Positions 1 through 64,000 of a stretch of DNA of 64,000 bases are shown here, piece after piece. The DNA comes from Arthrobacter saudimassiliensis (GTDB taxonomy: Bacteria > Actinomycetota > Actinomycetes > Actinomycetales > Micrococcaceae), in the NCBI GenBank assembly GCA_900016675.1, contig LN483071.1:124001-188000 (forward strand). Reading direction: 5' to 3'. The notes beneath the pieces were generated by a model. It did no database searches and was not told the DNA's origin. It saw only the letters and a program-made list of their open reading frames with translations. Each line of letters begins with the position of its first letter. The first letter of the stretch is position 1. The position numbers and the translations under genes were made by a program.

Positions 1-848
1 AGTGGAGCGTCGGGACGGTCGAAAGGCAGGTCCGGCGGATGGTCGCCGGGCATACGGTCACCGGCTACCCGGCGCTGGTCGACGAAGGCACCACCGCCGG
101 GCTGCGGGTGTTCTCTGACCCGGCGGAGCAGGCGGCGGCCATGCGCTCGGGAGTCATCCGGCTGCTGGCCCTCCGCGTGCCCGACCCGTCCCGGTACGTG
201 CTGGAGCACCTGAACAACCGGGAGAAGCTGTCCTTCAGCCAGAACCCGCACGGCTCGGCGGCGGCCCTGATGGCCGACTGCTCGCTGGCGGCGATCGACA
301 AGCTGGTGCCCGAGGCGCTGCCGTGGAACCGGCAGGACTTCGACGCCCTGTATGAGCGGGTCCGGGCGGACCTGATCGACACCGTGTTCACGGTGACCGC
401 GATCGTGGAGAAGGTGCTGTCCGCTGCCCGCCGGATCACCGTGCAGGTCAAGGCCACCGGCTCCCCCGCCCTGATCGGTGCGCTGCAGGACATCCGCGCC
501 CAGCTGGATTCCCTGGTCTACCCCGGGTTCGTCGCCCGCACCGGCTACGCACAGCTGGCCCACCTGCCCCGCTACCTGGCCGGCATCGAACGCCGGCTGG
601 AGAAGCTGCCGACCAACGTGGCCCGCGACGCTGCGCAGATGGCCGTCGTGCAGGCCCTCGAGGACGACTACGACGACGCGGTGGCGGCCCTTCCCCCGGG
701 CGCCGCCGTGTCCCCGGCGCTGCGGGAGGTCCGCTGGATGCTGGAGGAACTGCGCATCAGCTTCTTCGCCCAGGAACTGGGAACGGCCCGGTCCGTCTCG
801 GAGAAACGGATCCGGACCGCCCTGAACAAGGCGCTCGCCCCTGCCTGA
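1..848 (+). CDS. hrpA: ATP-dependent RNA helicase HrpA, C-terminal fragment
   Basis: The reading frame is open from the left edge (frame starting at base 3) and ends in TGA, so only about the last 280 residues are present. The text resembles the C-terminal DUF3418 region of HrpA-type DEAH-box RNA helicases: a 'GYPALVDEG' segment, then 'GVIRLLAL', then a long helical tail with many Arg and Leu residues. The helicase motor domains with Walker A and DEAH motifs would lie to the left, outside the window, so the motor cannot be checked. HrpA proteins act on structured RNA, including stalled or collided ribosomes in some bacteria; that role is family knowledge. The gene ends just before a strong hairpin shared with the convergent HIT gene. 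Family assignment is fairly sure; completeness is unknown. Confidence 0.8.
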   Translation, partial: WSVGTVERQVRRMVAGHTVTGYPALVDEGTTAGLRVFSDPAEQAAAMRSGVIRLLALRVPDPSRYVLEHLNNREKLSFSQNPHGSAAALMADCSLAAIDKLVPEALPWNRQDFDALYERVRADLIDTVFTVTAIVEKVLSAARRITVQVKATGSPALIGALQDIRAQLDSLVYPGFVARTGYAQLAHLPRYLAGIERRLEKLPTNVARDAAQMAVVQALEDDYDDAVAALPPGAAVSPALREVRWMLEELRISFFAQELGTARSVSEKRIRTALNKALAPA

Positions 849-853
849 GGTCG

Positions 854-891
854 GCAGTAGCCGGCCGGCTGAGACGCCGGCCGGCTACTGC
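854..891. terminator. Convergent hairpin between hrpA and HIT gene
   Basis: Two perfectly complementary 16-base arms (854-869 and 876-891) are separated by a 6-base loop. There is no clear T-run on either side. The right arm contains the stop codon of the convergent HIT gene (885-887), so one element probably ends transcription from both directions. Confidence 0.7.
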
Positions 892-1313
892 TCGGGCACG
901 AACTGCCCGTGCCCGGCGTCGCGCAGCGCCTGCCGCAGCTTCTGTGCGTTGGCCTCCATCCGCTCCGGATCGGGGTCCTGCTCGGCGCGGCTGAAGTCGA
1001 AGTCGGCCAGGGAGTTGGCCGGCCAGACGTGCAGGTGCAGGTGGTCGACCTCGAACCCGGCGATGGTCAGGCCCGCCCGCTCCGAGCCGAAGGCTGCCAC
1101 CTGCGCCGCGCCGATCACCTGGGCGACGCCGGTCAGCTTCTGCATCAGGTCCGCCGGCGCGTCGGTCCACTTGTCCACCTCACGGCGGGGCACCACCAGG
1201 GTATGTCCGTCGGCGAGCGGGCCGATGCTCAGGAACGCGACGACGTCGTCGTCCTTCCACACGAAGCGGCCGGGGATCTCGCCCTCGATGATGCGGGTGA
1301 ACAGGGTCGGCAT
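885..1313 (-). CDS. HIT family (histidine triad) protein
   Basis: This 142-residue protein has the full histidine triad 'HLHLHV' near residue 95, plus the family's N-terminal part 'FTRIIEGEIPGRFVWKDD' and 'LVVPRREVDKW'. HIT proteins are small dimeric nucleotide hydrolases or transferases acting on purine nucleoside phosphoramidates or adenylated species; the substrate here cannot be read. The ATG at 1313 is chosen over a longer frame because it has a GGAG site just upstream and matches the usual HIT start 'MPTLFTRI'. The stop codon lies inside the right arm of the hairpin shared with hrpA. Upstream on the same strand, about 90 bases away, is a sulfurtransferase gene, so co-transcription is possible. 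Confidence 0.9.
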   Translation of the reverse strand: MPTLFTRIIEGEIPGRFVWKDDDVVAFLSIGPLADGHTLVVPRREVDKWTDAPADLMQKLTGVAQVIGAAQVAAFGSERAGLTIAGFEVDHLHLHVWPANSLADFDFSRAEQDPDPERMEANAQKLRQALRDAGHGQFVPEQ

Positions 1314-1404
1314 GGAGTCTCCTTGCTGGGAACGGGGGCCGCCCGGCCGCAGGGGCCTGCGCAGGGGCGGCGGAACGGGGCGGCCGGTAAACATGGCTTC
1401 GACG

Positions 1405-2244
1405 CTACCGCTCCCCGTCGCCCGTCGCCACCGGCTGCCCGGGGACGGTGGACCACTCGGACCAGGACCCGGGGTACAGGGCGGCCTCGAATCCGGCCAG
1501 CGCCAGGGCTGCGACCTCACCGGCCGCGAAGACGCCGGAGCCGCAGTAGGCCGCCGTCGGCCTCACGCCGTCCACCCCGGCCGCCTCGAACCGGGCCCGC
1601 AGCTGCGGCGGGCTCAGGTATCGGCCGCGCTCGTCCAGATTGCCCGCAGCCGGCACGTTGACCGCGCCGGGGATGTGCCCGGCCTGCGGGTCCACCGGTT
1701 CGGTCTCGCCGCGGTAGCGTTCGGGCGCCCGGGCGTCCAGGAGCACACCCTCCTGCCCCAGCTGCCCGGCCCGGGCCAGGTCCGCGACGGGCATGTGCCC
1801 CCAGGAGAGGCCGGCGGACCCCGGTTCCGGCAGTTCGTCGCCGCCGGCCAGCCGGCCGCCCGCGTCCTGCCAGGCGCGCAGGCCCCCGTCGAGCAGGCGC
1901 ACGTTCCCGAAGCCGGCGTGCCGCAGCAGCCACCAGGCGCGTGCGGCGGCGCTGCCGCCGGAGGCGTCATAGGCCACCACGAGGTCGCCGTCGTTGATGC
2001 CCCAGCGGCGCGCGGCGGCGGCGAAGTCCTCCGGTGCGGGCAGCGGATGCCGGCCGCCCGGCCCCGGTGGGGCCGACAGCTCGCCGTCCAGGTCCACGTA
2101 CACGGCGCCGGGGATGTGCCCGGCCAGGTACTGCGCGTGCCCGTCGGTGCGGCCCAGCTCCCACCGCACGTCAAGCAGCCGCAGGGGCGCGCCCTGGCTG
2201 CGCTTCTCCATCAGGGCCGGGACGTCGATGAGCACCGGAGTCAT
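1405..2244 (-). CDS. Sulfurtransferase, two rhodanese domains
   Basis: The 279-residue protein has two rhodanese-like domains in tandem. The N-terminal, probably inactive, domain carries 'LLDVRWELG' and 'YLAGHIPGAVYVDLD'. The C-terminal domain carries 'LLDARAPERYRG' and the active-site loop 'YCGSGVFA', with the catalytic Cys at residue 234. The CGSGV loop resembles 3-mercaptopyruvate sulfurtransferases (usually CGSGVT) more than thiosulfate rhodaneses. It would move sulfane sulfur from mercaptopyruvate or thiosulfate to a thiol acceptor in the cytoplasm. Its ATG overlaps the TGA of the upstream MBL-fold gene (ATGA), so the two are translationally coupled. SseA is the common name for this family, but substrate is inferred. 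Confidence 0.88.
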   Translation of the reverse strand: MTPVLIDVPALMEKRSQGAPLRLLDVRWELGRTDGHAQYLAGHIPGAVYVDLDGELSAPPGPGGRHPLPAPEDFAAAARRWGINDGDLVVAYDASGGSAAARAWWLLRHAGFGNVRLLDGGLRAWQDAGGRLAGGDELPEPGSAGLSWGHMPVADLARAGQLGQEGVLLDARAPERYRGETEPVDPQAGHIPGAVNVPAAGNLDERGRYLSPPQLRARFEAAGVDGVRPTAAYCGSGVFAAGEVAALALAGFEAALYPGSWSEWSTVPGQPVATGDGER

Positions 2245-2897
2245 ATCCGGACCTCGTCACCGGGCTGCAGCGCCACATACTCGGTGCCGTACATCCCGCC
2301 GATCCGCTCCAGGTGCTTTTCGACGACGCCGCGGCCGTTGCCGTTCAGCAGGGCGTCATGGATGGGATACGCGGTATCCGCCCCGCAGGCGATGAGGAAG
2401 TCGAGGACCTCCTCCACCTTGGACCACGGGGCGTGGATGGGCAGCAGCAGGATGCGGGCCCGCAGGCCGTAGGGAACGATGAAGGAGTCGCCCGGATGGT
2501 AGACGCTGCCCTCGATGAGGTAGCCGAGGTTGGCGACCAGGGGCACGAGGGGGTGGATCAGGGCGTGCTGGCCGCCGAAGGAGCGGACGGAGAAGCCGGC
2601 CAGCTCGAACTCGGCGTCGGGCGCGGCGTCGACGATCCGCTCCGCCAGCTCCGGCGCCTCGCCCCGCAGGGCCCCGGCGAGGGACGCCGGAGCATGCAGC
2701 ACCAGGTCCGGGGAGGCGGACATCGCCGCCAGGACCGGGGCGCGGTCGAGGTGGTCCGGGTGCTCATGGGTGACCAGCACGGCATCGGCGCCGGCCAGCG
2801 CCCGGTCCGTCTCGGAGAAGCTGCCGGGGTCCAGCACCAGTACCCGGCCGTCCTTTTCAAAACGCACGCAAGAGTGTGAGAACTTGGTCATCTTCAT
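2241..2897 (-). CDS. MBL-fold metal-dependent hydrolase
   Basis: This 218-residue protein carries the metallo-beta-lactamase fold signature 'THEHPDHLD' (HxHxDH), with further metal ligands expected in 'FGGQHALIH', 'YHPGDS' and 'YPIHDALL'. It resembles the compact UlaG-like/UPF0173 hydrolases, not true beta-lactamases. The substrate is unknown. The start at 2897 gives 'MKMTKFSHSCVRF', the typical beginning of the group; a longer frame adds Arg-rich residues with no family match. It is the first gene of a two-gene unit with the sulfurtransferase (ATGA overlap). It is divergent from zur, with about 120 bases between them. Confidence 0.82.
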   Translation of the reverse strand: MKMTKFSHSCVRFEKDGRVLVLDPGSFSETDRALAGADAVLVTHEHPDHLDRAPVLAAMSASPDLVLHAPASLAGALRGEAPELAERIVDAAPDAEFELAGFSVRSFGGQHALIHPLVPLVANLGYLIEGSVYHPGDSFIVPYGLRARILLLPIHAPWSKVEEVLDFLIACGADTAYPIHDALLNGNGRGVVEKHLERIGGMYGTEYVALQPGDEVRI

Positions 2898-3019
2898 GCG
2901 CCCACAGTACCCGGCGGACCGGTGCCGCGGGCCCGGCCGCACCCGTCCCGTTCCCGGCTCCCGCGGCGGCCCGGCTGGTACGCTGGACGGGACAATCGTG
3001 CCCAGTGCAGGAGGATGCC

Positions 3020-3466
3020 ATGACCGGCCAACCGCCGCGCCCCGCCAGGCGGAGCCCGGAGCAGCGGGTCACCCGCCAGCGGATCGCCGTCGGCCGCACC
3101 CTGGACGAACTCGACGACTTCGTCAGCACCCAGGAACTGCACCGGCTGCTGCAGGAACGCGGCGAGAAGGTGTCCCTGGCGACCGCCTACCGCATCCTGC
3201 AGTCCATGGCCGAGGACAACCTGGTCGACGTGCTCCGCACCGGTGAGGGCGAGGCCCTCTACCGCCGCTGCGAGGCCGGGCACCACCACCATCACCTGGT
3301 CTGCCGGTCCTGCGGGCGGACCGTCGAGGTCGAGGCGCCGGCCGTGGAATCCTGGGCAGCCCGGCTGGGCGCGGACCACGGCTTCACCGAAGTGGCGCAC
3401 ACCGTCGAGGTCTTCGGGCTCTGCCCCGCCTGCACGGCCGCCCGGCGGGCGGCCGCGGAGAACTAG
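3020..3466 (+). CDS. zur: Zinc uptake regulator Zur (Fur family)
   Basis: The 148-residue protein has an N-terminal winged-helix domain with the recognition helix around 'SLATAYRIL' (residues 52-60). A C-terminal metal-binding half follows, with five consecutive His (88-92) and two CxxC pairs (Cys95/98 and Cys135/138) that form the structural zinc site. Zur represses zinc importers when zinc is plentiful. Its placement next to znuB, znuC and znuA, tail to tail, supports Zur over Fur, PerR or Nur. The ATG at 3020 follows a clear AGGAGG site. The TAG stop shares its bases with the stop of the convergent znuB (CTAG, 3463-3466), leaving no room for a terminator between them. Confidence 0.92.
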   Translation: MTGQPPRPARRSPEQRVTRQRIAVGRTLDELDDFVSTQELHRLLQERGEKVSLATAYRILQSMAEDNLVDVLRTGEGEALYRRCEAGHHHHHLVCRSCGRTVEVEAPAVESWAARLGADHGFTEVAHTVEVFGLCPACTAARRAAAEN

Positions 3467-4341
3467 GCGGCGGACGCCCCGGCGGACCGGACCGGTGTCC
3501 GCCGGCCCCGCATCCGCCGGACCAGGCGGCAGGCCAGATAGATCAGGAACGAGATCGTGGTGATGTAGGGGCTGATCGAGATCCGTCCGCCCAGCGCCAG
3601 CAGGATCCCGCCCACGGCGGAGACCACGGCAAACGCCACGCTGAGCGCGACCACCAGGCGGGGCGAGGAGGTCACCAGCAGCGCCGCCGCCGCCGGGGTG
3701 ATCAGCAGCGAGAGCACCAGCAGCGCCCCCACGACCTGGATCGACAGGGCCACGGACAGGCCCAGCAGGAACATGAACGCAATCGAGAGCCCCCGCACCG
3801 GCACGCCGCGGGCCTCGGCCAGCTCCGGGTCCGCGCTGGCGAAGGTCAGCGGGCGCCACAGCACGGCCAGGCCGGCGACGACGACCGCGGCGCACGCGGC
3901 GAGCAGGTTCAGCTGCACGGTGTCCACCGCCACGATCTGGCCGGTCAGGAGCCCGAACTTGTTCGCCGACCGTCCCTCGTAGAGGCCGAGGAACAGGATG
4001 CCCAGGCCAAGGCCGAAGGGCATGATGACGCCGGTGATGGAGTTCCGGTCCCGGGCCCGCAGGCCCAGCACCGCAAGCAGGACGGCCGCTGCGACCGAGC
4101 CGACCAGGGAGCCGGCAATGACGTTGGCGCCCACCAGCAGGGCGAAGGCGGCCCCGGCGAAGGAGAGTTCGGCGATGCCGTGCACGGCGAAGGCCAGGTC
4201 CCGCATCATCACGAAGACGCCGATCAGTCCGCCGACCAGGCCCAGGATCGCCGCGGCCCAGAGGGAGTTCTGCACCAGGGGCAGCAGCTGCCCGTAGTCG
4301 CTGAAGTTGAAGACCTCGGAGAGGAAGTCACGCAGGTCCAA
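3463..4341 (-). CDS. znuB: Zinc ABC transporter permease ZnuB
   Basis: This 292-residue integral membrane protein of the ABC-3 (manganese/zinc/iron chelate) family has about eight hydrophobic segments. The family region 'RDLAFAVHGIAELSFAGAA' lies near residues 47-65. It forms the membrane channel of a zinc importer with ZnuC (ATPase) and ZnuA (lipoprotein binder). The start overlaps the end of znuC by 14 bases, so the operon reads znuA-znuC-znuB on the minus strand. It ends tail to tail with zur through overlapping stop codons. Zinc rather than manganese is inferred from the adjacent Zur and the His-rich loop in ZnuA. Confidence 0.9.
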   Translation of the reverse strand: MDLRDFLSEVFNFSDYGQLLPLVQNSLWAAAILGLVGGLIGVFVMMRDLAFAVHGIAELSFAGAAFALLVGANVIAGSLVGSVAAAVLLAVLGLRARDRNSITGVIMPFGLGLGILFLGLYEGRSANKFGLLTGQIVAVDTVQLNLLAACAAVVVAGLAVLWRPLTFASADPELAEARGVPVRGLSIAFMFLLGLSVALSIQVVGALLVLSLLITPAAAALLVTSSPRLVVALSVAFAVVSAVGGILLALGGRISISPYITTISFLIYLACRLVRRMRGRRTPVRSAGASAA

Positions 4342-5143
4342 GGTCGTCCTCGTTCTCCAGGTGGTGGTGGGTGGTGGCGTCCGGAATGCCGAGGACGACG
4401 ATCCGGCCGTGGCTGCGGATCACCTCGACCCGGCTGCCGTACATGTCGGACAGGACGTCGCTGCGCAGCACCTCGGCGGGCGTGCCCGTGCGGAACTGTC
4501 CCCCGGCGAGGTAGAGCACCCGATCGACGTAGTCGATGATCGGATTGATTTCATGGGTCACGAAGACCACCGCGGTGTCCTCCTGGTGGCAGCGCCGGTC
4601 GATCAGCGCGCTGATGGCCTGCTGGTGATGCAGGTCCAGGGAGAGCAGGGGTTCGTCACAGAGCAGGACGTCGGGGTCGGTGGCCAGGGCCTGGGCGGCG
4701 CGCAGCCGCTGCAGTTCTCCGCCGGAAAGCTGGCCCACGGGCTGGTCGGCGTACGCGGCGGCCCCGACCTGGCCCAGCAGCTCATCCACCCGGCGCCGGA
4801 CCGGGGCCCGGCGCATCCGGATGCCCCACCGGTTGCCGTCGATGCCCATGCCCACCAGGTCCCGGCCGCGCAGCGGCGTCGACGGGGCGAAGGTCTTCTG
4901 CTGCGGGATGTAGCCGATGTCGGCGTTGCCCCGGGTCACCGCCGCGCCGTTGACGGTCACGGTGCCGGCACTCAGGGGCTGCAGGCCGAGCAGGACCTTC
5001 AGGAACGTGGTCTTGCCTGAGCCGTTGGGCCCCAGCACGGCCAGGAACTCCCCTCGGGCGATGTCCAGGTCCAGTCCCTGCCACAGCACCCGGTCCCCGA
5101 AGGACATCCCTGCCCCGCGCAGCCTGACGGCGGGAGCGCTCAC
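4328..5143 (-). CDS. znuC: Zinc ABC transporter ATP-binding protein ZnuC
   Basis: A 271-residue ABC ATPase with Walker A 'GPNGSGKTT', signature 'LSGGELQRL', Walker B 'VLLCDEPLLSLD' and H-loop 'FVTHE'. It energises ZnuB. The GTG at 5143 is chosen because it overlaps the TGA of znuA (GTGA at 5140-5143) and starts 'VSAPAVRLRGAGMSFG', typical for the family; an upstream in-frame ATG would lie inside znuA. A gene order of binder, ATPase, permease with overlaps throughout implies one mRNA. Zur probably controls it from the promoter upstream of znuA. Confidence 0.9.
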   Translation of the reverse strand: MSAPAVRLRGAGMSFGDRVLWQGLDLDIARGEFLAVLGPNGSGKTTFLKVLLGLQPLSAGTVTVNGAAVTRGNADIGYIPQQKTFAPSTPLRGRDLVGMGIDGNRWGIRMRRAPVRRRVDELLGQVGAAAYADQPVGQLSGGELQRLRAAQALATDPDVLLCDEPLLSLDLHHQQAISALIDRRCHQEDTAVVFVTHEINPIIDYVDRVLYLAGGQFRTGTPAEVLRSDVLSDMYGSRVEVIRSHGRIVVLGIPDATTHHHLENEDDLGPA

Positions 5144-6120
5144 CGGAGCACGCCCTCGATGCTCTCCACGTTGGCGTCCATCCACTGCAGGTAGTCCTCG
5201 CCCTCGGGCAGCGTCTCGGAGAAATCCAGGACCGGCACGCCGTCGTCCTCGGCCGCCCGGCGGACGGTTTCGGTCTGCGCCGAGGCCGTCTGGCTGTTGT
5301 AGGCGAGGAAGGCGAGGTCCCCGGACCGCACCAGCTGCTCCATGTCGTTCAGCACGGCCACCGGGACGTCGGAGCCTTCCTCCACCGCCTCGGTGAAGTC
5401 GTCGGGGGTGACGTTGTGCAGGCCGGCGTCCTCCAGCAGGTAGTTCGGCACCGGCTCGGTCACGGCGACGTCGCGGCCTTCGGCCTCCGGACGCAGCGCC
5501 GCCAGGCGCTCCAGCAGCGCGTCGATGCCGTCACCGAAGTCCGCCGCGTTGGCCCGGAACGCCTCCGCATTGTCCGGATCCAGTTCGGCCAGGCGCTCCG
5601 CCGCGGCCTCGGCGAGCAGTCCCATGGCCTGGGGGCTGTACCAGACATGTTCATTGAACGCGCCGTGCGAGTGGCCCGCATGGTCTCCGGACTCTTCCGC
5701 GGCGTCGTCGGCATGCTCATCGGCGTGATCTTCGGTTCCGGTGTCCAGGCCGGAGATCTCGACGGCGTTCAGCACGTCCTCCTCCGGCACCTGTTCCTCG
5801 GCCACGAGGGTTTCCATGAAGCTGTCATAGCCGCCGCCGTTGAGCACCACCAGCTGCGCGTCGGACACCGCGAGGCGGTCCCGGGCGGTGGCCTCGTAGG
5901 AGTGCGGATCCTGGGTGGGCCGGTCAATGATCGACCGGACGCTGACATGCTCCCCTCCGACGCTTCCGAGGATGCTCCCGTACACGTCGGTGGAGGCCAC
6001 CACCTGCAGGGCGTCTCCGGCGGCGGTGTCGGTCCCGCCGTCCTCCCCGCCGGAGCAGGCTGAAAGGGTCAGGGCGGCAGCGGTCAGCGCCGCCGCAACG
6101 GTGGCGGTCATGCGGCTCAT
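5140..6120 (-). CDS. znuA: Zinc-binding lipoprotein ZnuA
   Basis: A 326-residue cluster A-I substrate-binding protein. It has a lipoprotein signal peptide ending in the lipobox 'LSAC' (Cys22). The mature domain contains 'DPHSYEATARD' (a metal-ligand His), a long acidic/His-rich loop 'DHADEHADDAAEESGDHAGH' typical of zinc rather than manganese binders, then 'FNEHVWYSP' (second His). It would capture zinc outside the membrane for ZnuBC. The ATG at 6120 follows an AAGGAA site and begins the signal peptide; a longer frame adds unsupported residues. It is first in the znuACB operon, and its upstream region contains a 13-base palindrome that may be the Zur operator. Confidence 0.92.
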   Translation of the reverse strand: MSRMTATVAAALTAAALTLSACSGGEDGGTDTAAGDALQVVASTDVYGSILGSVGGEHVSVRSIIDRPTQDPHSYEATARDRLAVSDAQLVVLNGGGYDSFMETLVAEEQVPEEDVLNAVEISGLDTGTEDHADEHADDAAEESGDHAGHSHGAFNEHVWYSPQAMGLLAEAAAERLAELDPDNAEAFRANAADFGDGIDALLERLAALRPEAEGRDVAVTEPVPNYLLEDAGLHNVTPDDFTEAVEEGSDVPVAVLNDMEQLVRSGDLAFLAYNSQTASAQTETVRRAAEDDGVPVLDFSETLPEGEDYLQWMDANVESIEGVLR

Positions 6121-6189
6121 GGTGGTGGTTTCCTTGCTGGCTGGGGACGGCCTCCCGGAGTGCGGGGACCAACCCATCGTAGCCCAATC

Positions 6190-6202
6190 GCGAACGGTTC
6201 GC
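6190..6202 (-). promoter_or_regulatory. Candidate Zur operator upstream of znuA
   Basis: The 13-base perfect palindrome GCGAACGGTTCGC lies 70 bases before the znuA start. It sits between a TTGATG (possible -35) and a TACGAT (possible -10) read on the minus strand, a usual place for a repressor site. It does not match the AT-rich Zur box known from Streptomyces and mycobacteria, so assignment to Zur rests on position alone. Confidence 0.4.
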
Positions 6203-6232
6203 ATCAAGCGGTGCGGGTGGGCGCCCTGCACG

Positions 6233-7303
6233 CTACCGGCCGAGCCCCTCGCCGGAGCGGCGCACGCCCTGGGCCTGCGTCACGTCCCGGATCTCCCCCA
6301 CCAGCTCCTCGATGACGTCCTCCAGGAACAGCACGCCACGGGTTCCGCCGTCGGGCCCCAGCACGCGGGCCAGATGCGAGCCGGTCCGCTGCATGACGGC
6401 CAGGGCGTCCTCGACACCGTCCCCGACCTGCAGGTTGGCCAGGGTCCGCACCCGGTTCTCCGTGATCGGCTGCCCGTAGGCCTCCGCCGGCACGGCCATG
6501 ACATCCTTCAGGTGCATGTAGCCGGTCAGGTTGCCCGCCGGATCCACCAGCACGAACCGGGAGAACCCGGTCCGGGCCACGGCCTTCTCGAACTCGGCCG
6601 GCGTGGAGTCGGTCCGCAGCGTCACCAGGTCCGCCAGCGGCACCATCACGTCCCCGGCCGTCTGCGTGGAGAACTCCAGGGCACCGGAGATAACCCCGGA
6701 GTCGTCGGCCACGAGCCCGTGGCGGGTGGATTCCTGGACGATGGACTGCACCTCCTCCAGCGTGAAGCTGGAGGTCACCTCGTCCTTGGGCGTGATACCG
6801 AGCAGACGCAGGGCGTGGTTGGCCAGCCAGTTCAGGGTCCAGATGACCGGCCGCACGATGCGCGAGACCATCACCAGCGGCGGCGCCAGCACCAGCGCGG
6901 CGCGGTCGGCCACGGAGACCGAGATGTTCTTCGGCACCATCTCGCCGATGGTCACGTGCAGGAACGTCACGATCAGCAGCGCCGCCAGGAAGCCCGCGCC
7001 GTCGGCCGCCTCCACCGGCAGCCCGACGGCCTCCAGCGGCGCCGCCAGCAGGTGGTGGATGGCCGGCTCGGCCACGGTGAGGATCAGCAGGGAGCACACG
7101 GTGATGCCCAGCTGGGCGCAGGCCAGCATGAGCGACACGTTCTCCATGGCCCAGATGGTGGTCTTCGCGCGCTTGGATCCGGTTTCGGCCAGCGGCTCGA
7201 TCTGGGAACGGCGCGCCGACATCACCGCAAACTCGGCACCGACGAAGAACGCGTTGCCCAGCAGCAGGACCACCAGCCACGCGATGCCAGCCACGTCGCT
7301 CAT
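6233..7303 (-). CDS. CNNM/HlyC-type membrane protein (DUF21 + CBS)
   Basis: A 356-residue protein of the hemolysin C/CNNM family. An N-terminal DUF21 domain (about residues 1-190) has transmembrane helices and the signature 'TIGEMVPKNISVS'. A CBS-pair region follows, from about 200 to 340, with 'GDVMVPLADLVTLRTD' and 'FLEDVIEELVGEI'. Family members bind nucleotides through the CBS pair and are linked to Mg2+ or Co2+ transport; the older 'hemolysin' name is misleading. The long C-terminal CorC_HlyC domain is absent or very short. The ATG overlaps the TGA of the upstream paralogue (ATGA), so the two form a co-translated pair that may work as a heterodimer. Confidence 0.87.
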   Translation of the reverse strand: MSDVAGIAWLVVLLLGNAFFVGAEFAVMSARRSQIEPLAETGSKRAKTTIWAMENVSLMLACAQLGITVCSLLILTVAEPAIHHLLAAPLEAVGLPVEAADGAGFLAALLIVTFLHVTIGEMVPKNISVSVADRAALVLAPPLVMVSRIVRPVIWTLNWLANHALRLLGITPKDEVTSSFTLEEVQSIVQESTRHGLVADDSGVISGALEFSTQTAGDVMVPLADLVTLRTDSTPAEFEKAVARTGFSRFVLVDPAGNLTGYMHLKDVMAVPAEAYGQPITENRVRTLANLQVGDGVEDALAVMQRTGSHLARVLGPDGGTRGVLFLEDVIEELVGEIRDVTQAQGVRRSGEGLGR

Positions 7304-8643
7304 CGCGCACCTCCCGCGGAGGTGCCGTCGGAGCCGGCGGAAACCTCCGGCCCGGCCGGTACAAAGCTGACCCGGTCCACGCGGCGTTCCTCCATCCGCT
7401 CCACTTCAAGGATTCCGCCCGGCACCTCGACCCGGTCGCCGACCTCGGCGATCCGGCCCAGTTCGGCCATGATGAACCCGCCGACCGTCTCGTAGCCGGC
7501 CTCGTCGGGAACCTGCAGTCCCGGCACCAGGGCCGAGACCTCGTCGGGGCGCATGATGCCCGGGAAGTACCAGTTGCCGGCGGCGCTCTGGAGCACGCCC
7601 GGCTTCAGGCGGTCATGTTCGTCGGATACCTCGCCCACGATCTCCTCGACGAGGTCCTCCAAGGTGGCGACGCCGGCGGTTCCACCGTATTCGTCGAGCA
7701 CCACGGCGACCTGCAGGTTGGCGCTGCGCAGCTCGTTGAGCAGCGAATCCAGGTGCACCGTTTCGGGCACCCGGAGCACTTCGGACATGATGGCCGCGGC
7801 CGGCAGCTCCGCACGCCGGTCCCGCGGCACCGCGACCGCCTTCTTCACGTGGACGACGCCGCGCACGTCGTCGGGCGAATCGCCGAGGACGGGGAAGCGG
7901 GAGTAGCCGGTGCGCCGGGCGGCGTCGATGATGTCCTGCACCGGCTGATCGGCATCGATGGTCTCCAGGCGGATCCGCGGGGTCATCACGTCGGCCGCAG
8001 TCCGTTCGGAGAAGGAGAAGGTCCGCGAGAGGAAGGTGGCCGTGCCGGCGTCCAGGGTGCCCAGCTCGGCGGACCGGCGGACCATGGAGGACAGCTCGGC
8101 CGGGGTGCGTGCACCGCTGACCTCTTCCTTGGCCTCAAGGCCGAACAGGTGCAGGATCCGGTTCGCGAAGCCGTTCAGCAGCACGATGGCGGGACGGAAC
8201 ACGAACGTGAAGGCCAGCTGCGGACGGGCCAGGGCCTTGCCGACGGCCATCGGCTCGGCGATGGAGAGGTTCTTGGGGATGAGTTCACCCAGCAGCATGG
8301 ACAGCAGCGTCGCCAGGATCATGGCCACGACCACGGACGTCGACTGCACCGCGACCGGCGGCAGGCCCAGGGCCGCGAGCGGGGGCTGCAGCAGCCGGCC
8401 CACCGAGGGCTCCATGACGAACCCGGTCAGCAGCGTGGTGAGGGTGATGCCCAGCTGGCAGCTGGAGAGCTGCGTGGACAGCGAGGTCAGGCAGCGCAGC
8501 AGCGGTTCGGCGGCCTTGTCGCCGTTTTCCACGGCGCGGCGCACGGTGGGCTGGTCAAGGGCGACGAGCGCGAACTCGACGGCCACGAAGAACCCGGTGC
8601 CGAAGATCAGGATGAGGCCGAAGCCCAGATAAAGCCACTCCAT
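7300..8643 (-). CDS. CNNM/HlyC-type membrane protein with CorC_HlyC domain
   Basis: A 447-residue paralogue of the downstream gene, with the full domain set. The DUF21 membrane domain has 'LLGELIPKNLSIAEP' near residue 120. The CBS pair has 'ADVMTPRIRLETIDAD' and 'EYGGTAGVATLEDLVEEIV'. The C-terminal CorC_HlyC transporter-associated domain starts around 345. It is first in the two-gene unit and probably handles Mg2+ or related ions at the membrane. The start ATG at 8643 gives a direct run into the first helix ('MEWLYLGFGLILIFGTGFF'). The upstream 500 bases hold no convincing gene, so the promoter of this pair lies there. Confidence 0.87.
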   Translation of the reverse strand: MEWLYLGFGLILIFGTGFFVAVEFALVALDQPTVRRAVENGDKAAEPLLRCLTSLSTQLSSCQLGITLTTLLTGFVMEPSVGRLLQPPLAALGLPPVAVQSTSVVVAMILATLLSMLLGELIPKNLSIAEPMAVGKALARPQLAFTFVFRPAIVLLNGFANRILHLFGLEAKEEVSGARTPAELSSMVRRSAELGTLDAGTATFLSRTFSFSERTAADVMTPRIRLETIDADQPVQDIIDAARRTGYSRFPVLGDSPDDVRGVVHVKKAVAVPRDRRAELPAAAIMSEVLRVPETVHLDSLLNELRSANLQVAVVLDEYGGTAGVATLEDLVEEIVGEVSDEHDRLKPGVLQSAAGNWYFPGIMRPDEVSALVPGLQVPDEAGYETVGGFIMAELGRIAEVGDRVEVPGGILEVERMEERRVDRVSFVPAGPEVSAGSDGTSAGGAR

Positions 8644-9153
8644 CAGGCCACCGCCGCGGGCGGGGGCGTAAGCGGGGCATCAGTGCGGGGCGGGAAGGAA
8701 CCCGGACTGGAAGGCTCCGATGGTGCGCGGGAGCTGTCGCGGGCGGCGCGGGCGAAGCCGCTTCCGCCGGGGTCGGGGGTGCTGCCGGCGCTGGGCGTCC
8801 CGGTGCCGGTTTCGGCTGAACGGGACGCGGGCCGGCGTCTGGAATAACTGTCCATAGACGCACAACTCTACAGTGTCGACCCTGCGCCGCGACAGGTTCT
8901 TTCCGGCAGGCGCGGCCGCCACAGGCGCCCGTCCGCGGCCCCGAAAATGGCGCCGCCGTCCGCGCTTTGGCATCCGGAGGCGCAGCCGCCACGCCTCTGT
9001 GGGGGATTAGCCAGTTCTTGTCAACTGTCACTAGACTGTCAGGAGGTCTCGGTCACTGCGCACCGGGCGCATACCGGCAAGTCTTGAGGCGCACGTCCTC
9101 GGAACAGGCTGCCGCAAGGGCAAAAGGCAACTCATGGAAGAGGCGTATAACCA
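8644..9153. other. Intergenic region between CNNM pair and kgd
   Basis: About 510 bases without a convincing gene; short frames here encode Pro/Ser/Arg-rich text without homology. It separates divergent transcripts. Near the kgd side there are three TGTCA words at 9019-9023, 9026-9030 and 9037-9041. Two belong to exact ACTGTCA copies 11 bases apart, and a TAGACT that could serve as a -10 is at 9032-9037. I see no other structured element. Confidence 0.5.
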
Positions 9154-12100
9154 GTGCCAAACCAATTTAGCCACCGTCTACCGGAGGAATTCGGGGGCAA
9201 CGAGTGGCTGGTCGACGAGCTGTACGAGCAGTTTCTGAAGGACCGGAACTCGGTTGACAAGAAGTGGTGGAGCATCTTCGACTCCTTCAAGGAGGAGGAC
9301 GGGCAGGCCGACGGCGGCGGCTCATCCTCCGCAGGCGGGAACGGCACCGCCGCCGCCTCGAAGCAGGAGTCGAACCCGCCCACCCGCCAGCTGCCGGTGG
9401 TGAAGAGCGAGCAGGCCGCGCCCAAGGCCTCCGGCGAGTCCCCCGCAGCGGCCCAGCAGTCCGGCCGTCCCCCGGTGGCCAAGGAGCCGGCGGCCGACGC
9501 CGCGCCGGCCGCCAAGGGCCGCCCCTCCGCCGCCGAGGCCGCCGCAGCCTCGAAGCCCGAGACCAAGGGCGCGCCGATTCCGGCCCAGCTGCCGAAGTCC
9601 GCGCCGAACAGCCAGACCGAAGAGGACAAGGTCACCGTCCTGCGCGGCCCGGCCAAGGCCATCGCCACGAACATGGACCTGAGCCTCAGCGTCCCGACGG
9701 CCACCACCGTGCGCGCCGTCCCCGCCAAGCTGCTGATCGACAACCGGATCGTCATCAACAGCCACCTGGCCCGGGCCCGCGGCGGCAAGGTCTCGTTCAC
9801 CCATCTGCTGGGCTACGCGATCATCCGCGCCGCCGCGCAGTTCCCGTCCATGAACGTCTACTACGACGAGATCGACGGCAAGCCCACGGCGGTGCAGCCG
9901 GCCCACATCAACTTCGGCCTGGCCATCGACATGCCCAAGCCCGATGGAACCCGCCTGCTGGTGGTGCCCAACATCAAGAAGGCCGAAACCCTGAACTTCT
10001 CCGAGTTCTGGCAGGCCTACGAGGACATCGTCAAGCGCGCCCGCGCCGGCAAGCTGACCGCCGACGACTACAAGGGCACCACGATCTCCCTGACCAACCC
10101 GGGCGGCATCGGCACCGTCCACTCGGTGCCCCGCCTCTCGAAGGGCCAGGCCGCCATCATCGGCGCCGGCGCCCTCGAGTACCCGGCCGAGTTCCAGGGC
10201 TCCAACGAAAAGGTCCTGGCCCGCAACGCCGTCAGCAAGATCATCACGCTGACCTCCACCTATGACCACCGGGTCATCCAGGGCGCCGGCAGCGGCGAGT
10301 TCCTGAAGATCATCCACCAGCTGCTGCTGGGCGAGCAGGGCTTCTACGACGAGATCTTCGAGTCGCTGCGGATCCCCTACGAGCCCGTGCGCTGGAGCCC
10401 GGACATCCAGGTCAACCCCGAAGAGCAGATCAACAAGGTCGCCCGGATCCAGCAGCTGATCCACGCCTACCGGGTCCGCGGCCACCTGATGGCCGACACC
10501 AACCCGCTGGAGTACGTGCAGCGCCGCCACGCGGACCTGGACATCCTCAACCACGGCCTGACCCTCTGGGACCTCGACCGTGAATGGCCGACCGGCGGGT
10601 TCGGCGGCAAGCCGATGCTCAAGCTCCGGGACATCCTGGGCGTGCTGCGCGACGCGTACTGCCGCACCATGGGCGTGGAGTACATGCACCTGCAGAACCC
10701 CGAGGAACGCGAGTGGTTCCAGGACCGGCTCGAGGCGCCCTACAGCAAGCCGACCCGCGATGAGCAGCTGCGCATCCTGAGCAAGCTCAACGCCGCCGAG
10801 GCCTTCGAAACGTTCCTGCAGACCAAGTTCGTGGGCCAGAAGCGCTTCTCCCTGGAGGGCGGCGAATCCCTGATCCCGCTGCTGGACTCCGTCCTCTCCG
10901 ATGCCGCCGAGGCCGGCATGGAGGAAGTCGGCATCGGCATGGCGCACCGCGGCCGCCTGAACGTGCTCACCAACATCGCCGGCAAGACCTACGCACAGGT
11001 CTTCCGCGAGTTCGAGGGCATCCAGGATCCGCGCAGCGTCCAGGGCTCCGGCGACGTGAAGTACCACCTGGGCACCGAGGGAACCTTCACCTCCGACTCG
11101 GGCAAGACCACCAAGGTCTACCTGGCGGCCAATCCCTCGCACCTCGAAGCGGTGGACCCGGTGCTCGAAGGCATCATCCGCGCCAAGCAGGACCGGCTGG
11201 ACCAGGGCGACGAGTTCCCCGTCCTGCCGATCCTCATTCACGGCGACGCCGCCTTCGCCGGACAGGGAGTGGTCGCCGAGACCCTCAACCTGTCGCAGCT
11301 GCGCGGCTACCGCACCGGCGGAACGGTCCACGTGGTGGTCAACAACCAGGTCGGCTTCACCACCGCCCCCACCTCGTCGCGTTCCTCCGTGTACGCCACC
11401 GATGTGGCCAAGATGGTCCAGGCGCCCATCTTCCACGTCAACGGCGACGACCCCGAGGCCGTGGTCCGGGTGGCCCAGCTGGCCTTCGAGTACCGCCAGC
11501 GGTTCAACAAGGACGTCGTCATCGACATGGTCTGCTACCGCCGGCGCGGGCACAACGAGGGCGACGACCCGTCGATGACCCAGCCGATGATGTACAGCCT
11601 GATCGAGGCCAAGCGCTCGGTGCGCAAGCTCTACACCGAGTCCCTGATCGGCCGCGGCGACATCAGCCAGGAAGAGGCGGAGCAGGCGCTGCGCGACTAC
11701 CAGGGCCGGCTGGAGCGCGTCTTCGCCGAAACCCACGCGGCGCAGACCTCCCCGATCCCGGTGATCACCAAGGACACCGAGGCCGTTTCCGACCTGGAGC
11801 GCCCCGCCGCGCAGCAGGAAGGCAACAGCATCGTCTCCCCGGCGACCACGGCGATCGCTCCCGAGACCCTGGCGCACATCGGCAAGGCCCACCTTGCCGT
11901 GCCGGAGGGCTTCACCGTGCACCCGAAGCTCAAGGCCCTGCTTGAAAAGCGCGAGCAGATGTCCCGCAACGGCGGCATCGACTGGGGCTTCGCCGAGGTT
12001 GCGGCCTTCGGTTCGCTGCTGATGGAGGGCGTGCCGGTCCGGCTCGCCGGCCAGGACTCGCGCCGCGGCACCTTCACCCAGCGCCACGCGGTCTTCCACG

Positions 12101-12999
12101 ACCGGGTGACCGGAGCCGAGTGGACGCCTCTGGCCGAGCTCGACCCGAACCAGGCCAAGCTGTGGATCTACGATTCCCTGCTGTCCGAATACGCCGCCCT
12201 CGGCTTCGAGTACGGCTACTCGGTGGAGCGCCCGGACGCCCTGGTGCTCTGGGAGGCCCAGTTCGGCGACTTCGTCAACGGCGCGCAGACGGTGATCGAT
12301 GAGTTCATCTCCTCCGCGGAGCAGAAGTGGGGCCAGCGGTCCTCGCTGGTCATGCTGCTGCCGCACGGCTACGAAGGCCAGGGCCCGGACCACTCCTCCG
12401 GACGCATCGAGCGCTTCCTGCAGCTGTGCGCCGAGGACAACATGATCGTGGCCAACCCCTCCAACGGCGCCTCGCACTTCCACCTGCTGCGCCGCCAGGC
12501 CTACAGCCGTCCGCGGAAGCCGCTGATCGTGTTCACGCCCAAGCAGCTGCTGCGCCTGAAGGCCGCCGCCACCTCGGTGGAGGACTTCACCCAGGGCGAC
12601 TTCCAGCCGGTGATCCCCGAGCACGCCGAGCTCGACGCGAACGCCGTCGACCGGGTGCTGCTGGTCTCCGGCCGCCTGTACTACGACCTCCTGGCCCAGC
12701 GCCAGAAGGCCGGCGACGACAAGACGGCCATCGTCCGCGTGGAGCAGCTGTACCCGCTGCCCCTGGCCGAGATCCGTGCAGCCGTGGAGAAGTACCCGAA
12801 CGCCGAACTTGTCTGGGCGCAGGACGAGCCCGCCAACCAGGGTCCGTGGCCCTTCATCGGCCTCAACCTGGCACCCGAGCTGGACCGGCGCCTGCGCCTG
12901 GTGTCCCGCCCGGCCTCGGCGGCCACGTCCACCGGCTCCGCCAAGCGGCACGCCGTGGAGCAGGACATCCTGGTTCGGAAGGCATTCGAACGCCAGTAG
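9154..12999 (+). CDS. kgd: Multifunctional 2-oxoglutarate metabolism enzyme (KGD/OdhA type)
   Basis: The 1281-residue protein joins three parts. A short N-terminal E1-tail-like segment (residues 1-45, '[17 protein letters not shown]') is followed by an Ala/Pro/Lys-rich linker (about 50-150). An E2 succinyltransferase-like core (about 160-400) ends in '[15 protein letters not shown]'. The E1 2-oxoglutarate dehydrogenase part (about 440-1281) has '[19 protein letters not shown]' in the thiamine diphosphate site. No lipoyl domain is present, as in mycobacterial Kgd and corynebacterial OdhA. It decarboxylates 2-oxoglutarate in the TCA cycle and works with AceF and Lpd. GTG at 9154 is chosen because it gives the family start '[18 protein letters not shown]' and has a GGAAGAGG site. 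The mycobacterial regulator GarA is not in the window. Confidence 0.95.
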
Positions 13000-13010
13000 C
13001 CGGCTGATCC

Positions 13011-13041
13011 GCGGGCGGGGTGCCACCGGCACCCCGCCCGC
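13011..13041 (+). terminator. Hairpin after kgd
   Basis: Two perfectly complementary 14-base GC-rich arms (13011-13024 and 13028-13041) with a 3-base loop sit 12 bases after the kgd stop. No T-run follows, so it is an actinobacterial-style terminator or an mRNA 3'-end stabiliser. Confidence 0.6.
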
Positions 13042-13075
13042 GGCGCAGGAAGCCTCGGAGCGGAAAAGGGAGCTA

Positions 13076-13675
13076 GTGGAACAACGCAGAATCAGGCTCG
13101 CAGCAGTCGGAGACGAACTGCTCGCCGGCCACGGAGACCCCCGGGCACTGGGCTGGATCGGCCGGGTGCTGGCGCGTACGACGCCGGAAAACGCCACCCT
13201 GCAGGCCTATACGCTGGCGGCGCCCGCGGAAGGCACCGAAGCGCTCGCGAACCGGTGGCTCCAGGAGGCCGGGCGCAGGTTTGACGACGGCTGTGAAAAC
13301 CGGCTGGTCATCGGCCTGTCCGGACGCGACCTCGACCTGGACCTGACCACCGCGCGGAGCCGCCTGAACCTGGCGAACATCCTCGACGGCGCCGCGCAGA
13401 TGAGCATCAAGGTGTTCGTCGTCGGTCCTCCCCCGGGCCTGGACCCCGAGCGGAACCGTCGGCTCGCGGACCTCTCCGCCGCCTTCGGCGACGTGACCAC
13501 CCGGCGCAAGCACGTCTACGTCGACACCCTGACCCCGCTGATCAACCACGAACAGTGGCGCAGCGACCTGGCGGCGAACGGCGGCACTCCCGGACAGGCC
13601 GGGTACGGCCTGATGGCCTGGCTGGTGCTGCACCGCGGCTGGTACCGGTGGCTGGACCTGCCCGACATGAACTGA
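13076..13675 (+). CDS. SGNH/GDSL-like protein lacking the catalytic Ser
   Basis: The 199-residue protein resembles cytoplasmic GDSL/SGNH esterases: block I reads 'AVGDELLAGHGDPRALGW', and the C-terminal block 'GGTPGQAGYGLMAWLVL' resembles the usual D-x-x-H-P region. In block I the nucleophile position (Ser of GDSL) is Glu, and in the C-terminal block the expected His before Pro is Thr. Standard Ser-His esterase chemistry therefore looks lost, and the protein may be a binding protein or use other chemistry. GTG at 13076 follows an AAAAGGGA site; a longer open frame running back into kgd is not supported. It lies between two GC hairpins and may have its own promoter or read through from kgd. 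Confidence 0.72.
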   Translation: MEQRRIRLAAVGDELLAGHGDPRALGWIGRVLARTTPENATLQAYTLAAPAEGTEALANRWLQEAGRRFDDGCENRLVIGLSGRDLDLDLTTARSRLNLANILDGAAQMSIKVFVVGPPPGLDPERNRRLADLSAAFGDVTTRRKHVYVDTLTPLINHEQWRSDLAANGGTPGQAGYGLMAWLVLHRGWYRWLDLPDMN

Positions 13676-13703
13676 GCCTTTCCGCCGCCGCGGCACGGCT
13701 GAC

Positions 13704-13744
13704 GCAGAGGGACCCCCGGACGCATCGTCCGGGGGTCCCTCTGC
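13704..13744 (+). terminator. Hairpin after SGNH-like gene
   Basis: An 18-base perfect stem (13704-13721 with 13727-13744) with a 5-base loop lies 28 bases after the stop codon. No T-tract follows. It separates the kgd-SGNH unit from the peptide transporter operon. Confidence 0.7.
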
Positions 13745-13916
13745 GCTGCCCGGCGGCCACCGGGTACACATAACGATCGGTTAACAACGGCTAACAGTTT
13801 TCTCGGCCGAAACATTTACTGGCTACGCTTCTTCCCATGTGGCGTCCATCACGGGCGCCTTCATGGGGGGACCGCCACAGGGGGTTCCTGACGCTCACCA
13901 TCAGTTAGGACTACGA

Positions 13917-15674
13917 ATGCGTACAAAGCGCACGGCGGCCGTTGCCGCCCTCTCCGTTGGCGCGCTGTTCCTGGGCGCCTGCGGCTCGGCCGGCGGAAAC
14001 AACGATGCCGCCGAAAGCGAAGGCGGCAACGAGAACATCGCCTCGACGATCAACATCGCCATCAGCCAGGCACCCGATGCCTACAACAGCAACACCTCGA
14101 ACGCCAACAGCGTCTACAACACGTACGTCACCAACCTGACGATGAGCAACTTCGCCGCCATGAACAGCGATGGCGAACTGACCCCGAACCCCGACATGGG
14201 TTCATACGAAAAGGTCAGCGAGGATCCGCTCACGATCAAGTACACGATCCACGAAGACGCGGTCTGGTCCGACGGCACGCCCATCGACTTCGACGACTAC
14301 CTGCTCGACTGGGCCTCCCGCTCCGGCAAGTTCCTCAACGGCGAGGAAGACATTTTCCAGCCCGCCTCCAACAACGGCTACTCCCAGATCGAAAAGCCCG
14401 AAGGCAGCGCCGGGGACAAGGAATTCACCTTCGTGTTCACCGAGCCCTACGTGGACTGGGAAGCGCTGCTCACCGAGCCCGTCATGCCGGCGCACATTGC
14501 CGCCGAGCAGGCCGGCCTGAGCGTCGAGAACAACGGCGAGGCCCTCGTCGAGGCCATCCAGAACGACGACATCGAGGCCCTGACGCCGGTCGCCGAGTTC
14601 TGGAACAGCGGCTGGAACTTCGCCGATGCCGAGCTCTCCAGCATCCCCGACACCGCCCTCATGCCCGCCTCCGGCCCCTACAAGATGGAAACCGGCAGCA
14701 ACGGCAACCTGACCCTGGTCAAGAACGACCAGTACTGGGGCGAGCGGGCCGGCAAGACCGACACCATCGTCTTCAAGGCCATCGAGGACACCGAGGCCGT
14801 GCAGGCGCTGCAGAACGGCGACGTCGACGTCATCGAGCCCTCCGGCCCGACCGTCGACACCAAGACGCAGCTCGAGGCGATTGACGGCATCGAGCTTGAG
14901 GTCGGCAGCCAGATGACCTTCAGCCACATCGACTTCGACCAGCGCCCGGGCGCCGTCTTCGAGGACCTGGCAGTCCGCCAGGCCTTCGCCAAGTGCACCC
15001 CGCGCCAGGAAATCGTCGACAAGTTCCTCAAGCCCGTCGACCCCGAGGGCGTCGTGATGGACCTGCGCGAGTTCCAGCCGTCCAGCCCGGAGTACGAAGA
15101 GGTCCTGGAGGCCGTGCCGACGGCCGCCGAGTACAAGGACGTCGACGTCGAGGGGGCCAAGGCCCTGCTCGAAGAGGCCGGCAAGACCGCTCCCGTGGAT
15201 GTGCGCCTGATGTTCTCCGCCTCCAGCCAGGTCCGTGCCGACATCACCGCGCTGATCAAGAACTCCTGCGACAAGGCCGGGTTCAACATCATCGCCCAGC
15301 CGGACGCCGAGTGGACGTCCAAGCTCGATGAGCCGGGCGCCTGGGATGCCGCCCTGTTCGCCTGGGCCGGCTCCGGCCTGATCGCCAGCGGCGAATCCAT
15401 CTACATCTCCGAGGGCGTCCAGAACTACGGCGACTTCAGCAACGAGGAAGTCGACCGGCTCTGGAGCGAAGTGGTGACGCTGACCGACGCCTCCGAGGCC
15501 GTGGAGCTGAAGAAGGGCATTGAAGAGGCCCTGTGGTCGGACATGTACAACGTGGTCCTCTACGCCAACCCGGGCCTCGTTGCCTACAACTCCAACATGG
15601 AGGGCGTGAAGTACAACCCCACCCAGACCGGCATCACCTGGAATGCCTACGAGTGGACCAAGAGCAACGGCTAG
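13917..15674 (+). CDS. Peptide ABC transporter substrate-binding lipoprotein
   Basis: A 585-residue family 5 extracellular solute-binding protein (OppA/DppA type). The signal peptide 'MRTKRTAAVAALSVGALFLG' ends at lipobox 'LGAC' (Cys22). The mature protein shows the family text 'YTIHEDAVWSDGTPIDFDDY' and 'ASGPYKMETGSNGNLTLVKN'. It would bind oligopeptides or similar solutes outside the cell for the permeases encoded downstream. ATG at 13917 has an AGGA site and begins the signal peptide; the frame is open 26 codons further up but without support. The 170 bases upstream after the hairpin carry AT-rich text around 13770-13825, a likely promoter region. A hairpin after the gene probably keeps its mRNA more abundant than that of the permeases. 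Confidence 0.9.
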   Translation: MRTKRTAAVAALSVGALFLGACGSAGGNNDAAESEGGNENIASTINIAISQAPDAYNSNTSNANSVYNTYVTNLTMSNFAAMNSDGELTPNPDMGSYEKVSEDPLTIKYTIHEDAVWSDGTPIDFDDYLLDWASRSGKFLNGEEDIFQPASNNGYSQIEKPEGSAGDKEFTFVFTEPYVDWEALLTEPVMPAHIAAEQAGLSVENNGEALVEAIQNDDIEALTPVAEFWNSGWNFADAELSSIPDTALMPASGPYKMETGSNGNLTLVKNDQYWGERAGKTDTIVFKAIEDTEAVQALQNGDVDVIEPSGPTVDTKTQLEAIDGIELEVGSQMTFSHIDFDQRPGAVFEDLAVRQAFAKCTPRQEIVDKFLKPVDPEGVVMDLREFQPSSPEYEEVLEAVPTAAEYKDVDVEGAKALLEEAGKTAPVDVRLMFSASSQVRADITALIKNSCDKAGFNIIAQPDAEWTSKLDEPGAWDAALFAWAGSGLIASGESIYISEGVQNYGDFSNEEVDRLWSEVVTLTDASEAVELKKGIEEALWSDMYNVVLYANPGLVAYNSNMEGVKYNPTQTGITWNAYEWTKSNG

Positions 15675-15701
15675 CCTTTCCGGGCAGCTGATCCAGCAAA
15701 G

Positions 15702-15738
15702 CGGGGATGGGCAGGCCATTCGGGTCTGCCCATTCCCG
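15702..15738 (+). terminator. Attenuator hairpin between binding protein and permease genes
   Basis: The arms 15702-15717 and 15722-15738 pair with two G-U wobbles across an ATTC loop, followed by TTTCCC. Such partial terminators or stabilisers are common after substrate-binding protein genes, where more binder than permease is needed. Confidence 0.55.
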
Positions 15739-15791
15739 TTTCCCGCGCACACCCCCGGCGCGGACCTGCACCATTCCCTAGGAGCCTTCCG

Positions 15792-17324
15792 GTGTTCTTC
15801 TTCATCCTCAGAAGAACGGTGACCTCGTTCTTCATCCTGCTGGCCGCAACGGCCCTCATGTTCGTCCTCGCCGTCAATTCCGGCGACCCCCTGCACGACC
15901 TCATTGAACTGCAAAGCAGCGACCGTGAGTCGCGTATCGCCGCCCGTACGGCCGCCATGAACCTCGACGAGCCCGTCCACATCCGCTACCTGCTCTGGCT
16001 GCAGGAGATCGGGCGCTGCGTGGTGCCCGGCGGAGCGCAGTGCACGCTCGGCCTGGACCGCTCCAGCAATCCGGTCCTGCCCCAGCTGGTCAACGCCATG
16101 GGCTCGACCTTCCGCCTGGTGGTCGTGGCCACGATCATCGCGATCCTGCTCGGCGTCATCACCGGCATGGTCACCGCGCTGCGCCAGTACAGCACCTTCG
16201 ACTACTCGGTGACGTTCCTGGCGTTCCTGCTCTTCTCCATGCCGGTCTTCTGGCTCTCCACCCTCCTGAAGCAGTACCTGGCCATCGACCTGAACTCCTG
16301 GCTTGGCAATCCGGTGATGTCCTATCTGCAGATACTCCTGGTCGGCGCCGTGGTGGGCGTCATCTGGACGGTGATCGTCGGCGGGAACGCCCGGCGCCGC
16401 CTCACCGTGTTCGGCATCGCGACGGCGGCCACGGCCGCCATCCTGTTGATCCTGCTGACCACCAACTGGTTCCGGGACCCCGGGCTCGGTCCCGTCGGCG
16501 TGCTGCTCAGCTCGCTGGGCCTGGCCCTGGCCGCGGTCAGCCTGTTCTCCGGGATGCGGCGGCGCGAGGTGCTCCGATCCGCGCTGGTGACCGTGGCCGT
16601 GGGCTTCGCCGCCTACTTCCTGACCATGGGCCTGCTCGAGGATCCGAACTGGCTGGTCATCGCCGCCCTCGCCGTCGTCACCGTCGGTGTCTCGCTGCTG
16701 ATCGGGCACCTGCTCGGCGGGCCCTACGCTCGGCTTGCACGCCGGGTGAGCGTCGTCGCGGGCCTGGGCACGGGCTTCTTCATCTTCCTGGACCACCTGC
16801 TCTCGGCGTACAGCTCGCTGTCCCGCAAGAACGGCGGCCGGCCCATTCCGACCACCGGTTCCGAGACGCCGAACCTGCGGGGAACCTTCTGGGAGGTCCA
16901 GCTCGACTACGTGCTGTACCTGGCGCTGCCCACGGTGGCGCTGACCCTGATCTCGTTTGCCCTGTACACCCGGTACACCCGGGCCAGCCAGCTCGACGTC
17001 ATGAACCAGGACTACATCCGCACCGCACGGGCCAAGGGCCTCAGCGAGCGGACCGTGGTGGTCAAGCACGCCTTCCGGAACGCCCTGATTCCCATCACGA
17101 CCCTCGTGGCGGTGGACTTCGCCGCCGTCCTCGGCGGTGCCGTCGTCACCGAGAACGTGTTCGGCTGGAACGGCATGGGCAGCCTGTTCGTCAACGGCCT
17201 GAACAATGTCGATCCGAACGTGATCATGGCGTTCTTCCTGGTGACGGGCGCGGCGGCGGTGCTGTTCAACATGCTCGCCGACATCGCCTACGCCTTCCTC
17301 GATCCGCGCATCACCCTGAACTAG
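15792..17324 (+). CDS. Peptide ABC transporter permease, OppB type, extended
   Basis: A 510-residue membrane protein. The family parts are the N-terminal helix 'RRTVTSFFILLAATALMFVL', the 'GSTFRLVVVATIIAILLGV' helix, and the C-terminal binding-protein-dependent transport domain with the EAA-like loop 'YIRTARAKGLSERTVVVKHA'. Typical OppB/DppB proteins are about 310-340 residues. Here about 150-170 extra residues, very hydrophobic and with several predicted helices, sit roughly at residues 180-345 between the third and fourth core helices. Long versions are known in actinobacteria. GTG at 15792 follows an AGGAGCC site. It forms the transmembrane pore with the next gene; the gap is 12 bases. Confidence 0.88.
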   Translation: MFFFILRRTVTSFFILLAATALMFVLAVNSGDPLHDLIELQSSDRESRIAARTAAMNLDEPVHIRYLLWLQEIGRCVVPGGAQCTLGLDRSSNPVLPQLVNAMGSTFRLVVVATIIAILLGVITGMVTALRQYSTFDYSVTFLAFLLFSMPVFWLSTLLKQYLAIDLNSWLGNPVMSYLQILLVGAVVGVIWTVIVGGNARRRLTVFGIATAATAAILLILLTTNWFRDPGLGPVGVLLSSLGLALAAVSLFSGMRRREVLRSALVTVAVGFAAYFLTMGLLEDPNWLVIAALAVVTVGVSLLIGHLLGGPYARLARRVSVVAGLGTGFFIFLDHLLSAYSSLSRKNGGRPIPTTGSETPNLRGTFWEVQLDYVLYLALPTVALTLISFALYTRYTRASQLDVMNQDYIRTARAKGLSERTVVVKHAFRNALIPITTLVAVDFAAVLGGAVVTENVFGWNGMGSLFVNGLNNVDPNVIMAFFLVTGAAAVLFNMLADIAYAFLDPRITLN

Positions 17325-17336
17325 CAGGCGGAAGAA

Positions 17337-18379
17337 ATGACTGAAAACACCAGCCCGTCACGGGCACAGCCGGGCAGCGTCGGGTCCAACCCCGAGGCCG
17401 CAGCCATGGTCCTGCAGAACAGCGGACTGGAGGCCGGCCAGGCCGGCACCCGGCCCGACGCCGTCGCCCCCGCCGGCGGCCCCGCCCCCACCGCGGCCAA
17501 GAGCCAGGGACGCCTGGTCCTCGAGCGGTTCCTGCGCCACAAGGGCGCCCTCGTCGGCATGGCGATGCTCCTGTTCGTCATGCTGCTCTCCTTCACCTCC
17601 ATCGGTGTCGGCCCGATCCCGGGCTGGTGGAAGTACAACTTCTCGGAAGTGATGCCGATCGCCGAAGGCGGGCCCACCCTCTCCTGGACCGGCCTGGGCG
17701 ACCACCCGTTCGGCCAGGACACCCTGGGCCGCGACTACTTCGCCATGACCATGCGCGGCACGCAGATCTCGCTGATCATCGCCTTCATGGTCGGGATCGT
17801 CTCCACGATCGTGGGCACCATCGTCGGCGCCTTCGCCGGCTACTTCCGCGGCTTCACCGAAGCGGTGCTGATGCGCCTTACGGACGTCGTCATCACCATC
17901 CCGCTGCTGGTCGTGGCGGCCGTGCTGGCCGCGATGGTCTCCCGCTACGGCATCGTCGTCTTCGCGATCTTCCTCGGCCTGATCAGCTGGACCTCGCTGG
18001 CCCGGCTGGTCCGCGGCGAGTTCCTGTCCCTGCGGGAGAAGGAGTTCGTGGAGGCGGCCAAGTCGGTGGGCGCCGGCTCCGGACGGATCATCTTCAAGCA
18101 CATCCTGCCCAACACCATCGGCGTGATCATCGTCTTTGCCACGCTCGCCATCTCCAGCGCCATCCTGCTCGAGACCTCCCTGAGCTTCCTCGGCCTGGGC
18201 GTGCAGCCGCCGGACACGTCACTGGGCCGGCTGATCAACGAGAACCGCTCGGCGATGACCACCCGCCCCTGGCTGTTCCTCTGGCCCGGCCTGTTCATCG
18301 TGACCATCGCCCTCGCCGTGAACTTCATCGGCGACGGCCTGCGCGACGCGTTCGACCCCCGACAGACAAGGATCAAGCA

Positions 18380-18383
<4 letters not shown>
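17337..18383 (+). CDS. Peptide ABC transporter permease, OppC type
   Basis: A 348-residue membrane protein with a 50-60 residue Ala/Pro/Gly-rich cytoplasmic N-terminus, then helix 'GALVGMAMLLFVMLLSF'. The OppC family motif 'HPFGQDTLGRDYFAMTM' precedes the transport domain, whose loop reads 'EFVEAAKSVGAGSGRIIFKH'. It pairs with the upstream permease. The stop overlaps the start of the ATPase gene (ATGA at 18380-18383), so expression is coupled. Substrate specificity cannot be read from the permease. Confidence 0.9.
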
Positions 18384-20161
<1,778 letters not shown>

Positions 20162-20258
20162 CCGGCCCGCGGCGTCGGACGCCGTCCGCGTTAGGCGGCG
20201 GCGGACTCCCTGTGGGAGACTGGAGGGCAGAGTGTGATCAAGAGCGAAGGAGGCAGCC

Positions 20259-20333
20259 ATGAGCAAGCGTGCACGCAAGCGTCGTGACCGTAAGCGCGGC
20301 GGCGCAAACCACGGCAAGCGTCCCAACACCTGA
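20259..20333 (+). CDS. Ribosomal protein bL37 (24 residues)
   Basis: A very short gene, reading MSKRARKRRDRKRGGANHGK followed by RPNT. Thirteen of its 24 residues are Lys, Arg or His. It matches the actinobacterial large-subunit protein bL37 first seen in mycobacterial ribosome structures, which has the same length and the same 'ANHGKRPN' ending. A strong ribosome-binding site, GAAGGAGG, sits 7 bases before the ATG, and a textbook terminator with a T-run follows 9 bases after the stop, so it is an independent, well expressed unit. It binds 23S rRNA. It is convergent with rsrA. Its size makes it easy for gene finders to miss. Confidence 0.88.
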   Translation: MSKRARKRRDRKRGGANHGKRPNT

Positions 20334-20341
20334 GACGCGAG

Positions 20342-20374
20342 AAAGGCCCCCGCACTTCGGTGCGGGGGCCTTTT
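20342..20374. terminator. Intrinsic terminator between bL37 and rsrA
   Basis: A 14-base perfect stem (20342-20355 with 20360-20373) closes on a stable TTCG tetraloop. The base of the stem supplies an A-run on one strand and TTTT on the other, so it can end transcription of bL37 and of the convergent sigH-rsrA operon. Confidence 0.88.
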
Positions 20375-20401
20375 GCCGTCTGCCCGGCGTCCGGGCCGCG
20401 C

Positions 20402-20665
20402 TCAGTGGTCGGCGGCCGCCTGGATCTGGTTGATCCGCGCCAGGATGCCTGCCTTCAAGGTCTGGGGAGCGGCCTCGGTGCAGGAACGCTTCACCACCGA
20501 ACGGATCACGCACTCCAGGTCGTGCTCCCGGGCGCACTCGGTGCAGCCTTCGAGGTGTTCCTTGATCTCGACCAGGTCCTCATGGGACAGCGCCCCGTCG
20601 AGGTATTCGTACAGCCGCTCGATGCGGGCGTCGTCGCAATCGCCCAGTCTCTGGCAATCGCTCAT
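20402..20665 (-). CDS. rsrA: Zinc-binding redox-sensing anti-sigma factor, RsrA/RshA type
   Basis: An 87-residue ZAS-family anti-sigma factor with the HxxxCxxC motif 'HLEGCTEC' (His37, Cys41, Cys44) and an additional Cys10 in 'GDC' matching the Cys11 ligand of Streptomyces RsrA. Cys52 and Cys62 are also present. In the family, zinc-bound reduced protein holds SigR/SigH inactive; oxidation forms a disulfide involving the Cys10 and Cys44 equivalents, zinc is lost and the sigma factor is freed. The ATG overlaps the TGA of sigH (ATGA), ensuring matched synthesis. All the key ligands are seen; redox behaviour is inferred. Confidence 0.92.
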
Positions 20666-21357
20666 AGCGTCTTCCCCTGTTTCGTTGTCTGGGTTTTCCC
20701 GCCCTGCGGGCTGTCAGCCTTGCCGCGGATGCCGCGCTCCTGCGCGTACTCCGCCAGCAGCTCGCGCAGCATCCGCCGGCCGCGGTGCAGCCGGGACATG
20801 ACGGTCCCGATGGGCGTGTTCATGATTTCGGAGATCTCCTTGTACGCGAAGCCCTCCACATCGGAGAAATACACCGCCAGGCGGAAGTCCTCCGGAATGG
20901 ACTGCAGGGCGTTCTTCACGTCGGAGTCCGGCAGATGGTCAAGGGCCACCGCCTCAGCCGAGCGCAGGCCGGCAGGTGTGTGCTCCGCCGCCCGGGCCAG
21001 CTGCCAGTCCTCGACTCCGTCGGAGTGGGCCTGCTGCGGTTCCCGCTGCCGTTTCCGGTACAGATTGATGTAGGTGTTGGTGAGGATCCGGTAGAGCCAG
21101 GCCTTCAGGTTCGTTCCCGGCTTGTACTGGTGGAAGGCCGAGAACGCCTTGGTGTAGGCCTCCTGCACCAGGTCCTCTGCGTCGGAGGGGTTGCGTGCCA
21201 TGCGCATGGCGGCCGAGTACAGCTGGTCGACATACTGCATGGCGTCCCGTTCGAAGCGCAGCTTCCGTTCCGCCTCGGACTCCTCCGCCACGTCCAAGGG
21301 CGCCTCCACCTGGCTTTTGTCCACTTCCTGGCTGCCTTCCGGCACGTGAGTCTTCAT
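20662..21357 (-). CDS. sigH: ECF sigma factor, SigR/SigH type (thiol-oxidative stress)
   Basis: The 231-residue short form starts at 21357 ('[14 protein letters not shown]'). Region 2 contains '[20 protein letters not shown]' with the -10-reading helix '[17 protein letters not shown]'. Region 4 contains '[20 protein letters not shown]', which reads the -35. The pairing with an RsrA-type anti-sigma identifies it as SigR/SigH, controlling thioredoxin, mycothiol and proteolysis genes. An in-frame ATG at 21483 with a perfect GGAGGAA site would add 42 Ala/Pro/Arg-rich residues. A GGAAT-N18-GTT promoter lies just upstream of it (21535-21560). This matches the Streptomyces arrangement, where an autoregulated transcript makes a longer, less stable isoform. 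Both starts are probably used. Confidence 0.92.
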
Positions 21358-21365
21358 CACGTTCC

Positions 21366-21371
21366 AGTCTA
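21366..21371 (-). promoter_or_regulatory. Possible -10 for a short, near-leaderless sigH transcript
   Basis: TAGACT on the minus strand lies 8 bases before the ATG at 21357. A transcript starting here would be almost leaderless and encode only the short SigH form. No good -35 is visible, so this is tentative. Confidence 0.4.
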
Positions 21372-21534
21372 CGGGTCCGGACCGGCGGCTCCCGGGAGAG
21401 CGGCGGCCGGGCAGGTCCAGGCGGACGGCGGCGGCGGCGGCCGCAGGGCCGGCGGTCAAAGCGGTGGCGGCAGGCGGTGTCATCTTCCTCCATCTCGTAC
21501 CGGCGGGCCGCTGCGGCCCCGGACATTCCTGCAC

Positions 21535-21560
21535 AACACGGCAGGACCTCCGGGTATTCC
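21535..21560 (-). promoter_or_regulatory. SigR/SigH-type promoter for sigH (autoregulation)
   Basis: Read on the minus strand, GGAAT (21556-21560) is followed by exactly 18 bases and then GTT (21535-21537). This is the published consensus of SigR-family promoters. It lies about 52 bases before the ATG at 21483, so its transcript would carry the extended sigH frame and rsrA. It shows direct positive autoregulation as in other actinobacteria. Confidence 0.78.
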
Positions 21561-21691
21561 GTCCCTGCCCGAACGCACCGGCGCGCGCGGGGAAAGTGCC
21601 ACCGTCGACGGTAAATGCCAGACTAGGAGGAACACTCCGCTACGGCGGACCGGCCCGGCGGCCTTCCAGGCAGCCGTCAGAAGGAGGCACC

Positions 21692-22270
21692 ATGTCGATA
21701 GTCCGTTTCGCCGCCCGCCCGCTGCTCGCCGCAGGGTTCGTTGCCGACGGCGCCCGGCGCCTGCGCAGCGTCGACGCCACCGCCGAACAGCTGCAGCCGC
21801 TGCTCGCCGCCGCCCAGGGTGCCGGCGGAGCCGACGACGCCCTCGCCGGCCGCAGCCGCACCGTTGCGCGCGCCGCCGCCGGAGCCCAGCTCGGGGCCGG
21901 CATCCTGCTGGGGCTGGGCCGCATGCCCCGCCTCGCCGCCACGGTGCTTGCCTCCACCTGGGCGCTGGACACCTGGCTGGACCACCGGGCCGCCCCGGCC
22001 GGGACCGATGAGGAGAAGGCCTCGCGCCGCTCCGCCCTGCTGCGCAACCTGTCGATGCTGGGCGCGGTGCTCCTCGCCGCCGTCGATACCTCCGGCCGGC
22101 CCGGCCTGGCCTGGCGGACCGGGAAGCTGGCCGACGACACCCGCCGCAGCCTGTCCTCCGCCACCCACAGCACCGGCAGGACGGCCCGCCGCGTGAACCG
22201 GACGGCCCGCCGCCGGGTCAAGGCCGCGGACAAGGCCATCCGTTCCACCGTGAGCGGGCTCGCTGCCTGA
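21692..22270 (+). CDS. DoxX family membrane protein
   Basis: A 192-residue protein with the actinobacterial DoxX start '[20 protein letters not shown]' and about four hydrophobic segments. It ends in a strongly basic tail from about residue 155 (many Arg and Lys within '[17 protein letters not shown]'), likely cytoplasmic. DoxX proteins have been tied to thiosulfate oxidation and, in mycobacteria, to a membrane oxidoreductase complex; the role here is unknown. The ATG follows an AAGGAGG site. It is divergent from sigH, and one base separates its stop from aroA, so it is probably the first gene of a DoxX-aroA-rsgA unit. Confidence 0.8.
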
Positions 22271-22271
22271 C

Positions 22272-23609
22272 ATGGTCCGCTCCACCGCCCCGGCCGCCTG
22301 GCCCGCCCCCTTCACCGCCGGCTCCCCCGTCACCGGCACGCTCAGCGTTCCCGGGTCCAAGTCCCTGACCAACCGCTACCTGGTGCTGGCCGCACTCGCA
22401 GACGGTCCCTGCCGGCTGCGGGCGCCGCTGCACTCACGCGATTCGGCGCTGATGGTCCAGGCGCTGCGCGCCCTGGGCGCCGAGGTCCGGGAGACCGCCG
22501 GATCAGGAGCGTACGGTCCGGACCTGCTCGTCACGGCCGCCCCGGCCGGGTCCGGCGGCGGCGTCCCCGCCGCCGTGGACTGCGGGCTGGCCGGGACGGT
22601 GATGCGGTTCGTGCCCGTGGTGGCGGCCCTGCGCTCCGGGCAGACCCGGTTCGACGGCGATCCGCACGCCCGCCTCCGTCCGATGGGCACCACGGTTCAG
22701 GCCCTGCGCGGCCTCGGCGTCCGGGTCGACGACGAGGGCCGGGCGGCCCTGCCGTTCACGGTGCACGGCACCGGCGCCGTCGAAGGCGGCAGGCTGGAGA
22801 TCGACGCCGGCGCCTCCTCGCAGTTCGTCTCCGCCCTGCTGCTGGCCGCCCCCCGTTTCCGCAGCGGCCTGCACCTGGTGCACCGCGGCTCCGGGGTGCC
22901 CAGCATGGAGCACATCGGCATGACGGTCGAGGTGCTGCGCTCGGTGGGCGTGCAGGTGGATGACTCGGTGCCCAACGAATGGCGGGTCTCCCCCGGCCCG
23001 GTGCGGGCCTTCGACGTCGCCGTCGAGCCGGATCTGTCCAACGCCGGCCCGTTCCTCGCCGCGGCGGTGGTCACCGGCGGCACCGTCGCAGTCACGGGAT
23101 GGCCGCAGGGCTCCACCCAGATCGGTGACCGCTGGCGGCAGATCCTGCCGATGTTCGGTGCCGAAGCGGTCTGGGCCGACGGAACCCTCACCGTCTCCGG
23201 CACCGGCGAACTCCACGGAGTGGACCTGGCCGACACCGGCGAACTGGCCCCCACCGTCGCGGCCCTGTGCGCGCTGGCCGATTCGCCGTCGCGGCTGACC
23301 GGCATCGCGCATCTGCGCGGCCACGAGACGGACCGCCTCGCCGCCCTGACCGCCGAGATCAACGGCCTGGGCGGTGACGTGGAGGAAACCGCCGACGGGC
23401 TGCTGATCCGCCCCGCGCCGCTGCACGGCGGCATATTCCACACCTACGCGGACCACCGGATGGCCACGGCGGGGGCGATCCTCGGCCTTGCCGTTCCCGG
23501 CGTGCAGGTGGAGGACATCGCGACCACCGCCAAGACCCTGCCCGAGTTCGCTTCGCTCTGGGAGTCCCTGGTCTCCGGCGGGACCGCCGACGGCGGGCAG
23601 GTGCGCTGA
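22272..23609 (+). CDS. aroA: 3-phosphoshikimate 1-carboxyvinyltransferase (EPSP synthase)
   Basis: A 445-residue enzyme of the shikimate pathway that joins shikimate-3-phosphate and phosphoenolpyruvate. Motifs in order: '[19 protein letters not shown]' (phosphate-binding Lys and Ser), '[16 protein letters not shown]', '[18 protein letters not shown]', '[16 protein letters not shown]', '[14 protein letters not shown]', '[11 protein letters not shown]' and '[16 protein letters not shown]'. All the expected substrate-binding Arg, Asp and His residues appear intact. It starts one base after the DoxX stop and overlaps rsgA by one base (TGATG), so the three genes are co-transcribed. AroA next to RsgA and near SigH is a familiar actinobacterial arrangement. 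Confidence 0.95.
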
Positions 23610-24715
23610 TGGGCCGCGGAACCAGCGGCTGGGACGAATCCGATGTGCGGATCCGGCCGAACAAGAAGGGCTCGAGGCCCCGCACCAAGGAACGCCCCGC
23701 CCACGAAGACGCCGTCCTGGGCCGGGTGGTGACCGTCGACCGCGGCCGCTATACCGCCGTCGTCGCCGAAGACACCCCCGAGGAGCGCATCGTCGTCGCC
23801 GCCCGGGCCCGGGAGCTGCGCCGCACCCCGGTCGTCGCCGGCGACATGGTGGGCCTGGTCGGAGACGTCTCCGGGGCGCCGGACAGCCTGGCCCGGCTGG
23901 TGCGCGTCGAGGAGCGGGCCACCGTGCTGCGCCGCAGCGCCGACGACACCGATCCCGTGGAGCGCGTGGTCGTCGCCAACGCGGACCAGCTGGTGATCGT
24001 GGTGGCCGCCGCCAATCCCGAGCCCCGCACCGGTTTCATCGACCGGGCCCTGGTGGCCGCCTACGACGCCGGCATCGAGCCGCTGCTGTGCGTGACCAAG
24101 GCCGACCTGCAGGATCCCGCCGAGCTGCTGGCCAACTACGCCCACCTCGACCTCACGGTGCTGGTCAGCGGCACCGCCGAGGACGGCGTCGACGCCGAAT
24201 CGGCCGAGGGCCTCTCCGCGCGCCTGCGCGGCGGCGCGGTCGAGCAGCTGCGCGGGCATCTGGCGGGGAAGGTGAGCGTGCTGCTCGGCCCCTCCGGCGT
24301 CGGCAAGTCCACCCTGGTCAACGCCCTCACCGGGGCGAACCGTGCCACCGGCGGCGTCAACGCCGTCACGGGCCGCGGCCGGCACACCTCGTCCTCCGCG
24401 CTGGCCCTGAAGCTGCGCGACGCCCCGCCCGGAAGCTGGATCATCGACACCCCGGGCATCCGCTCCTTCGGGCTGGCCCACGTCGACCCGGACCGCATCC
24501 TGCGGGCCTTCCCGGACCTGGAACCGGGCACCGCCGACTGCGAGCGCGGCTGCCGGCACGACGACGCGGCGCCGGACTGCGGCCTGGACGCCTGGGTGGC
24601 CTCGGGCGGCGCGGGCGAGGCCGGCCCCGCCCGGCTCGCCTCGCTGCGCCGGCTGATGGGTACCAGCGACCGGACCGAGGGCCGCGCATCGGCCAAGGAA
24701 CTGGGCACCACCTAG
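23609..24715 (+). CDS. rsgA: Small ribosomal subunit biogenesis GTPase RsgA
   Basis: A 368-residue circularly permuted GTPase. The order is an N-terminal basic tail plus OB fold (to about 110), G4 'TKAD' at about 160, then G1 'GPSGVGKST', G2-like 'GRGRHTS' and G3 'DTPGIRSF'. A C-terminal zinc cluster carries Cys and His within '[15 protein letters not shown]'. RsgA checks late 30S subunit maturation near the decoding site. It overlaps aroA by one base. No terminator hairpin is visible between it and hisN, but a separate -10 element is. Confidence 0.94.
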
Positions 24716-24760
24716 GCGCGCACCCGCACGTCAAACGCCGGCTTGGACAGGCCCACAGGA

Positions 24761-24766
24761 TAGGTT
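24761..24766 (+). promoter_or_regulatory. -10 element for a leaderless hisN transcript
   Basis: TAGGTT ends 7 bases before the ATG at 24774, the spacing expected when transcription begins at the start codon itself. There is no strong Shine-Dalgarno closer to the start. No convincing -35 is seen. Confidence 0.45.
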
Positions 24767-24773
24767 GGGGAGT

Positions 24774-25583
24774 ATGCCTGCAGCAAAAAACTACACCGAC
24801 GACCTGCGCCTGGCCCATGTGATGGCCGATTCGGTCGATGACCAGACCATGTCCCGTTTCCGGGCGCTGGACCTGCGCGTGGAGACGAAGCCGGACCTGA
24901 CCCCGGTGACGGACGCCGACAAGGCCGCCGAAGAGGCCATCCGGGGCCAGCTCTCGCGCGCCCGGCCGCGGGATGGCGTGCTCGGAGAGGAGTTCGGCTC
25001 CACCGGCGGCGGGCCGCGGCGCTGGATCATCGATCCGATCGACGGCACCAAGAACTTTGTCCGCGGCGTGCCGGTCTGGGCCACCCTGATCGCCCTGGTG
25101 GACGACGGCGAACCGGTGGTCGGCGTCGTCAGCGCCCCCGCCCTGGGCAAGCGCTGGTGGGCGGCGAAGGGCACCGGCGCCTACATGGGCCGGTCGCTGG
25201 CCTCCGCGACGCGGCTGGCGGTCTCCAGCGTGAACCGCCTCGAGGACGCGTCCCTGTCCTACTCCAGCCTCGGCGGGTGGAAGGAGCGGGGGAACCTCGA
25301 GGAGTTCCTGGACCTCACCGAAGCGGTCTGGCGGACCCGCGCCTACGGGGACTTCTGGTCCTACTGCATGGTGGCCGAAGGCTCGGTCGACATTGCCTGC
25401 GAGCCGGAGCTGAACCTTTACGACATGGCGGCGCTGGTGCCCATCGTGACGGAGGCCGGCGGCCGCTTCTCCTCGCTGGAGGGCGAGGACGGCCCGTTCG
25501 GCGGCAACGCCCTGGCCACCAACGGCATCCTGCACGGCGAGGTCCTCAGCCGCCTGAACCCGGACCTCGTGGACCTGCTCTGA
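24774..25583 (+). CDS. hisN: Histidinol-phosphatase, inositol monophosphatase family
   Basis: A 269-residue member of the Mg-dependent inositol monophosphatase fold. The metal-binding motifs are intact: 'GEEFGS' (about 64), '[15 protein letters not shown]' (about 83-97) and '[19 protein letters not shown]' (about 205-223). Among actinobacteria this subtype with '[12 protein letters not shown]' is the histidinol-phosphatase HisN, dephosphorylating histidinol phosphate in histidine synthesis. Other phosphomonoesters are possible. The ATG at 24774 is chosen over a TTG nine bases earlier because of the leaderless -10. It heads a run with a methyltransferase and two crcB genes, spaced by 2 bases or overlapping. 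Confidence 0.85.
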
Positions 25584-25585
25584 CC

Positions 25586-26377
25586 GTGGCCCTCACAGGT
25601 CCCCGGCTCAGCGATGAACGGCGCCGCCAGCTGGCCGAGGGGTACGGCGCCGGCGGCAGCCACTATGAGCGGGTTCGGCCGGGTTACCCGGCCGACGCGG
25701 TGGACTGGCTGTTCACCGGCTGCCAGGTGCACGGCTCCGCCGTGCGGGCCGTGGCCGACGTCGGGGCCGGAACAGGCAAGTACACCCGGGTGCTGGCCGA
25801 GGCCGGCTTCCGCGTCACGGCGGTTGATCCCAGCGCCGACATGCTGGAACAGCTGCGGCACGCGCTGCCCCAGGTTCCCGTCCATCAGGGCACCGCGGAG
25901 CACACCGGCCTTCCCGCCGGCAGCTTCGACGCCGTGACGGTCGCGCAGGCCTGGCACTGGTGCGATCCGCTGGCTGCCAGCACCGAGTTCGCACGGATCC
26001 TGCGCCCGGACGGGCTCCTGGGCCTGGTCTGGAACCAGCTGGACGTCTCCGTGCCGTGGGTGCACCGGTTTGCCCGCATCAGCCACGCCGGGGATGTCCT
26101 GCGCCCCGGTTTCCGGCCGCAGGTCGGCCCCGAGTTCGTCCTCCAGGCGCACTCCACGGTGTCCTGGTCCCAGCCGCTGCGGGCCGACGAGCTGCCGGCG
26201 CTCGCCCAGTCCCGCTCCTGGTACCGGACGGCCGGCGAAAGCGGCCGCCGGCGGATGCACGCCAACCTGGACTGGTACCTGTACGAGCATCTGGGCCACC
26301 GTCCCGACACCGTGCTGGAGCTGCCCTACCTCACCCTGTCCTGGCGGGCACGCCGGCAGTCCGGGGCCGTGACGTGA
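25586..26377 (+). CDS. Class I SAM-dependent methyltransferase
   Basis: A 263-residue protein with the Rossmann SAM site 'VADVGAGTGKYTRVLAE' (motif I, about 55-71), the acidic residue in 'VTAVDPSADML', and 'AVTVAQAWHWCDP' (motif IV region). It resembles the trans-aconitate-methyltransferase-like group of small-molecule methyltransferases; the substrate is unknown. The GTG start at 25586 lies 2 bases after the hisN stop with no clear ribosome-binding site, so translation is probably coupled. The end overlaps the start of crcB1 (GTGA). Confidence 0.82.
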   Translation: MALTGPRLSDERRRQLAEGYGAGGSHYERVRPGYPADAVDWLFTGCQVHGSAVRAVADVGAGTGKYTRVLAEAGFRVTAVDPSADMLEQLRHALPQVPVHQGTAEHTGLPAGSFDAVTVAQAWHWCDPLAASTEFARILRPDGLLGLVWNQLDVSVPWVHRFARISHAGDVLRPGFRPQVGPEFVLQAHSTVSWSQPLRADELPALAQSRSWYRTAGESGRRRMHANLDWYLYEHLGHRPDTVLELPYLTLSWRARRQSGAVT

Positions 26378-26808
26378 CGGCCGGACCGCAGCGGGCGGGC
26401 CTGCCGGCACCCCGGGTCTGGGCCGCCGTCGCCGTCGGCGGGGCGGTGGGCTCCGAAGCCCGCTACCTGCTCGGCCTGGCCTTTCCGCAGCCCGCCGCCG
26501 GTGTCGACCTGGTGGTCCTCTGGGTGAACGTCGCCGCTTCCCTGGCCCTGGGCTGGCTCACCGGCCGGTGGAGCGCCCGCCCGGCCCCGGATTGGGTGCG
26601 GGCGGGACTGGGTCCCGGACTGCTGGGCGGATTCAGTACCTTCTCGGCGCTGGCCCTGAGCCTTGAACGGCTGACCGCCGCCGGCAGCGCAGCCGAAGCG
26701 GCCGGCTATCTGGCCGCCTCCCTGCTGCTCGGCCTCGGCGCCGCTGCCCTGGGCCTGTTCCTGGGCCTGCGGCGGGGCCGGAACCGCGGGGCAGGGGCCG
26801 GGGCATGA
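26374..26808 (+). CDS. crcB: Fluoride channel CrcB/Fluc, first subunit
   Basis: A 144-residue, four-helix membrane protein with the Fluc features 'GGAVGSEARYLLGL', the conserved Asn in 'LWVNVAASLALGWL' and the pore Phe box 'GLLGGFSTFSAL'. Actinobacteria often carry two adjacent crcB genes whose products form one antiparallel dual-topology channel exporting fluoride. GTG at 26374 overlaps the methyltransferase TGA; the stop overlaps the next crcB (ATGA). No fluoride riboswitch can lie between these genes, since they overlap, and I saw none ahead of hisN. Confidence 0.9.
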   Translation: MTAGPQRAGLPAPRVWAAVAVGGAVGSEARYLLGLAFPQPAAGVDLVVLWVNVAASLALGWLTGRWSARPAPDWVRAGLGPGLLGGFSTFSALALSLERLTAAGSAAEAAGYLAASLLLGLGAAALGLFLGLRRGRNRGAGAGA

Positions 26809-27245
26809 GCGTCCTTGCGGCCGTGGCGGTGGCGGCGGGCGGCATGCTCGGCGCGCTGGCCCGTTTCGGGCTCGACACGCTCCTGCTGCGCCGCGCCGGA
26901 ACCCGCCCCTGGGCGGCCCTGCCGGTGGGCACGCTGCTCGTCAACGTGGCCGGCAGCGCCCTGATCGGCGCCGCCTTGCAGCAGGGCATAGGCGGCGCCG
27001 ATCAGGGCGCTGCCTATGCCCTGCTGCAGGGCGGCGGGCTGAGCGCCCCGGCCTACGCCGCCGTCACCGCAGGGCTGGCCGGTGGCCTGACGACGTTCAG
27101 TTCGTGGGCAGTTGCCTCGGTGCTGCTCTGGAACGGGGACAGGCGCCTGGCCGCGGTGCTGAACCTGGCCCTGAACGTGGTCCTCGGCGCGGCCGCATGC
27201 GCCGGCGGCTGGCTCGTCGGCGACTGGCTGTCCACCGCCCGGTAA
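26805..27245 (+). CDS. crcB: Fluoride channel CrcB/Fluc, second subunit
   Basis: A 146-residue paralogue of the preceding gene with 'GGMLGALARFGLDTLLL', the conserved Asn in 'LLVNVAGSALIGAAL' and the Phe box 'AGLAGGLTTFSSWAV'. It would form a heteromeric fluoride exporter with the first CrcB. The segment between helices 2 and 3 (about residues 53-80) is unusually long and encoded by two interleaved perfect inverted repeats at 26961-27028, which produce the similar stretches 'ALQQGIGGADQGAAY' and 'ALLQGGG'. This suggests a recent local rearrangement that kept the frame. It is the last gene of the hisN-led operon. Confidence 0.9.
   Translation: MSVLAAVAVAAGGMLGALARFGLDTLLLRRAGTRPWAALPVGTLLVNVAGSALIGAALQQGIGGADQGAAYALLQGGGLSAPAYAAVTAGLAGGLTTFSSWAVASVLLWNGDRRLAAVLNLALNVVLGAAACAGGWLVGDWLSTAR
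26961..27028. repeat. Interleaved inverted repeats (A-B-A'-B') inside crcB2
   Basis: A 15-base arm (26961-26975) is exactly complementary to 26991-27005. A 17-base arm (26977-26993) is exactly complementary to 27012-27028. The second arms alternate, so the pairings cross, as in an H-type pseudoknot, and they share three bases (26991-26993). All of it is in coding sequence. Confidence 0.85.
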
Positions 27246-27321
27246 CAGCGCCCGGGCCTCCCGCCGCAGGACCTGCGCCCCTAGACTGGTCCGACCGCTG
27301 ATGCCTTCCCCCGGAGGACCC

Positions 27322-28401
27322 GTGCGCACTTTCGGCATAGAAGAGGAGTTCCTCCTCATCGATCCGGCCACCGGGCTGCCCGGAAAGAAGGCCGCGGAAG
27401 TGATTGCCCGCGCGGCGCCCGGCGCCTCCGGCCAGCCGGAGCTGCTGACCTGCCAGGTGGAGCACGCCACGGGTATCTGCACCACCGTGGAAGAGGCCGC
27501 CGCCGACCTGCTGGAGTTCCGTGTCCGGATCGCTGCCGCGGCGGCCGAGGCCGGCCAGGCGGTGGCGGTCACCGGAGCGGCGCCGCGTATCTCCGGCTCC
27601 CCTGCGGATGTGACCGATGTGCCCCGCTACCGGCTCATGGGCGCGATGACCGGGGCAGTGGGCATGGAGCAGTACGTGAACGGCACGCATGTGCACGTCG
27701 CCGTCGCCGATCCCGAGGAGGGCGTGCGGGTGCTGAACGGGCTGAGGCCCTGGCTGGGCACCCTTGGCGCGCTGGCGGCCAACTCGCCGTTCTGGCGCGG
27801 CCGGGACAGCCGGTTCTCGAGCTGGCGGCTGGTGCACTACCGGCGCTGGTCCGTGCAGGGCTGCCCGCCGCAGTTCGCCGACGCGGCCGACTACTCACGC
27901 CGCCTGGCCGCCCTGCTGGCCACCGACGTCGTCCTCGACGCCGGCCATGTCGGCTGGGCGGCACGGCTCTCCGGGCACCTGCCCACGGTGGAGGTCCGGG
28001 TGGCGGACGCCCAGCTCGAGGCCGCGGATTCGGTGCTGCTGGCCGCCCTCATCCGCGCGCTCGTGTCCACCCTGGCCGGGCAGCCGCCGGAGGACGGGCC
28101 GGCGGATCCTGAACTGCTCGACGTCGGGCTGTGGCAGGCGGCCCGGTACGGGCTGGACGGGAATCTGCTGGGCCACGGAACGCCCCACGCCGGCCTGCGC
28201 AGCGCCCGCGAGCAGCTGCAGGATCTGATGATGTTTGTCTCCCCCGAACTGGAGGCCAGCGGCGACCTCCCCTACGTGCGGAACGGCCTGGCCCGGCTGC
28301 TGGCCCATGGGACGGGAGCCCGCCGCCAGCGCCGGGCCGCGGCTGACGGCGGCGCCCGCGGCGTGGCCGGCCTGTTTGCCGCCGCCCTCACGGCACGGTG
28401 A
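27322..28401 (+). CDS. GCS2/YbdK-type carboxylate-amine ligase, copy 1
   Basis: A 359-residue protein of the glutamate-cysteine ligase type 2 family, with the N-terminal signature 'FGIEEEFLLIDP', then 'YVNGTHVHVAVAD', 'ANSPFWRGRDSRFSSWRLVH' and 'EVRVADAQLEAADSVLLAAL'. These enzymes join glutamate to an amine such as cysteine using ATP; YbdK proteins are weak gamma-glutamylcysteine synthetases and their real substrate is unsettled. GTG at 27322 is preferred: it has a GGAGG site, matches the copy 2 start, and fits a -10 (TAGACT) at 27282-27287. An ATG at 27301 would lack a ribosome-binding site. It is followed by a paralogue on the same strand. Confidence 0.85.
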   Translation: MRTFGIEEEFLLIDPATGLPGKKAAEVIARAAPGASGQPELLTCQVEHATGICTTVEEAAADLLEFRVRIAAAAAEAGQAVAVTGAAPRISGSPADVTDVPRYRLMGAMTGAVGMEQYVNGTHVHVAVADPEEGVRVLNGLRPWLGTLGALAANSPFWRGRDSRFSSWRLVHYRRWSVQGCPPQFADAADYSRRLAALLATDVVLDAGHVGWAARLSGHLPTVEVRVADAQLEAADSVLLAALIRALVSTLAGQPPEDGPADPELLDVGLWQAARYGLDGNLLGHGTPHAGLRSAREQLQDLMMFVSPELEASGDLPYVRNGLARLLAHGTGARRQRRAAADGGARGVAGLFAAALTAR

Positions 28402-28531
28402 GCCGAACGGACCGGCGGCCTGCGCCGCCTCCGGTGTCCGGGCACCGTTTGGCGCAGCGGCCGGTGAGGTGTTTAGTCTCGTAGAGATAACGATGAGCCG
28501 CCGGGCACGCCTGGCTGTCCTAAGGAGTTCC

Positions 28532-29632
28532 ATGGCCACGCTGGGTATCGAAGAGGAATACCTGCTGCTCGATCCGCGCACCGGGCTGCCCTCCCACAAG
28601 GCCGACGAGGTGGCCGGCTACCTCCACGACTCGCCACGGGTGACCGAGGGCGAAGTGCAGCGTGAACTGCTCAGCTGCCAGATCGAGACCGCCACCCCGG
28701 TCTGCTCCACCCTCACCGAAGCCGAGGAATACCTGCTCAACTTCCGGACGCAGCTGGCCGCCGCGGCGGAAAAGGCCTCCGTCGTCGCGGCGGGGACGGC
28801 CACCGCTCCCCGGGTCGAGGAGCACTATCCCGAACTGACCGACAAGGAACGCTACCGCGAGCTGCAGCAGAGCGCGCCGGGCATCGTCGGGGACCAGTTC
28901 GTCAACGGACTGCACGTGCACGTCTCCATCCCGGACAAGGAGACCGGCGTCCAGGCCCTGAACCGGATCCGCGAATGGCTGCCCCTGGTGGTGGCGCTCA
29001 GCTGCAACTCCCCGTTCTGGCTCGGCCGCGACAGCGGATTCGGCAGCTGGCGGGTCGTGCACTACCGCCGCTGGCCGGTCCAGGGCTGCCCGCCGGTGTT
29101 CCGCGACGCCGCCGACTATGAGCGGCGCATCCAGCGCCTGGTGGACACGGCCGCCATCATCGACCGCGGCGTGCTGACCTGGATGGCCCGCCTCTCCGAC
29201 GCGTACCCCACCATCGAGGTGCGGGCCGGCGACGGGCAGCTGCAGGCCCGGGATTCGGTGCTGCTGGGCGGGCTCATCCGCGGGCTGGTCAGCACCGCCG
29301 TCGAGCAGGCCCGGCGCGGAGCCGGCTATGCCGTTCCGGATGAAGAGCTGCTTGATGCCGCAATGTGGCAGGCCGCCCGCGAGGGGCTCACCTCCAACCT
29401 GGTGGATCCCGTCAGCGCGCGGCTGGTGCCGGCCTGGGACCGGGTCGAGGCCCTGCTGGAGTTCATCGGCCCGGCACTGGAGGCCGAGGGCGACACCGAG
29501 TGGGTCCGGGCCGGGCTTCGCCAGCTGCGGGCCCAGGGCACCGGCTCCGAACGCCAGCGCCGTGCCATGGCCGACGGCGGCACGGCCGCCCTGCTCGAGC
29601 TCTACCGTTCCTCGGTGACCTCCGAGGACTAG
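28532..29632 (+). CDS. GCS2/YbdK-type carboxylate-amine ligase, copy 2
   Basis: A 366-residue paralogue of the previous gene, with the same motifs in the same order: 'LGIEEEYLLLDPRTGLP', 'FVNGLHVHVSIPD', 'NSPFWLGRDSGFGSWRVVH' and 'EVRAGDGQLQARDSVLLGGL'. The two share long identical blocks, so they arose by tandem duplication, but they have diverged in the middle. The ATG follows an AAGGAG site. The 130-base gap between the copies contains AT-richer text (about 28470-28495) that may hold a separate promoter. It ends 2 bases from the end of the convergent GH13 gene. Confidence 0.87.
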   Translation: MATLGIEEEYLLLDPRTGLPSHKADEVAGYLHDSPRVTEGEVQRELLSCQIETATPVCSTLTEAEEYLLNFRTQLAAAAEKASVVAAGTATAPRVEEHYPELTDKERYRELQQSAPGIVGDQFVNGLHVHVSIPDKETGVQALNRIREWLPLVVALSCNSPFWLGRDSGFGSWRVVHYRRWPVQGCPPVFRDAADYERRIQRLVDTAAIIDRGVLTWMARLSDAYPTIEVRAGDGQLQARDSVLLGGLIRGLVSTAVEQARRGAGYAVPDEELLDAAMWQAAREGLTSNLVDPVSARLVPAWDRVEALLEFIGPALEAEGDTEWVRAGLRQLRAQGTGSERQRRAMADGGTAALLELYRSSVTSED

Positions 29633-29634
29633 CG

Positions 29635-31323
29635 TCAGGCCGCGCTGACGCGCACCTGCCACGGGCGCAGGACCAGCGGGTCCCCGCCGTCGTCGTAGTT
29701 GTCCATCAGCGTCCTGCCGGGCGCCAGGTCCGGAGGCAGGGGCAGGTCCTCGGCGGAGACGTTGGCGGCCACCTGCAGCCGTTCCTGCCCCAGCAGCCGC
29801 TCGAAGGCGTACAGCCGGGGATGGTCGCCGTGGAGCAGGTGACAGCTGCCCAGGGCAATGAGCGGCGATTCGTGCCGCATCCGGATCAGCCGCTGGTACC
29901 AGCGGAAGATGGAGCGCTCCGACGCCCGGTCGGCCTCGACGTTGATCTCCGCATGGTTCGGGTTGACGCTGATCCAGGGCTCCGCCTCCGAGAAGCCGGC
30001 GTGCGGGCCGGCGTCCCACTGCATCGGCGTGCGGGCGTTGTCCCGGCTCATCCGGCGCAGGGCCCGCAGCACGTCGGCCTCGGGCATGCCCCGCGCCAGC
30101 GCGTCGCGGTGGAAGTTCAGCGACTCGATGTCCCGGTACTGGCCGATCTCGGTGAATCCCGCGCTGGTCATGCCGATCTCCTCGCCCTGGTAGATGTAGG
30201 GCGTACCGCGCTGCAGGTGCAGCAGGGTGGCCCAGAGGGTGGCGGACTCATAGCGGTAGCGGCCTTCGTCGCCGACCCTGGACACCTGCCGGGGCTGGTC
30301 GTGGTTGCTCAGGTACAGGCTGTTCCAGCCCCGGTCCGCCAGCCCCCGCTGCCAGCGGTTCCAGGACGTCTTCAGGTCCCGCAGGTCCAGCTCCCGGTAT
30401 TCCCATTTCGAACCGGGCTCGTGGTCCAGCTGCACGTGCTCGAACTGGAACACCATGTCCAGTTCCCCGCGGGCGGCGTCGGTGTAGAGCAGCGCCTGCT
30501 CCACCGTCGCCCCCGGCGTTTCCCCCACGGTCAGGAAGTCCCCCTCGCGGTGCGAGAACGCGCTGCGGCGCATCTCCTGCAGGAACTCGTGGATCCGCGG
30601 GCCGTTGGTGAACCAGGGGCCGCCGTCGCCGTACGCGCTGCCCGGTTCCACCAGCCCGTCCGGCAGCCGCGGGTCCTTGGAGATGAAGTTGATGACGTCC
30701 ATCCGGAAACCGTCGACGCCGCGGTCCAGCCACCAGTTCATCATCTCGTACACGCTTTGCCGCACCCGCGAGGAATCCCAGTTCAGGTCCGGCTGCTGGG
30801 GGGTGAACAGATGAAGATAGTACTGCCCGGTGGGCCGGTGGTAGCTCCAGGCCGGACCGCCGAAGAAGGAGCCCCAGTTGTTCGGCTCGGCCCCCGGCTC
30901 CCCCGGGTCGAAGCCGGGGCGCGCGTCCCGCCAGTAGTACGAGTCGCGGGAGGGGTTGTCCCGGGCGGAGGCGGAGGTGACGAAGGCGGAATGCTGGTCC
31001 GAGGTGTGGTTCACGACCAGGTCCATGATCAGCTTCATGCCGCGCCGGTGCACCTGGCGCAGCAGCTCGTCGAACTCCTCGGCCGTGCCGAAGACCGCGT
31101 CGATGCGCCGGTAGTTGCTGATGTCGTACCCGTTGTCGTGTCCCGGGGACTCATGGACCGGCGAGAGCCAGATGACGTCCACCCCCAGGTCAGCGAGGTG
31201 GTCCAGGCGCGAGATGATGCCGGCGAGGTCCCCCACGCCGTCGCCCGTGGCGTCCGCGAAGCTGCGCGGATAGATCTGGTAGACGACGGCCCGGGTCCAC
31301 CAGGCGGGAGCCGTATCGTTCAT
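29635..31323 (-). CDS. GH13 alpha-glucosidase (oligo-1,6-glucosidase/trehalose-6-phosphate hydrolase group)
   Basis: A 562-residue glycoside hydrolase family 13 enzyme. Conserved regions: 'DLVVNHTSDQH' (region I), 'GFRMDVINFISK' (region II, Asp nucleophile), 'TVGETPG' (region III, Glu acid/base) and 'YLSNHDQPR' (region IV). The 'WWTRAVVYQIYPRSF' start and the region II text put it with intracellular alpha-glucosidases cleaving alpha-1,4- or alpha-1,6-glucosyl oligosaccharides or sucrose-like sugars; exact specificity cannot be fixed. There is no signal peptide. It has no obvious sugar transporter or regulator beside it, which is unusual for the group. Confidence 0.9.
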   Translation of the reverse strand: MNDTAPAWWTRAVVYQIYPRSFADATGDGVGDLAGIISRLDHLADLGVDVIWLSPVHESPGHDNGYDISNYRRIDAVFGTAEEFDELLRQVHRRGMKLIMDLVVNHTSDQHSAFVTSASARDNPSRDSYYWRDARPGFDPGEPGAEPNNWGSFFGGPAWSYHRPTGQYYLHLFTPQQPDLNWDSSRVRQSVYEMMNWWLDRGVDGFRMDVINFISKDPRLPDGLVEPGSAYGDGGPWFTNGPRIHEFLQEMRRSAFSHREGDFLTVGETPGATVEQALLYTDAARGELDMVFQFEHVQLDHEPGSKWEYRELDLRDLKTSWNRWQRGLADRGWNSLYLSNHDQPRQVSRVGDEGRYRYESATLWATLLHLQRGTPYIYQGEEIGMTSAGFTEIGQYRDIESLNFHRDALARGMPEADVLRALRRMSRDNARTPMQWDAGPHAGFSEAEPWISVNPNHAEINVEADRASERSIFRWYQRLIRMRHESPLIALGSCHLLHGDHPRLYAFERLLGQERLQVAANVSAEDLPLPPDLAPGRTLMDNYDDGGDPLVLRPWQVRVSAA

Positions 31324-31551
31324 GGCGCATCCTTTCGGCCCGGTGCCCGCGGTGCGGGGCGGCGTGATGCGAGTCTAGGCGGCGCAGGGGCGGAAAGGGA
31401 CCGGTTTGCCGCCGGACGCCCGGCTCCGGGCCTTGTGTCTTGTTCCGTCCCCGGCCCCGTCACTACTGTGGTCGATACCCGCCAGGCCGGCCCGATCCCC
31501 GGACGGGACAGAGGGTGTGCGCCTGGATCCCGAATCGTTTGGAGTCTTCCT

Positions 31552-32040
31552 ATGGCAACATTGACCGTTTGGAAATTCTCGGATGCAGGTGAGGCGGAGA
31601 AGGCTACCCAGACCCTTGCCAGCCTGCAGTCGCAGGGCCTAATCAACGTGCAGGATGAGGCCATCGTGACCTGGCCGGAGGGCCGGAAGAAGCCCAAGAC
31701 CGTCCAGGAACACAACACGGTCGGGGCCGGCGCCCTGGGCGGCGGCTTCTGGGGCCTGCTTTTCGGCCTGATCTTCTTCATCCCGCTGATCGGCGCCGCA
31801 GTGGGCGCCGCGATCGGCGCGATGACCGGCTCCATGGTCGACGTCGGCATCGACGACAACTTCATCAAGCAGGTCCGCCAGGAGGTCACTCCCGGCACGT
31901 CCGCCCTCTTCGTCCTCTCCACCGACGCGGTGGAGGACAGGGTGGCCGAGGCCTTCAAGGGCTATTCGGGCGCGAGCCTGATCTACACCAACCTCTCGAA
32001 GGACCAGGAGCAGAACCTGCGCGCGGCCTTCGCCGAGTAG
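31552..32040 (+). CDS. DUF1269 family membrane protein
   Basis: A 162-residue protein that starts 'MATLTVWKFSDAGEAEKAT', has a Gly-rich hairpin of two helices in the middle ('GALGGGFWGLLFGLIFFIPL' then 'GAAVGAAIGAMTG'), and ends in a ferredoxin-like half. This is the DUF1269 layout; these proteins are common in actinobacteria and of unknown function. A GGAG site precedes the ATG. It is divergent from the GH13 gene, and its mRNA is closed by a 21-base-pair hairpin. Confidence 0.82.
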   Translation: MATLTVWKFSDAGEAEKATQTLASLQSQGLINVQDEAIVTWPEGRKKPKTVQEHNTVGAGALGGGFWGLLFGLIFFIPLIGAAVGAAIGAMTGSMVDVGIDDNFIKQVRQEVTPGTSALFVLSTDAVEDRVAEAFKGYSGASLIYTNLSKDQEQNLRAAFAE

Positions 32041-32047
32041 CCGCAGG

Positions 32048-32094
32048 ACAGCACGAAGGGCACGGACCTTCCGGGTCCGTGCCCTTCGTGCTGT
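32048..32094. terminator. Long hairpin between DUF1269 and the minus-strand gene
   Basis: Twenty-one perfectly paired bases (32048-32068 with 32074-32094) with a 5-base loop lie 8 bases after the DUF1269 stop. No T-run follows. It can serve both converging transcripts. Confidence 0.7.
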
Positions 32095-32142
32095 GCCTGC
32101 GCTGCCCGGGCCCCAATGGGCCCTGCCGTGTTGGCCGGGGCG

Positions 32143-32775
32143 CTACCGGCCGTTGAGGCCGGTGCGGGCCATCGCGTCCTTGTAGGCCAGGCTCATCTCC
32201 GCCAGCGAGAGCTCCTGCCGTTCCGGCGTCGTGCCGAAGGAACGCCCGACCAGGGACCGGACCTTGTACACCTTCAGGCTGCGGCGGTAGATCATCCGGT
32301 TCTCGGTCTTCAGGAAGGCGGCCGCGAGGCGCTGGGCCTCCGCCCCGTGGGCGACGATGGCGGAGGCACGCGGCACGATGGCCAGCAGGCGCAGCAGCGG
32401 CTTCAGGCCCTCGGCCACCTGCTCCTTGGTCAGCTTCGCGTCGTCCTGGCCCGGCAGGAACCACGGGTAGGTGTTCCAGGGCATGACGTACCGGGGGTGC
32501 AGCCCGGCTTTCCAGTGCACGCCCAGCAGGCGGGTGGCCGCCTCGCCCTGGCCCGGGGTGATGAAGCCGGAGGGGTCCGGCTCGCCGCCGTTGTTGGAGA
32601 ACAGGCTGATGATCCGGCATTCGTCGATGTCATGCATCGGATCGACATAGGGCACTTCGGAGCCCGGCTTGAGCTCCTTCAGCGCATCGCAGAGTTCGTT
32701 GACTGCGGCTACGTTCGGCTCGTAGCGGCGGTTCCAGAGCTCGTCGCGGGGGGAGGAAACGGTGGCGGTGTGCAT
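32143..32775 (-). CDS. Uracil-DNA glycosylase-like family protein
   Basis: A 210-residue protein. The segments 'IISLFSNNGGEPDPSGF', 'TRLLGVHWKAGLHPRYVMPWNTYPWFLPGQ' and 'ASAIVAHGAEAQRLAAAF' resemble the divergent actinobacterial UDG-superfamily proteins: an active-site loop with Asn, then an 'NTYPWF' segment and a late 'HG' motif. If correct it would act on damaged or uracil-containing DNA. I cannot confirm the glycosylase catalytic residues from sequence alone. The ATG at 32775 has an AGGAGA site about 10 bases upstream. It stands alone, with no operon partner. Confidence 0.55.
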   Translation of the reverse strand: MHTATVSSPRDELWNRRYEPNVAAVNELCDALKELKPGSEVPYVDPMHDIDECRIISLFSNNGGEPDPSGFITPGQGEAATRLLGVHWKAGLHPRYVMPWNTYPWFLPGQDDAKLTKEQVAEGLKPLLRLLAIVPRASAIVAHGAEAQRLAAAFLKTENRMIYRRSLKVYKVRSLVGRSFGTTPERQELSLAEMSLAYKDAMARTGLNGR

Positions 32776-33091
32776 GGGGGTGGGGGGTCTCCTACGGTGG
32801 TGCGGTTCTTCCCGCCGCCGGATCCCGGGCACGTCTCAGGAGCCGTCCCCCGCCACGGGGGCGGTCGGAAACGGAGCAGCTGAACAGTGGTGGGTGCGGT
32901 GGAAAGGGGCAGCAGCAGCGGGCCGGATGGCTCCCGTCGAAGCCCGGCGGGTCCGCGGCTGGCCGGCTACCAGCTTACCAAGCCGAGGGCTGCTTCCCGT
33001 CCGCCCGCCCCCGCAGGCAGCGGCAGGGACACCCCGCGAGAGAAATATCACGGCCTCCGCGGGGACCGCCGCCCTGAACCCGGGCACACAA
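32776..33091. other. Intergenic region before the ssrA terminator
   Basis: About 315 bases without a convincing gene on either strand; short frames are low-complexity and unmatched. It contains the promoter region of the UDG-like gene on the minus strand, but I see no clear -10/-35 pair. It ends at the terminator of ssrA. Confidence 0.5.
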
Positions 33092-33118
33092 AAAAGGCCC
33101 TGGAAATCCAGGGCCTTT
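33092..33118 (-). terminator. Intrinsic terminator of ssrA
   Basis: On the minus strand an 11-base perfect stem closing on a 4-base loop is followed by a run of six T. This is the best Rho-independent terminator in the window, and begins 5 bases after the mature tmRNA 3' end. Confidence 0.92.
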
Positions 33119-33122
33119 CTCG

Positions 33123-33490
33123 TGGAGATGGGGGGAATCGAACCCCCGTCCGATGTCGTGTTGTCAGGGCTTCTCCGGGCGCAGTCCGCGTCGGATTTTC
33201 TTGGCCCCAGCCATCTTCGCGAACGAGTGGCTGATCCGGGCCCAGCCGTCTAAGAGTCCCGGACACCCCGACGGCGAAGGTGTCCAGCAGTGGCTCTCTA
33301 AATGACGCCAGGATCCGGGGCGAGAGCATCCCCGGGCTGACGGACTATGCCCGCTGCTTAGGCAGCGAGAGCGAAGTCAGTGCGCTTGGATTCGGCACTT
33401 ATTGGTTTGCAGAGAGCGTTTACGAGATAACTCTGCATCCTCGGCCCGCTTCCCCTGTCGCGACAAACATCGTCGAAACCGATCATCCCC
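33123..33490 (-). ncRNA. ssrA: tmRNA (transfer-messenger RNA)
   Basis: This 368-base RNA rescues stalled ribosomes with SmpB. The 5' end GGGGATGATCGGTTTCGAC and the 3' end with the T-loop GGTTCGATTCC and CATCTCCA form the tRNA-like acceptor (7 pairs, one G-U). CCA is not encoded. The tag frame at 33358-33396 reads AESKRTDFALAA then TAA, using GCC as the resume codon, as in other Micrococcaceae. The gene for SmpB lies upstream on the same strand with one small membrane-protein gene between. A SigR-type promoter motif lies about 65-90 bases upstream of the mature 5' end. Confidence 0.95.
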
Positions 33491-33555
33491 GTATTTTGTT
33501 GCCAACTGCGGCCGGTTTCCCGGCTGCGCCGCGCCGAAGCGCGGACACCCAGTAT

Positions 33556-33581
33556 AACCCACGGCCGCCGCGGGGTATTCC
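33556..33581 (-). promoter_or_regulatory. SigR/SigH-type promoter for ssrA
   Basis: On the minus strand GGAAT (33577-33581) is followed by 18 bases and GTT (33556-33558). The GTT runs into TATACT (33551-33556), a near-ideal housekeeping -10, so two sigma factors may share this site. It lies in the gap after the membrane-protein gene, and transcripts from it would need a 5' leader of about 55 bases removed by RNase P to make tmRNA. Confidence 0.72.
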
Positions 33582-33586
33582 GGACG

Positions 33587-33946
33587 CTACAGCTGGACGC
33601 CGAAAACGACCACCGGTGCCTGCCAGGCCAGGACCATGATCCAGGCCACCACGGTCATCAGCACTCCCAGGATCGACAGCCCGGTGATCCCCGCCTGCCG
33701 GCGCCGGAACGCCCAGGCGAACTGGGCGATGTTCACGGCGGCCAGGAGCGGAGAGATCCAGACCACGAACTGAGCCAGCGCGATCCAGTACACCGCAAAG
33801 AACGGCACGACGACAAGGATCGCCACCGGGGCCAGGGCCAGCACGAGCAGCAGGTCGAGGACGATGACCGGCCAGCACCACAGCGGGATGCGGGTCTTGA
33901 CTTCGGTCTCTTCCTCTTCCTGGGGCTCCCAGAAGGTACCGCTCAT
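33587..33946 (-). CDS. Small membrane protein downstream of smpB
   Basis: A 119-residue protein of unknown function. An acidic N-terminus ('[13 protein letters not shown]') is followed by about three hydrophobic helices over residues 20-115 ('[20 protein letters not shown]', '[20 protein letters not shown]', '[20 protein letters not shown]'). The ATG at 33946 overlaps the smpB stop (ATGA); a longer frame runs back inside smpB and is rejected. Coupled translation with SmpB may be simple convenience. It lies between smpB and ssrA. Confidence 0.75.
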
Positions 33947-34413
33947 GCCAGGTTCTTCTCCCGCATCGCGCGCTGCGCCTCCCTGTTGTCCTGCCGCTCG
34001 CGCAGCGCCTGACGCTTGTCGTAGTCCCGCTTGCCGCGGGCGACGGCGATCTCGACCTTGGCGCGGCCGTCCACGAAGTACAGCTGCAGCGGCACGATCG
34101 TGAAGCCGGATTCCCGCGTCTTCTGGGCGATCTTGTCCAGCTGTTCCCGATGCAGCAGCAGCTTGCGGCGACGGCGTGCGGCATGGTTGGTCCAGCTGCC
34201 GTTGAGGTATTCGGGAATGTAGGCCGCTTCCAGCCACAGCTCGTCGTTGTAGAAGGTCCCGAAGCCGTCCACCAGGGACGCCCGGCCTTCCCGCAGCGAC
34301 TTGACCTCGGTGCCCATCAGCACCATCCCCGCCTCGTAGGTGTCAAGGATTTCGTAGTTGTGCCGGGCCTTGCGGTTGGTCGCAACGACCTTCCGGCCAC
34401 TTTCCTTGGGCAC
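33943..34413 (-). CDS. smpB: SsrA-binding protein SmpB
   Basis: A 156-residue tmRNA partner with the family's full text: '[20 protein letters not shown]', '[18 protein letters not shown]', '[20 protein letters not shown]'-type segment (here starting '[14 protein letters not shown]') and the basic tail '[20 protein letters not shown]', which becomes helical in the mRNA channel. It delivers tmRNA to stalled ribosomes. It sits 89 bases after the M23 peptidase gene on the same strand, part of the conserved ftsEX-smpB-ssrA order of actinobacteria. Confidence 0.96.
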
Positions 34414-34502
34414 GGAAACGCTCCTTTATCTCCGGGGTGCAGGACTCTCCATTGTAGGCCCTGCCCTCCCCCGGGCCCGGACGCGGCCGTGCAGCGGCGC
34501 GG

Positions 34503-35882
34503 CTAGAGCAGGCCCATCGGATCGACCAGGTTGCCGTTGAGCATGGTCTCGAAGTGCAGGTGGCAGCCGGTGGAGTTGCCGGTGGTGCCCACGTAGCCGA
34601 TCAGCTGACCGGCCTGCACGTACTGGCCCACCGAGACCGTAAAGCTGCTCAGGTGGTAGTAGTTCGTGGCCAGGACGTTGGTGCCGATGACCCCGTGGTT
34701 CAGGACCACCCGGTTGCCCGTGCCGATCATTTCCCCGCCGCCCTGGTCCGCCCGCCAGACGTCGCCGGCCGCCGGAGCGTAGACGGGGGTGCCGCAGCGG
34801 GCACCGTAGTCGATCCCGGAGTGCAGGTAGCCTCCGCTGCCCAGGAAATCGATGGTGCCTGCCGGCGTCGCCCGCCAGCCGAAGCCGGAGGAGATCGGGG
34901 CGCTGACGGGGTGGCGCAGGCCGAACGCGCTCGGCGCGGACGGCGCGACGGGCGCCTGCGGGGCGACACCGCCCTGGCCGTTGCGGGCCGCTTCCTCGGC
35001 CGCCCGGCGGGCGGCTTCCTCGGCGGCGCGCCGTGCCTCTTCAAGCTGGCGCCGCTGCCGCTCGGCGATGTCGTTGGTGACCTGCTGCTGCTGGGCCTGG
35101 ATGTTGCTGAGCTTCGCCTGGATGGCCGGCTTCTGCTCCTCGAGCTGGTTGTTCAGCGTCTCGGTCTCCCCGATGAGGCTGTCCAGCTTCTCCTTCTCGG
35201 CCGCCGCCTCGTTGCGGGCGGCCTCCTCGGCTTCCAGCGCGGCGGTGGCCTGGTTCTCCAGGTCGGTGATTTCCTCTTCGACCGCGGCCAGGCGGGCCTC
35301 GGAGTTCACGTTGGTGGCGTTCTGCTCGGACAGCCGGGCCAGTGCGGCGTTCTGGTTCCGCAGGGCGTGTTCGGCCAGGCCCATGGACCCGCTGAGGCTC
35401 TCGGCGCCCTCGGCGCCCAGCATCAGTGAGAGGCTGGAGGGCATGCCGCCGTTCTTGTACGCCTGGCTCGCGATCTGCCCCACCTTGCGCTCCGCCTCGG
35501 TCATCGCCTGGGCGTCCCGCTCGATCTGGGCGGTGAGCGAGTTGCGGGTTTCCTGGGCCAGGGCCAGGCGGTCCCTCAGGTCCGCGACCTTGGCCGCGGC
35601 GGCGTCGACACGCCCCTCGGCGGCGGTCAGCGCCTCCTGGCGGGCCGGCAGCTGGCCGCGCAGCAGGGACAGCTCGGCCACGGTCCGGGCGATGTCGGCG
35701 TCGAGGTATTCGTACTCGGCCTGCACCTGCTGCTGGGCGGCGTCGAGCTCCGCCTTGCGGTCATCCAGCTCGTCAGCGGCGGCGGTGCCGCTGAAGGGCA
35801 TGGCCAGGACCAGGGCCAGGGCAGCGGCCAGCCACGCCACGAGTATCCGCGCGCTCCGGCGCTTACCAGCAGCTACCTGCAT
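34503..35882 (-). CDS. M23 (LytM) peptidase with long coiled coil, FtsEX-associated
   Basis: A 459-residue secreted protein. A signal peptide (about 1-38, 'ILVAWLAAALALVLAMPF') is followed by a long coiled coil (about 40-290, with 'AARRAAEEAARRAAEEAARN' at its end). A C-terminal M23 domain has the zinc motifs 'HSGIDYG' and 'GNSTGCHLHFE'. This layout is that of EnvC-like activators or endopeptidases regulated by FtsEX during division, here with an apparently intact metal site, so it can cut peptidoglycan itself. ATG at 35882 has a GGGGAG site. It lies just downstream of ftsX in the place where mycobacteria use RipC. Confidence 0.88.
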   Translation of the reverse strand: MQVAAGKRRSARILVAWLAAALALVLAMPFSGTAAADELDDRKAELDAAQQQVQAEYEYLDADIARTVAELSLLRGQLPARQEALTAAEGRVDAAAAKVADLRDRLALAQETRNSLTAQIERDAQAMTEAERKVGQIASQAYKNGGMPSSLSLMLGAEGAESLSGSMGLAEHALRNQNAALARLSEQNATNVNSEARLAAVEEEITDLENQATAALEAEEAARNEAAAEKEKLDSLIGETETLNNQLEEQKPAIQAKLSNIQAQQQQVTNDIAERQRRQLEEARRAAEEAARRAAEEAARNGQGGVAPQAPVAPSAPSAFGLRHPVSAPISSGFGWRATPAGTIDFLGSGGYLHSGIDYGARCGTPVYAPAAGDVWRADQGGGEMIGTGNRVVLNHGVIGTNVLATNYYHLSSFTVSVGQYVQAGQLIGYVGTTGNSTGCHLHFETMLNGNLVDPMGLL

Positions 35883-35954
35883 ACCTACGGCTCCCCAATA
35901 GTGTTCGTTCGGTGTTTCTGTGTACCGCAAATCGGTGGCATTTCCTGCATCCGC

Positions 35955-36866
35955 CTACACCTTGAGGTACCGCCGGAGCGTCAAGAGCGAGGATACCCCC
36001 GCAAGCAGCGCGCCGAGAAGAAGTAGTGCAGGGCTGAGCAGCAGCACCTGCTGCGCCGAGATGAACGCCGTATCGGGATACATCTCGGCCAGGCGGGTGA
36101 TGCCGAACCGGGCCAGCCCCCATAGGGTAGCCGATGCGAGCAGGGCCCCGATCACCGCGGCGATGACGCCCTCCAGCACGAACGGCAGCTGGATCACGGC
36201 CTTCGACGCCCCGACCAGGCGCATGATGCCGGTCTCGCGGCGGCGGCTGAAGGCCGAGAGGCGGATGGTGGTGGCGACCAGCAGGATGGCGCAGACGAGC
36301 ATGACGGCCGCCAGCAGGACGGCCACCACCGAGGCGCCGTTCATGACGGAGAAGACCTTCTCCAGCAGTTCGCGCTGGTCGCTGACCTCATCGACGCCGG
36401 GCATCGAGGAGAAGGCCTCGTTGATGACCTCGTACTTCTCGGGGTCCACGAGGCCGACCCGGAAGGACTCGGGCAGCTGCTCGGCGGTGACCTGGTCCAC
36501 GATGGGCGAGTTGGCGAACTGGTCCTGGAAGTGGCCCAGCGCCGTCTGCTGGTCCTCGTACTCCACCGTGTCGACGTACTGCGCGAACGCCGGGGACCTC
36601 AGGCGTTCCTCGATGGCCTCGCGCTGTTCGTCGGTCACCGCGCCGCCGGAGCAGTTGGGCGAGGAGTACTCGTCCACGCACAGGAAGACCGCGACCTGGA
36701 CCCGGTCGTACCAGTAACCCTTCATCTGGCCGATCTGCATCTGCAGCATCGCCGCGGCCCCCACGAAGGTCAGCGACACGAAGGTCACCAGGACCACCGA
36801 GACGACCATCGAGAGGTTGCGCCTGATGCCGGAGCCGATCTCCCCCAGGACAAAGGCAAGTCTCAT
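35955..36866 (-). CDS. ftsX: Cell division protein FtsX
   Basis: A 303-residue membrane protein with helix 1 at about 20-45, a large extracellular domain (about 50-170, with two Cys in '[12 protein letters not shown]'), then three helices of the FtsX domain ('[20 protein letters not shown]', '[20 protein letters not shown]' and the C-terminal one). With FtsE it forms an ABC-type complex that passes a signal across the membrane to peptidoglycan hydrolases such as the adjacent M23 protein. The start overlaps the ftsE stop by 4 bases. Confidence 0.95.
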
Positions 36867-37666
36867 TCCGTGTTCCCCTTACCGGTGACGGCCCCGCCGT
36901 CGTCTGCAGGGCTGCCCGTTTCGCCGGCCGCGGCCGTTTCGCCGGCCGCAGCCGTTTCGGCGGCGGCGTCGGCGGCCGGCGGCTCACCCAGATAGATGCC
37001 TTCACGCTCGTCGCGGACCACCTTGCCGGAGCGCAGCTCCACGACGCGCTTGCGCATGGCGTTGACGATGTCGTCGTCGTGGGTGGCCATGACCACGGTG
37101 GTGCCGTTCTGGTTGATCCGGTCCAGGACCTTCATGATCCCCAGCGACGTGGCCGGATCGAGGTTGCCGGTCGGCTCGTCGGCCAGGAGGATGCCCGGGC
37201 GGTTGACAATCGCGCGGGCGATCGCCACGCGCTGCTGCTCGCCGCCGGAGAGTTCGTGCGGCAGCCGGCCGTCCTTGCCTTCCAGGCCCACGGTCTTGAG
37301 CACTTCGGGCACCGAGTCCCGGATCACGGCACGGCTGCGGCCGATCACCTGCATGGCGAAGGCCACGTTCTGGAAGACCGTCTTGTTGGGCAGCAGCCGG
37401 AAATCCTGGAACACGACGCCGATGTTGCGGCGCAGGCGCGGCACCCGCCAGCCGGGGATGCGCGCCACGTTGGCGCCGGCCACGTAGACCGTGCCGCGGG
37501 TTGCGTGCTCTTCCTTGAGCACGAGGCGGATGAAGGTCGACTTGCCGGAGCCGGAGGCGCCGACCAGGAAGACGAACTCGCCCCGGTCGACCTCCAGGTT
37601 CACGTTGCTCAGCGCCGGGCGCGAAGTACGGTCGTAGACCTTGGTTACGTTGTCAAATGTGATCAT
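36863..37666 (-). CDS. ftsE: Cell division ATP-binding protein FtsE
   Basis: A 267-residue ABC ATPase. Walker A is 'GASGSGKST' (residues 36-44), the signature 'LSGGEQQRV' and Walker B '[12 protein letters not shown]'. FtsE proteins usually end near residue 225-230. Here an Ala/Gly/Glu-rich tail of about 40 residues is added, with two copies of 'AAAGET', encoded by an 18-base tandem repeat around 36917-36953. The tail is the odd feature; the catalytic part looks normal. It is first of ftsE-ftsX-M23. A possible -10 TATAGT lies on the minus strand at 37736-37741. Confidence 0.95.
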
Positions 37667-37801
37667 GGCTCTTTGTGCCCATCTTCTGCGGCCGGGGCAC
37701 GGGCCTGGGTCGGGATATGGGGCACCGGCTAGTCGACTATATCGGCACCGCGGGAGAATCCGCCGCGTTCGGCTGCGTGTGTCGCCGAACGGGCCCGGCG
37801 G

Positions 37802-38554
37802 TCAGCGGCTGCTCCACCCGCCGTCGAGCGGGTACGACGCTCCGGTGGCCATCCCGGCGTCCGGGCCCGCAAGCCAGACCGCCAGGGCGGCGACCTCCTC
37901 CGGCTCCACCAGGCGCTTGACGGCCTGTTCCGCGAGCATGATGCGGGCCAGCACCTCCTCCTCCGGGATGCCGTGGAGCCGCGCCTGATCCGCGATCTGC
38001 CCTTCGACCAGGGGCGTGCGGACGTAGGCGGGGCTGATGCAGTTGGACGTGACCCCGTGGGCGGCGCCCTCCAGGGCGCAGACCTTGGACAGCCCCTCCA
38101 GGGCGTGCTTGGCGCTGACGTACGCCGACTTGTTGGCCGAGGCCCGCAGGCCGTGCACGCTGGAGATGTTGATGATGCGGCCAAACCCGCGCGCGTACAT
38201 CCCGGGCAGCGCGGCGCGGATGAGGAGGAAGGGCGCCTCGACCATCAGCCGGTGGATCAGCCGGAACGCGGCAGGGTCGAACTCGTCGATGGGGGCCACC
38301 CGCTGGATGCCGGCGTTGTTGACGAGCACGTCGGTGTCGAGCTGCAGGTCCTCCAGCGCCGCGGTGTCCGTCAGGTCCACCGTCCAGGCGGTGCCGCCGG
38401 CGTCGTCGGCGGCTTTCCGCGCGGCGTCGCCGTCGACGTCGGCCACCGTGACTGCGGCACCCTGCTCGGCGAAGGCACGGACGCAGGCCGCGCCGATGCC
38501 TCCCGCTCCCCCGGTGACCAGCACCCGGAGGCCTGCCAGCCTGTCCTGAGTCAT
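37802..38554 (-). CDS. SDR oxidoreductase (3-hydroxybutyrate dehydrogenase-like)
   Basis: A 250-residue short-chain dehydrogenase with the NAD site 'VTGGAGGIGAACVRAFAEQG' and the 'NNAG' motif. The catalytic set is Ser in 'INISSVHG', Tyr and Lys in 'SAYVSAKHAL', and the ending 'PLDGGWSSR'. The text 'SVHGLRASANKSAYVSAKH' and 'NCISPAYVRTPLVEGQIADQ' is typical of 3-hydroxybutyrate dehydrogenase, which interconverts 3-hydroxybutyrate and acetoacetate. It lies between prfB and ftsE, an unusual insertion into an otherwise conserved gene order. Substrate is inferred from similarity. Confidence 0.85.
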   Translation of the reverse strand: MTQDRLAGLRVLVTGGAGGIGAACVRAFAEQGAAVTVADVDGDAARKAADDAGGTAWTVDLTDTAALEDLQLDTDVLVNNAGIQRVAPIDEFDPAAFRLIHRLMVEAPFLLIRAALPGMYARGFGRIINISSVHGLRASANKSAYVSAKHALEGLSKVCALEGAAHGVTSNCISPAYVRTPLVEGQIADQARLHGIPEEEVLARIMLAEQAVKRLVEPEEVAALAVWLAGPDAGMATGASYPLDGGWSSR

Positions 38555-38730
38555 GGGACCCTCCCCTTCACCTCGCGGAGCCGGCGGCGGCGGAGAGCTC
38601 CGCGCCCGCGCCCGGCCGTTGGCGCATTCCTAGCACGGATCAGCGGCCCGGGGCGGAAGGCCCGCCGCAGGGAGCGGCGCGGCGGTGAGGGGTGGGCGCG
38701 GGCGCCGGAGCCGCCCGCGCTGCTTGGCGG

Positions 38731-39849
38731 CTACTTGGCGGCGGGGATGCTGCCGTGGGCGCGCCAGCGGATGCCGGCGTCGATGAAGTCGTCGATCTCG
38801 CCGTCGAACACCGCCGAGGTGTTGCCGACCTCGTGTTCGGTGCGCAGGTCCTTGACCATCTGGTACGGGTTCAGCACGTAGGAGCGCATCTGGTCGCCCC
38901 AGGAGGCCTTCACGTCGCCGGCGAGCGCCTTCTTCTCGGCGTCCTCCTGCTCCTTCTTCAGCAGCAGCAGGCGGGACTGCAGCACGCGCATGGCCGCGGC
39001 GCGGTTCTGCAGCTGGGACTTCTCGTTCTGCATGGAGACCACGACACCGGTCGGGATGTGGGTCAGGCGCACCGCCGAGTCGGTGGTGTTCACGGACTGG
39101 CCGCCCGGCCCGGAGGAACGGAACACATCCACCCGGATTTCGTTGTCAGGGATGTCGATGTGGTCGGTGGCCTCGATCAGCGGAATGACCTCGACCGCGG
39201 CGAAGGAGGTCTGGCGGCGGCCCTGGTTGTCGAAGGGGCTGATCCGCACCAGGCGGTGGGTGCCGGCCTCGACGGCGAGGGTGCCGTACGCATAGGGGGC
39301 CTTGACCTCGAAGGTGGCGGACTTCAGGCCTGCCTCTTCGGCGTAGGAGGTGTCCAGCACCTGCGTCGGGTAGCCGTGGCGTTCGGCCCAGCGCAGGTAC
39401 ATGCGCAGCAGCATCTCGGCGAAGTCGGCGGCGTCCACGCCGCCCGCCCCGGCACGGATGGTGACGACGGCTTCCCGCTCGTCGTACTCGCCGGAAAGCA
39501 GGGTCACCACTTCGAGCTGGGTCAGCGCCTTGCGCAGGGACTCAAGCTCGGCCGCGGCCTCCGCGCGGCTGTCCTCATCGGCCTCGTCCTGTGCCAGCTC
39601 GACGAGCACCTCGAGGTCGTCAATGCGTGCCGCCAGCTTTTCCAGCCGTTCCAGCTCGCTTTGGCGGTGGGAGAGCTTGGAGGTGATCTTCTGCGCGGCA
39701 GCCGGGTCGTCCCACAGGTCCGGGACGCCGGCCATCTCGCTCAGCTCTTCGATGTCCTCGCGGATGGCCTCCACGTTGGAGACCTCCTCGATGGAGGCGT
39801 AAGTGGAACGCAGGGCGCGGATCTCCGCGGAAAAATCGATTTCTGCCAT
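38731..39849 (-). CDS. prfB: Peptide chain release factor 2
   Basis: A 372-residue class I release factor. It has 'SPF' in '[12 protein letters not shown]' (UGA/UAA recognition) and '[16 protein letters not shown]' with the GGQ peptidyl-hydrolysis motif. It ends translation at UGA and UAA codons. The frame is continuous from '[15 protein letters not shown]': the programmed frameshift found in many bacterial prfB genes is absent here, as in other actinobacteria. The ATG follows a GGAGGAA site. On this strand it lies upstream of the SDR, ftsE and ftsX genes. Confidence 0.96.
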
Positions 39850-40008
39850 GGTTCCTCCAGACTACGCCATCGCCTTCACCCGATGGGCGGGATGAAGCCC
39901 CGGCCACGGCCCGCGGCGGCCGACGCGCCGGGGCCGGAGGCAGGGGGTGTCGGCGCCCGGGAGTAGATTGGTGGGCGTCAGCAACAAGCGTGAGGAGTCA
40001 GTGCAGCG

Positions 40009-40320
40009 ATGACGGCAGGCACCAACACACACGACGGCGACGTCCGGCATCCCGAGCCGGGCCGGCGCTACTCCCTGGAGGAGCTGCAGGACCTGGCCGA
40101 AGCCGGCGACGGCTGGGCGATGGGCAAGGTGGATGAATGGGAGCGCACCTTCGCGGACGAGTATTCGGGGCAGCTCACCGACAAGTGCCCCGACGAGGAC
40201 TGTGAGCAGTTCGGAGAACCCGTGACCTTCTGCTACGGCGAAGACGGGCAGATCATCGACATCGATCACGGCGGCTGGGGCCACTACCCGGCCGTCCGCG
40301 GGCAGGCCAAAGCGTCCTGA
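40009..40320 (+). CDS. Small acidic hypothetical protein
   Basis: A 103-residue protein that I cannot assign to a family. It is acidic, with a possible helical region 'SLEELQDLAEAGDGWAMGKV' and a Cys-containing segment 'LTDKCPDEDCEQFGEP' (Cys pair spaced by four), then 'VTFCYGEDG' and 'HGGWGHYP'. The three Cys with nearby His could bind a metal, but that is a guess. The ATG is 8 bases downstream of an out-of-frame GTG and about 10 bases after GAGGAG. A -10-like TAGATT is at 39964-39969. It lies alone, divergent from prfB. Confidence 0.65.
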   Translation: MTAGTNTHDGDVRHPEPGRRYSLEELQDLAEAGDGWAMGKVDEWERTFADEYSGQLTDKCPDEDCEQFGEPVTFCYGEDGQIIDIDHGGWGHYPAVRGQAKAS

Positions 40321-40365
40321 GCCGCGGCGTCCGGGCGTTGACCGTTCCGATGGCCGGACGCGGGC

Positions 40366-40371
40366 TAGTCT
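40366..40371 (+). promoter_or_regulatory. -10 element of a leaderless transcript
   Basis: TAGTCT ends 6 bases before the ATG of the pyruvyltransferase-like gene at 40378, and there is no Shine-Dalgarno. This is the arrangement of leaderless actinobacterial mRNAs. A TTGACC at 40338 is 22 bases upstream, too far for a regular -35. Confidence 0.5.
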
Positions 40372-40377
40372 GGCTGG

Positions 40378-41568
40378 ATGAATACTCGCTCTCACTACCT
40401 GGTCGGCTCAGCGGGGTACCCGAATTTCGGTGACGAATTCATTGCAGCAGCGTGGCTGCGGTACCTGGCCGACGTTGACCCGGACACCGATGTCTGGCTG
40501 GACAGCCCCGACCCCGGCAACGCCCAGCACCTCTTTGCCGGGCTCCATCCCCGGCTGCGCGTGACCAACACGCTGTGGCGCCTCATGGGCGAGCACAGCT
40601 CACTGCCTCCCGAAGAGGCCGCGGACCGCATCGGCGCCCTGGTCCGGAACTTCGGATCCCCGCGCTACGACCTCGGGCTGATGCAGGTCCGTGAAGCGTC
40701 GTCCCTCCACCTGATCGGCGGCGGATACATCAACGGCATCTGGCCGCAGCACCTGGGGCTGGTGGCCGCGATGAAGGCCGTGCGCAGCGTGACGGGTGCC
40801 CGGCTGTATGCGACCGGCCAGGGGCTGCTGCCTGTTGCCGAGGGCCTGCCGGATCCCCGCAGCCTGTTCGAGGGCTTCGATTACGCCGCGGCCCGTGACC
40901 ACCAAAGCGCCGAGGCATTCGGCCTCCCGGCCCGCCTGGACGATGCCTTCCTGGCCGCCTCCGACGCGGTGGCCGCTGCTGCTCCCGGTGCCCCGAGAGG
41001 TCTGATGGTCTGCATCCAGTCGGACCTGGCTGCGCCGGGACGGCTGGAGGAGATCATCGCCACCGTGCGGCCGATGATCCGGCAGGCCGTCGAGGACGGG
41101 AGGGAGGTCCGCTATCTGGAGGCCATTCCCGGCGTCGATTACGCCGCGTACGAACAGCTGGCCGACCTGATCCCGGAGGATAACTTCCTCCCCTTTTCCC
41201 ATGTGTGGCGGCACGGCCTCCCGGTGGGGCCGAACCAGCAGTGGATCACCACGCGGTTCCATCTGCACCTGCTGGCCGCCGCGGCAGGCGCGCGGGGCAT
41301 CGCGCTGAGCGTGCGGCCGGGTTATTACGACGTCAAGCACGGCTCCCTGGCGGCGATCGGCAGCGGGTGGACCCTGGAGGACGGCGGGCCGCTGCACATG
41401 CCGGTCCGGCGCGGGCCGCTGGCGGGCAACCTGGCGGCCCTCACCGCGGACAAGCGCGCCGAGGCGGACGCCCTGTACTCCCGGCGGAGCACGGTCGATA
41501 CAGACCCCGAAGCGGACAGCGGGGCGCCCAGCCTCTGGCGGAGGGCGCGGACGGTCCTGGGCCGCTGA
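40378..41568 (+). CDS. Polysaccharide pyruvyl transferase family protein
   Basis: A 396-residue protein that resembles the pyruvyltransferase superfamily: 'YLVGSAGYPNFGDEFIAAAW' at the start (the G-x-x-N-x-G-D-E motif), 'SLHLIGGGYINGIWPQH' in the middle and 'WITTRFHLHLLAAAAGARG' near residue 300. Family members add pyruvate ketals to cell-surface sugars. Position near surface-glycan genes fits but it is 6 kb from the main locus. The start ATG is leaderless by promoter position. Acceptor sugar is unknown. Confidence 0.75.
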   Translation: MNTRSHYLVGSAGYPNFGDEFIAAAWLRYLADVDPDTDVWLDSPDPGNAQHLFAGLHPRLRVTNTLWRLMGEHSSLPPEEAADRIGALVRNFGSPRYDLGLMQVREASSLHLIGGGYINGIWPQHLGLVAAMKAVRSVTGARLYATGQGLLPVAEGLPDPRSLFEGFDYAAARDHQSAEAFGLPARLDDAFLAASDAVAAAAPGAPRGLMVCIQSDLAAPGRLEEIIATVRPMIRQAVEDGREVRYLEAIPGVDYAAYEQLADLIPEDNFLPFSHVWRHGLPVGPNQQWITTRFHLHLLAAAAGARGIALSVRPGYYDVKHGSLAAIGSGWTLEDGGPLHMPVRRGPLAGNLAALTADKRAEADALYSRRSTVDTDPEADSGAPSLWRRARTVLGR

Positions 41569-41593
41569 GCGGCGCCGCCGCCCCTGGGAAGGG

Positions 41594-42571
41594 TCAGTAC
41601 CCCGGCGCCGCCGGCAGCCCGAGGTATTCCTCGAGCGTGGCGGTGCCGGAGGCCCTGACCTCCCCGGCCAGCTGGATTCCGACGTAGCGCAGGTGCCAGG
41701 GCTCGTAGGCGTAGCCGGTCACCGGTTCCGCACCCGCCGGGTACCGGATCAGGAACCCGTAGCGGTGGGCGTTCTCGGCGGCCCACCGGCCTGCAGGGGT
41801 CTGTTCGAAGCAGGCCTGCAGGGCGCACGCGCCGTCGGGGTTGCCGATGTCGACGGCGAGCCCGGTCTGGTGTTCGCTGTGTCCCGGCCGGGCCGAGATG
41901 GCGTCGGCCGTGGCCTGGCCGTAGAGCGCGGTGTACCTGCGGTACAGCCCGTCCTGCTCATGCTGCGGGCGGTATCCGCTGATGGCGCGGATCGGCACGC
42001 CTTCGGCCGCGGCGTCGTCGATCAGCCGCTGCAGTGCCTGCGCCGCCTCGACGCGCAGCGGCTGGCCGTCGACGGCGCCCAGGTCGCCGGGGGCCCAGTC
42101 GGCGGGCACCAGCGGGCGCTGTTTGTTCACCACCACCCGCACGTCCGCCGGGTCGTCGATCGCCCGGGTGACCCTCGTTCCCTCCCCCGCGTTCCAGTTG
42201 ATGCGGCCGCGCTGGAACTGCTGGCTGCACGTGCCCTCACCGCAGGCTTCGGGGGCGAGCGGCAGGCCCAGCAGGCCCCGCGTGCCACCGGTACCCCATT
42301 CCGCACCGATCGCGCCCTGGACCGGCTGGGCGCCGGTGTCCGCGCTCCAGGCGATGAACCCGTGCTCAAACCCGCGGACGCAGCCGTGGATGCCCTTGCT
42401 GCACCGGGTGCCTTCGACGGGGTCACCGAGCGGGCCGGAGCCTGCTCCCATGTCCTGGTAGAGGGCGTCAACGGCCGCGCGGCCGTCGCTGTAGGTCCCG
42501 AGGTCGTAGCCGACTCCCGCTGCGACCGCCCCCAGCAGGAACGGCAGCACGGCTGCGGGCAAGCGGCTCAT
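41594..42571 (-). CDS. LGFP-repeat D-alanyl-D-alanine carboxypeptidase, VanY type
   Basis: A 325-residue exported protein. An N-terminal hydrophobic segment is followed by two or so LGFP repeats (about 45-130; 'GPLGDPVEGTRCS', 'GLLGLPLAPEACGEGTC', with paired Cys likely forming disulfides). A VanY domain (about 175-325) then has the zinc motifs 'SEHQTGLAVDIG' and 'EPWHLRYVG'. LGFP repeats are thought to anchor proteins to actinobacterial cell walls. It trims terminal D-Ala from peptidoglycan stem peptides. Role as a vancomycin-resistance enzyme is not implied. Confidence 0.87.
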   Translation of the reverse strand: MSRLPAAVLPFLLGAVAAGVGYDLGTYSDGRAAVDALYQDMGAGSGPLGDPVEGTRCSKGIHGCVRGFEHGFIAWSADTGAQPVQGAIGAEWGTGGTRGLLGLPLAPEACGEGTCSQQFQRGRINWNAGEGTRVTRAIDDPADVRVVVNKQRPLVPADWAPGDLGAVDGQPLRVEAAQALQRLIDDAAAEGVPIRAISGYRPQHEQDGLYRRYTALYGQATADAISARPGHSEHQTGLAVDIGNPDGACALQACFEQTPAGRWAAENAHRYGFLIRYPAGAEPVTGYAYEPWHLRYVGIQLAGEVRASGTATLEEYLGLPAAPGY

Positions 42572-42775
42572 ATTCCTCTCCTGGCAGGCGTGACGGTTGA
42601 TGCCTCACCCGGTCCTATCGGCGTTTCCTGCCCTGCGCGTAAGCGGTCGGTCTCCCCTGCCGCCAGTCTTCCACGCCCCGGTGCCGGTGTCTCCGCGCAC
42701 CGGAGCCGATATCCGGATCATCGGCCGCGGCATCGCTGCCCGTCGGGAACGCCCACACGGCCGACGCGGCGGCTC

Positions 42776-43309
42776 TCAGCGGGTCAGCCGGGCGCGGGCG
42801 TCGCTGATCGCCTCGATCTGGATCCCGGCCGGCACCAGGAAGTTCACCAGCGGCGGATGCGCGGCGGCGGTCAGCTCGACGACGGCCGTCCGTCCGTCCG
42901 GTGACCCGGTGCCGGGGCCAAGCGTCAGGCCGCTGAAACGCTCAGCTTCCGGGGACCTGGCCAGGTGTTCGCGGGCGGCGGCCTGCACACGCTCGGACTG
43001 CAGGCGCACGCCCGGCCCGGTGGCGCCGGACGTTTCCTGGGCCAGCGTGAAGGACCCTGCGGCGGCTACCGCGGCCGCGTCAGCCAGCGAAAGCAGCCGC
43101 TTATGCTCGAGGTAGACCGCCGAGACCCCCAGGACCACGGTGACGACCAGCAGAGTCAGCACGGCGTAGCCCAGCGCCAGCACAGTCACCTGCCCTTCAT
43201 CCCCGGCGCTGCCGCTGCCGTCTCGCCGGCGGTCCGCGGCCAGCATCGCCTGCCCGTCCTGTGCACCGCTGCCGCCGCGCCCCGCGCGGCTGTACCGCCG
43301 GCTGGTCAT
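42776..43309 (-). CDS. TadG-like pilus assembly membrane protein
   Basis: A 177-residue protein with the TadG-type N-terminal membrane segment 'EGQVTVLALGYAVLTLLVVT' and then 'ADAAAVAAAGSFTLAQ'. The rest is predicted outside the membrane. The start at 43309 overlaps the stop of the upstream TadE-like gene (ATGA); a frame reaching back to 43723 overlaps that gene and is rejected. It is the last gene of the Tad operon. Such pseudopilin-like proteins are needed for Flp pilus or adhesin assembly. Confidence 0.78.
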   Translation of the reverse strand: MTSRRYSRAGRGGSGAQDGQAMLAADRRRDGSGSAGDEGQVTVLALGYAVLTLLVVTVVLGVSAVYLEHKRLLSLADAAAVAAAGSFTLAQETSGATGPGVRLQSERVQAAAREHLARSPEAERFSGLTLGPGTGSPDGRTAVVELTAAAHPPLVNFLVPAGIQIEAISDARARLTR

Positions 43310-43776
43310 CGGTACCGCTCCACCCGCTGGGTGGACGTCGCGGACACCTCTACCGGCCCCTGTTCCATTCCCGGCAGCGCCCCGATCAGCGGCAGCGGAA
43401 CCTGGAAAGCGACCCTTGCGGTCACATACCCGCCGGCTTCCAGGCAGGAGGCATCGGCGCAGCTGAAGGAAACATCCGGTGCGACAACGCCGAATCCGAA
43501 ATCCGCCAGCGTGACCGCCGCCGCCTGCCGGCCGGCCGCTTCCCCCTCCTCGGGGACAGCCGCCTGGGCGTAGGAGCGTGCAGCGTGTTCCGCGGCTCCG
43601 GCAGCTGCATACGATGCACCCTGGATCGCTCCGACGGAAAGCACCAGATAGACCACCGGCACCAGCAGCAGCACGCCGAGGAAAACGAACTCCACGGCCG
43701 CGTTGCCTTCCTCCCCGCCGCACTCCCGGCGGCGGCCCGAGGGCCGGCTACGGCGCCCCGGCAGGCCACAGCGCAT
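43306..43776 (-). CDS. TadE-like minor pseudopilin
   Basis: A 156-residue protein with 'EEGNAAVEFVFLGVLLLVPV', the TadE processing site and helix (Glu five residues after Gly, as in type IV prepilins). A C-terminal domain has two Cys ('FSCADASC'). It is probably a minor subunit of the Flp/Tad pilus. The ATG has a GGAGG site inside the preceding gene; the two overlap by 29 bases. Confidence 0.8.
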   Translation of the reverse strand: MRCGLPGRRSRPSGRRRECGGEEGNAAVEFVFLGVLLLVPVVYLVLSVGAIQGASYAAAGAAEHAARSYAQAAVPEEGEAAGRQAAAVTLADFGFGVVAPDVSFSCADASCLEAGGYVTARVAFQVPLPLIGALPGMEQGPVEVSATSTQRVERYR

Positions 43777-44164
43777 GGCCGGTCACCTCCAGCACCCCGC
43801 CCGGCCCCAGCAGTCCGGCCACCGGCAGGGGCGCCTGGACCCGGATCTGCAGCAGCCGCTGCCCTTCGGAATACTGCTCGGCGTAGCTGACCTCACGGCT
43901 GTAGCCGTCGCCCAGGGTCGCTCCGATCAGGTCCCGGGTACGCTGCGCCCCGTCCTCCGGCGTCCGGTCAGCCAGAGCACCGTAGCGCGCACCGGAGGAC
44001 GCCGCGTCCACCAGGGTGTTGCGCACGTGCATCACCAGGGCCAGCTGCAGAACAGCAGCGAAGACCATGGTCAGCAGTGCGGCAACCATCGCGAAGTCAG
44101 CGACTGCGGAGCCCCGGTCGTTCGTGTCCCTGCATCCTGTCCGAGACGGCAGATCACTTGGCAT
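43748..44164 (-). CDS. TadE-like minor pseudopilin
   Basis: A 138-residue protein with 'DRGSAVADFAMVAALLTMVF' at the N-terminus, the TadE pattern with Asp in place of the usual Glu five residues after the Gly. It is a paralogue of the next gene and a likely minor pilus subunit. It overlaps the flp-like gene upstream by 11 bases and the next TadE-like gene by 29, so all are co-translated. Confidence 0.8.
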   Translation of the reverse strand: MPSDLPSRTGCRDTNDRGSAVADFAMVAALLTMVFAAVLQLALVMHVRNTLVDAASSGARYGALADRTPEDGAQRTRDLIGATLGDGYSREVSYAEQYSEGQRLLQIRVQAPLPVAGLLGPGGVLEVTGHALWPAGAP

Positions 44165-44384
44165 TCTGGACGCGCTGGATCGCCGTTTCGAACAGCTCCT
44201 TCAGCAGCGGCTGTGCCACCGCGATCAGCGCGACGACGAGCACGGCTGACATCAAGGTCACCATCACCCAGCCGGGAACATCGCCGCGCTCGCCGTCCTT
44301 CGGCCGCGCCGCCGCCAGCAGCCGCAGCCACGCCACGGCTGCCAGCTCTCCCGGAACCGCCATCGCCCTTTTCATCCGGCCCAT
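44154..44384 (-). CDS. Flp-like pilin
   Basis: A 76-residue protein with 'GERGDVPGWVMVTLMSAVLV', a single hydrophobic helix preceded by a short basic leader, and a short amphipathic end ('ELFETAIQRVQNAK'). By position between tadC and the tadE genes it is the major pilin or its equivalent. The Gly-Asp-Val-Pro junction lacks the Glu usually seen at +5 of Flp pilins, so processing is uncertain. ATG at 44384 is preferred over a GTG three bases upstream. Confidence 0.7.
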   Translation of the reverse strand: MGRMKRAMAVPGELAAVAWLRLLAAARPKDGERGDVPGWVMVTLMSAVLVVALIAVAQPLLKELFETAIQRVQNAK

Positions 44385-44420
44385 CACCGGCCTCCCCTCG
44401 TTCGTTGTTTGTGCAGCACC

Positions 44421-45359
44421 TCAAAAACCCAGCCTGAGCAGGGCCAGTCCCGGGAAGACGGCGAAAAGCACCGTCAGCGGAAGCACCCCGAAGACCAGGG
44501 GGACCATCATCGCGATCTCCTTGCGCCCGGCGGCTTCCATCAGTTCACGCTTGGCCAGGTCCCGTACGTCCTGGGCCTGCGCACGGAGCACATCCCCGAG
44601 CGGAGTTCCCCGTTCCATCGCCACGCACACGCCGTCGACGAACCTGGCCAGCGGGTCCAGCTGCAGGCGGTCCGAGAAACCGCGCAGCGCCTGGATCAAC
44701 GGCACCCCTGAGCGGGTCTGGACCACGACTTCCCTGAACTCCCCTGCCAGCTCGCCGCGCGCGGTCCGCGCAATCCGTTCCAGGGCAGCGGCCGCACTTT
44801 CTCCTGCGCCGACGGACAGCGCCATCATTTCCGCCAGGGCCGGAAACTCCGCAAGCATCCTCGCTTCCCGGCGACGGATCCGCACCCCCAACAGGTAATC
44901 GCGAAAGAGGTAGCCAAGGACGGCGCCCGCCGCCGTCAGCACCAGGACCGCAGTCAGCCCGATGTGTCCTGCTCCCGCCAGCACGACGGCCGCTGCCCCG
45001 CCCACGATCAGTCCGAGCCCGGCCCAGAGCACCTGTTCGGCCCGGAAGTCGAGCACTCCCTGCCGCAGTCCGGCGCGCTGCAGGCGCATGCTGAGCGGTT
45101 TGCCGGCCGGACTGATCCGGTTCAGGCGCAGTACCAGCTCACGCAGCACGGGTCGCAGCACCCGCTCCAGCGGCCCGAACGGCGTCAGCTCGCGGGGTGC
45201 CGGCAGCAGGCGGGACCGACCTGCCGCCGGACGGAGGTGGGCCGAAATCCGCTCGGCGAACTCGGTCCTCCGCAGGAACGGCAGGCGTGCCGAGACCAGC
45301 CAGAGGCCGGCACCCAGCAGCAGACCGAGCAGCGACGTGGTGCTCTGCAGCGGGGTCAC
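44421..45359 (-). CDS. Type II secretion system F domain protein (TadC)
   Basis: A 312-residue membrane protein with the T2SS F domain: a cytoplasmic half containing 'MLAEFPALAEMMALSVGAGE' and 'QTRSGVPLIQALRGFSDRL', and helices at the start, the middle and the end ('MVPLVFGVLPLTVLFAVFPG'). With TadB it forms the inner-membrane platform of the pilus machine. GTG at 45359 overlaps the tadB stop (GTGA). Confidence 0.85.
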   Translation of the reverse strand: MTPLQSTTSLLGLLLGAGLWLVSARLPFLRRTEFAERISAHLRPAAGRSRLLPAPRELTPFGPLERVLRPVLRELVLRLNRISPAGKPLSMRLQRAGLRQGVLDFRAEQVLWAGLGLIVGGAAAVVLAGAGHIGLTAVLVLTAAGAVLGYLFRDYLLGVRIRRREARMLAEFPALAEMMALSVGAGESAAAALERIARTARGELAGEFREVVVQTRSGVPLIQALRGFSDRLQLDPLARFVDGVCVAMERGTPLGDVLRAQAQDVRDLAKRELMEAAGRKEIAMMVPLVFGVLPLTVLFAVFPGLALLRLGF

Positions 45360-46207
45360 CGCAGGACCCGCTCGTCCTGCGGCAGCGCGCCGATGCGCAG
45401 CATCAGCCGGTAACAGACCAGGGAGACGACCAGCCCGAACACCAGCACCCCGGCTCCCGCCGGAGTGTTGTAGGAGGCTGCGGCCGCCGGCTGGCTGGAC
45501 AGCAGGACCAGCACGATCCACGGGGCCGCCACGGCAAGCCGGGCGGCATTGATGGTCCAGGACTGCCGAGCGAGCAGCTCGCTGCGGGTGCGTGCGTTGT
45601 CGCGCAGGAACGTCGACAGAGTCCCCAGCAGGCGGCCCAGGTCGGAGCCGCCGACGTCCCGGGTCACCTTCAGCGCCTCAATGATGCGGTCCGCCACGGG
45701 GTCGGACAGCCTCTCCTTAAGGTTGTCCAACGCGGGAAAGAACTGTCCTCCGGACCGGTAGTCGGCGGCGAACTCCCGAAAGGGGCCGCGCAGGTCCTCC
45801 GGACCGGTGCTGCCCAGCTGCCCCAGCGCTTCGGGCAGCGGCAGCCCGGCGCGGATGGCGGAGCGCAGATGGTCCACGGCCTCGGGCCACAGCTGCTCAC
45901 GCTGGCTGCGGCGCCGCGAGGCCTGCCAGTTCACCAGGGCCGGCGGGAGGGCCGCACCGAAGAGCGCGAAGCAGGCGGCCACGGGAAGGGAGGCCGTAAT
46001 GGCAAGGAACACCAGGAACATCAGCACCGCAGCCGCGCAGCAGGCCCAGATTAACCCGCCCGCCGTCAGCCGTTCGATGCCGGACTGTGCAATCATCGCC
46101 GCAAGGCGGCCCGGGCGGCGCTCGCGTCCGGCTGCCGGGGCTGCCCAGCAGGACCACCACAGCAGGAACAGTCCGAGGCCGAGGCCGAGCCCTGCCGCCG
46201 CGCTCAT
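45356..46207 (-). CDS. Type II secretion system F domain protein (TadB)
   Basis: A 283-residue membrane protein with helices at about 5-25, 48-90 and 225-275. Its F domain contains 'WPEAVDHLRSAIRAGLPLPE' and 'DVGGSDLGRLLGTLSTFLRD'. Its start overlaps the tadA stop by 4 bases. It partners TadC. Confidence 0.85.
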   Translation of the reverse strand: MSAAAGLGLGLGLFLLWWSCWAAPAAGRERRPGRLAAMIAQSGIERLTAGGLIWACCAAAVLMFLVFLAITASLPVAACFALFGAALPPALVNWQASRRRSQREQLWPEAVDHLRSAIRAGLPLPEALGQLGSTGPEDLRGPFREFAADYRSGGQFFPALDNLKERLSDPVADRIIEALKVTRDVGGSDLGRLLGTLSTFLRDNARTRSELLARQSWTINAARLAVAAPWIVLVLLSSQPAAAASYNTPAGAGVLVFGLVVSLVCYRLMLRIGALPQDERVLR

Positions 46208-47427
46208 GCAGCCTCCAGCAGTGCGCCGACGTCATAGCCGGCCCTCGCGAACTTCTCCGGAGCGGGAAAGGATGCGGCAGTGACCTGTAGGCGGCCGTCG
46301 ATGGTCCGGAACACCGATCCGGCTTCGATCACCCCGTTCTCGACCCGCCCGCCCAGGGCTAGGATCTCGGTGACCGTGCGGTGGCCGGAGGGCAGGCGCA
46401 TGCAGTGCACCACGAGGTCGATGCTGCCGGCCACGGTGGGCAGCACAAAGGCGCTGGAGATGTTCTCGCCCGCCAGCAGGGGTAGGGTGCACAGCTTCAT
46501 CACGGCGTCCCGGGCGCTGTTCGCGTGGATGCTGCACATGCCGGGCAGGCCCGAATTCAGGGCGATCAGCATGTCCAGGCTTTCGGCCTCGCGCACCTCC
46601 CCCACGATCATCCGGTCCGGGCGCATCCGCAGGGCTTCCTTGACCAACCGGCGCAGGGGAACCTCTCCCACCCCGTCCAGGTTCGGCTGGCGGCACTGCA
46701 GGCCCACGACGTCGCGGACCGGCAGCTGCAGCTCGAAGATCTCCTCGACCGTGATCACGCGCTCCCCGGGCCCCACGGCTGCTCCCAGGCAGTTGAGCAG
46801 GGTGGTCTTGCCGGCCTGGGTCGCCCCGGAGACCAGGATGTTCAGGCCGGCGGCGACCGCCGCGGACAGGAACCTGGCGGCCTGCGGGGTCAGCGTGCCC
46901 AGTTCCACCAGGTGCTCGAGGCGGCTGGCCCGGGCGATGAATTTGCGGATGTTCACGGCCCAGTGGCGACGGGTGATGTCCGGAATGGCAACGTGCAGGC
47001 GCGAGCCGTCGGGCAGGGCGGCGTCCACGAAGGGGGTGGAGAGGTCCAGCCGCCTGCCGGAGCTCTTGAGCATCCGTTCGACGATGTCCCGGACCTGTTC
47101 GGCGGTGAGGGTCAGCGGGGTCAGCTCGGCCCGCCCGCCGCGGGCGGCATAGACCTCGGCCGGCGCGTTGATCCAGATCTCCTCCACCTCGGGGTCATCG
47201 AGCAGGGGCTGCAGGGGGCCGAATCCCGCAACCGAATCCAGCACCCGCCGGCGCACCTGCTCGAACTGCCCCAGGGGTGGCAGCCGCCCCAGCAGCGAAC
47301 GCTCGTCGTAGTCCCGCAGGGCCTCGTCCACCAGCCGCCGGACTTCCGCCGGCTGGCGCTGCGGGTCCAGCCCGCGCGTCCGGATCAGCTCGCGGACCTC
47401 CCCCTCGACTATCCCGACGGCATCCAT
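46204..47427 (-). CDS. Pilus assembly ATPase TadA/CpaF
   Basis: A 407-residue secretion ATPase of the T4SS/Tad family. Walker A 'GATQAGKTTL' at residues 201-210, the Asp box 'ITVEEIFELQL', and the Walker B region 'LRMRPDRMIVGEVREAES' with the following His box 'SGLPGMCSIHANSARDA'. The Asp box has 'VEEIFEL' where 'IEDTAEL' is common. It powers pilus or adhesin assembly. ATG follows a GGGGGA site. This starts the operon; no tadZ/cpaE or prepilin peptidase gene is visible next to it. Confidence 0.9.
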   Translation of the reverse strand: MDAVGIVEGEVRELIRTRGLDPQRQPAEVRRLVDEALRDYDERSLLGRLPPLGQFEQVRRRVLDSVAGFGPLQPLLDDPEVEEIWINAPAEVYAARGGRAELTPLTLTAEQVRDIVERMLKSSGRRLDLSTPFVDAALPDGSRLHVAIPDITRRHWAVNIRKFIARASRLEHLVELGTLTPQAARFLSAAVAAGLNILVSGATQAGKTTLLNCLGAAVGPGERVITVEEIFELQLPVRDVVGLQCRQPNLDGVGEVPLRRLVKEALRMRPDRMIVGEVREAESLDMLIALNSGLPGMCSIHANSARDAVMKLCTLPLLAGENISSAFVLPTVAGSIDLVVHCMRLPSGHRTVTEILALGGRVENGVIEAGSVFRTIDGRLQVTAASFPAPEKFARAGYDVGALLEAA

Positions 47428-47553
47428 GCGTTCATCCCCCGTTGTCCCCTTCTGCGGCCGGCCCTGCGAGACTGATTTGCCTCCGCTGCAGGCGAGAGAC
47501 TACGACAAGGGCCGTCCGCGCGCGAGCGTAGTTTCGCGACCGGTGGATAACGG

Positions 47554-48327
47554 TCAGGCCGGCCGCCGCCGGAGGGCAACGACGAAGGCCCGCGCCAGCA
47601 TGAGACGGGCCCGCAGGATGGCTGATGGGCTGCGCATGGTTCTCGGCGTGGCGTTGTCCCCGTGCAGCCTGCGCAGCAGGGTGTCCTGTTCCAGGTGCTT
47701 CATCTGGCCGTGCAGGATGCCCACCATGGCGATCCACTGGTCGTGGGTTTCGGTGAGGAAGGGGGGAAAGGGCAGCGCTTGGTTCCTAAACTGCATCGTC
47801 ATGGCCATGGCGCACCCATAGTACGGACGAACTCCGATCCACAGGGCCAGCAGATTGGCCACCCGGCGGCGGCTGTCCGCCCCCTTGAGCCGGAGCGATT
47901 CGATACGCCGCGGCGAGGCACCCAGGAAGCCGAAATTTCCGGCCACCACACCCGCGCCGCTCGGGCCCGAGAGGGCGGCGATCATCGACTCCACCCGGCC
48001 GGGCAGCCACACGTCGTCCTGGTCAGCGAGGAAAAGGTACCGCCCGCGGGCCAGCCCGAGAGCGCGTTCGAACGTGCGCACGTATCCGCGGTTCATGTCG
48101 TTGGTGTACAGCCGGATCCTGGGGTCGTCGATGTCCTTCACCGTCACGGCGGTGTCATCGGGCGAGGCGTCGTCGACCACGACCAGTTCATCGCTGGGGG
48201 CCAGCTGGGCCAGGATGGAGCGGATCTGCTCCTCGATGAACGCTGTTCCGCGGTACGCGGCCATACACACACTGACGCGGGGAACCGGCGCGTCCCCGTC
48301 TATGGCCACGGCGTCTTCCGGCTGCAT
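47554..48327 (-). CDS. Family 2 glycosyltransferase
   Basis: A 257-residue GT-A enzyme: 'VSVCMAAYRGTAFIEEQIRS' at about residue 18, 'VVVDDASPDDT' (nucleotide-sugar binding), 'YLFLADQDDVW' (the second acidic motif, ADQDDVW, typical of rhamnosyl- or similar transferases) and 'GILHGQMKHLEQDTLLRRLHG' near the C-terminus. It transfers a sugar to a growing surface glycan; donor and acceptor are unknown. It is on the same strand as the flippase further upstream, with a 325-base gap between them. Confidence 0.85.
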   Translation of the reverse strand: MQPEDAVAIDGDAPVPRVSVCMAAYRGTAFIEEQIRSILAQLAPSDELVVVDDASPDDTAVTVKDIDDPRIRLYTNDMNRGYVRTFERALGLARGRYLFLADQDDVWLPGRVESMIAALSGPSGAGVVAGNFGFLGASPRRIESLRLKGADSRRRVANLLALWIGVRPYYGCAMAMTMQFRNQALPFPPFLTETHDQWIAMVGILHGQMKHLEQDTLLRRLHGDNATPRTMRSPSAILRARLMLARAFVVALRRRPA

Positions 48328-48652
48328 GGTCCCGATCCCTCCGTCATCCGCTGCAGGCTACCGCCGCCCGGGAGGGAACGGACGGGCGGTGTGCACCATC
48401 ACACCATCAGGGTGCGGGCCACGCACCGTCAAGAGCAGGAGGGCTCATTTCACCGTTAAGGCTTCGTCCAGGCCCTTGACGCTGCCGAACAGCATACGCG
48501 GATCCCCACTGCGGCCGCGGTCAGCGTCATGGCGTACGGGAGCGGGGCAGCAGGACCCGGCCCAGCGGACGGCGCCCCGGTTGGACCAGCGCATCCCCTC
48601 CCCTGCGCGTGTGCCTCTCTGGTGGACAAAATGCGTCGCTACGCGATCCGGC
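48328..48652. other. Intergenic region between glycosyltransferase and flippase genes
   Basis: 325 bases with no supported gene; a 74-residue minus-strand frame here (48445-48669) overlaps the flippase end and has no recognisable features. It probably holds the promoter of the glycosyltransferase on the minus strand, but no convincing -10/-35 pair was found. Confidence 0.45.
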
Positions 48653-49945
48653 TCACTGATCGCGGACACGCCGCTCGCTTCGGTCTCCGCGCAGCAAGGC
48701 CGCGAAGTGCAGGACGATGCCGCAGAGCGGACCTACGGTCAGGCTAAGGATGCAGCGCAGCTCAGTGCTGTCCGGTATCAGCAGGAAGCCGACAGCCACC
48801 ACGGTCGCCAGCAGCCACCCCAGGGCATAGACCCGGTGCCGGCCGAGGGCGAGCAGCGCCGTTCCGGACAATGTCAGCAGGGCGATCAGCGCCGCATCGA
48901 GGGTCAGGGCCGCCAGGACCCAGCCGGCAACGAGATAATCGGGCCCGAACAGCAGCATCAGCCAAGGCCCGATCAGCCAGGCAAGGGCCGCACCGATGAC
49001 GCCGGCGGCCAGGACCGCGCCGATGGGGCGGCGGACGGCCCCGGCACCCTCGTCACGTGCCCTCAACACGGCGGAGATCGCGACGCCCTGGAAGGCCTGC
49101 AGCGGCAGCATGATCGGCGCCCTGGTCAGGGAGATGGCCAGCAACAGCGGGGCGGCAAGTTCGTAGGCGTCCGGCGCCGTGGTGACCTTGACCAGGATCG
49201 GGAAGGACACGAGCAGGGCAGCCGAGGAAGCCGCAGATATCAGCGCCTGGCCGGTCTGCCGCAGGAACGGCGCCATGGGAATATCAGCACGGGCGCGGGA
49301 GGCCGCCCGTGCCGACCGGGAACCGGAAAAGAGCACGGGTGCGGCGGCGAGTGCGGCCAGGCAGGCCAGCTCGATGCCGAACAGTGTCCCTGAGGCCAGC
49401 GCCACGGTCACAACGGCCAGTAGCCGAAACAACGCCTCCATTGTGACCAGTTTCGTGTACGGCTGCCACAGCCTGAGGCCCTGGAGGGAGCCTGCAATGG
49501 CAGCGTGCCAGGCATAGAACAGGCAGGACACCGCCAGGAGGGCCACAATGGCCGTGCCTTGGGAACCGAACAGCTGATCGGCAAAGGGGAAGCCAACGGC
49601 GGCCACGAGGGCCGCGAGCCCGGCACCCACGATCAGAGCCGCGCCCACGACGCTCGCTCCGCGGGGCCGTCCGCCGGCACCCTCGGGCATCGGAGCCTCC
49701 CGGTCGAGCTCAGCCCGACCGACGGCCCGGGTGGTTTCGGCGATGACCCCGAACAGGATGCCGTACACGGCAAAGAGGGCCCCCCAGTAGGCAAGGAATT
49801 CGGAGTTCTCTGCCGGCGAGAGGACCCGGGCCACCACGAACAGGATAACGAAGCCGGAGAGCGCGGAGAGCAGGGAGGCGGCGCCGACGCCGGACAGCCC
49901 GCGCGCGCCGATGGCGCCCTTCCCCGTCTCCTCGGACGCGACCAT
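48653..49945 (-). CDS. Wzx-type polysaccharide flippase, copy 1
   Basis: A 430-residue integral membrane protein with about 12 helices and the family text 'ALSGFVILFVVARVLSPAEN' and 'LAYWGALFAVYGILFGVIAE'. It is closest to O-antigen/teichoic acid exporters (MOP/PST superfamily) that flip lipid-linked repeat units across the membrane. ATG at 49945 with a GGAGGAG site is chosen over longer frames. A second copy with long near-identical blocks lies 4 kb away on the same strand (54029-55309). It is divergent from the plus-strand glycosyltransferase at 50202. Confidence 0.83.
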   Translation of the reverse strand: MVASEETGKGAIGARGLSGVGAASLLSALSGFVILFVVARVLSPAENSEFLAYWGALFAVYGILFGVIAETTRAVGRAELDREAPMPEGAGGRPRGASVVGAALIVGAGLAALVAAVGFPFADQLFGSQGTAIVALLAVSCLFYAWHAAIAGSLQGLRLWQPYTKLVTMEALFRLLAVVTVALASGTLFGIELACLAALAAAPVLFSGSRSARAASRARADIPMAPFLRQTGQALISAASSAALLVSFPILVKVTTAPDAYELAAPLLLAISLTRAPIMLPLQAFQGVAISAVLRARDEGAGAVRRPIGAVLAAGVIGAALAWLIGPWLMLLFGPDYLVAGWVLAALTLDAALIALLTLSGTALLALGRHRVYALGWLLATVVAVGFLLIPDSTELRCILSLTVGPLCGIVLHFAALLRGDRSERRVRDQ

Positions 49946-50017
49946 CAGCGGCTCCTCCGTGCAACTCAACGAAAACACTGTCATAACGCCCAACTCTTGG
50001 GTCTTAGACCGATTCCG

Positions 50018-50067
50018 TTCCCTAGGACGACGCTGCCGATGCTTCCCTAGGGGGACGCTACCGATGC
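50018..50067. repeat. 25-base direct tandem repeat between divergent genes
   Basis: Two units, 50018-50042 and 50043-50067, match at 22 of 25 positions, both starting TTCCCTAGG and ending CCGATGC. Each holds the palindrome CCTAGG. It lies in the 256-base gap between the divergent flippase and glycosyltransferase genes, where operators would be expected. Confidence 0.75.
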
Positions 50068-50201
50068 TAACGGCTGCCGCGTTGCACCTATGTCCAGTCG
50101 GGATCTCAAAACCAGGGTTGTCTGGCCGTGGTGCCATTGCATAGGTTCACCCCCAGAGTCTTGGGAACCGGCACACAGATCCACGGAAAGGGAAGCGGCG
50201 C

Positions 50202-51125
50202 ATGCAACTCATCGACGTCCTTATGCCCTATTACGGCAGTGAGGAACTGCTAAGGGAAGCTGTGCTGAGCGTATTGGCGCAGACGGACCCGGACTGGCGT
50301 TTGGTAATCATCGACGACGCTTATCCCCACGCCAAGCCGGAAGGATGGCTGCGTGCTCTGGACGACGATCGGATCGAATATAACCGCAATGCGGAGAATT
50401 TAGGGGCCAACGCGAATTTCCGTTTAGCTCTCACGCTCGCCTCGTCTCCATATTTCGTCATGATGGGCGCAGACGACCGCATGCTGCCCGGATATCTCGA
50501 GCTTGTCCGGAACGCGCTCGACATTTCTCCGGGGGCCGCGGCTGTGCAACCCGGAGTCGAGGTCATTGACGAGACAGGCCGCGTGTCGAGGCCACTCGCC
50601 GACCGGGTCAAGGATGTAGCTCGGCCAAAAGTATCCGTGCCCCAGCTGATGTGGGGTGAGGAGCTGGCCACGAGCCTGATGCATGGCGGCTGGCATTACT
50701 TTCCGTCCTTGGCATGGCGCACGGAAATTGTGCATCAGATAGGCTTCCGCCGCGAATACCACGTTGTCCAAGACCTCGCGTTGTTGATAGATCTCGTCGT
50801 TGCGGGACACGCGATACTCCTAGATCCGACCGTGGTCTTCCAATATCGCCGACACAGTGCTTCTGATTCGTCAGTCCGGGCGACGGATGGCGGGAGATTC
50901 GACGAGGAAGGACGTTTTTTCGCCGCTCAGGCTCAGAGGTTCCATGAAGGAGGCTGGCAGCGAGCCGAACGCGCCGCCCGCCTCCACTGGACCTCGCGGC
51001 TACACGCATTGTCTTTGGTACCCGCCCAATTAACCCGGCCCGGGAGGAGGGCTTCCGCACTGCGGCTGTGCAGATACGCTCTTCAAACCTTTGCTGGAAC
51101 GCGCAGGGCAAAGAACGGGCCCTAA
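50202..51125 (+). CDS. Family 2 glycosyltransferase
   Basis: A 307-residue GT-A enzyme: 'IDVLMPYYGSEELLREAVLS', 'LVIIDDAYP', 'ENLGANANFRLALTLASSPY', 'VMMGADDRMLPGYLELV' (acidic motif, ADD) and a C-terminal helix-rich tail. The donor and acceptor are unknown. A GGAAAGGGAAG site precedes the ATG. Base use is visibly less GC-biased than in the left part of the window, fitting a transferred or fast-changing surface-glycan gene. It is followed by the GH25 gene on the same strand, about 75 bases later. Confidence 0.83.
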   Translation: MQLIDVLMPYYGSEELLREAVLSVLAQTDPDWRLVIIDDAYPHAKPEGWLRALDDDRIEYNRNAENLGANANFRLALTLASSPYFVMMGADDRMLPGYLELVRNALDISPGAAAVQPGVEVIDETGRVSRPLADRVKDVARPKVSVPQLMWGEELATSLMHGGWHYFPSLAWRTEIVHQIGFRREYHVVQDLALLIDLVVAGHAILLDPTVVFQYRRHSASDSSVRATDGGRFDEEGRFFAAQAQRFHEGGWQRAERAARLHWTSRLHALSLVPAQLTRPGRRASALRLCRYALQTFAGTRRAKNGP

Positions 51126-51200
51126 CACGCATCATCACGATTCGGTGCCATCCGGGTGGCGCTCCGCCTGATCTGGGCGGGCAAGCGGGGCATCAGGGGT

Positions 51201-53993
51201 ATGGTCAGACCCACTCCTGCACCACTCACCAACATGGAGAACATCGTGAACATCTGGGGTATCCAACACCTCGTCGGCGGTTTCCTGCTCGCCGGTACCC
51301 TCGCTGCCGGGCTTATGCCCGTAATGGAACAAGTCCCACTGCCGGACGTGCCGGCTCCCGTTCGGACGGATCTAGCGCCGACTATTTCAGGGGACACCCC
51401 TTCATCCAGTTTCGATCCCGGGCCGCCGGGAGGAAGTGGCGCCTCTGATCGGCGGCTTTCCCCTGTCCCGGCGTCTACGGGCAGTGTTGCCCCTACCCTC
51501 CCTCCCACCGAGAACCAACCTGTCCAAAAGACACGGCAGGCGGATAACCTGGTCTCCCCGGAAAATGAACAGGCAGAGGCGCTAAGCCGCTTGATTCGTG
51601 AAAACGGAGCGCGCATGGGCCAGGGACTGGACCGGATTCGTGAATCGGGTGATCCCACCGTTCCCACGGAAGCAGAGCTAATCTTGGCCGCTGAAGAACC
51701 GGAGGCGGCAGCAGCGATGGGCGCTCCCGCCGCCGGGCCTGAGGTTCATACCCAGGCGTCTTGGAGGCCGAACTGGGGAATCCAAGGGCTGGACGTCAGC
51801 AGCCATCAGGAAAATCCAGCCATTGGCCTCACTGTCAATTGGAGGGACGCTTGGAGCGACGGGGCTCGATTTGCATACGTGAAAGCGACCGAGGGTGAAT
51901 ATTATCGCAACATCTATTTCGCGAAGCAGTACAAAGGCGCGACTGATGTGGGAATGATCCGTGGTGCCTACCACTTTGCGAATCCGGCGACCAGCTCGGG
52001 CGGCAGCCAGGCTGACTTCTTTGTCAGCAACGGCGGGGGCTGGTCAGCTGACGGGAAGACGCTCCCCCCGCTGCTGGACATAGAGTACAACCCCTATGAG
52101 GGCAACATCTGCTATAATCTGTCTCCTACCCAGATGGTGAATTGGATTCGCGATTTCTCCAACACCATAAAGGCGCGCACAGGCCGCCTTCCCATGATTT
52201 ACACGACCACCGACTGGTGGAGGACCTGTACCGGCGACACCGACGCTTTCAGCGATCACCCCCTACACATCGCCGCATACAACACATCCGGCCCTGGATC
52301 GCTTCCCGCCGGATGGACCGCGTACGACGTATGGCAGTACAGCTCGACGGGTCCATACCCCGGTGACTCCAACCTCTGGAACGGCACGCTCGACGATCTG
52401 CGCCTGTTCGCCCTGAACCGGGCACCCGATCGAAGCTATCAACTCTTCTCTCCGGGGGACCTGGACAGCGACGGTGTCGGCGACCTCCTCGCCCGACGCA
52501 GCGACGGTTCCCTCTGGTTTTCAGCAGGAACCGGTTCCGGAACGTTCCGTCCTGCGGCCCGGATCGGCACGGGCTGGCAGATCTACGACCGATTGATAAG
52601 TGCCGGCGATTACGACGGAGACGGCCGAAGCGATTTCCTTGCTCGGCATGTGGACGGCAGCCTCTGGCTTTATTCGGGAACGGGCAGGGTTGGAGGCAAA
52701 GACGAGGGGTATAGGCCTGCCCGGCGCATCGGCAACTCTGGCTGGGACGCCTTCGACACTATTGTCGGTGTTGGCGATGCTGACGGAAATGCCCGCCCCG
52801 ACTTGCTCGCACGACTCCCGGACGGTAGTGCACGGCTGTATTCGGGGACCGGCACCGGCGGGCACGGACCCTGGTCTTCGCTTGCCAGAGGCTGGGGCCA
52901 GTACACCTCAATTATCGGCGCCAAGGATTTCGACGGTGACGACACGGCAGATGTGGTGGGTGTGGACCGTGACGGCGCCCTTTGGCTTCAGCGGGGCACA
53001 GGAAGAAGCAGCTACGCACCCCCCCTGCGGATTGGTACCGGCTGGACAACCTTTTCGGCTGTACTCGGAGGCGCTGACTTCAACCGGGACGGCAACATGG
53101 ACCTCCTTGGGCGTAAGTCCGATGGAAGCCTCTCCTTCTACGCCGGAACCGGCAGAGTCTCCGAGGGCTACCACGCGCGGGCGGCCGGTCAAGCCGTCGG
53201 ACTTGCTGCCGCCCGGCGGGTGATCAGTGTGCCGGACTTCAACACCGATGGCCGTGGGGATCTCTTGACGATCCGCAGCAACGGGACTCTGTGGTTCTCG
53301 GCAGGCTTGGGAACAGGCCGTTATGCTCAGCCCGTTCAAGTCGGCAGCGGCTGGAATATTTACACTGAAGTCCTTAGCACAGGCGATTTCGATGGCGACT
53401 CGCGGGCAGATCTACTTGCACGCAAATCGGACGGCACGCTGTGGTTCTACGCGGGGACCGGACGGGTAGGCGGAAACGAGGAAGGTTATCGGCACGCGGT
53501 CCAAGTCGGATACGGGTGGAACACGTACAGCCAGGTTCTCGGGGCAGGGGACCTTAACGGTGATGGCCGCAACGACCTGCTCGCCCGCTCTACAAGCGGC
53601 AACCTGGTTTTTTATCAAGGAACCGGCAGGGTCGGGAGCGGCAGCGAGGGTTATCGTCCTGGCCTAACGGTGGGCTGGGGTGGCTGGCAGCACCAAGCGG
53701 GAATCGTCCGTGCCGGTGACTTCGACGATGATGGCCGCAACGATATTCTCGCCCGATATTCCGATGGCGGCCTCACCCTCTACCGGGGTGAAGGAAACGG
53801 GCGATTCCGCGGGGCAGAACCAGTGGGGTCTGGCTGGCACATCTACCGTGAAGTACTCGGCGGTCTAGATCTGAGCGGAGATGGGAAGGACGACATTCTC
53901 ACGGTAGACCGGAACTCCGAGCTTTGGCTCTATCGAGGCGATGGAATGGTCGACGAGGGTTACCGAAGGGCTGCTGCAGCGGGTAGGTTGTAA
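51201..53993 (+). CDS. Secreted GH25 muramidase with ten FG-GAP/VCBS repeats
   Basis: A protein of about 930 residues. After an N-terminal hydrophobic segment ('HLVGGFLLAGTLAAGLMPVM') there is a Pro/Glu-rich stretch to about residue 180. A GH25 domain follows (about 190-410): 'GIQGLDVSSHQ', 'YVKATEG', 'LLDIEYNP' (catalytic acids) and 'YDVWQYSS'. Ten FG-GAP repeats then run to the end, each with a calcium-site DxDxDGxxD-type loop such as 'GDYDGDGRSDFLARHVDG', spaced about 50 residues. GH25 enzymes cut the MurNAc-GlcNAc bond of peptidoglycan. No LPXTG sorting motif is present. Start is uncertain: ATG 51201 is favoured by GGGG upstream; ATG 51234 or GTG 51249 are possible. Confidence 0.85.
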   Translation: MVRPTPAPLTNMENIVNIWGIQHLVGGFLLAGTLAAGLMPVMEQVPLPDVPAPVRTDLAPTISGDTPSSSFDPGPPGGSGASDRRLSPVPASTGSVAPTLPPTENQPVQKTRQADNLVSPENEQAEALSRLIRENGARMGQGLDRIRESGDPTVPTEAELILAAEEPEAAAAMGAPAAGPEVHTQASWRPNWGIQGLDVSSHQENPAIGLTVNWRDAWSDGARFAYVKATEGEYYRNIYFAKQYKGATDVGMIRGAYHFANPATSSGGSQADFFVSNGGGWSADGKTLPPLLDIEYNPYEGNICYNLSPTQMVNWIRDFSNTIKARTGRLPMIYTTTDWWRTCTGDTDAFSDHPLHIAAYNTSGPGSLPAGWTAYDVWQYSSTGPYPGDSNLWNGTLDDLRLFALNRAPDRSYQLFSPGDLDSDGVGDLLARRSDGSLWFSAGTGSGTFRPAARIGTGWQIYDRLISAGDYDGDGRSDFLARHVDGSLWLYSGTGRVGGKDEGYRPARRIGNSGWDAFDTIVGVGDADGNARPDLLARLPDGSARLYSGTGTGGHGPWSSLARGWGQYTSIIGAKDFDGDDTADVVGVDRDGALWLQRGTGRSSYAPPLRIGTGWTTFSAVLGGADFNRDGNMDLLGRKSDGSLSFYAGTGRVSEGYHARAAGQAVGLAAARRVISVPDFNTDGRGDLLTIRSNGTLWFSAGLGTGRYAQPVQVGSGWNIYTEVLSTGDFDGDSRADLLARKSDGTLWFYAGTGRVGGNEEGYRHAVQVGYGWNTYSQVLGAGDLNGDGRNDLLARSTSGNLVFYQGTGRVGSGSEGYRPGLTVGWGGWQHQAGIVRAGDFDDDGRNDILARYSDGGLTLYRGEGNGRFRGAEPVGSGWHIYREVLGGLDLSGDGKDDILTVDRNSELWLYRGDGMVDEGYRRAAAAGRL

Positions 53994-53998
53994 CGATT

Positions 53999-54050
53999 CC
54001 GCAGCAGGCAGGGCGCTGACCTGACTGGTCAGTGTCCCTGCCTGCTGCGG
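53999..54050. terminator. Shared hairpin between GH25 and flippase copy 2
   Basis: Outer arms 53999-54013 and 54036-54050 pair over 15 bases, with a further inner stem around 54014-54034, closing on a 5-base loop. The structure sits 5 bases after the GH25 stop and contains the stop codon of the convergent flippase (54029-54031), so it can end both transcripts. Confidence 0.7.
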
Positions 54051-55309
54051 AGCGCGAGCGCGTGCACGGCTATCCCAGCCATAGGGCCAACGGACAGGCT
54101 GAGTATGACACGAACCTCGGTTGAGTAGGGAAGCAGGAGCGCGGCGACCGCTAGGGCGGTTGCGAGCAACCAACCGGCTGCATAGGCACGATGGTTTCCC
54201 TGTGCGAGCAACGTCGTCCCGAAGAGCGTCAGAAACGCGATGAAGGAAGCCGCCAGAGTCAGCGCCCCGAGAACCCAGCCCTCCACGACGTAGTCTGGAC
54301 CAAACAGCAGCATAATCCAGGGGCCCACCCACGCCGCTAGTACACCGCCACCGACGCCCAGGCTGAGAACCACGAGGGCCGGTTTGCGCAGTATCTGGAG
54401 TCCTCGGTCTCGGGCTCTGATCACCTGCGTGATGACAACGCCTTGAAAGGCCTGAAGTGGAAGCATGATTGGTGCCCGGGTCAGGGACACGGCCAGCAAC
54501 AACGGAGCTGAAAGTGCAAACTCCTCTGGTGAAGTCGTAAGCCGTACCAACAAGGGGTAGGAAACTACCAATGCCGCGGTGGCAACCGAGGAGACAAGGG
54601 CGTGCCCCGTCTGTCGCAGGAACGGAACCAACGTGACATCGGCCCTTGCTGGAAGTGCAGCGCGCGCCGACGGTGAAAACAGCAGGACCAGCAGCCATGT
54701 GCCCAAGGCAGCCAGCGTCGCCATTTCGATCCCCAGCAGGCCTGCTCCGAGTGCGGCAGCAAGACCAATTGCACCAACACGCAACATGGCCTCAAGGCCC
54801 ACGAGCATGGTGTAAGGGGGCCATAGCCCCATTCCCTGCAGGGCTCCACCAAGGGAGGCATGAACTGCGTATACGATGCACGTCGCTGCCAGGATCAGTA
54901 CTATCAATTGCCCATGGGTGGCGCCGAACAACGCATGGGCGAACGGCAGGCCGAGTGCCAGAACAAGTGCCGCCAGCGCACCACCCACCAGAAGACCGGC
55001 TGAGAAAACGGAGACACCGATGCGATGTGGCTGGGCAGTCGCTCGATTATTCACCGATCCGACAGCTCGGGTTGTTTCAGCTGTAAGGCCATTAAGTACC
55101 CCGTACACCGCAAAGAGCGCAGCCCAGAAGGAAAGGAACTCGGCGTTGTCGGCAGGGCTGAGAACGCGGGCCACGATAAACAGGATCAGGAACCCAGATA
55201 AGGCCGCAAGCATAGTTGCCATCCCCACACCGGAAGCATTTCGTGCTCCAAAATATGTGGTTCGCGGGGCGTCGCCCTCCGGGGGCCTGACGGCGTTTTT
55301 GTCTCCCAC
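54029..55309 (-). CDS. Wzx-type polysaccharide flippase, copy 2
   Basis: A 426-residue membrane protein, strongly similar to the copy at 48653-49945: 'ALSGFLILFIVARVLSPADN', 'SFWAALFAVYGVLNGLTAET' and 'RAPIMLPLQAFQGVVITQVI' match the other almost word for word. It flips lipid-linked glycan units. The start is chosen as GTG 55309, giving an N-terminus comparable to copy 1; other GTG/ATG starts (55342, 55348) would overlap the DUF2304 gene. The stop lies inside the hairpin shared with GH25. Confidence 0.8.
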   Translation of the reverse strand: MGDKNAVRPPEGDAPRTTYFGARNASGVGMATMLAALSGFLILFIVARVLSPADNAEFLSFWAALFAVYGVLNGLTAETTRAVGSVNNRATAQPHRIGVSVFSAGLLVGGALAALVLALGLPFAHALFGATHGQLIVLILAATCIVYAVHASLGGALQGMGLWPPYTMLVGLEAMLRVGAIGLAAALGAGLLGIEMATLAALGTWLLVLLFSPSARAALPARADVTLVPFLRQTGHALVSSVATAALVVSYPLLVRLTTSPEEFALSAPLLLAVSLTRAPIMLPLQAFQGVVITQVIRARDRGLQILRKPALVVLSLGVGGGVLAAWVGPWIMLLFGPDYVVEGWVLGALTLAASFIAFLTLFGTTLLAQGNHRAYAAGWLLATALAVAALLLPYSTEVRVILSLSVGPMAGIAVHALALRSRQGH

Positions 55310-55316
55310 GCCGTGC

Positions 55317-55694
55317 CTAGTTGTCCTCTGGCAGGTGGCCATGCCCACTTGGCGTACCCCGCTGCAGCTGCTCTATCTGCACACGGAGGATTGCGACCTC
55401 CTCCGCCAAGCTCCTGCTCTCATCCTCTACCGCCGTTACTTCCAGTGAAAGATGAAGGCAGACGCCCATGAGGAAGAGAATCGCCAGCGTGAACAGCAGA
55501 TTCGCAGGAACCTGGACACCGGCCACTTCAGCCGCGAAAGCGAGAAGGGAGGGGAAAAATACCAGGACGACGACGGCAATACCCGCGACGATCCAGAGTA
55601 TCGCATACTTCTCCCGCAACCGCCGACGTCGAAGCAGCTCCGCTATGACGACTATTACGACGAATGCCGTTGTTACTGTGAATACGTTGGTCAC
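55317..55694 (-). CDS. DUF2304 small membrane protein
   Basis: A 125-residue protein with two or three helices ('VFTVTTAFVVIVVIAELL', 'AILWIVAGIAVVVLVFFPSL', 'ANLLFTLAILFLMGVCLHLS') and a charged coiled-coil tail ('VEDESRSLAEEVAILRVQIE'). This is the DUF2304 pattern; such genes usually sit beside a dolichol-phosphate mannosyltransferase-like gene, as here (3-base gap). It may hold that enzyme at the membrane; that is inference. Confidence 0.82.
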   Translation of the reverse strand: MTNVFTVTTAFVVIVVIAELLRRRRLREKYAILWIVAGIAVVVLVFFPSLLAFAAEVAGVQVPANLLFTLAILFLMGVCLHLSLEVTAVEDESRSLAEEVAILRVQIEQLQRGTPSGHGHLPEDN

Positions 55695-55697
55695 GTT

Positions 55698-56438
55698 CTA
55701 AGACTCCGCTCGGGCGTTCGGCCCACTAGGGCGTTTTCTTACTAGCGCGAACAGCAGGGCGAAACCTGACCTGCCCAGATACAGAGCAGCCTTGACCGGC
55801 GCATGGCTCGGTGTTCCTCCTTGCCGTTCCCTCATCTCGACGGGCACCTGGGTCACGGAGCATCCTGAGCGCAGGGCAACCACAAGTGAATCGATCGTGT
55901 CGCCCAAGTATTCAGTTGGATAATGATCGAGGTATTGCATCAGAGCCTTGCGGTTCGCTGCCCGGAAACCTGAAGTGACGTCTGTCAGATGTGTCTTTGC
56001 CAGCCTGGAAATGGTCTTGGCGAGCACCACCATAGCCCATTTACGGGGTCCCCCCACTTCGTAGCTACCCCGGTCGGCGAAACGCGCGCCAATGGATATA
56101 TCGGCGTTTTGAAGTCCCTCCAGCACACGCTCCACGTCACGCGGGTCGTGCTGCCCGTCGGCATCTACCTGGATCACCGCGTCATAGCCGCAGCGGACGG
56201 CGTATGTGAACCCGGCACGCATGGCGCCACCCACGCCTAGATTAAACGGAAGTCGAAGCACCGTTGCACCCGCTGCCTCAGCGACGTCGGCCGTATTGTC
56301 CTTCGAACCGTCATCTACGACGAGGACGTCAATTGTCGGGAGCGTCGAACGGATTTCCCGTACAGTCCCACCTACGGCCTCAGCTTCATTCCAAGCCGGC
56401 ACGATAACTAAAACCCGGTCGAAACTAGCCCAACTCAT
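55698..56438 (-). CDS. Polyprenol-phosphate sugar transferase-like glycosyltransferase (GT2)
   Basis: A 246-residue GT2 enzyme related to dolichol-phosphate mannose synthases: 'VLVIVPAWNEAEAVGGTVRE', 'VLVVDDGSKDNTADVAE', 'AVIQVDADGQHDPRDVERVL' (the DADGQHDP motif of polyprenol-phosphate transferases) and 'DVTSGFRAANRKALMQYLDH'. It would load a sugar on decaprenyl phosphate for use on the outer face of the membrane by a GT-C enzyme, plausibly the DUF6541 protein encoded beside it. The ATG lies 58 bases after the DUF6541 stop. Confidence 0.87.
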   Translation of the reverse strand: MSWASFDRVLVIVPAWNEAEAVGGTVREIRSTLPTIDVLVVDDGSKDNTADVAEAAGATVLRLPFNLGVGGAMRAGFTYAVRCGYDAVIQVDADGQHDPRDVERVLEGLQNADISIGARFADRGSYEVGGPRKWAMVVLAKTISRLAKTHLTDVTSGFRAANRKALMQYLDHYPTEYLGDTIDSLVVALRSGCSVTQVPVEMRERQGGTPSHAPVKAALYLGRSGFALLFALVRKRPSGPNARAES

Positions 56439-56496
56439 AATTATCTACCTTTAGTAAGTTACAAACGCCAGTCACGGCGACTAATCTGGCCACTGT

Positions 56497-58473
56497 TCAC
56501 GGGCAAGCCGTGATCTCATAGACCTTGGCATCACCCACGACATCGATGACTCGACCAACGCCGTTTTCCTGCAGATCATCCAGGCCATCGAAACCGTGGT
56601 CTCCGCCGTGAACTTCTCTGTGTCCGAAATCCAGCACGTAATCGACACCAAGCTCCTCAACCGCCGCGCAGACCTCGGGGTCCTCCCCCGCCTGGTTCAA
56701 CCTATCTGCCAGGATGTGCGCGGACTCAGGCACCTCGTAAAAAGTATGCGTGAAGACGGACTCACGATCCGAAAGCGCGTAGGCCAGTCCACTGCCGTTC
56801 CAAGGGTTCCCGACTACCACTGCGTCCTCCGGTAGTTTCTCATCAAGCCGGCTCAACAGTTCCATCTCATCCTGGTTGAGGAGCGCCGAGTCAGGACCAA
56901 CCTGGTAGCTGGCGACGGCGTTCGCGGCAGCATAGCGGATATTTGGCGCCTGCTGCGTGAATGCCGTCAGCACCACCACCATCAAGACTGCACCTGCGAA
57001 GGCAGCCAGAGTCGGGCGCTGGATCCGCGAAGACTCTGTGTACAGATCGGCAACGGTTTTCCTCCCAACCAGAATCCAAAGCCGTTGTACCAAGAATGTG
57101 GCGGCTACAGCCGTCAAAGGCACAGCAATCACTGGAATCAGCGCCGCCAACCGGGTCGGATCGTTGTACCAAATGCCGACGAAGAACCAGCGGGTGTCCC
57201 CCATTGGAAAACCGGCCACCGCCACATACAGGAATCCGAGAACTCCAAACATTCCCACTAGCCACCAGCAACGGCCTGCTACGAGAACACCGATTCCGAC
57301 CACGATGAGCACAAAGAGAGACCAGCTGAACGGCCTTCCCATCTGTGTGCCGGTTATCACCTCACCGACCGCTTGTCCCGGGCTCTCGATAGGCCCCCAG
57401 AAGGCGTCTTCCTTCACAGGTCGGACGTAATACCAGAGCACAGCTAGTACGAGCAGACCCATGATGAGGACGATGGTGCTCAACACCCCGGTCATTACTG
57501 TCCCCCGCTCTGCCCATCGGATTCGCGACGCTTGGCGCCACCAGGCTCGGACAGCTACTGGAACCATCAGGGCCAGCAGCGCCATCAGCGTGCTGGGGTG
57601 TGCCAGCGCCAACCCGGGAACGGCTGCAAGGACCACCAACCACCGCCACACAACGGGCTGTCCTGAGACGCTCTGCCCGGACAATCCCACGGCGGGGAGC
57701 AGCGCGCCGAGTACGATCGGCAGCAGGCTGATCGAGAGTACATTCGGGTACAGTACGCCGAAATCGAGCATCAGGATGGGGAACGCACCAAAGGCAGCGG
57801 ACAGGACACCTGCAGCCAGCATCGGTAGGATCCTGTCACCCACAATCTGTCGGGTCAGGAAGACGCACCCGAGCGGCCACACCAGCGCTGCCACCGCGAT
57901 CGCAACCATGTTCGTCGCAATCGGAATCTCGGCACCCGTGAGAAGGACAACCCCCGACACCAGGCCATGCCAGCCAGCCGGATAGAACCCTCCTCCGTTC
58001 ATTTCTCCCAACGTCAGCGACGAGGCAGAGCCCGTGTCGAGGACGTATCGAACAGCGTTGAGGTGAAAGATGTTGTCGAAAGTCTGGGATATCGCCGCCG
58101 GTTCGCCCATGAAGAAAACGATCCGGCGCAGGAGCAATGCGCTTCCGAGAACAACCGCTAGCGCAGCACCCGTGCTCTGCACCCGGCCAGTAGGCTCAAG
58201 GCGCGGACGGAGTGCACCTCGGCCAGTACGGAGCAGCAGCCATGCCATCAGACTAAGGACGGCAGTAGCGGCAACTATGATCGACAGCGACCAACCGACG
58301 GAGAGCAGACCCGCGACGACGGCACCGACCGATACGACAGTAACTGAGAACGCTGGAGCCATCGCTGCCCATGCAAGGCCGTGCATTCCAGCGAACCGCC
58401 CGAAAACGAGCCCCGGCACCAGCAGGAGACATACCGCTGCCGCCAGCACCGGCAAAGCAGACAACCAAGACAC
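56497..58473 (-). CDS. DUF6541 multi-pass membrane protein, possible GT-C glycosyltransferase
   Basis: A 658-residue protein with about 12-13 helices and a C-terminal soluble part (about 540-658). It resembles the DUF6541 family. Near residue 130 an outward loop carries 'AISQTFDNIFHLNAVRYVLD', with an acidic residue and His like the active loops of GT-C enzymes. The C-terminal soluble part holds 'LPEDAVVVGNPWNGSGLAYA'. No activity is proven for the family. Next to the DUF2304 / polyprenol-phosphate transferase pair it could be the enzyme using that donor. The sequence is less GC-rich than the flanks. Confidence 0.7.
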   Translation of the reverse strand: MSWLSALPVLAAAVCLLLVPGLVFGRFAGMHGLAWAAMAPAFSVTVVSVGAVVAGLLSVGWSLSIIVAATAVLSLMAWLLLRTGRGALRPRLEPTGRVQSTGAALAVVLGSALLLRRIVFFMGEPAAISQTFDNIFHLNAVRYVLDTGSASSLTLGEMNGGGFYPAGWHGLVSGVVLLTGAEIPIATNMVAIAVAALVWPLGCVFLTRQIVGDRILPMLAAGVLSAAFGAFPILMLDFGVLYPNVLSISLLPIVLGALLPAVGLSGQSVSGQPVVWRWLVVLAAVPGLALAHPSTLMALLALMVPVAVRAWWRQASRIRWAERGTVMTGVLSTIVLIMGLLVLAVLWYYVRPVKEDAFWGPIESPGQAVGEVITGTQMGRPFSWSLFVLIVVGIGVLVAGRCWWLVGMFGVLGFLYVAVAGFPMGDTRWFFVGIWYNDPTRLAALIPVIAVPLTAVAATFLVQRLWILVGRKTVADLYTESSRIQRPTLAAFAGAVLMVVVLTAFTQQAPNIRYAAANAVASYQVGPDSALLNQDEMELLSRLDEKLPEDAVVVGNPWNGSGLAYALSDRESVFTHTFYEVPESAHILADRLNQAGEDPEVCAAVEELGVDYVLDFGHREVHGGDHGFDGLDDLQENGVGRVIDVVGDAKVYEITACP

Positions 58474-58568
58474 GCAAGGCCTTTCTCTCAGCCCCGCGAA
58501 GGGACTCGATAATAAACTAGTAGGAAATCAGGTAGTTGCTTCATTGGTTCCTAGGGCGGCTCATGCCC

Positions 58569-59297
58569 TTAACGACCCCGCAATTGGCCGACCACCTCAT
58601 CAACGGGGCGGTCCATGACGATCTTCCCGTGCTCAAGCAAGACGCCGCGTTCGCAGATCTTGGAGACCAGGTCCAGGTCGTGGCTGACGACAACCAAGGT
58701 CTTTCCCTCGGCCGCCAGCTCCTTGATCTTGGCTATGCACTTCCGCTGGAACGGCTCATCGCCGACGGCGAGGATCTCGTCCACCAGGAATACCTCGGGA
58801 TCAGTGTGGACGGCGACGGAGAACGCCAGCCGCAGGTACATGCCGGACGAGTAAAATTTTACTTCCGTGTCGATGAACTGGCCGATCTCGGAGAAGTCGA
58901 CGATGGAGTCGAACTTCTCGTTGATCTCCTCCTCGCTCATCCCCAGGATGGCGCCGTTCAGGAAGACGTTGTCCCGGCCGCTGAGGTCATGGTGGAACCC
59001 GGCGCCGACCTCGATCAGGCCGGCCACCCGTCCGCGTGTGCGGACCTCTCCGGAGTCCGGGCGCATGACGCCGGACATGTGCTTGAGCAGCGTCGACTTC
59101 CCGGACCCGTTAAGTCCGAGCAGTGCGACCGTCTCCCCCTCGTTGATGGACAGGCTCACGTCGTTCAGCGCATGGAACTTCTCGGAGAGGTCCCCCTTGC
59201 GGCCCTTGATGAGCCAGACGAAGGCTTCCTTCATCGAGCGGGTATGACGCAGCACGAACTGCTTGCTGACGTTCTTGACTTCTATGGCAACGGCCAC
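58569..59297 (-). CDS. Polysaccharide ABC exporter ATPase (Wzt/TagH type)
   Basis: A 242-residue ABC ATPase: Walker A 'GLNGSGKST', the family phrase 'GVMRPDSGEVRTRGRVAGLI', 'GRDNVFLNGAILGMS', the variant signature 'YSSGMYLRLAFSV' and Walker B 'VFLVDEILAVGD'. These features mark exporters of O-antigen or teichoic-acid-type polymers. There is no C-terminal carbohydrate-binding extension. It ends the transcript that starts at glf. With the permease (5-base gap) it exports a lipid-linked glycan. Confidence 0.9.
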   Translation of the reverse strand: MAVAIEVKNVSKQFVLRHTRSMKEAFVWLIKGRKGDLSEKFHALNDVSLSINEGETVALLGLNGSGKSTLLKHMSGVMRPDSGEVRTRGRVAGLIEVGAGFHHDLSGRDNVFLNGAILGMSEEEINEKFDSIVDFSEIGQFIDTEVKFYSSGMYLRLAFSVAVHTDPEVFLVDEILAVGDEPFQRKCIAKIKELAAEGKTLVVVSHDLDLVSKICERGVLLEHGKIVMDRPVDEVVGQLRGR

Positions 59298-59301
59298 TTT
59301 T

Positions 59302-60175
59302 TCACAGCTCCTGGGCGAAACGGCCTTCGAGGCGACGGAATACGGTCTGGCCGATGAGCAGCACCAAGGCGGAAACCGCCAGTCCCACCGGGATCCAGAT
59401 GCTGAGCAGATGCGGCGGAATGGCCTCGGCGCCGTCGGTCGTCGGCAGCCAGAACGCGAAGTGGAATGTCTCCACGCCCACGGTGATCGGGTTCAGCTGG
59501 TACAGGTTGAAGAAGGTCTCCCCCAACTCGTCGCGGACCATCATCCAGGAGTAGAGCACCGGCGAGGCCCAGGTCGCGATCATCAGCAGCATGTCCACCA
59601 GGTTCTCGGCATCGCGGAAGTACACGTTGACGGCGCCGAACAGCAGCCCCAGCCCGGTGGCGAGCATCGCCACGATGACGAAGCCAGCCACCGCCGCTGC
59701 CAGCTGCAGCAGCGACGGCGACCACCCGGTGAACAGGCATGCCACCACCAGGATGAAGATCTGGGGCACGAAATGGACGCCGGAAACCCACACCGACGCG
59801 ACCGGGAACAGCTGCCGCGGCAGGTAGATCTTCTTGATCAGCCCGCCGTTGATCACGATGGACCGCGAGGCGTTGCTCAGGGCCTCGGTAAAGAAGTTGA
59901 TGAGCACGATCCCCGCGAACAGGTACACCGCGTAGTTGGGAAGGCCGCGCGGATTCCGCTCACTCTGCTCCAGGCCCAGGAACACGCCCAGGGCGACGTA
60001 GAAGACCACGAACTGCACAGCCGGCTTCACGTAGGACCAGAGCAGGCCCAGGACCGAACCGCGGTAGCGGACCTTGAGTTCCTTCGACACCAGCAGCTTG
60101 AGGAGGTACCGCGAGCGCACGACGTCTCCCAGTCCCCTCCCCCGCCCGGGAACCGTCAGTTCACCGGTGGACAAT

Positions 60176-60204
<29 letters not shown>
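59302..60204 (-). CDS. Polysaccharide ABC exporter permease (Wzm/TagG type)
   Basis: A 300-residue ABC-2 type permease with six helices and the family phrases 'LLVSKELKVRYRGSVLGLLW' and 'KPAVQFVVFYVALGVFLGLE'. It exports the polymer with the ATPase. The start is a TTG at 60204 with a GGAAGAAG site. It overlaps the end of the galactofuranosyltransferase gene by 29 bases. No better in-frame start lies downstream. Confidence 0.87.
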
Positions 60205-63438
<3,234 letters not shown>

Positions 63439-63446
63439 TTATCGAA

Positions 63447-64000
63447 CTATTCCTGCCCTGGCACTTCAGCCTGCCCGCCTCTATCTGCGCCTGCGCTCCC
63501 CAGCGACTCGTCGAGACGCTCCGCGAGGATGGGAACCATGCTCTTCACGTAGGTACTCGTGATGTGGTTGTGGTCAATGTAAACCAGTACGTTGCCAATG
63601 ACAGGCGGGCAGTAGCCCTCAAAGCAGAAGTACGGTGAAAAGTCGATGTGGGTTATCCCCGGGCCGCTGATAATCGTCTCAGCAGGATTGACCGCGCCCA
63701 AGGTTCGATCTTCTGCCACCCCACAGGCCTCGGGTTCTGAGTGAACCGCCAGGCAGTCAGGAGCATTCACAGGTAGCCTAGGCGTGTCCCGGATAGCCGC
63801 AACGCGGATGCCAGCGTCTAGGAGACGGCTTATGGACGCTGCCCATGACGCGTCTACATACTCATCGCCGTCGAGCACAGTGCGGCTACTGGTGGTCACG
63901 ACTAGATCGGGCCGGGTCGATAGCAAGTGACCGAGAGTACGGCTAGCGTACTCCCGACACTCTGACCCCACGGTCTCCTCCAAGCTTAGGGGACAGCCGG
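63447..64000 (-). CDS. SGNH-domain protein, probably C-terminus of a membrane acyltransferase (partial)
   Basis: The frame is open to the right edge, so only the last ~184 residues are seen. The segments 'RPDLVVTTSSRTVLDG', 'DFSPYFCFEGYCPPVIGNVL' and 'VYIDHNHITSTYVKSMVPIL' (the Asp-x-x-His of the SGNH fold) match the extracellular SGNH domain fused to acyltransferase-3 membrane proteins (OafA type) that acetylate surface sugars. The membrane part would lie right of the window. A TTG at 63983 is not the real start. Confidence 0.75.
   Translation of the reverse strand, partial: GCPLSLEETVGSECREYASRTLGHLLSTRPDLVVTTSSRTVLDGDEYVDASWAASISRLLDAGIRVAAIRDTPRLPVNAPDCLAVHSEPEACGVAEDRTLGAVNPAETIISGPGITHIDFSPYFCFEGYCPPVIGNVLVYIDHNHITSTYVKSMVPILAERLDESLGSAGADRGGQAEVPGQE

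Follow-up and report, generated by a model that had tools for sequence, protein, structure and literature searches.

The larger finding reported here for Arthrobacter is that nearly the whole genus has two tmRNA genes, whose promoters are complementary and whose tags differ. The whole of the evidence is best explained, with a probability of about 80%, by a dual promoter of the smpB-linked gene ssrA1, putatively read both by the thiol-stress sigma factor SigR and by the housekeeping holoenzyme, by a duplication of the tmRNA gene, and by the division of the two promoter elements between ssrA1 and a second gene, ssrA2.

The ssrA1 promoter of the window

The window is the whole 64-kb stretch of Arthrobacter saudimassiliensis DNA that was analysed. 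The features around its tmRNA gene are the following.

33090..33117, minus strand: intrinsic terminator-like hairpin and T run 3' of ssrA1 (sequence, by eye)
33122..33490, minus strand: ssrA1, tmRNA gene with the tag AESKRTDFALAA (ARAGORN; Rfam RF00023, 170 bits)
33551..33556, minus strand: overlapping housekeeping-type -10 hexamer TATACT, within TGGGTTATACT (sequence; TGnGnTAnnnT in 29/29 Arthrobacter ssrA1)
33556..33558, minus strand: SigR-type -10 element GTT of the ssrA1 promoter, 18 nt from GGAAT
33577..33581, minus strand: SigR-type -35 element GGAAT of the ssrA1 promoter (sequence; N18/19 from GTT in the ssrA upstreams of many relatives)
33587..33946, minus strand: small ORF between smpB and ssrA1, apparent membrane protein (product and start by eye)
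33943..34413, minus strand: smpB, the tmRNA partner protein, sole copy found in the genome (TIGR00086, NF003843)

An earlier note on this DNA had placed a second GGAAT-N18-GTT motif 66-91 bases before the tmRNA, merged with TATACT. This description is confirmed. The motif occupies positions 33556-33581 of the minus strand, 66-91 nt 5' of the tmRNA end that ARAGORN and Rfam set at 33490, and the last T of GTT is the first base of TATACT (33551-33556); the minus-strand letters of the promoter are GGAATACCCCGCGGCGGCCGTGGGTTATACT. The box falls entirely inside the 96-nt gap between the stop of the small ORF (33587) and the tmRNA. A longer version of this ORF (33587-34237) gave no Pfam match.

The same note had judged a chance match in so short a gap unlikely. 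The 3.55-Mb genome contains 56 matches to GGAAT-N18-GTT, or about 8e-6 per position and strand, and at this rate the expected chance of a match in the 96-nt gap is about 6e-4. Two matches per 64 kb with a spacer of 18 or 19 nt, the other one here lying at 21535-21560 before the sigR gene, are ordinary, however, since 37 of 100 shuffles of the window also reach two. Conservation, rather than the single match, is the decisive evidence for the ssrA1 box.

A second tmRNA gene

The tmRNA is normally the product of a single gene. Single copies only were found in the genomes sampled from 29 of the 32 family genera, the exceptions being Arthrobacter, g8 (A. mobilis, with an AKPM copy) and g12. A search of the window's own genome revealed a second tmRNA above the Rfam cut-off (C3:3141-3512), carrying the tag AKPMRTDFALAA. 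The genus was represented by 29 Arthrobacter genomes, including A. citreus, A. gandavensis, A. koreensis, A. yangruifuii and A. zhaoxinii, in which 56 tmRNA copies were counted: 29 ssrA1, defined by smpB upstream, 26 ssrA2, defined as the AKPM copy whose 1500 nt of upstream sequence gave no smpB, and an unusual third copy in G021. A full-length ssrA2 is present in 26 of the 29 genomes, the window's own included, and each of the 29 yields a single smpB match. No report of this tmRNA pair was found in the open-licence literature searched.

Judged by its sequence, ssrA2 looks functional. ARAGORN calls all 26 copies, and the full-length fold, a tag ORF ending in LAA and the G3-U pair of the acceptor are found in 29/29 ssrA1 and 26/26 ssrA2, the ends of the latter keeping GGGG/CUCCA (with the G3-U pair) in every case. 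The tag AKPMRTDFALAA is identical in 26/26. Mean identity between ssrA2 copies is 88.5% in the tmRNA body and 36.7% in the 150 nt upstream, so the SigR-type box of this gene has been kept while its surroundings changed. Between ssrA1 and ssrA2 the divergence amounts to 11-23%.

In the upstream flank of 21 of the 26 ssrA2 genes a P-loop kinase was matched, which is PRK/uridine-kinase-like as far as a fragment shows and is divergent from ssrA2 in the query loci; the locus was thus mostly inherited in place. The window's genome has its ssrA2 between CBS and NUDIX genes, unlike the usual site. Among 395 family genomes the AKPM tag occurs in 27, namely 26 of the 29 Arthrobacter and A. mobilis E918, which belongs to another genus group. 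Three AKPM-pattern matches outside Micrococcaceae (L203, L204, L207) were discarded, no tmRNA being called there by ARAGORN. Genomes G005, G012 and G013 have neither ssrA2 nor box; a search of these three for a degraded ssrA2 found only the ssrA1 place, and they would have given up SigR control of tmRNA.

It could be proposed that ssrA2 has no regulatory role and is an additional tmRNA, mobile or decaying. In four mycobacteria, extra tmRNAs with different tags occur sporadically, and the available text of a study on them attributes their presence to phage or horizontal transfer (PMC9569102). The unusual place of ssrA2 in the window's genome would agree with this. Apart from a second tmRNA with a different tag, however, the two situations have little in common: ssrA2 is present in 26/29 genomes, with a related kinase gene upstream in most of them, an invariant tag and a conserved body; it is of the Micrococcaceae type, nested in a FastTree phylogeny among the tmRNAs of Arthrobacter and related genera, and it carries a stress-type promoter. 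Being neither sporadic nor foreign in sequence type, ssrA2 does not resemble a tmRNA acquired by phage or horizontal transfer, and a mobile or decaying copy devoid of regulatory role is quite improbable. A gene with a role of its own, inherited within the genus, is the preferred reading.

The third copy of G021 (L090, G021:C2:142454-142843) does fit such an origin: it is a divergent tmRNA with the tag ANATRSDYALAV, on a 400-kb contig, and is possibly plasmid- or phage-derived. Two further cases were noted. One genome of genus g12 contains two tmRNA genes that are nearly identical and separated by about 10 kb (L152 and L153, G039:C1:11430-11816 and 22247-22633), each downstream of a smpB match and with no SigR boxes. 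A Pseudarthrobacter MAG contig (L211) carries a smpB-linked tmRNA with the tag AKPMRTDFELAA and a fused SigR/housekeeping promoter; this tmRNA clusters with those of genera g10 and g20, and the AKPM tag may thus have had more than one origin or have been transferred repeatedly.

Conservation of the box before ssrA

The box was counted as GGAAT-N18/19-GTT on the gene strand in the 200 nt upstream of each tmRNA. Within the genus set it precedes 26/26 ssrA2 and 2/29 ssrA1. It was also found at 43 of 103 other Micrococcaceae loci, and at 10 of 27 loci both in other Micrococcales and in the rest of the class. These two outer sets were drawn from 35 and 32 genomes of other families with a match, the 27 highest scores being used in each case, and by this selection they lean to well-scoring tmRNAs. 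From the set of other family members, 13 of 114 genomes, mostly low in the score list, were left out before the upstreams were seen, and the counts leave aside L217 and L220, which repeat G066 and G037, the named loci L196-L212, which for the most part are genomes already included, and L090. With 150 nt upstream, at least one box was present in 16 of 31 other Micrococcaceae genera and in 15 of 34 other families; 15 of the 31 genera had none.

A scan of GGAAT-GTT spacings from 8 to 29 produced a peak at 18 and a minor peak at 19 in every set except ssrA1, and in the three non-Arthrobacter sets every other spacing was limited to 3 loci at most. When 1530 motifs with permuted letters and spacings of 10-26 were ranked, the SigR motif came first (50 of 157 upstreams), with runners-up that largely overlap the same site. 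Dinucleotide-shuffled upstreams (60 rounds, N18) gave a mean of at most 0.13 per set, and 2 same-strand matches were found in the 519,268 nt of remaining locus sequence. The 18-nt spacers themselves differ widely between groups.

These results bear directly on the possibility that the ssrA1 box is a chance match and that the housekeeping promoter alone serves this gene. In favor of chance are the ordinary number of matches in the window and the absence of a box from all but one of the 28 other Arthrobacter ssrA1 genes. Conservation at a fixed spacing across families and the first rank among the permuted motifs make it very improbable nonetheless, as does the related genus g5, where the single ssrA has the box with a fused -10 in 2/2 genomes. 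A genuine SigR-type element remains the preferred reading, and the box before ssrA is widespread in Actinomycetes and probably old, to judge from this comparison. The conserved link in another family that the earlier note had proposed is supported, and the box is conserved beyond Micrococcaceae, though many relatives are without the box: the search suggested for Micrococcaceae gave a divided answer, with 60 of 103 other loci lacking the exact box, as do 17 of 27 in each outer set.

The overlap of the two -10 elements is more restricted. In other Micrococcaceae, 32 of 44 box sites have a TAnnnT whose first base is the final T of GTT, so that the SigR and housekeeping elements share bases as in the window. 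Outside the family, TAnnnT is found at this fused position in 1 of 20 box sites with the GGAAT-GTT spacing unchanged, which argues that GTT, and not TAnnnT, is the partner of GGAAT. The fused form (GTTAnnnT) accordingly appears to be largely specific to Micrococcaceae. In ssrA2, the hexamer at the fused position is broken in 17/26 and TAnnnT is kept in 9/26; a description of this gene as controlled by SigR only is therefore not general, and some copies may keep basal expression.

Where the elements share bases, GGAAT could also be taken as merely an unusual -35 of the housekeeping promoter. This interpretation is hardly credible: it needs a spacer of about 19 nt, and leaves aside that the GGAAT-GTT distance is held outside the family almost without the fused hexamer, that ssrA2 keeps both SigR-type elements where the hexamer is broken, and that the -10 occurs without the box in 27 of 29 ssrA1. 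GGAAT and GTT are thus better regarded as the two halves of a SigR-type promoter.

SigR as the probable reader of the box

The window also encodes the candidate regulator.

20402..20665, minus strand: RsrA, anti-sigma factor of SigR (TIGR03988, 86.2 bits)
20662..21534, minus strand: SigR/SigH-type ECF sigma factor, true start uncertain (TIGR02947, 363.6 bits; match from residue 82)
21535..21560, minus strand: GGAAT-N18-GTT before the sigR gene, probable autoregulatory promoter (motif search; similar box in 15/20 genomes)

Both protein matches are above the curated cut-offs, and the order is box, sigma factor gene, RsrA. The SigR ORF (20662-21560) is open upstream to a GTG beside its own SigR box, with the family match starting only at residue 82, and an N-terminally extended isoform resembling the SigR' of Streptomyces is possible. 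Elsewhere in the window, two adjacent small membrane-protein ORFs (25960-27245) are presumably a CrcB/FluC fluoride-channel pair by their resemblance, and two consecutive ORFs with GIEEE(F/Y)LL motifs (27301-29632) are taken to be duplicated carboxylate-amine ligases of the YbdK type.

SigR was found in 120 of 120 family genomes searched, RsrA being tested in the window only. The presence or absence of SigR was consequently useless as a contrast. With SigR in all these genomes and the box often absent, the SigR link of ssrA has often been lost, or the box is degenerate. Of 20 representative genomes (two of Arthrobacter, the rest from 18 other genera), 15 have a GGAAT...GTT box upstream of sigR, 12 at N18 and 3 at N19, every other spacing from 10 to 26 occurring at most twice. 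In the window's genome, a box lies 71 nt before the start of a thioredoxin-reductase-like gene (L174), whose first 70 residues have thioredoxin reductase as best match, this fragment scoring below the curated cut-off; trxB is a known SigR target in the available text of a study that gives GGAAT-N18-19-GTT as the SigR consensus (PMC9205884).

The genome-wide list of boxes was rejected as a regulon test, L174 being the only recognisable SigR target among the 30 of 56 matches inspected, all on contig C1. No fewer than 25 of these 30 lie inside a same-strand ORF of at least 100 aa, so that the motif alone is a poor predictor, and 20 are more than 200 nt away from any candidate ORF start. A backward-pattern control (2 matches versus 56) was set aside: read backwards, the motif includes TAA, which makes the comparison unfair.

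The box might also be read, alone or together with SigR, by another ECF sigma factor whose consensus is similar. Up to 20 first-look candidates per family genome in the SigR-family search make the presence of other ECF factors probable, and the SigE and SigH promoters of Corynebacterium glutamicum overlap (GGAAC and GGAAT); in the same account, as far as its available text goes, SigE nevertheless recognised only GGAAC and GGAAT was the commonest SigH form (PMC10012870). Given also the agreement of the box with the SigR consensus and the like box before sigR in most of the genomes compared, a different reader appears unlikely. SigR is accordingly preferred. The sequences are best explained by SigR control of ssrA1 combined with an overlapping housekeeping promoter, as the earlier note had supposed, and this is well supported by the conservation of the box across relatives. 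The link stated there for streptomycetes is also on record: the available part of a study of Streptomyces coelicolor lists ssrA in the SigR regulon, citing earlier ChIP-chip work (PMC4921905). The S. coelicolor tmRNA is said, in the part available of another report, to come mostly from its own promoter (PMC2635970).

Probable division of the promoter elements between the two genes

The element TGnGnTAnnnT, taken here as the housekeeping element on its sequence, is found in 29/29 ssrA1, 2/26 ssrA2 and 53/103 other Micrococcaceae loci. The box shows the opposite distribution, being restricted among ssrA1 to the window (N18) and G001 (N19); the latter is probably due to chance, since its GGAAT lies in the final part of the upstream ORF and relatives have GGCCT there. 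In the 26 two-copy genomes, ssrA1 is without box in 24, ssrA2 is without TGnGnTAnnnT in 24, and both are true of 22. Fisher tests for each element gave about 1e-13, a value to be read with the relatedness of the species and the small number of real events in mind, and ssrA1 may have lost its box only once.

The absence of the motif in close relatives had been named in the earlier note as a refutation. The smpB-linked orthologue is indeed without box in 27 of 28 other Arthrobacter, but ssrA2, a paralogue which that note had missed, has it in 25 of 28. A test on the smpB-linked gene alone would have misled.

Both elements are combined before ssrA1 in the window's genome, whose ssrA2 has the box only, with a spacing of N19. 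A. mobilis, from another genus group, has the same arrangement, with box and housekeeping element at its AESK ssrA1 and the box only at the AKPM copy. The 103 other Micrococcaceae loci comprise 28 with both elements, 15 with the box only, 25 with the housekeeping element only and 35 with neither. A search for a housekeeping -35 (TTGnnn 16-18 before TAnnnT) found it in 0/29 ssrA1 and 0/26 ssrA2, versus 33/103 other loci. Hexamers matching TTGACA at 4 of 6 positions lie 16-18 before TGnGnTAnnnT in 10/29 ssrA1, where at least 4 matches are reached at about 8% of random places; part of the ssrA1 genes may have a weak -35.

A smpB tree built by a quick method places the window's genome outside the other 28, adjoining g5, with modest support (SH-aLRT 87). 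In the FastTree phylogeny of 160 tmRNAs, the ssrA2 copies group together (0.91) and the window's ssrA1 is their sister (0.85), deeper support being weak. This is read here as a duplication, after which one dual promoter would have been divided between two tmRNA genes.

Proposed mechanism and meaning

At the dual promoter, the housekeeping holoenzyme would use TATACT to ensure a basal supply of ssrA1 RNA, and under thiol stress oxidised RsrA would free SigR, which would use GGAAT-N18-GTT to produce more tmRNA. In Arthrobacter the tmRNA gene would then have been duplicated. The copy away from smpB, ssrA2, would have kept or gained the SigR box, mostly without a good housekeeping -10; in almost every other species ssrA1 would have been left with the housekeeping element after losing the box. 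Basal and stress-induced rescue would in this way be divided between two genes, with one SmpB common to both. The window's species would represent an intermediate state, with a dual ssrA1 and an ssrA2 of the SigR type (N19). The simplest story is an ancestral dual promoter, a duplication and the loss of the ssrA1 box after the window lineage had split; the use of the boxes by SigR, the induction of ssrA2 by thiol stress and this order of events are inferred from the motifs, copies, tags, distribution and spacing observed.

The closest known system is the SigR regulon of S. coelicolor, which, in the available text, shares the consensus, the target gene ssrA and the presence of SigR and RsrA (PMC4921905); here, in contrast, the box is fused with a housekeeping -10, and the target is split in two in Arthrobacter. 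The SigH regulons of C. glutamicum and Mycobacterium tuberculosis resemble it by the kind of sigma factor and by GGAAT-N18-19-GTT, and tmRNA is not among the targets found in the available text on them (PMC10012870). The comparison made here suggests that the SigR-ssrA link reported for Streptomyces is widespread in Actinomycetes.

A two-tier trans-translation can be put forward as a tentative and rather doubtful extension, in which the housekeeping tmRNA would add A(E/D)SKRTDFALAA and the SigR-induced tmRNA would add AKPMRTDFALAA; through its changed N-terminal half, this second tag would mark the proteins rescued during thiol stress or alter what becomes of them. Two tmRNA genes with distinct promoters and tags constitute a natural experiment, in that the tag would reveal the source gene. 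In duplication-degeneration-complementation, the cis elements of one ancestral promoter are divided between gene copies. The likeness lies in the two divided elements, with the differences that the gene concerned here encodes a tmRNA and that the tag has diverged as well. The ssrA1/ssrA2 pair looks like a clean example, for a noncoding RNA, of two copies sharing out the promoter of their ancestor.
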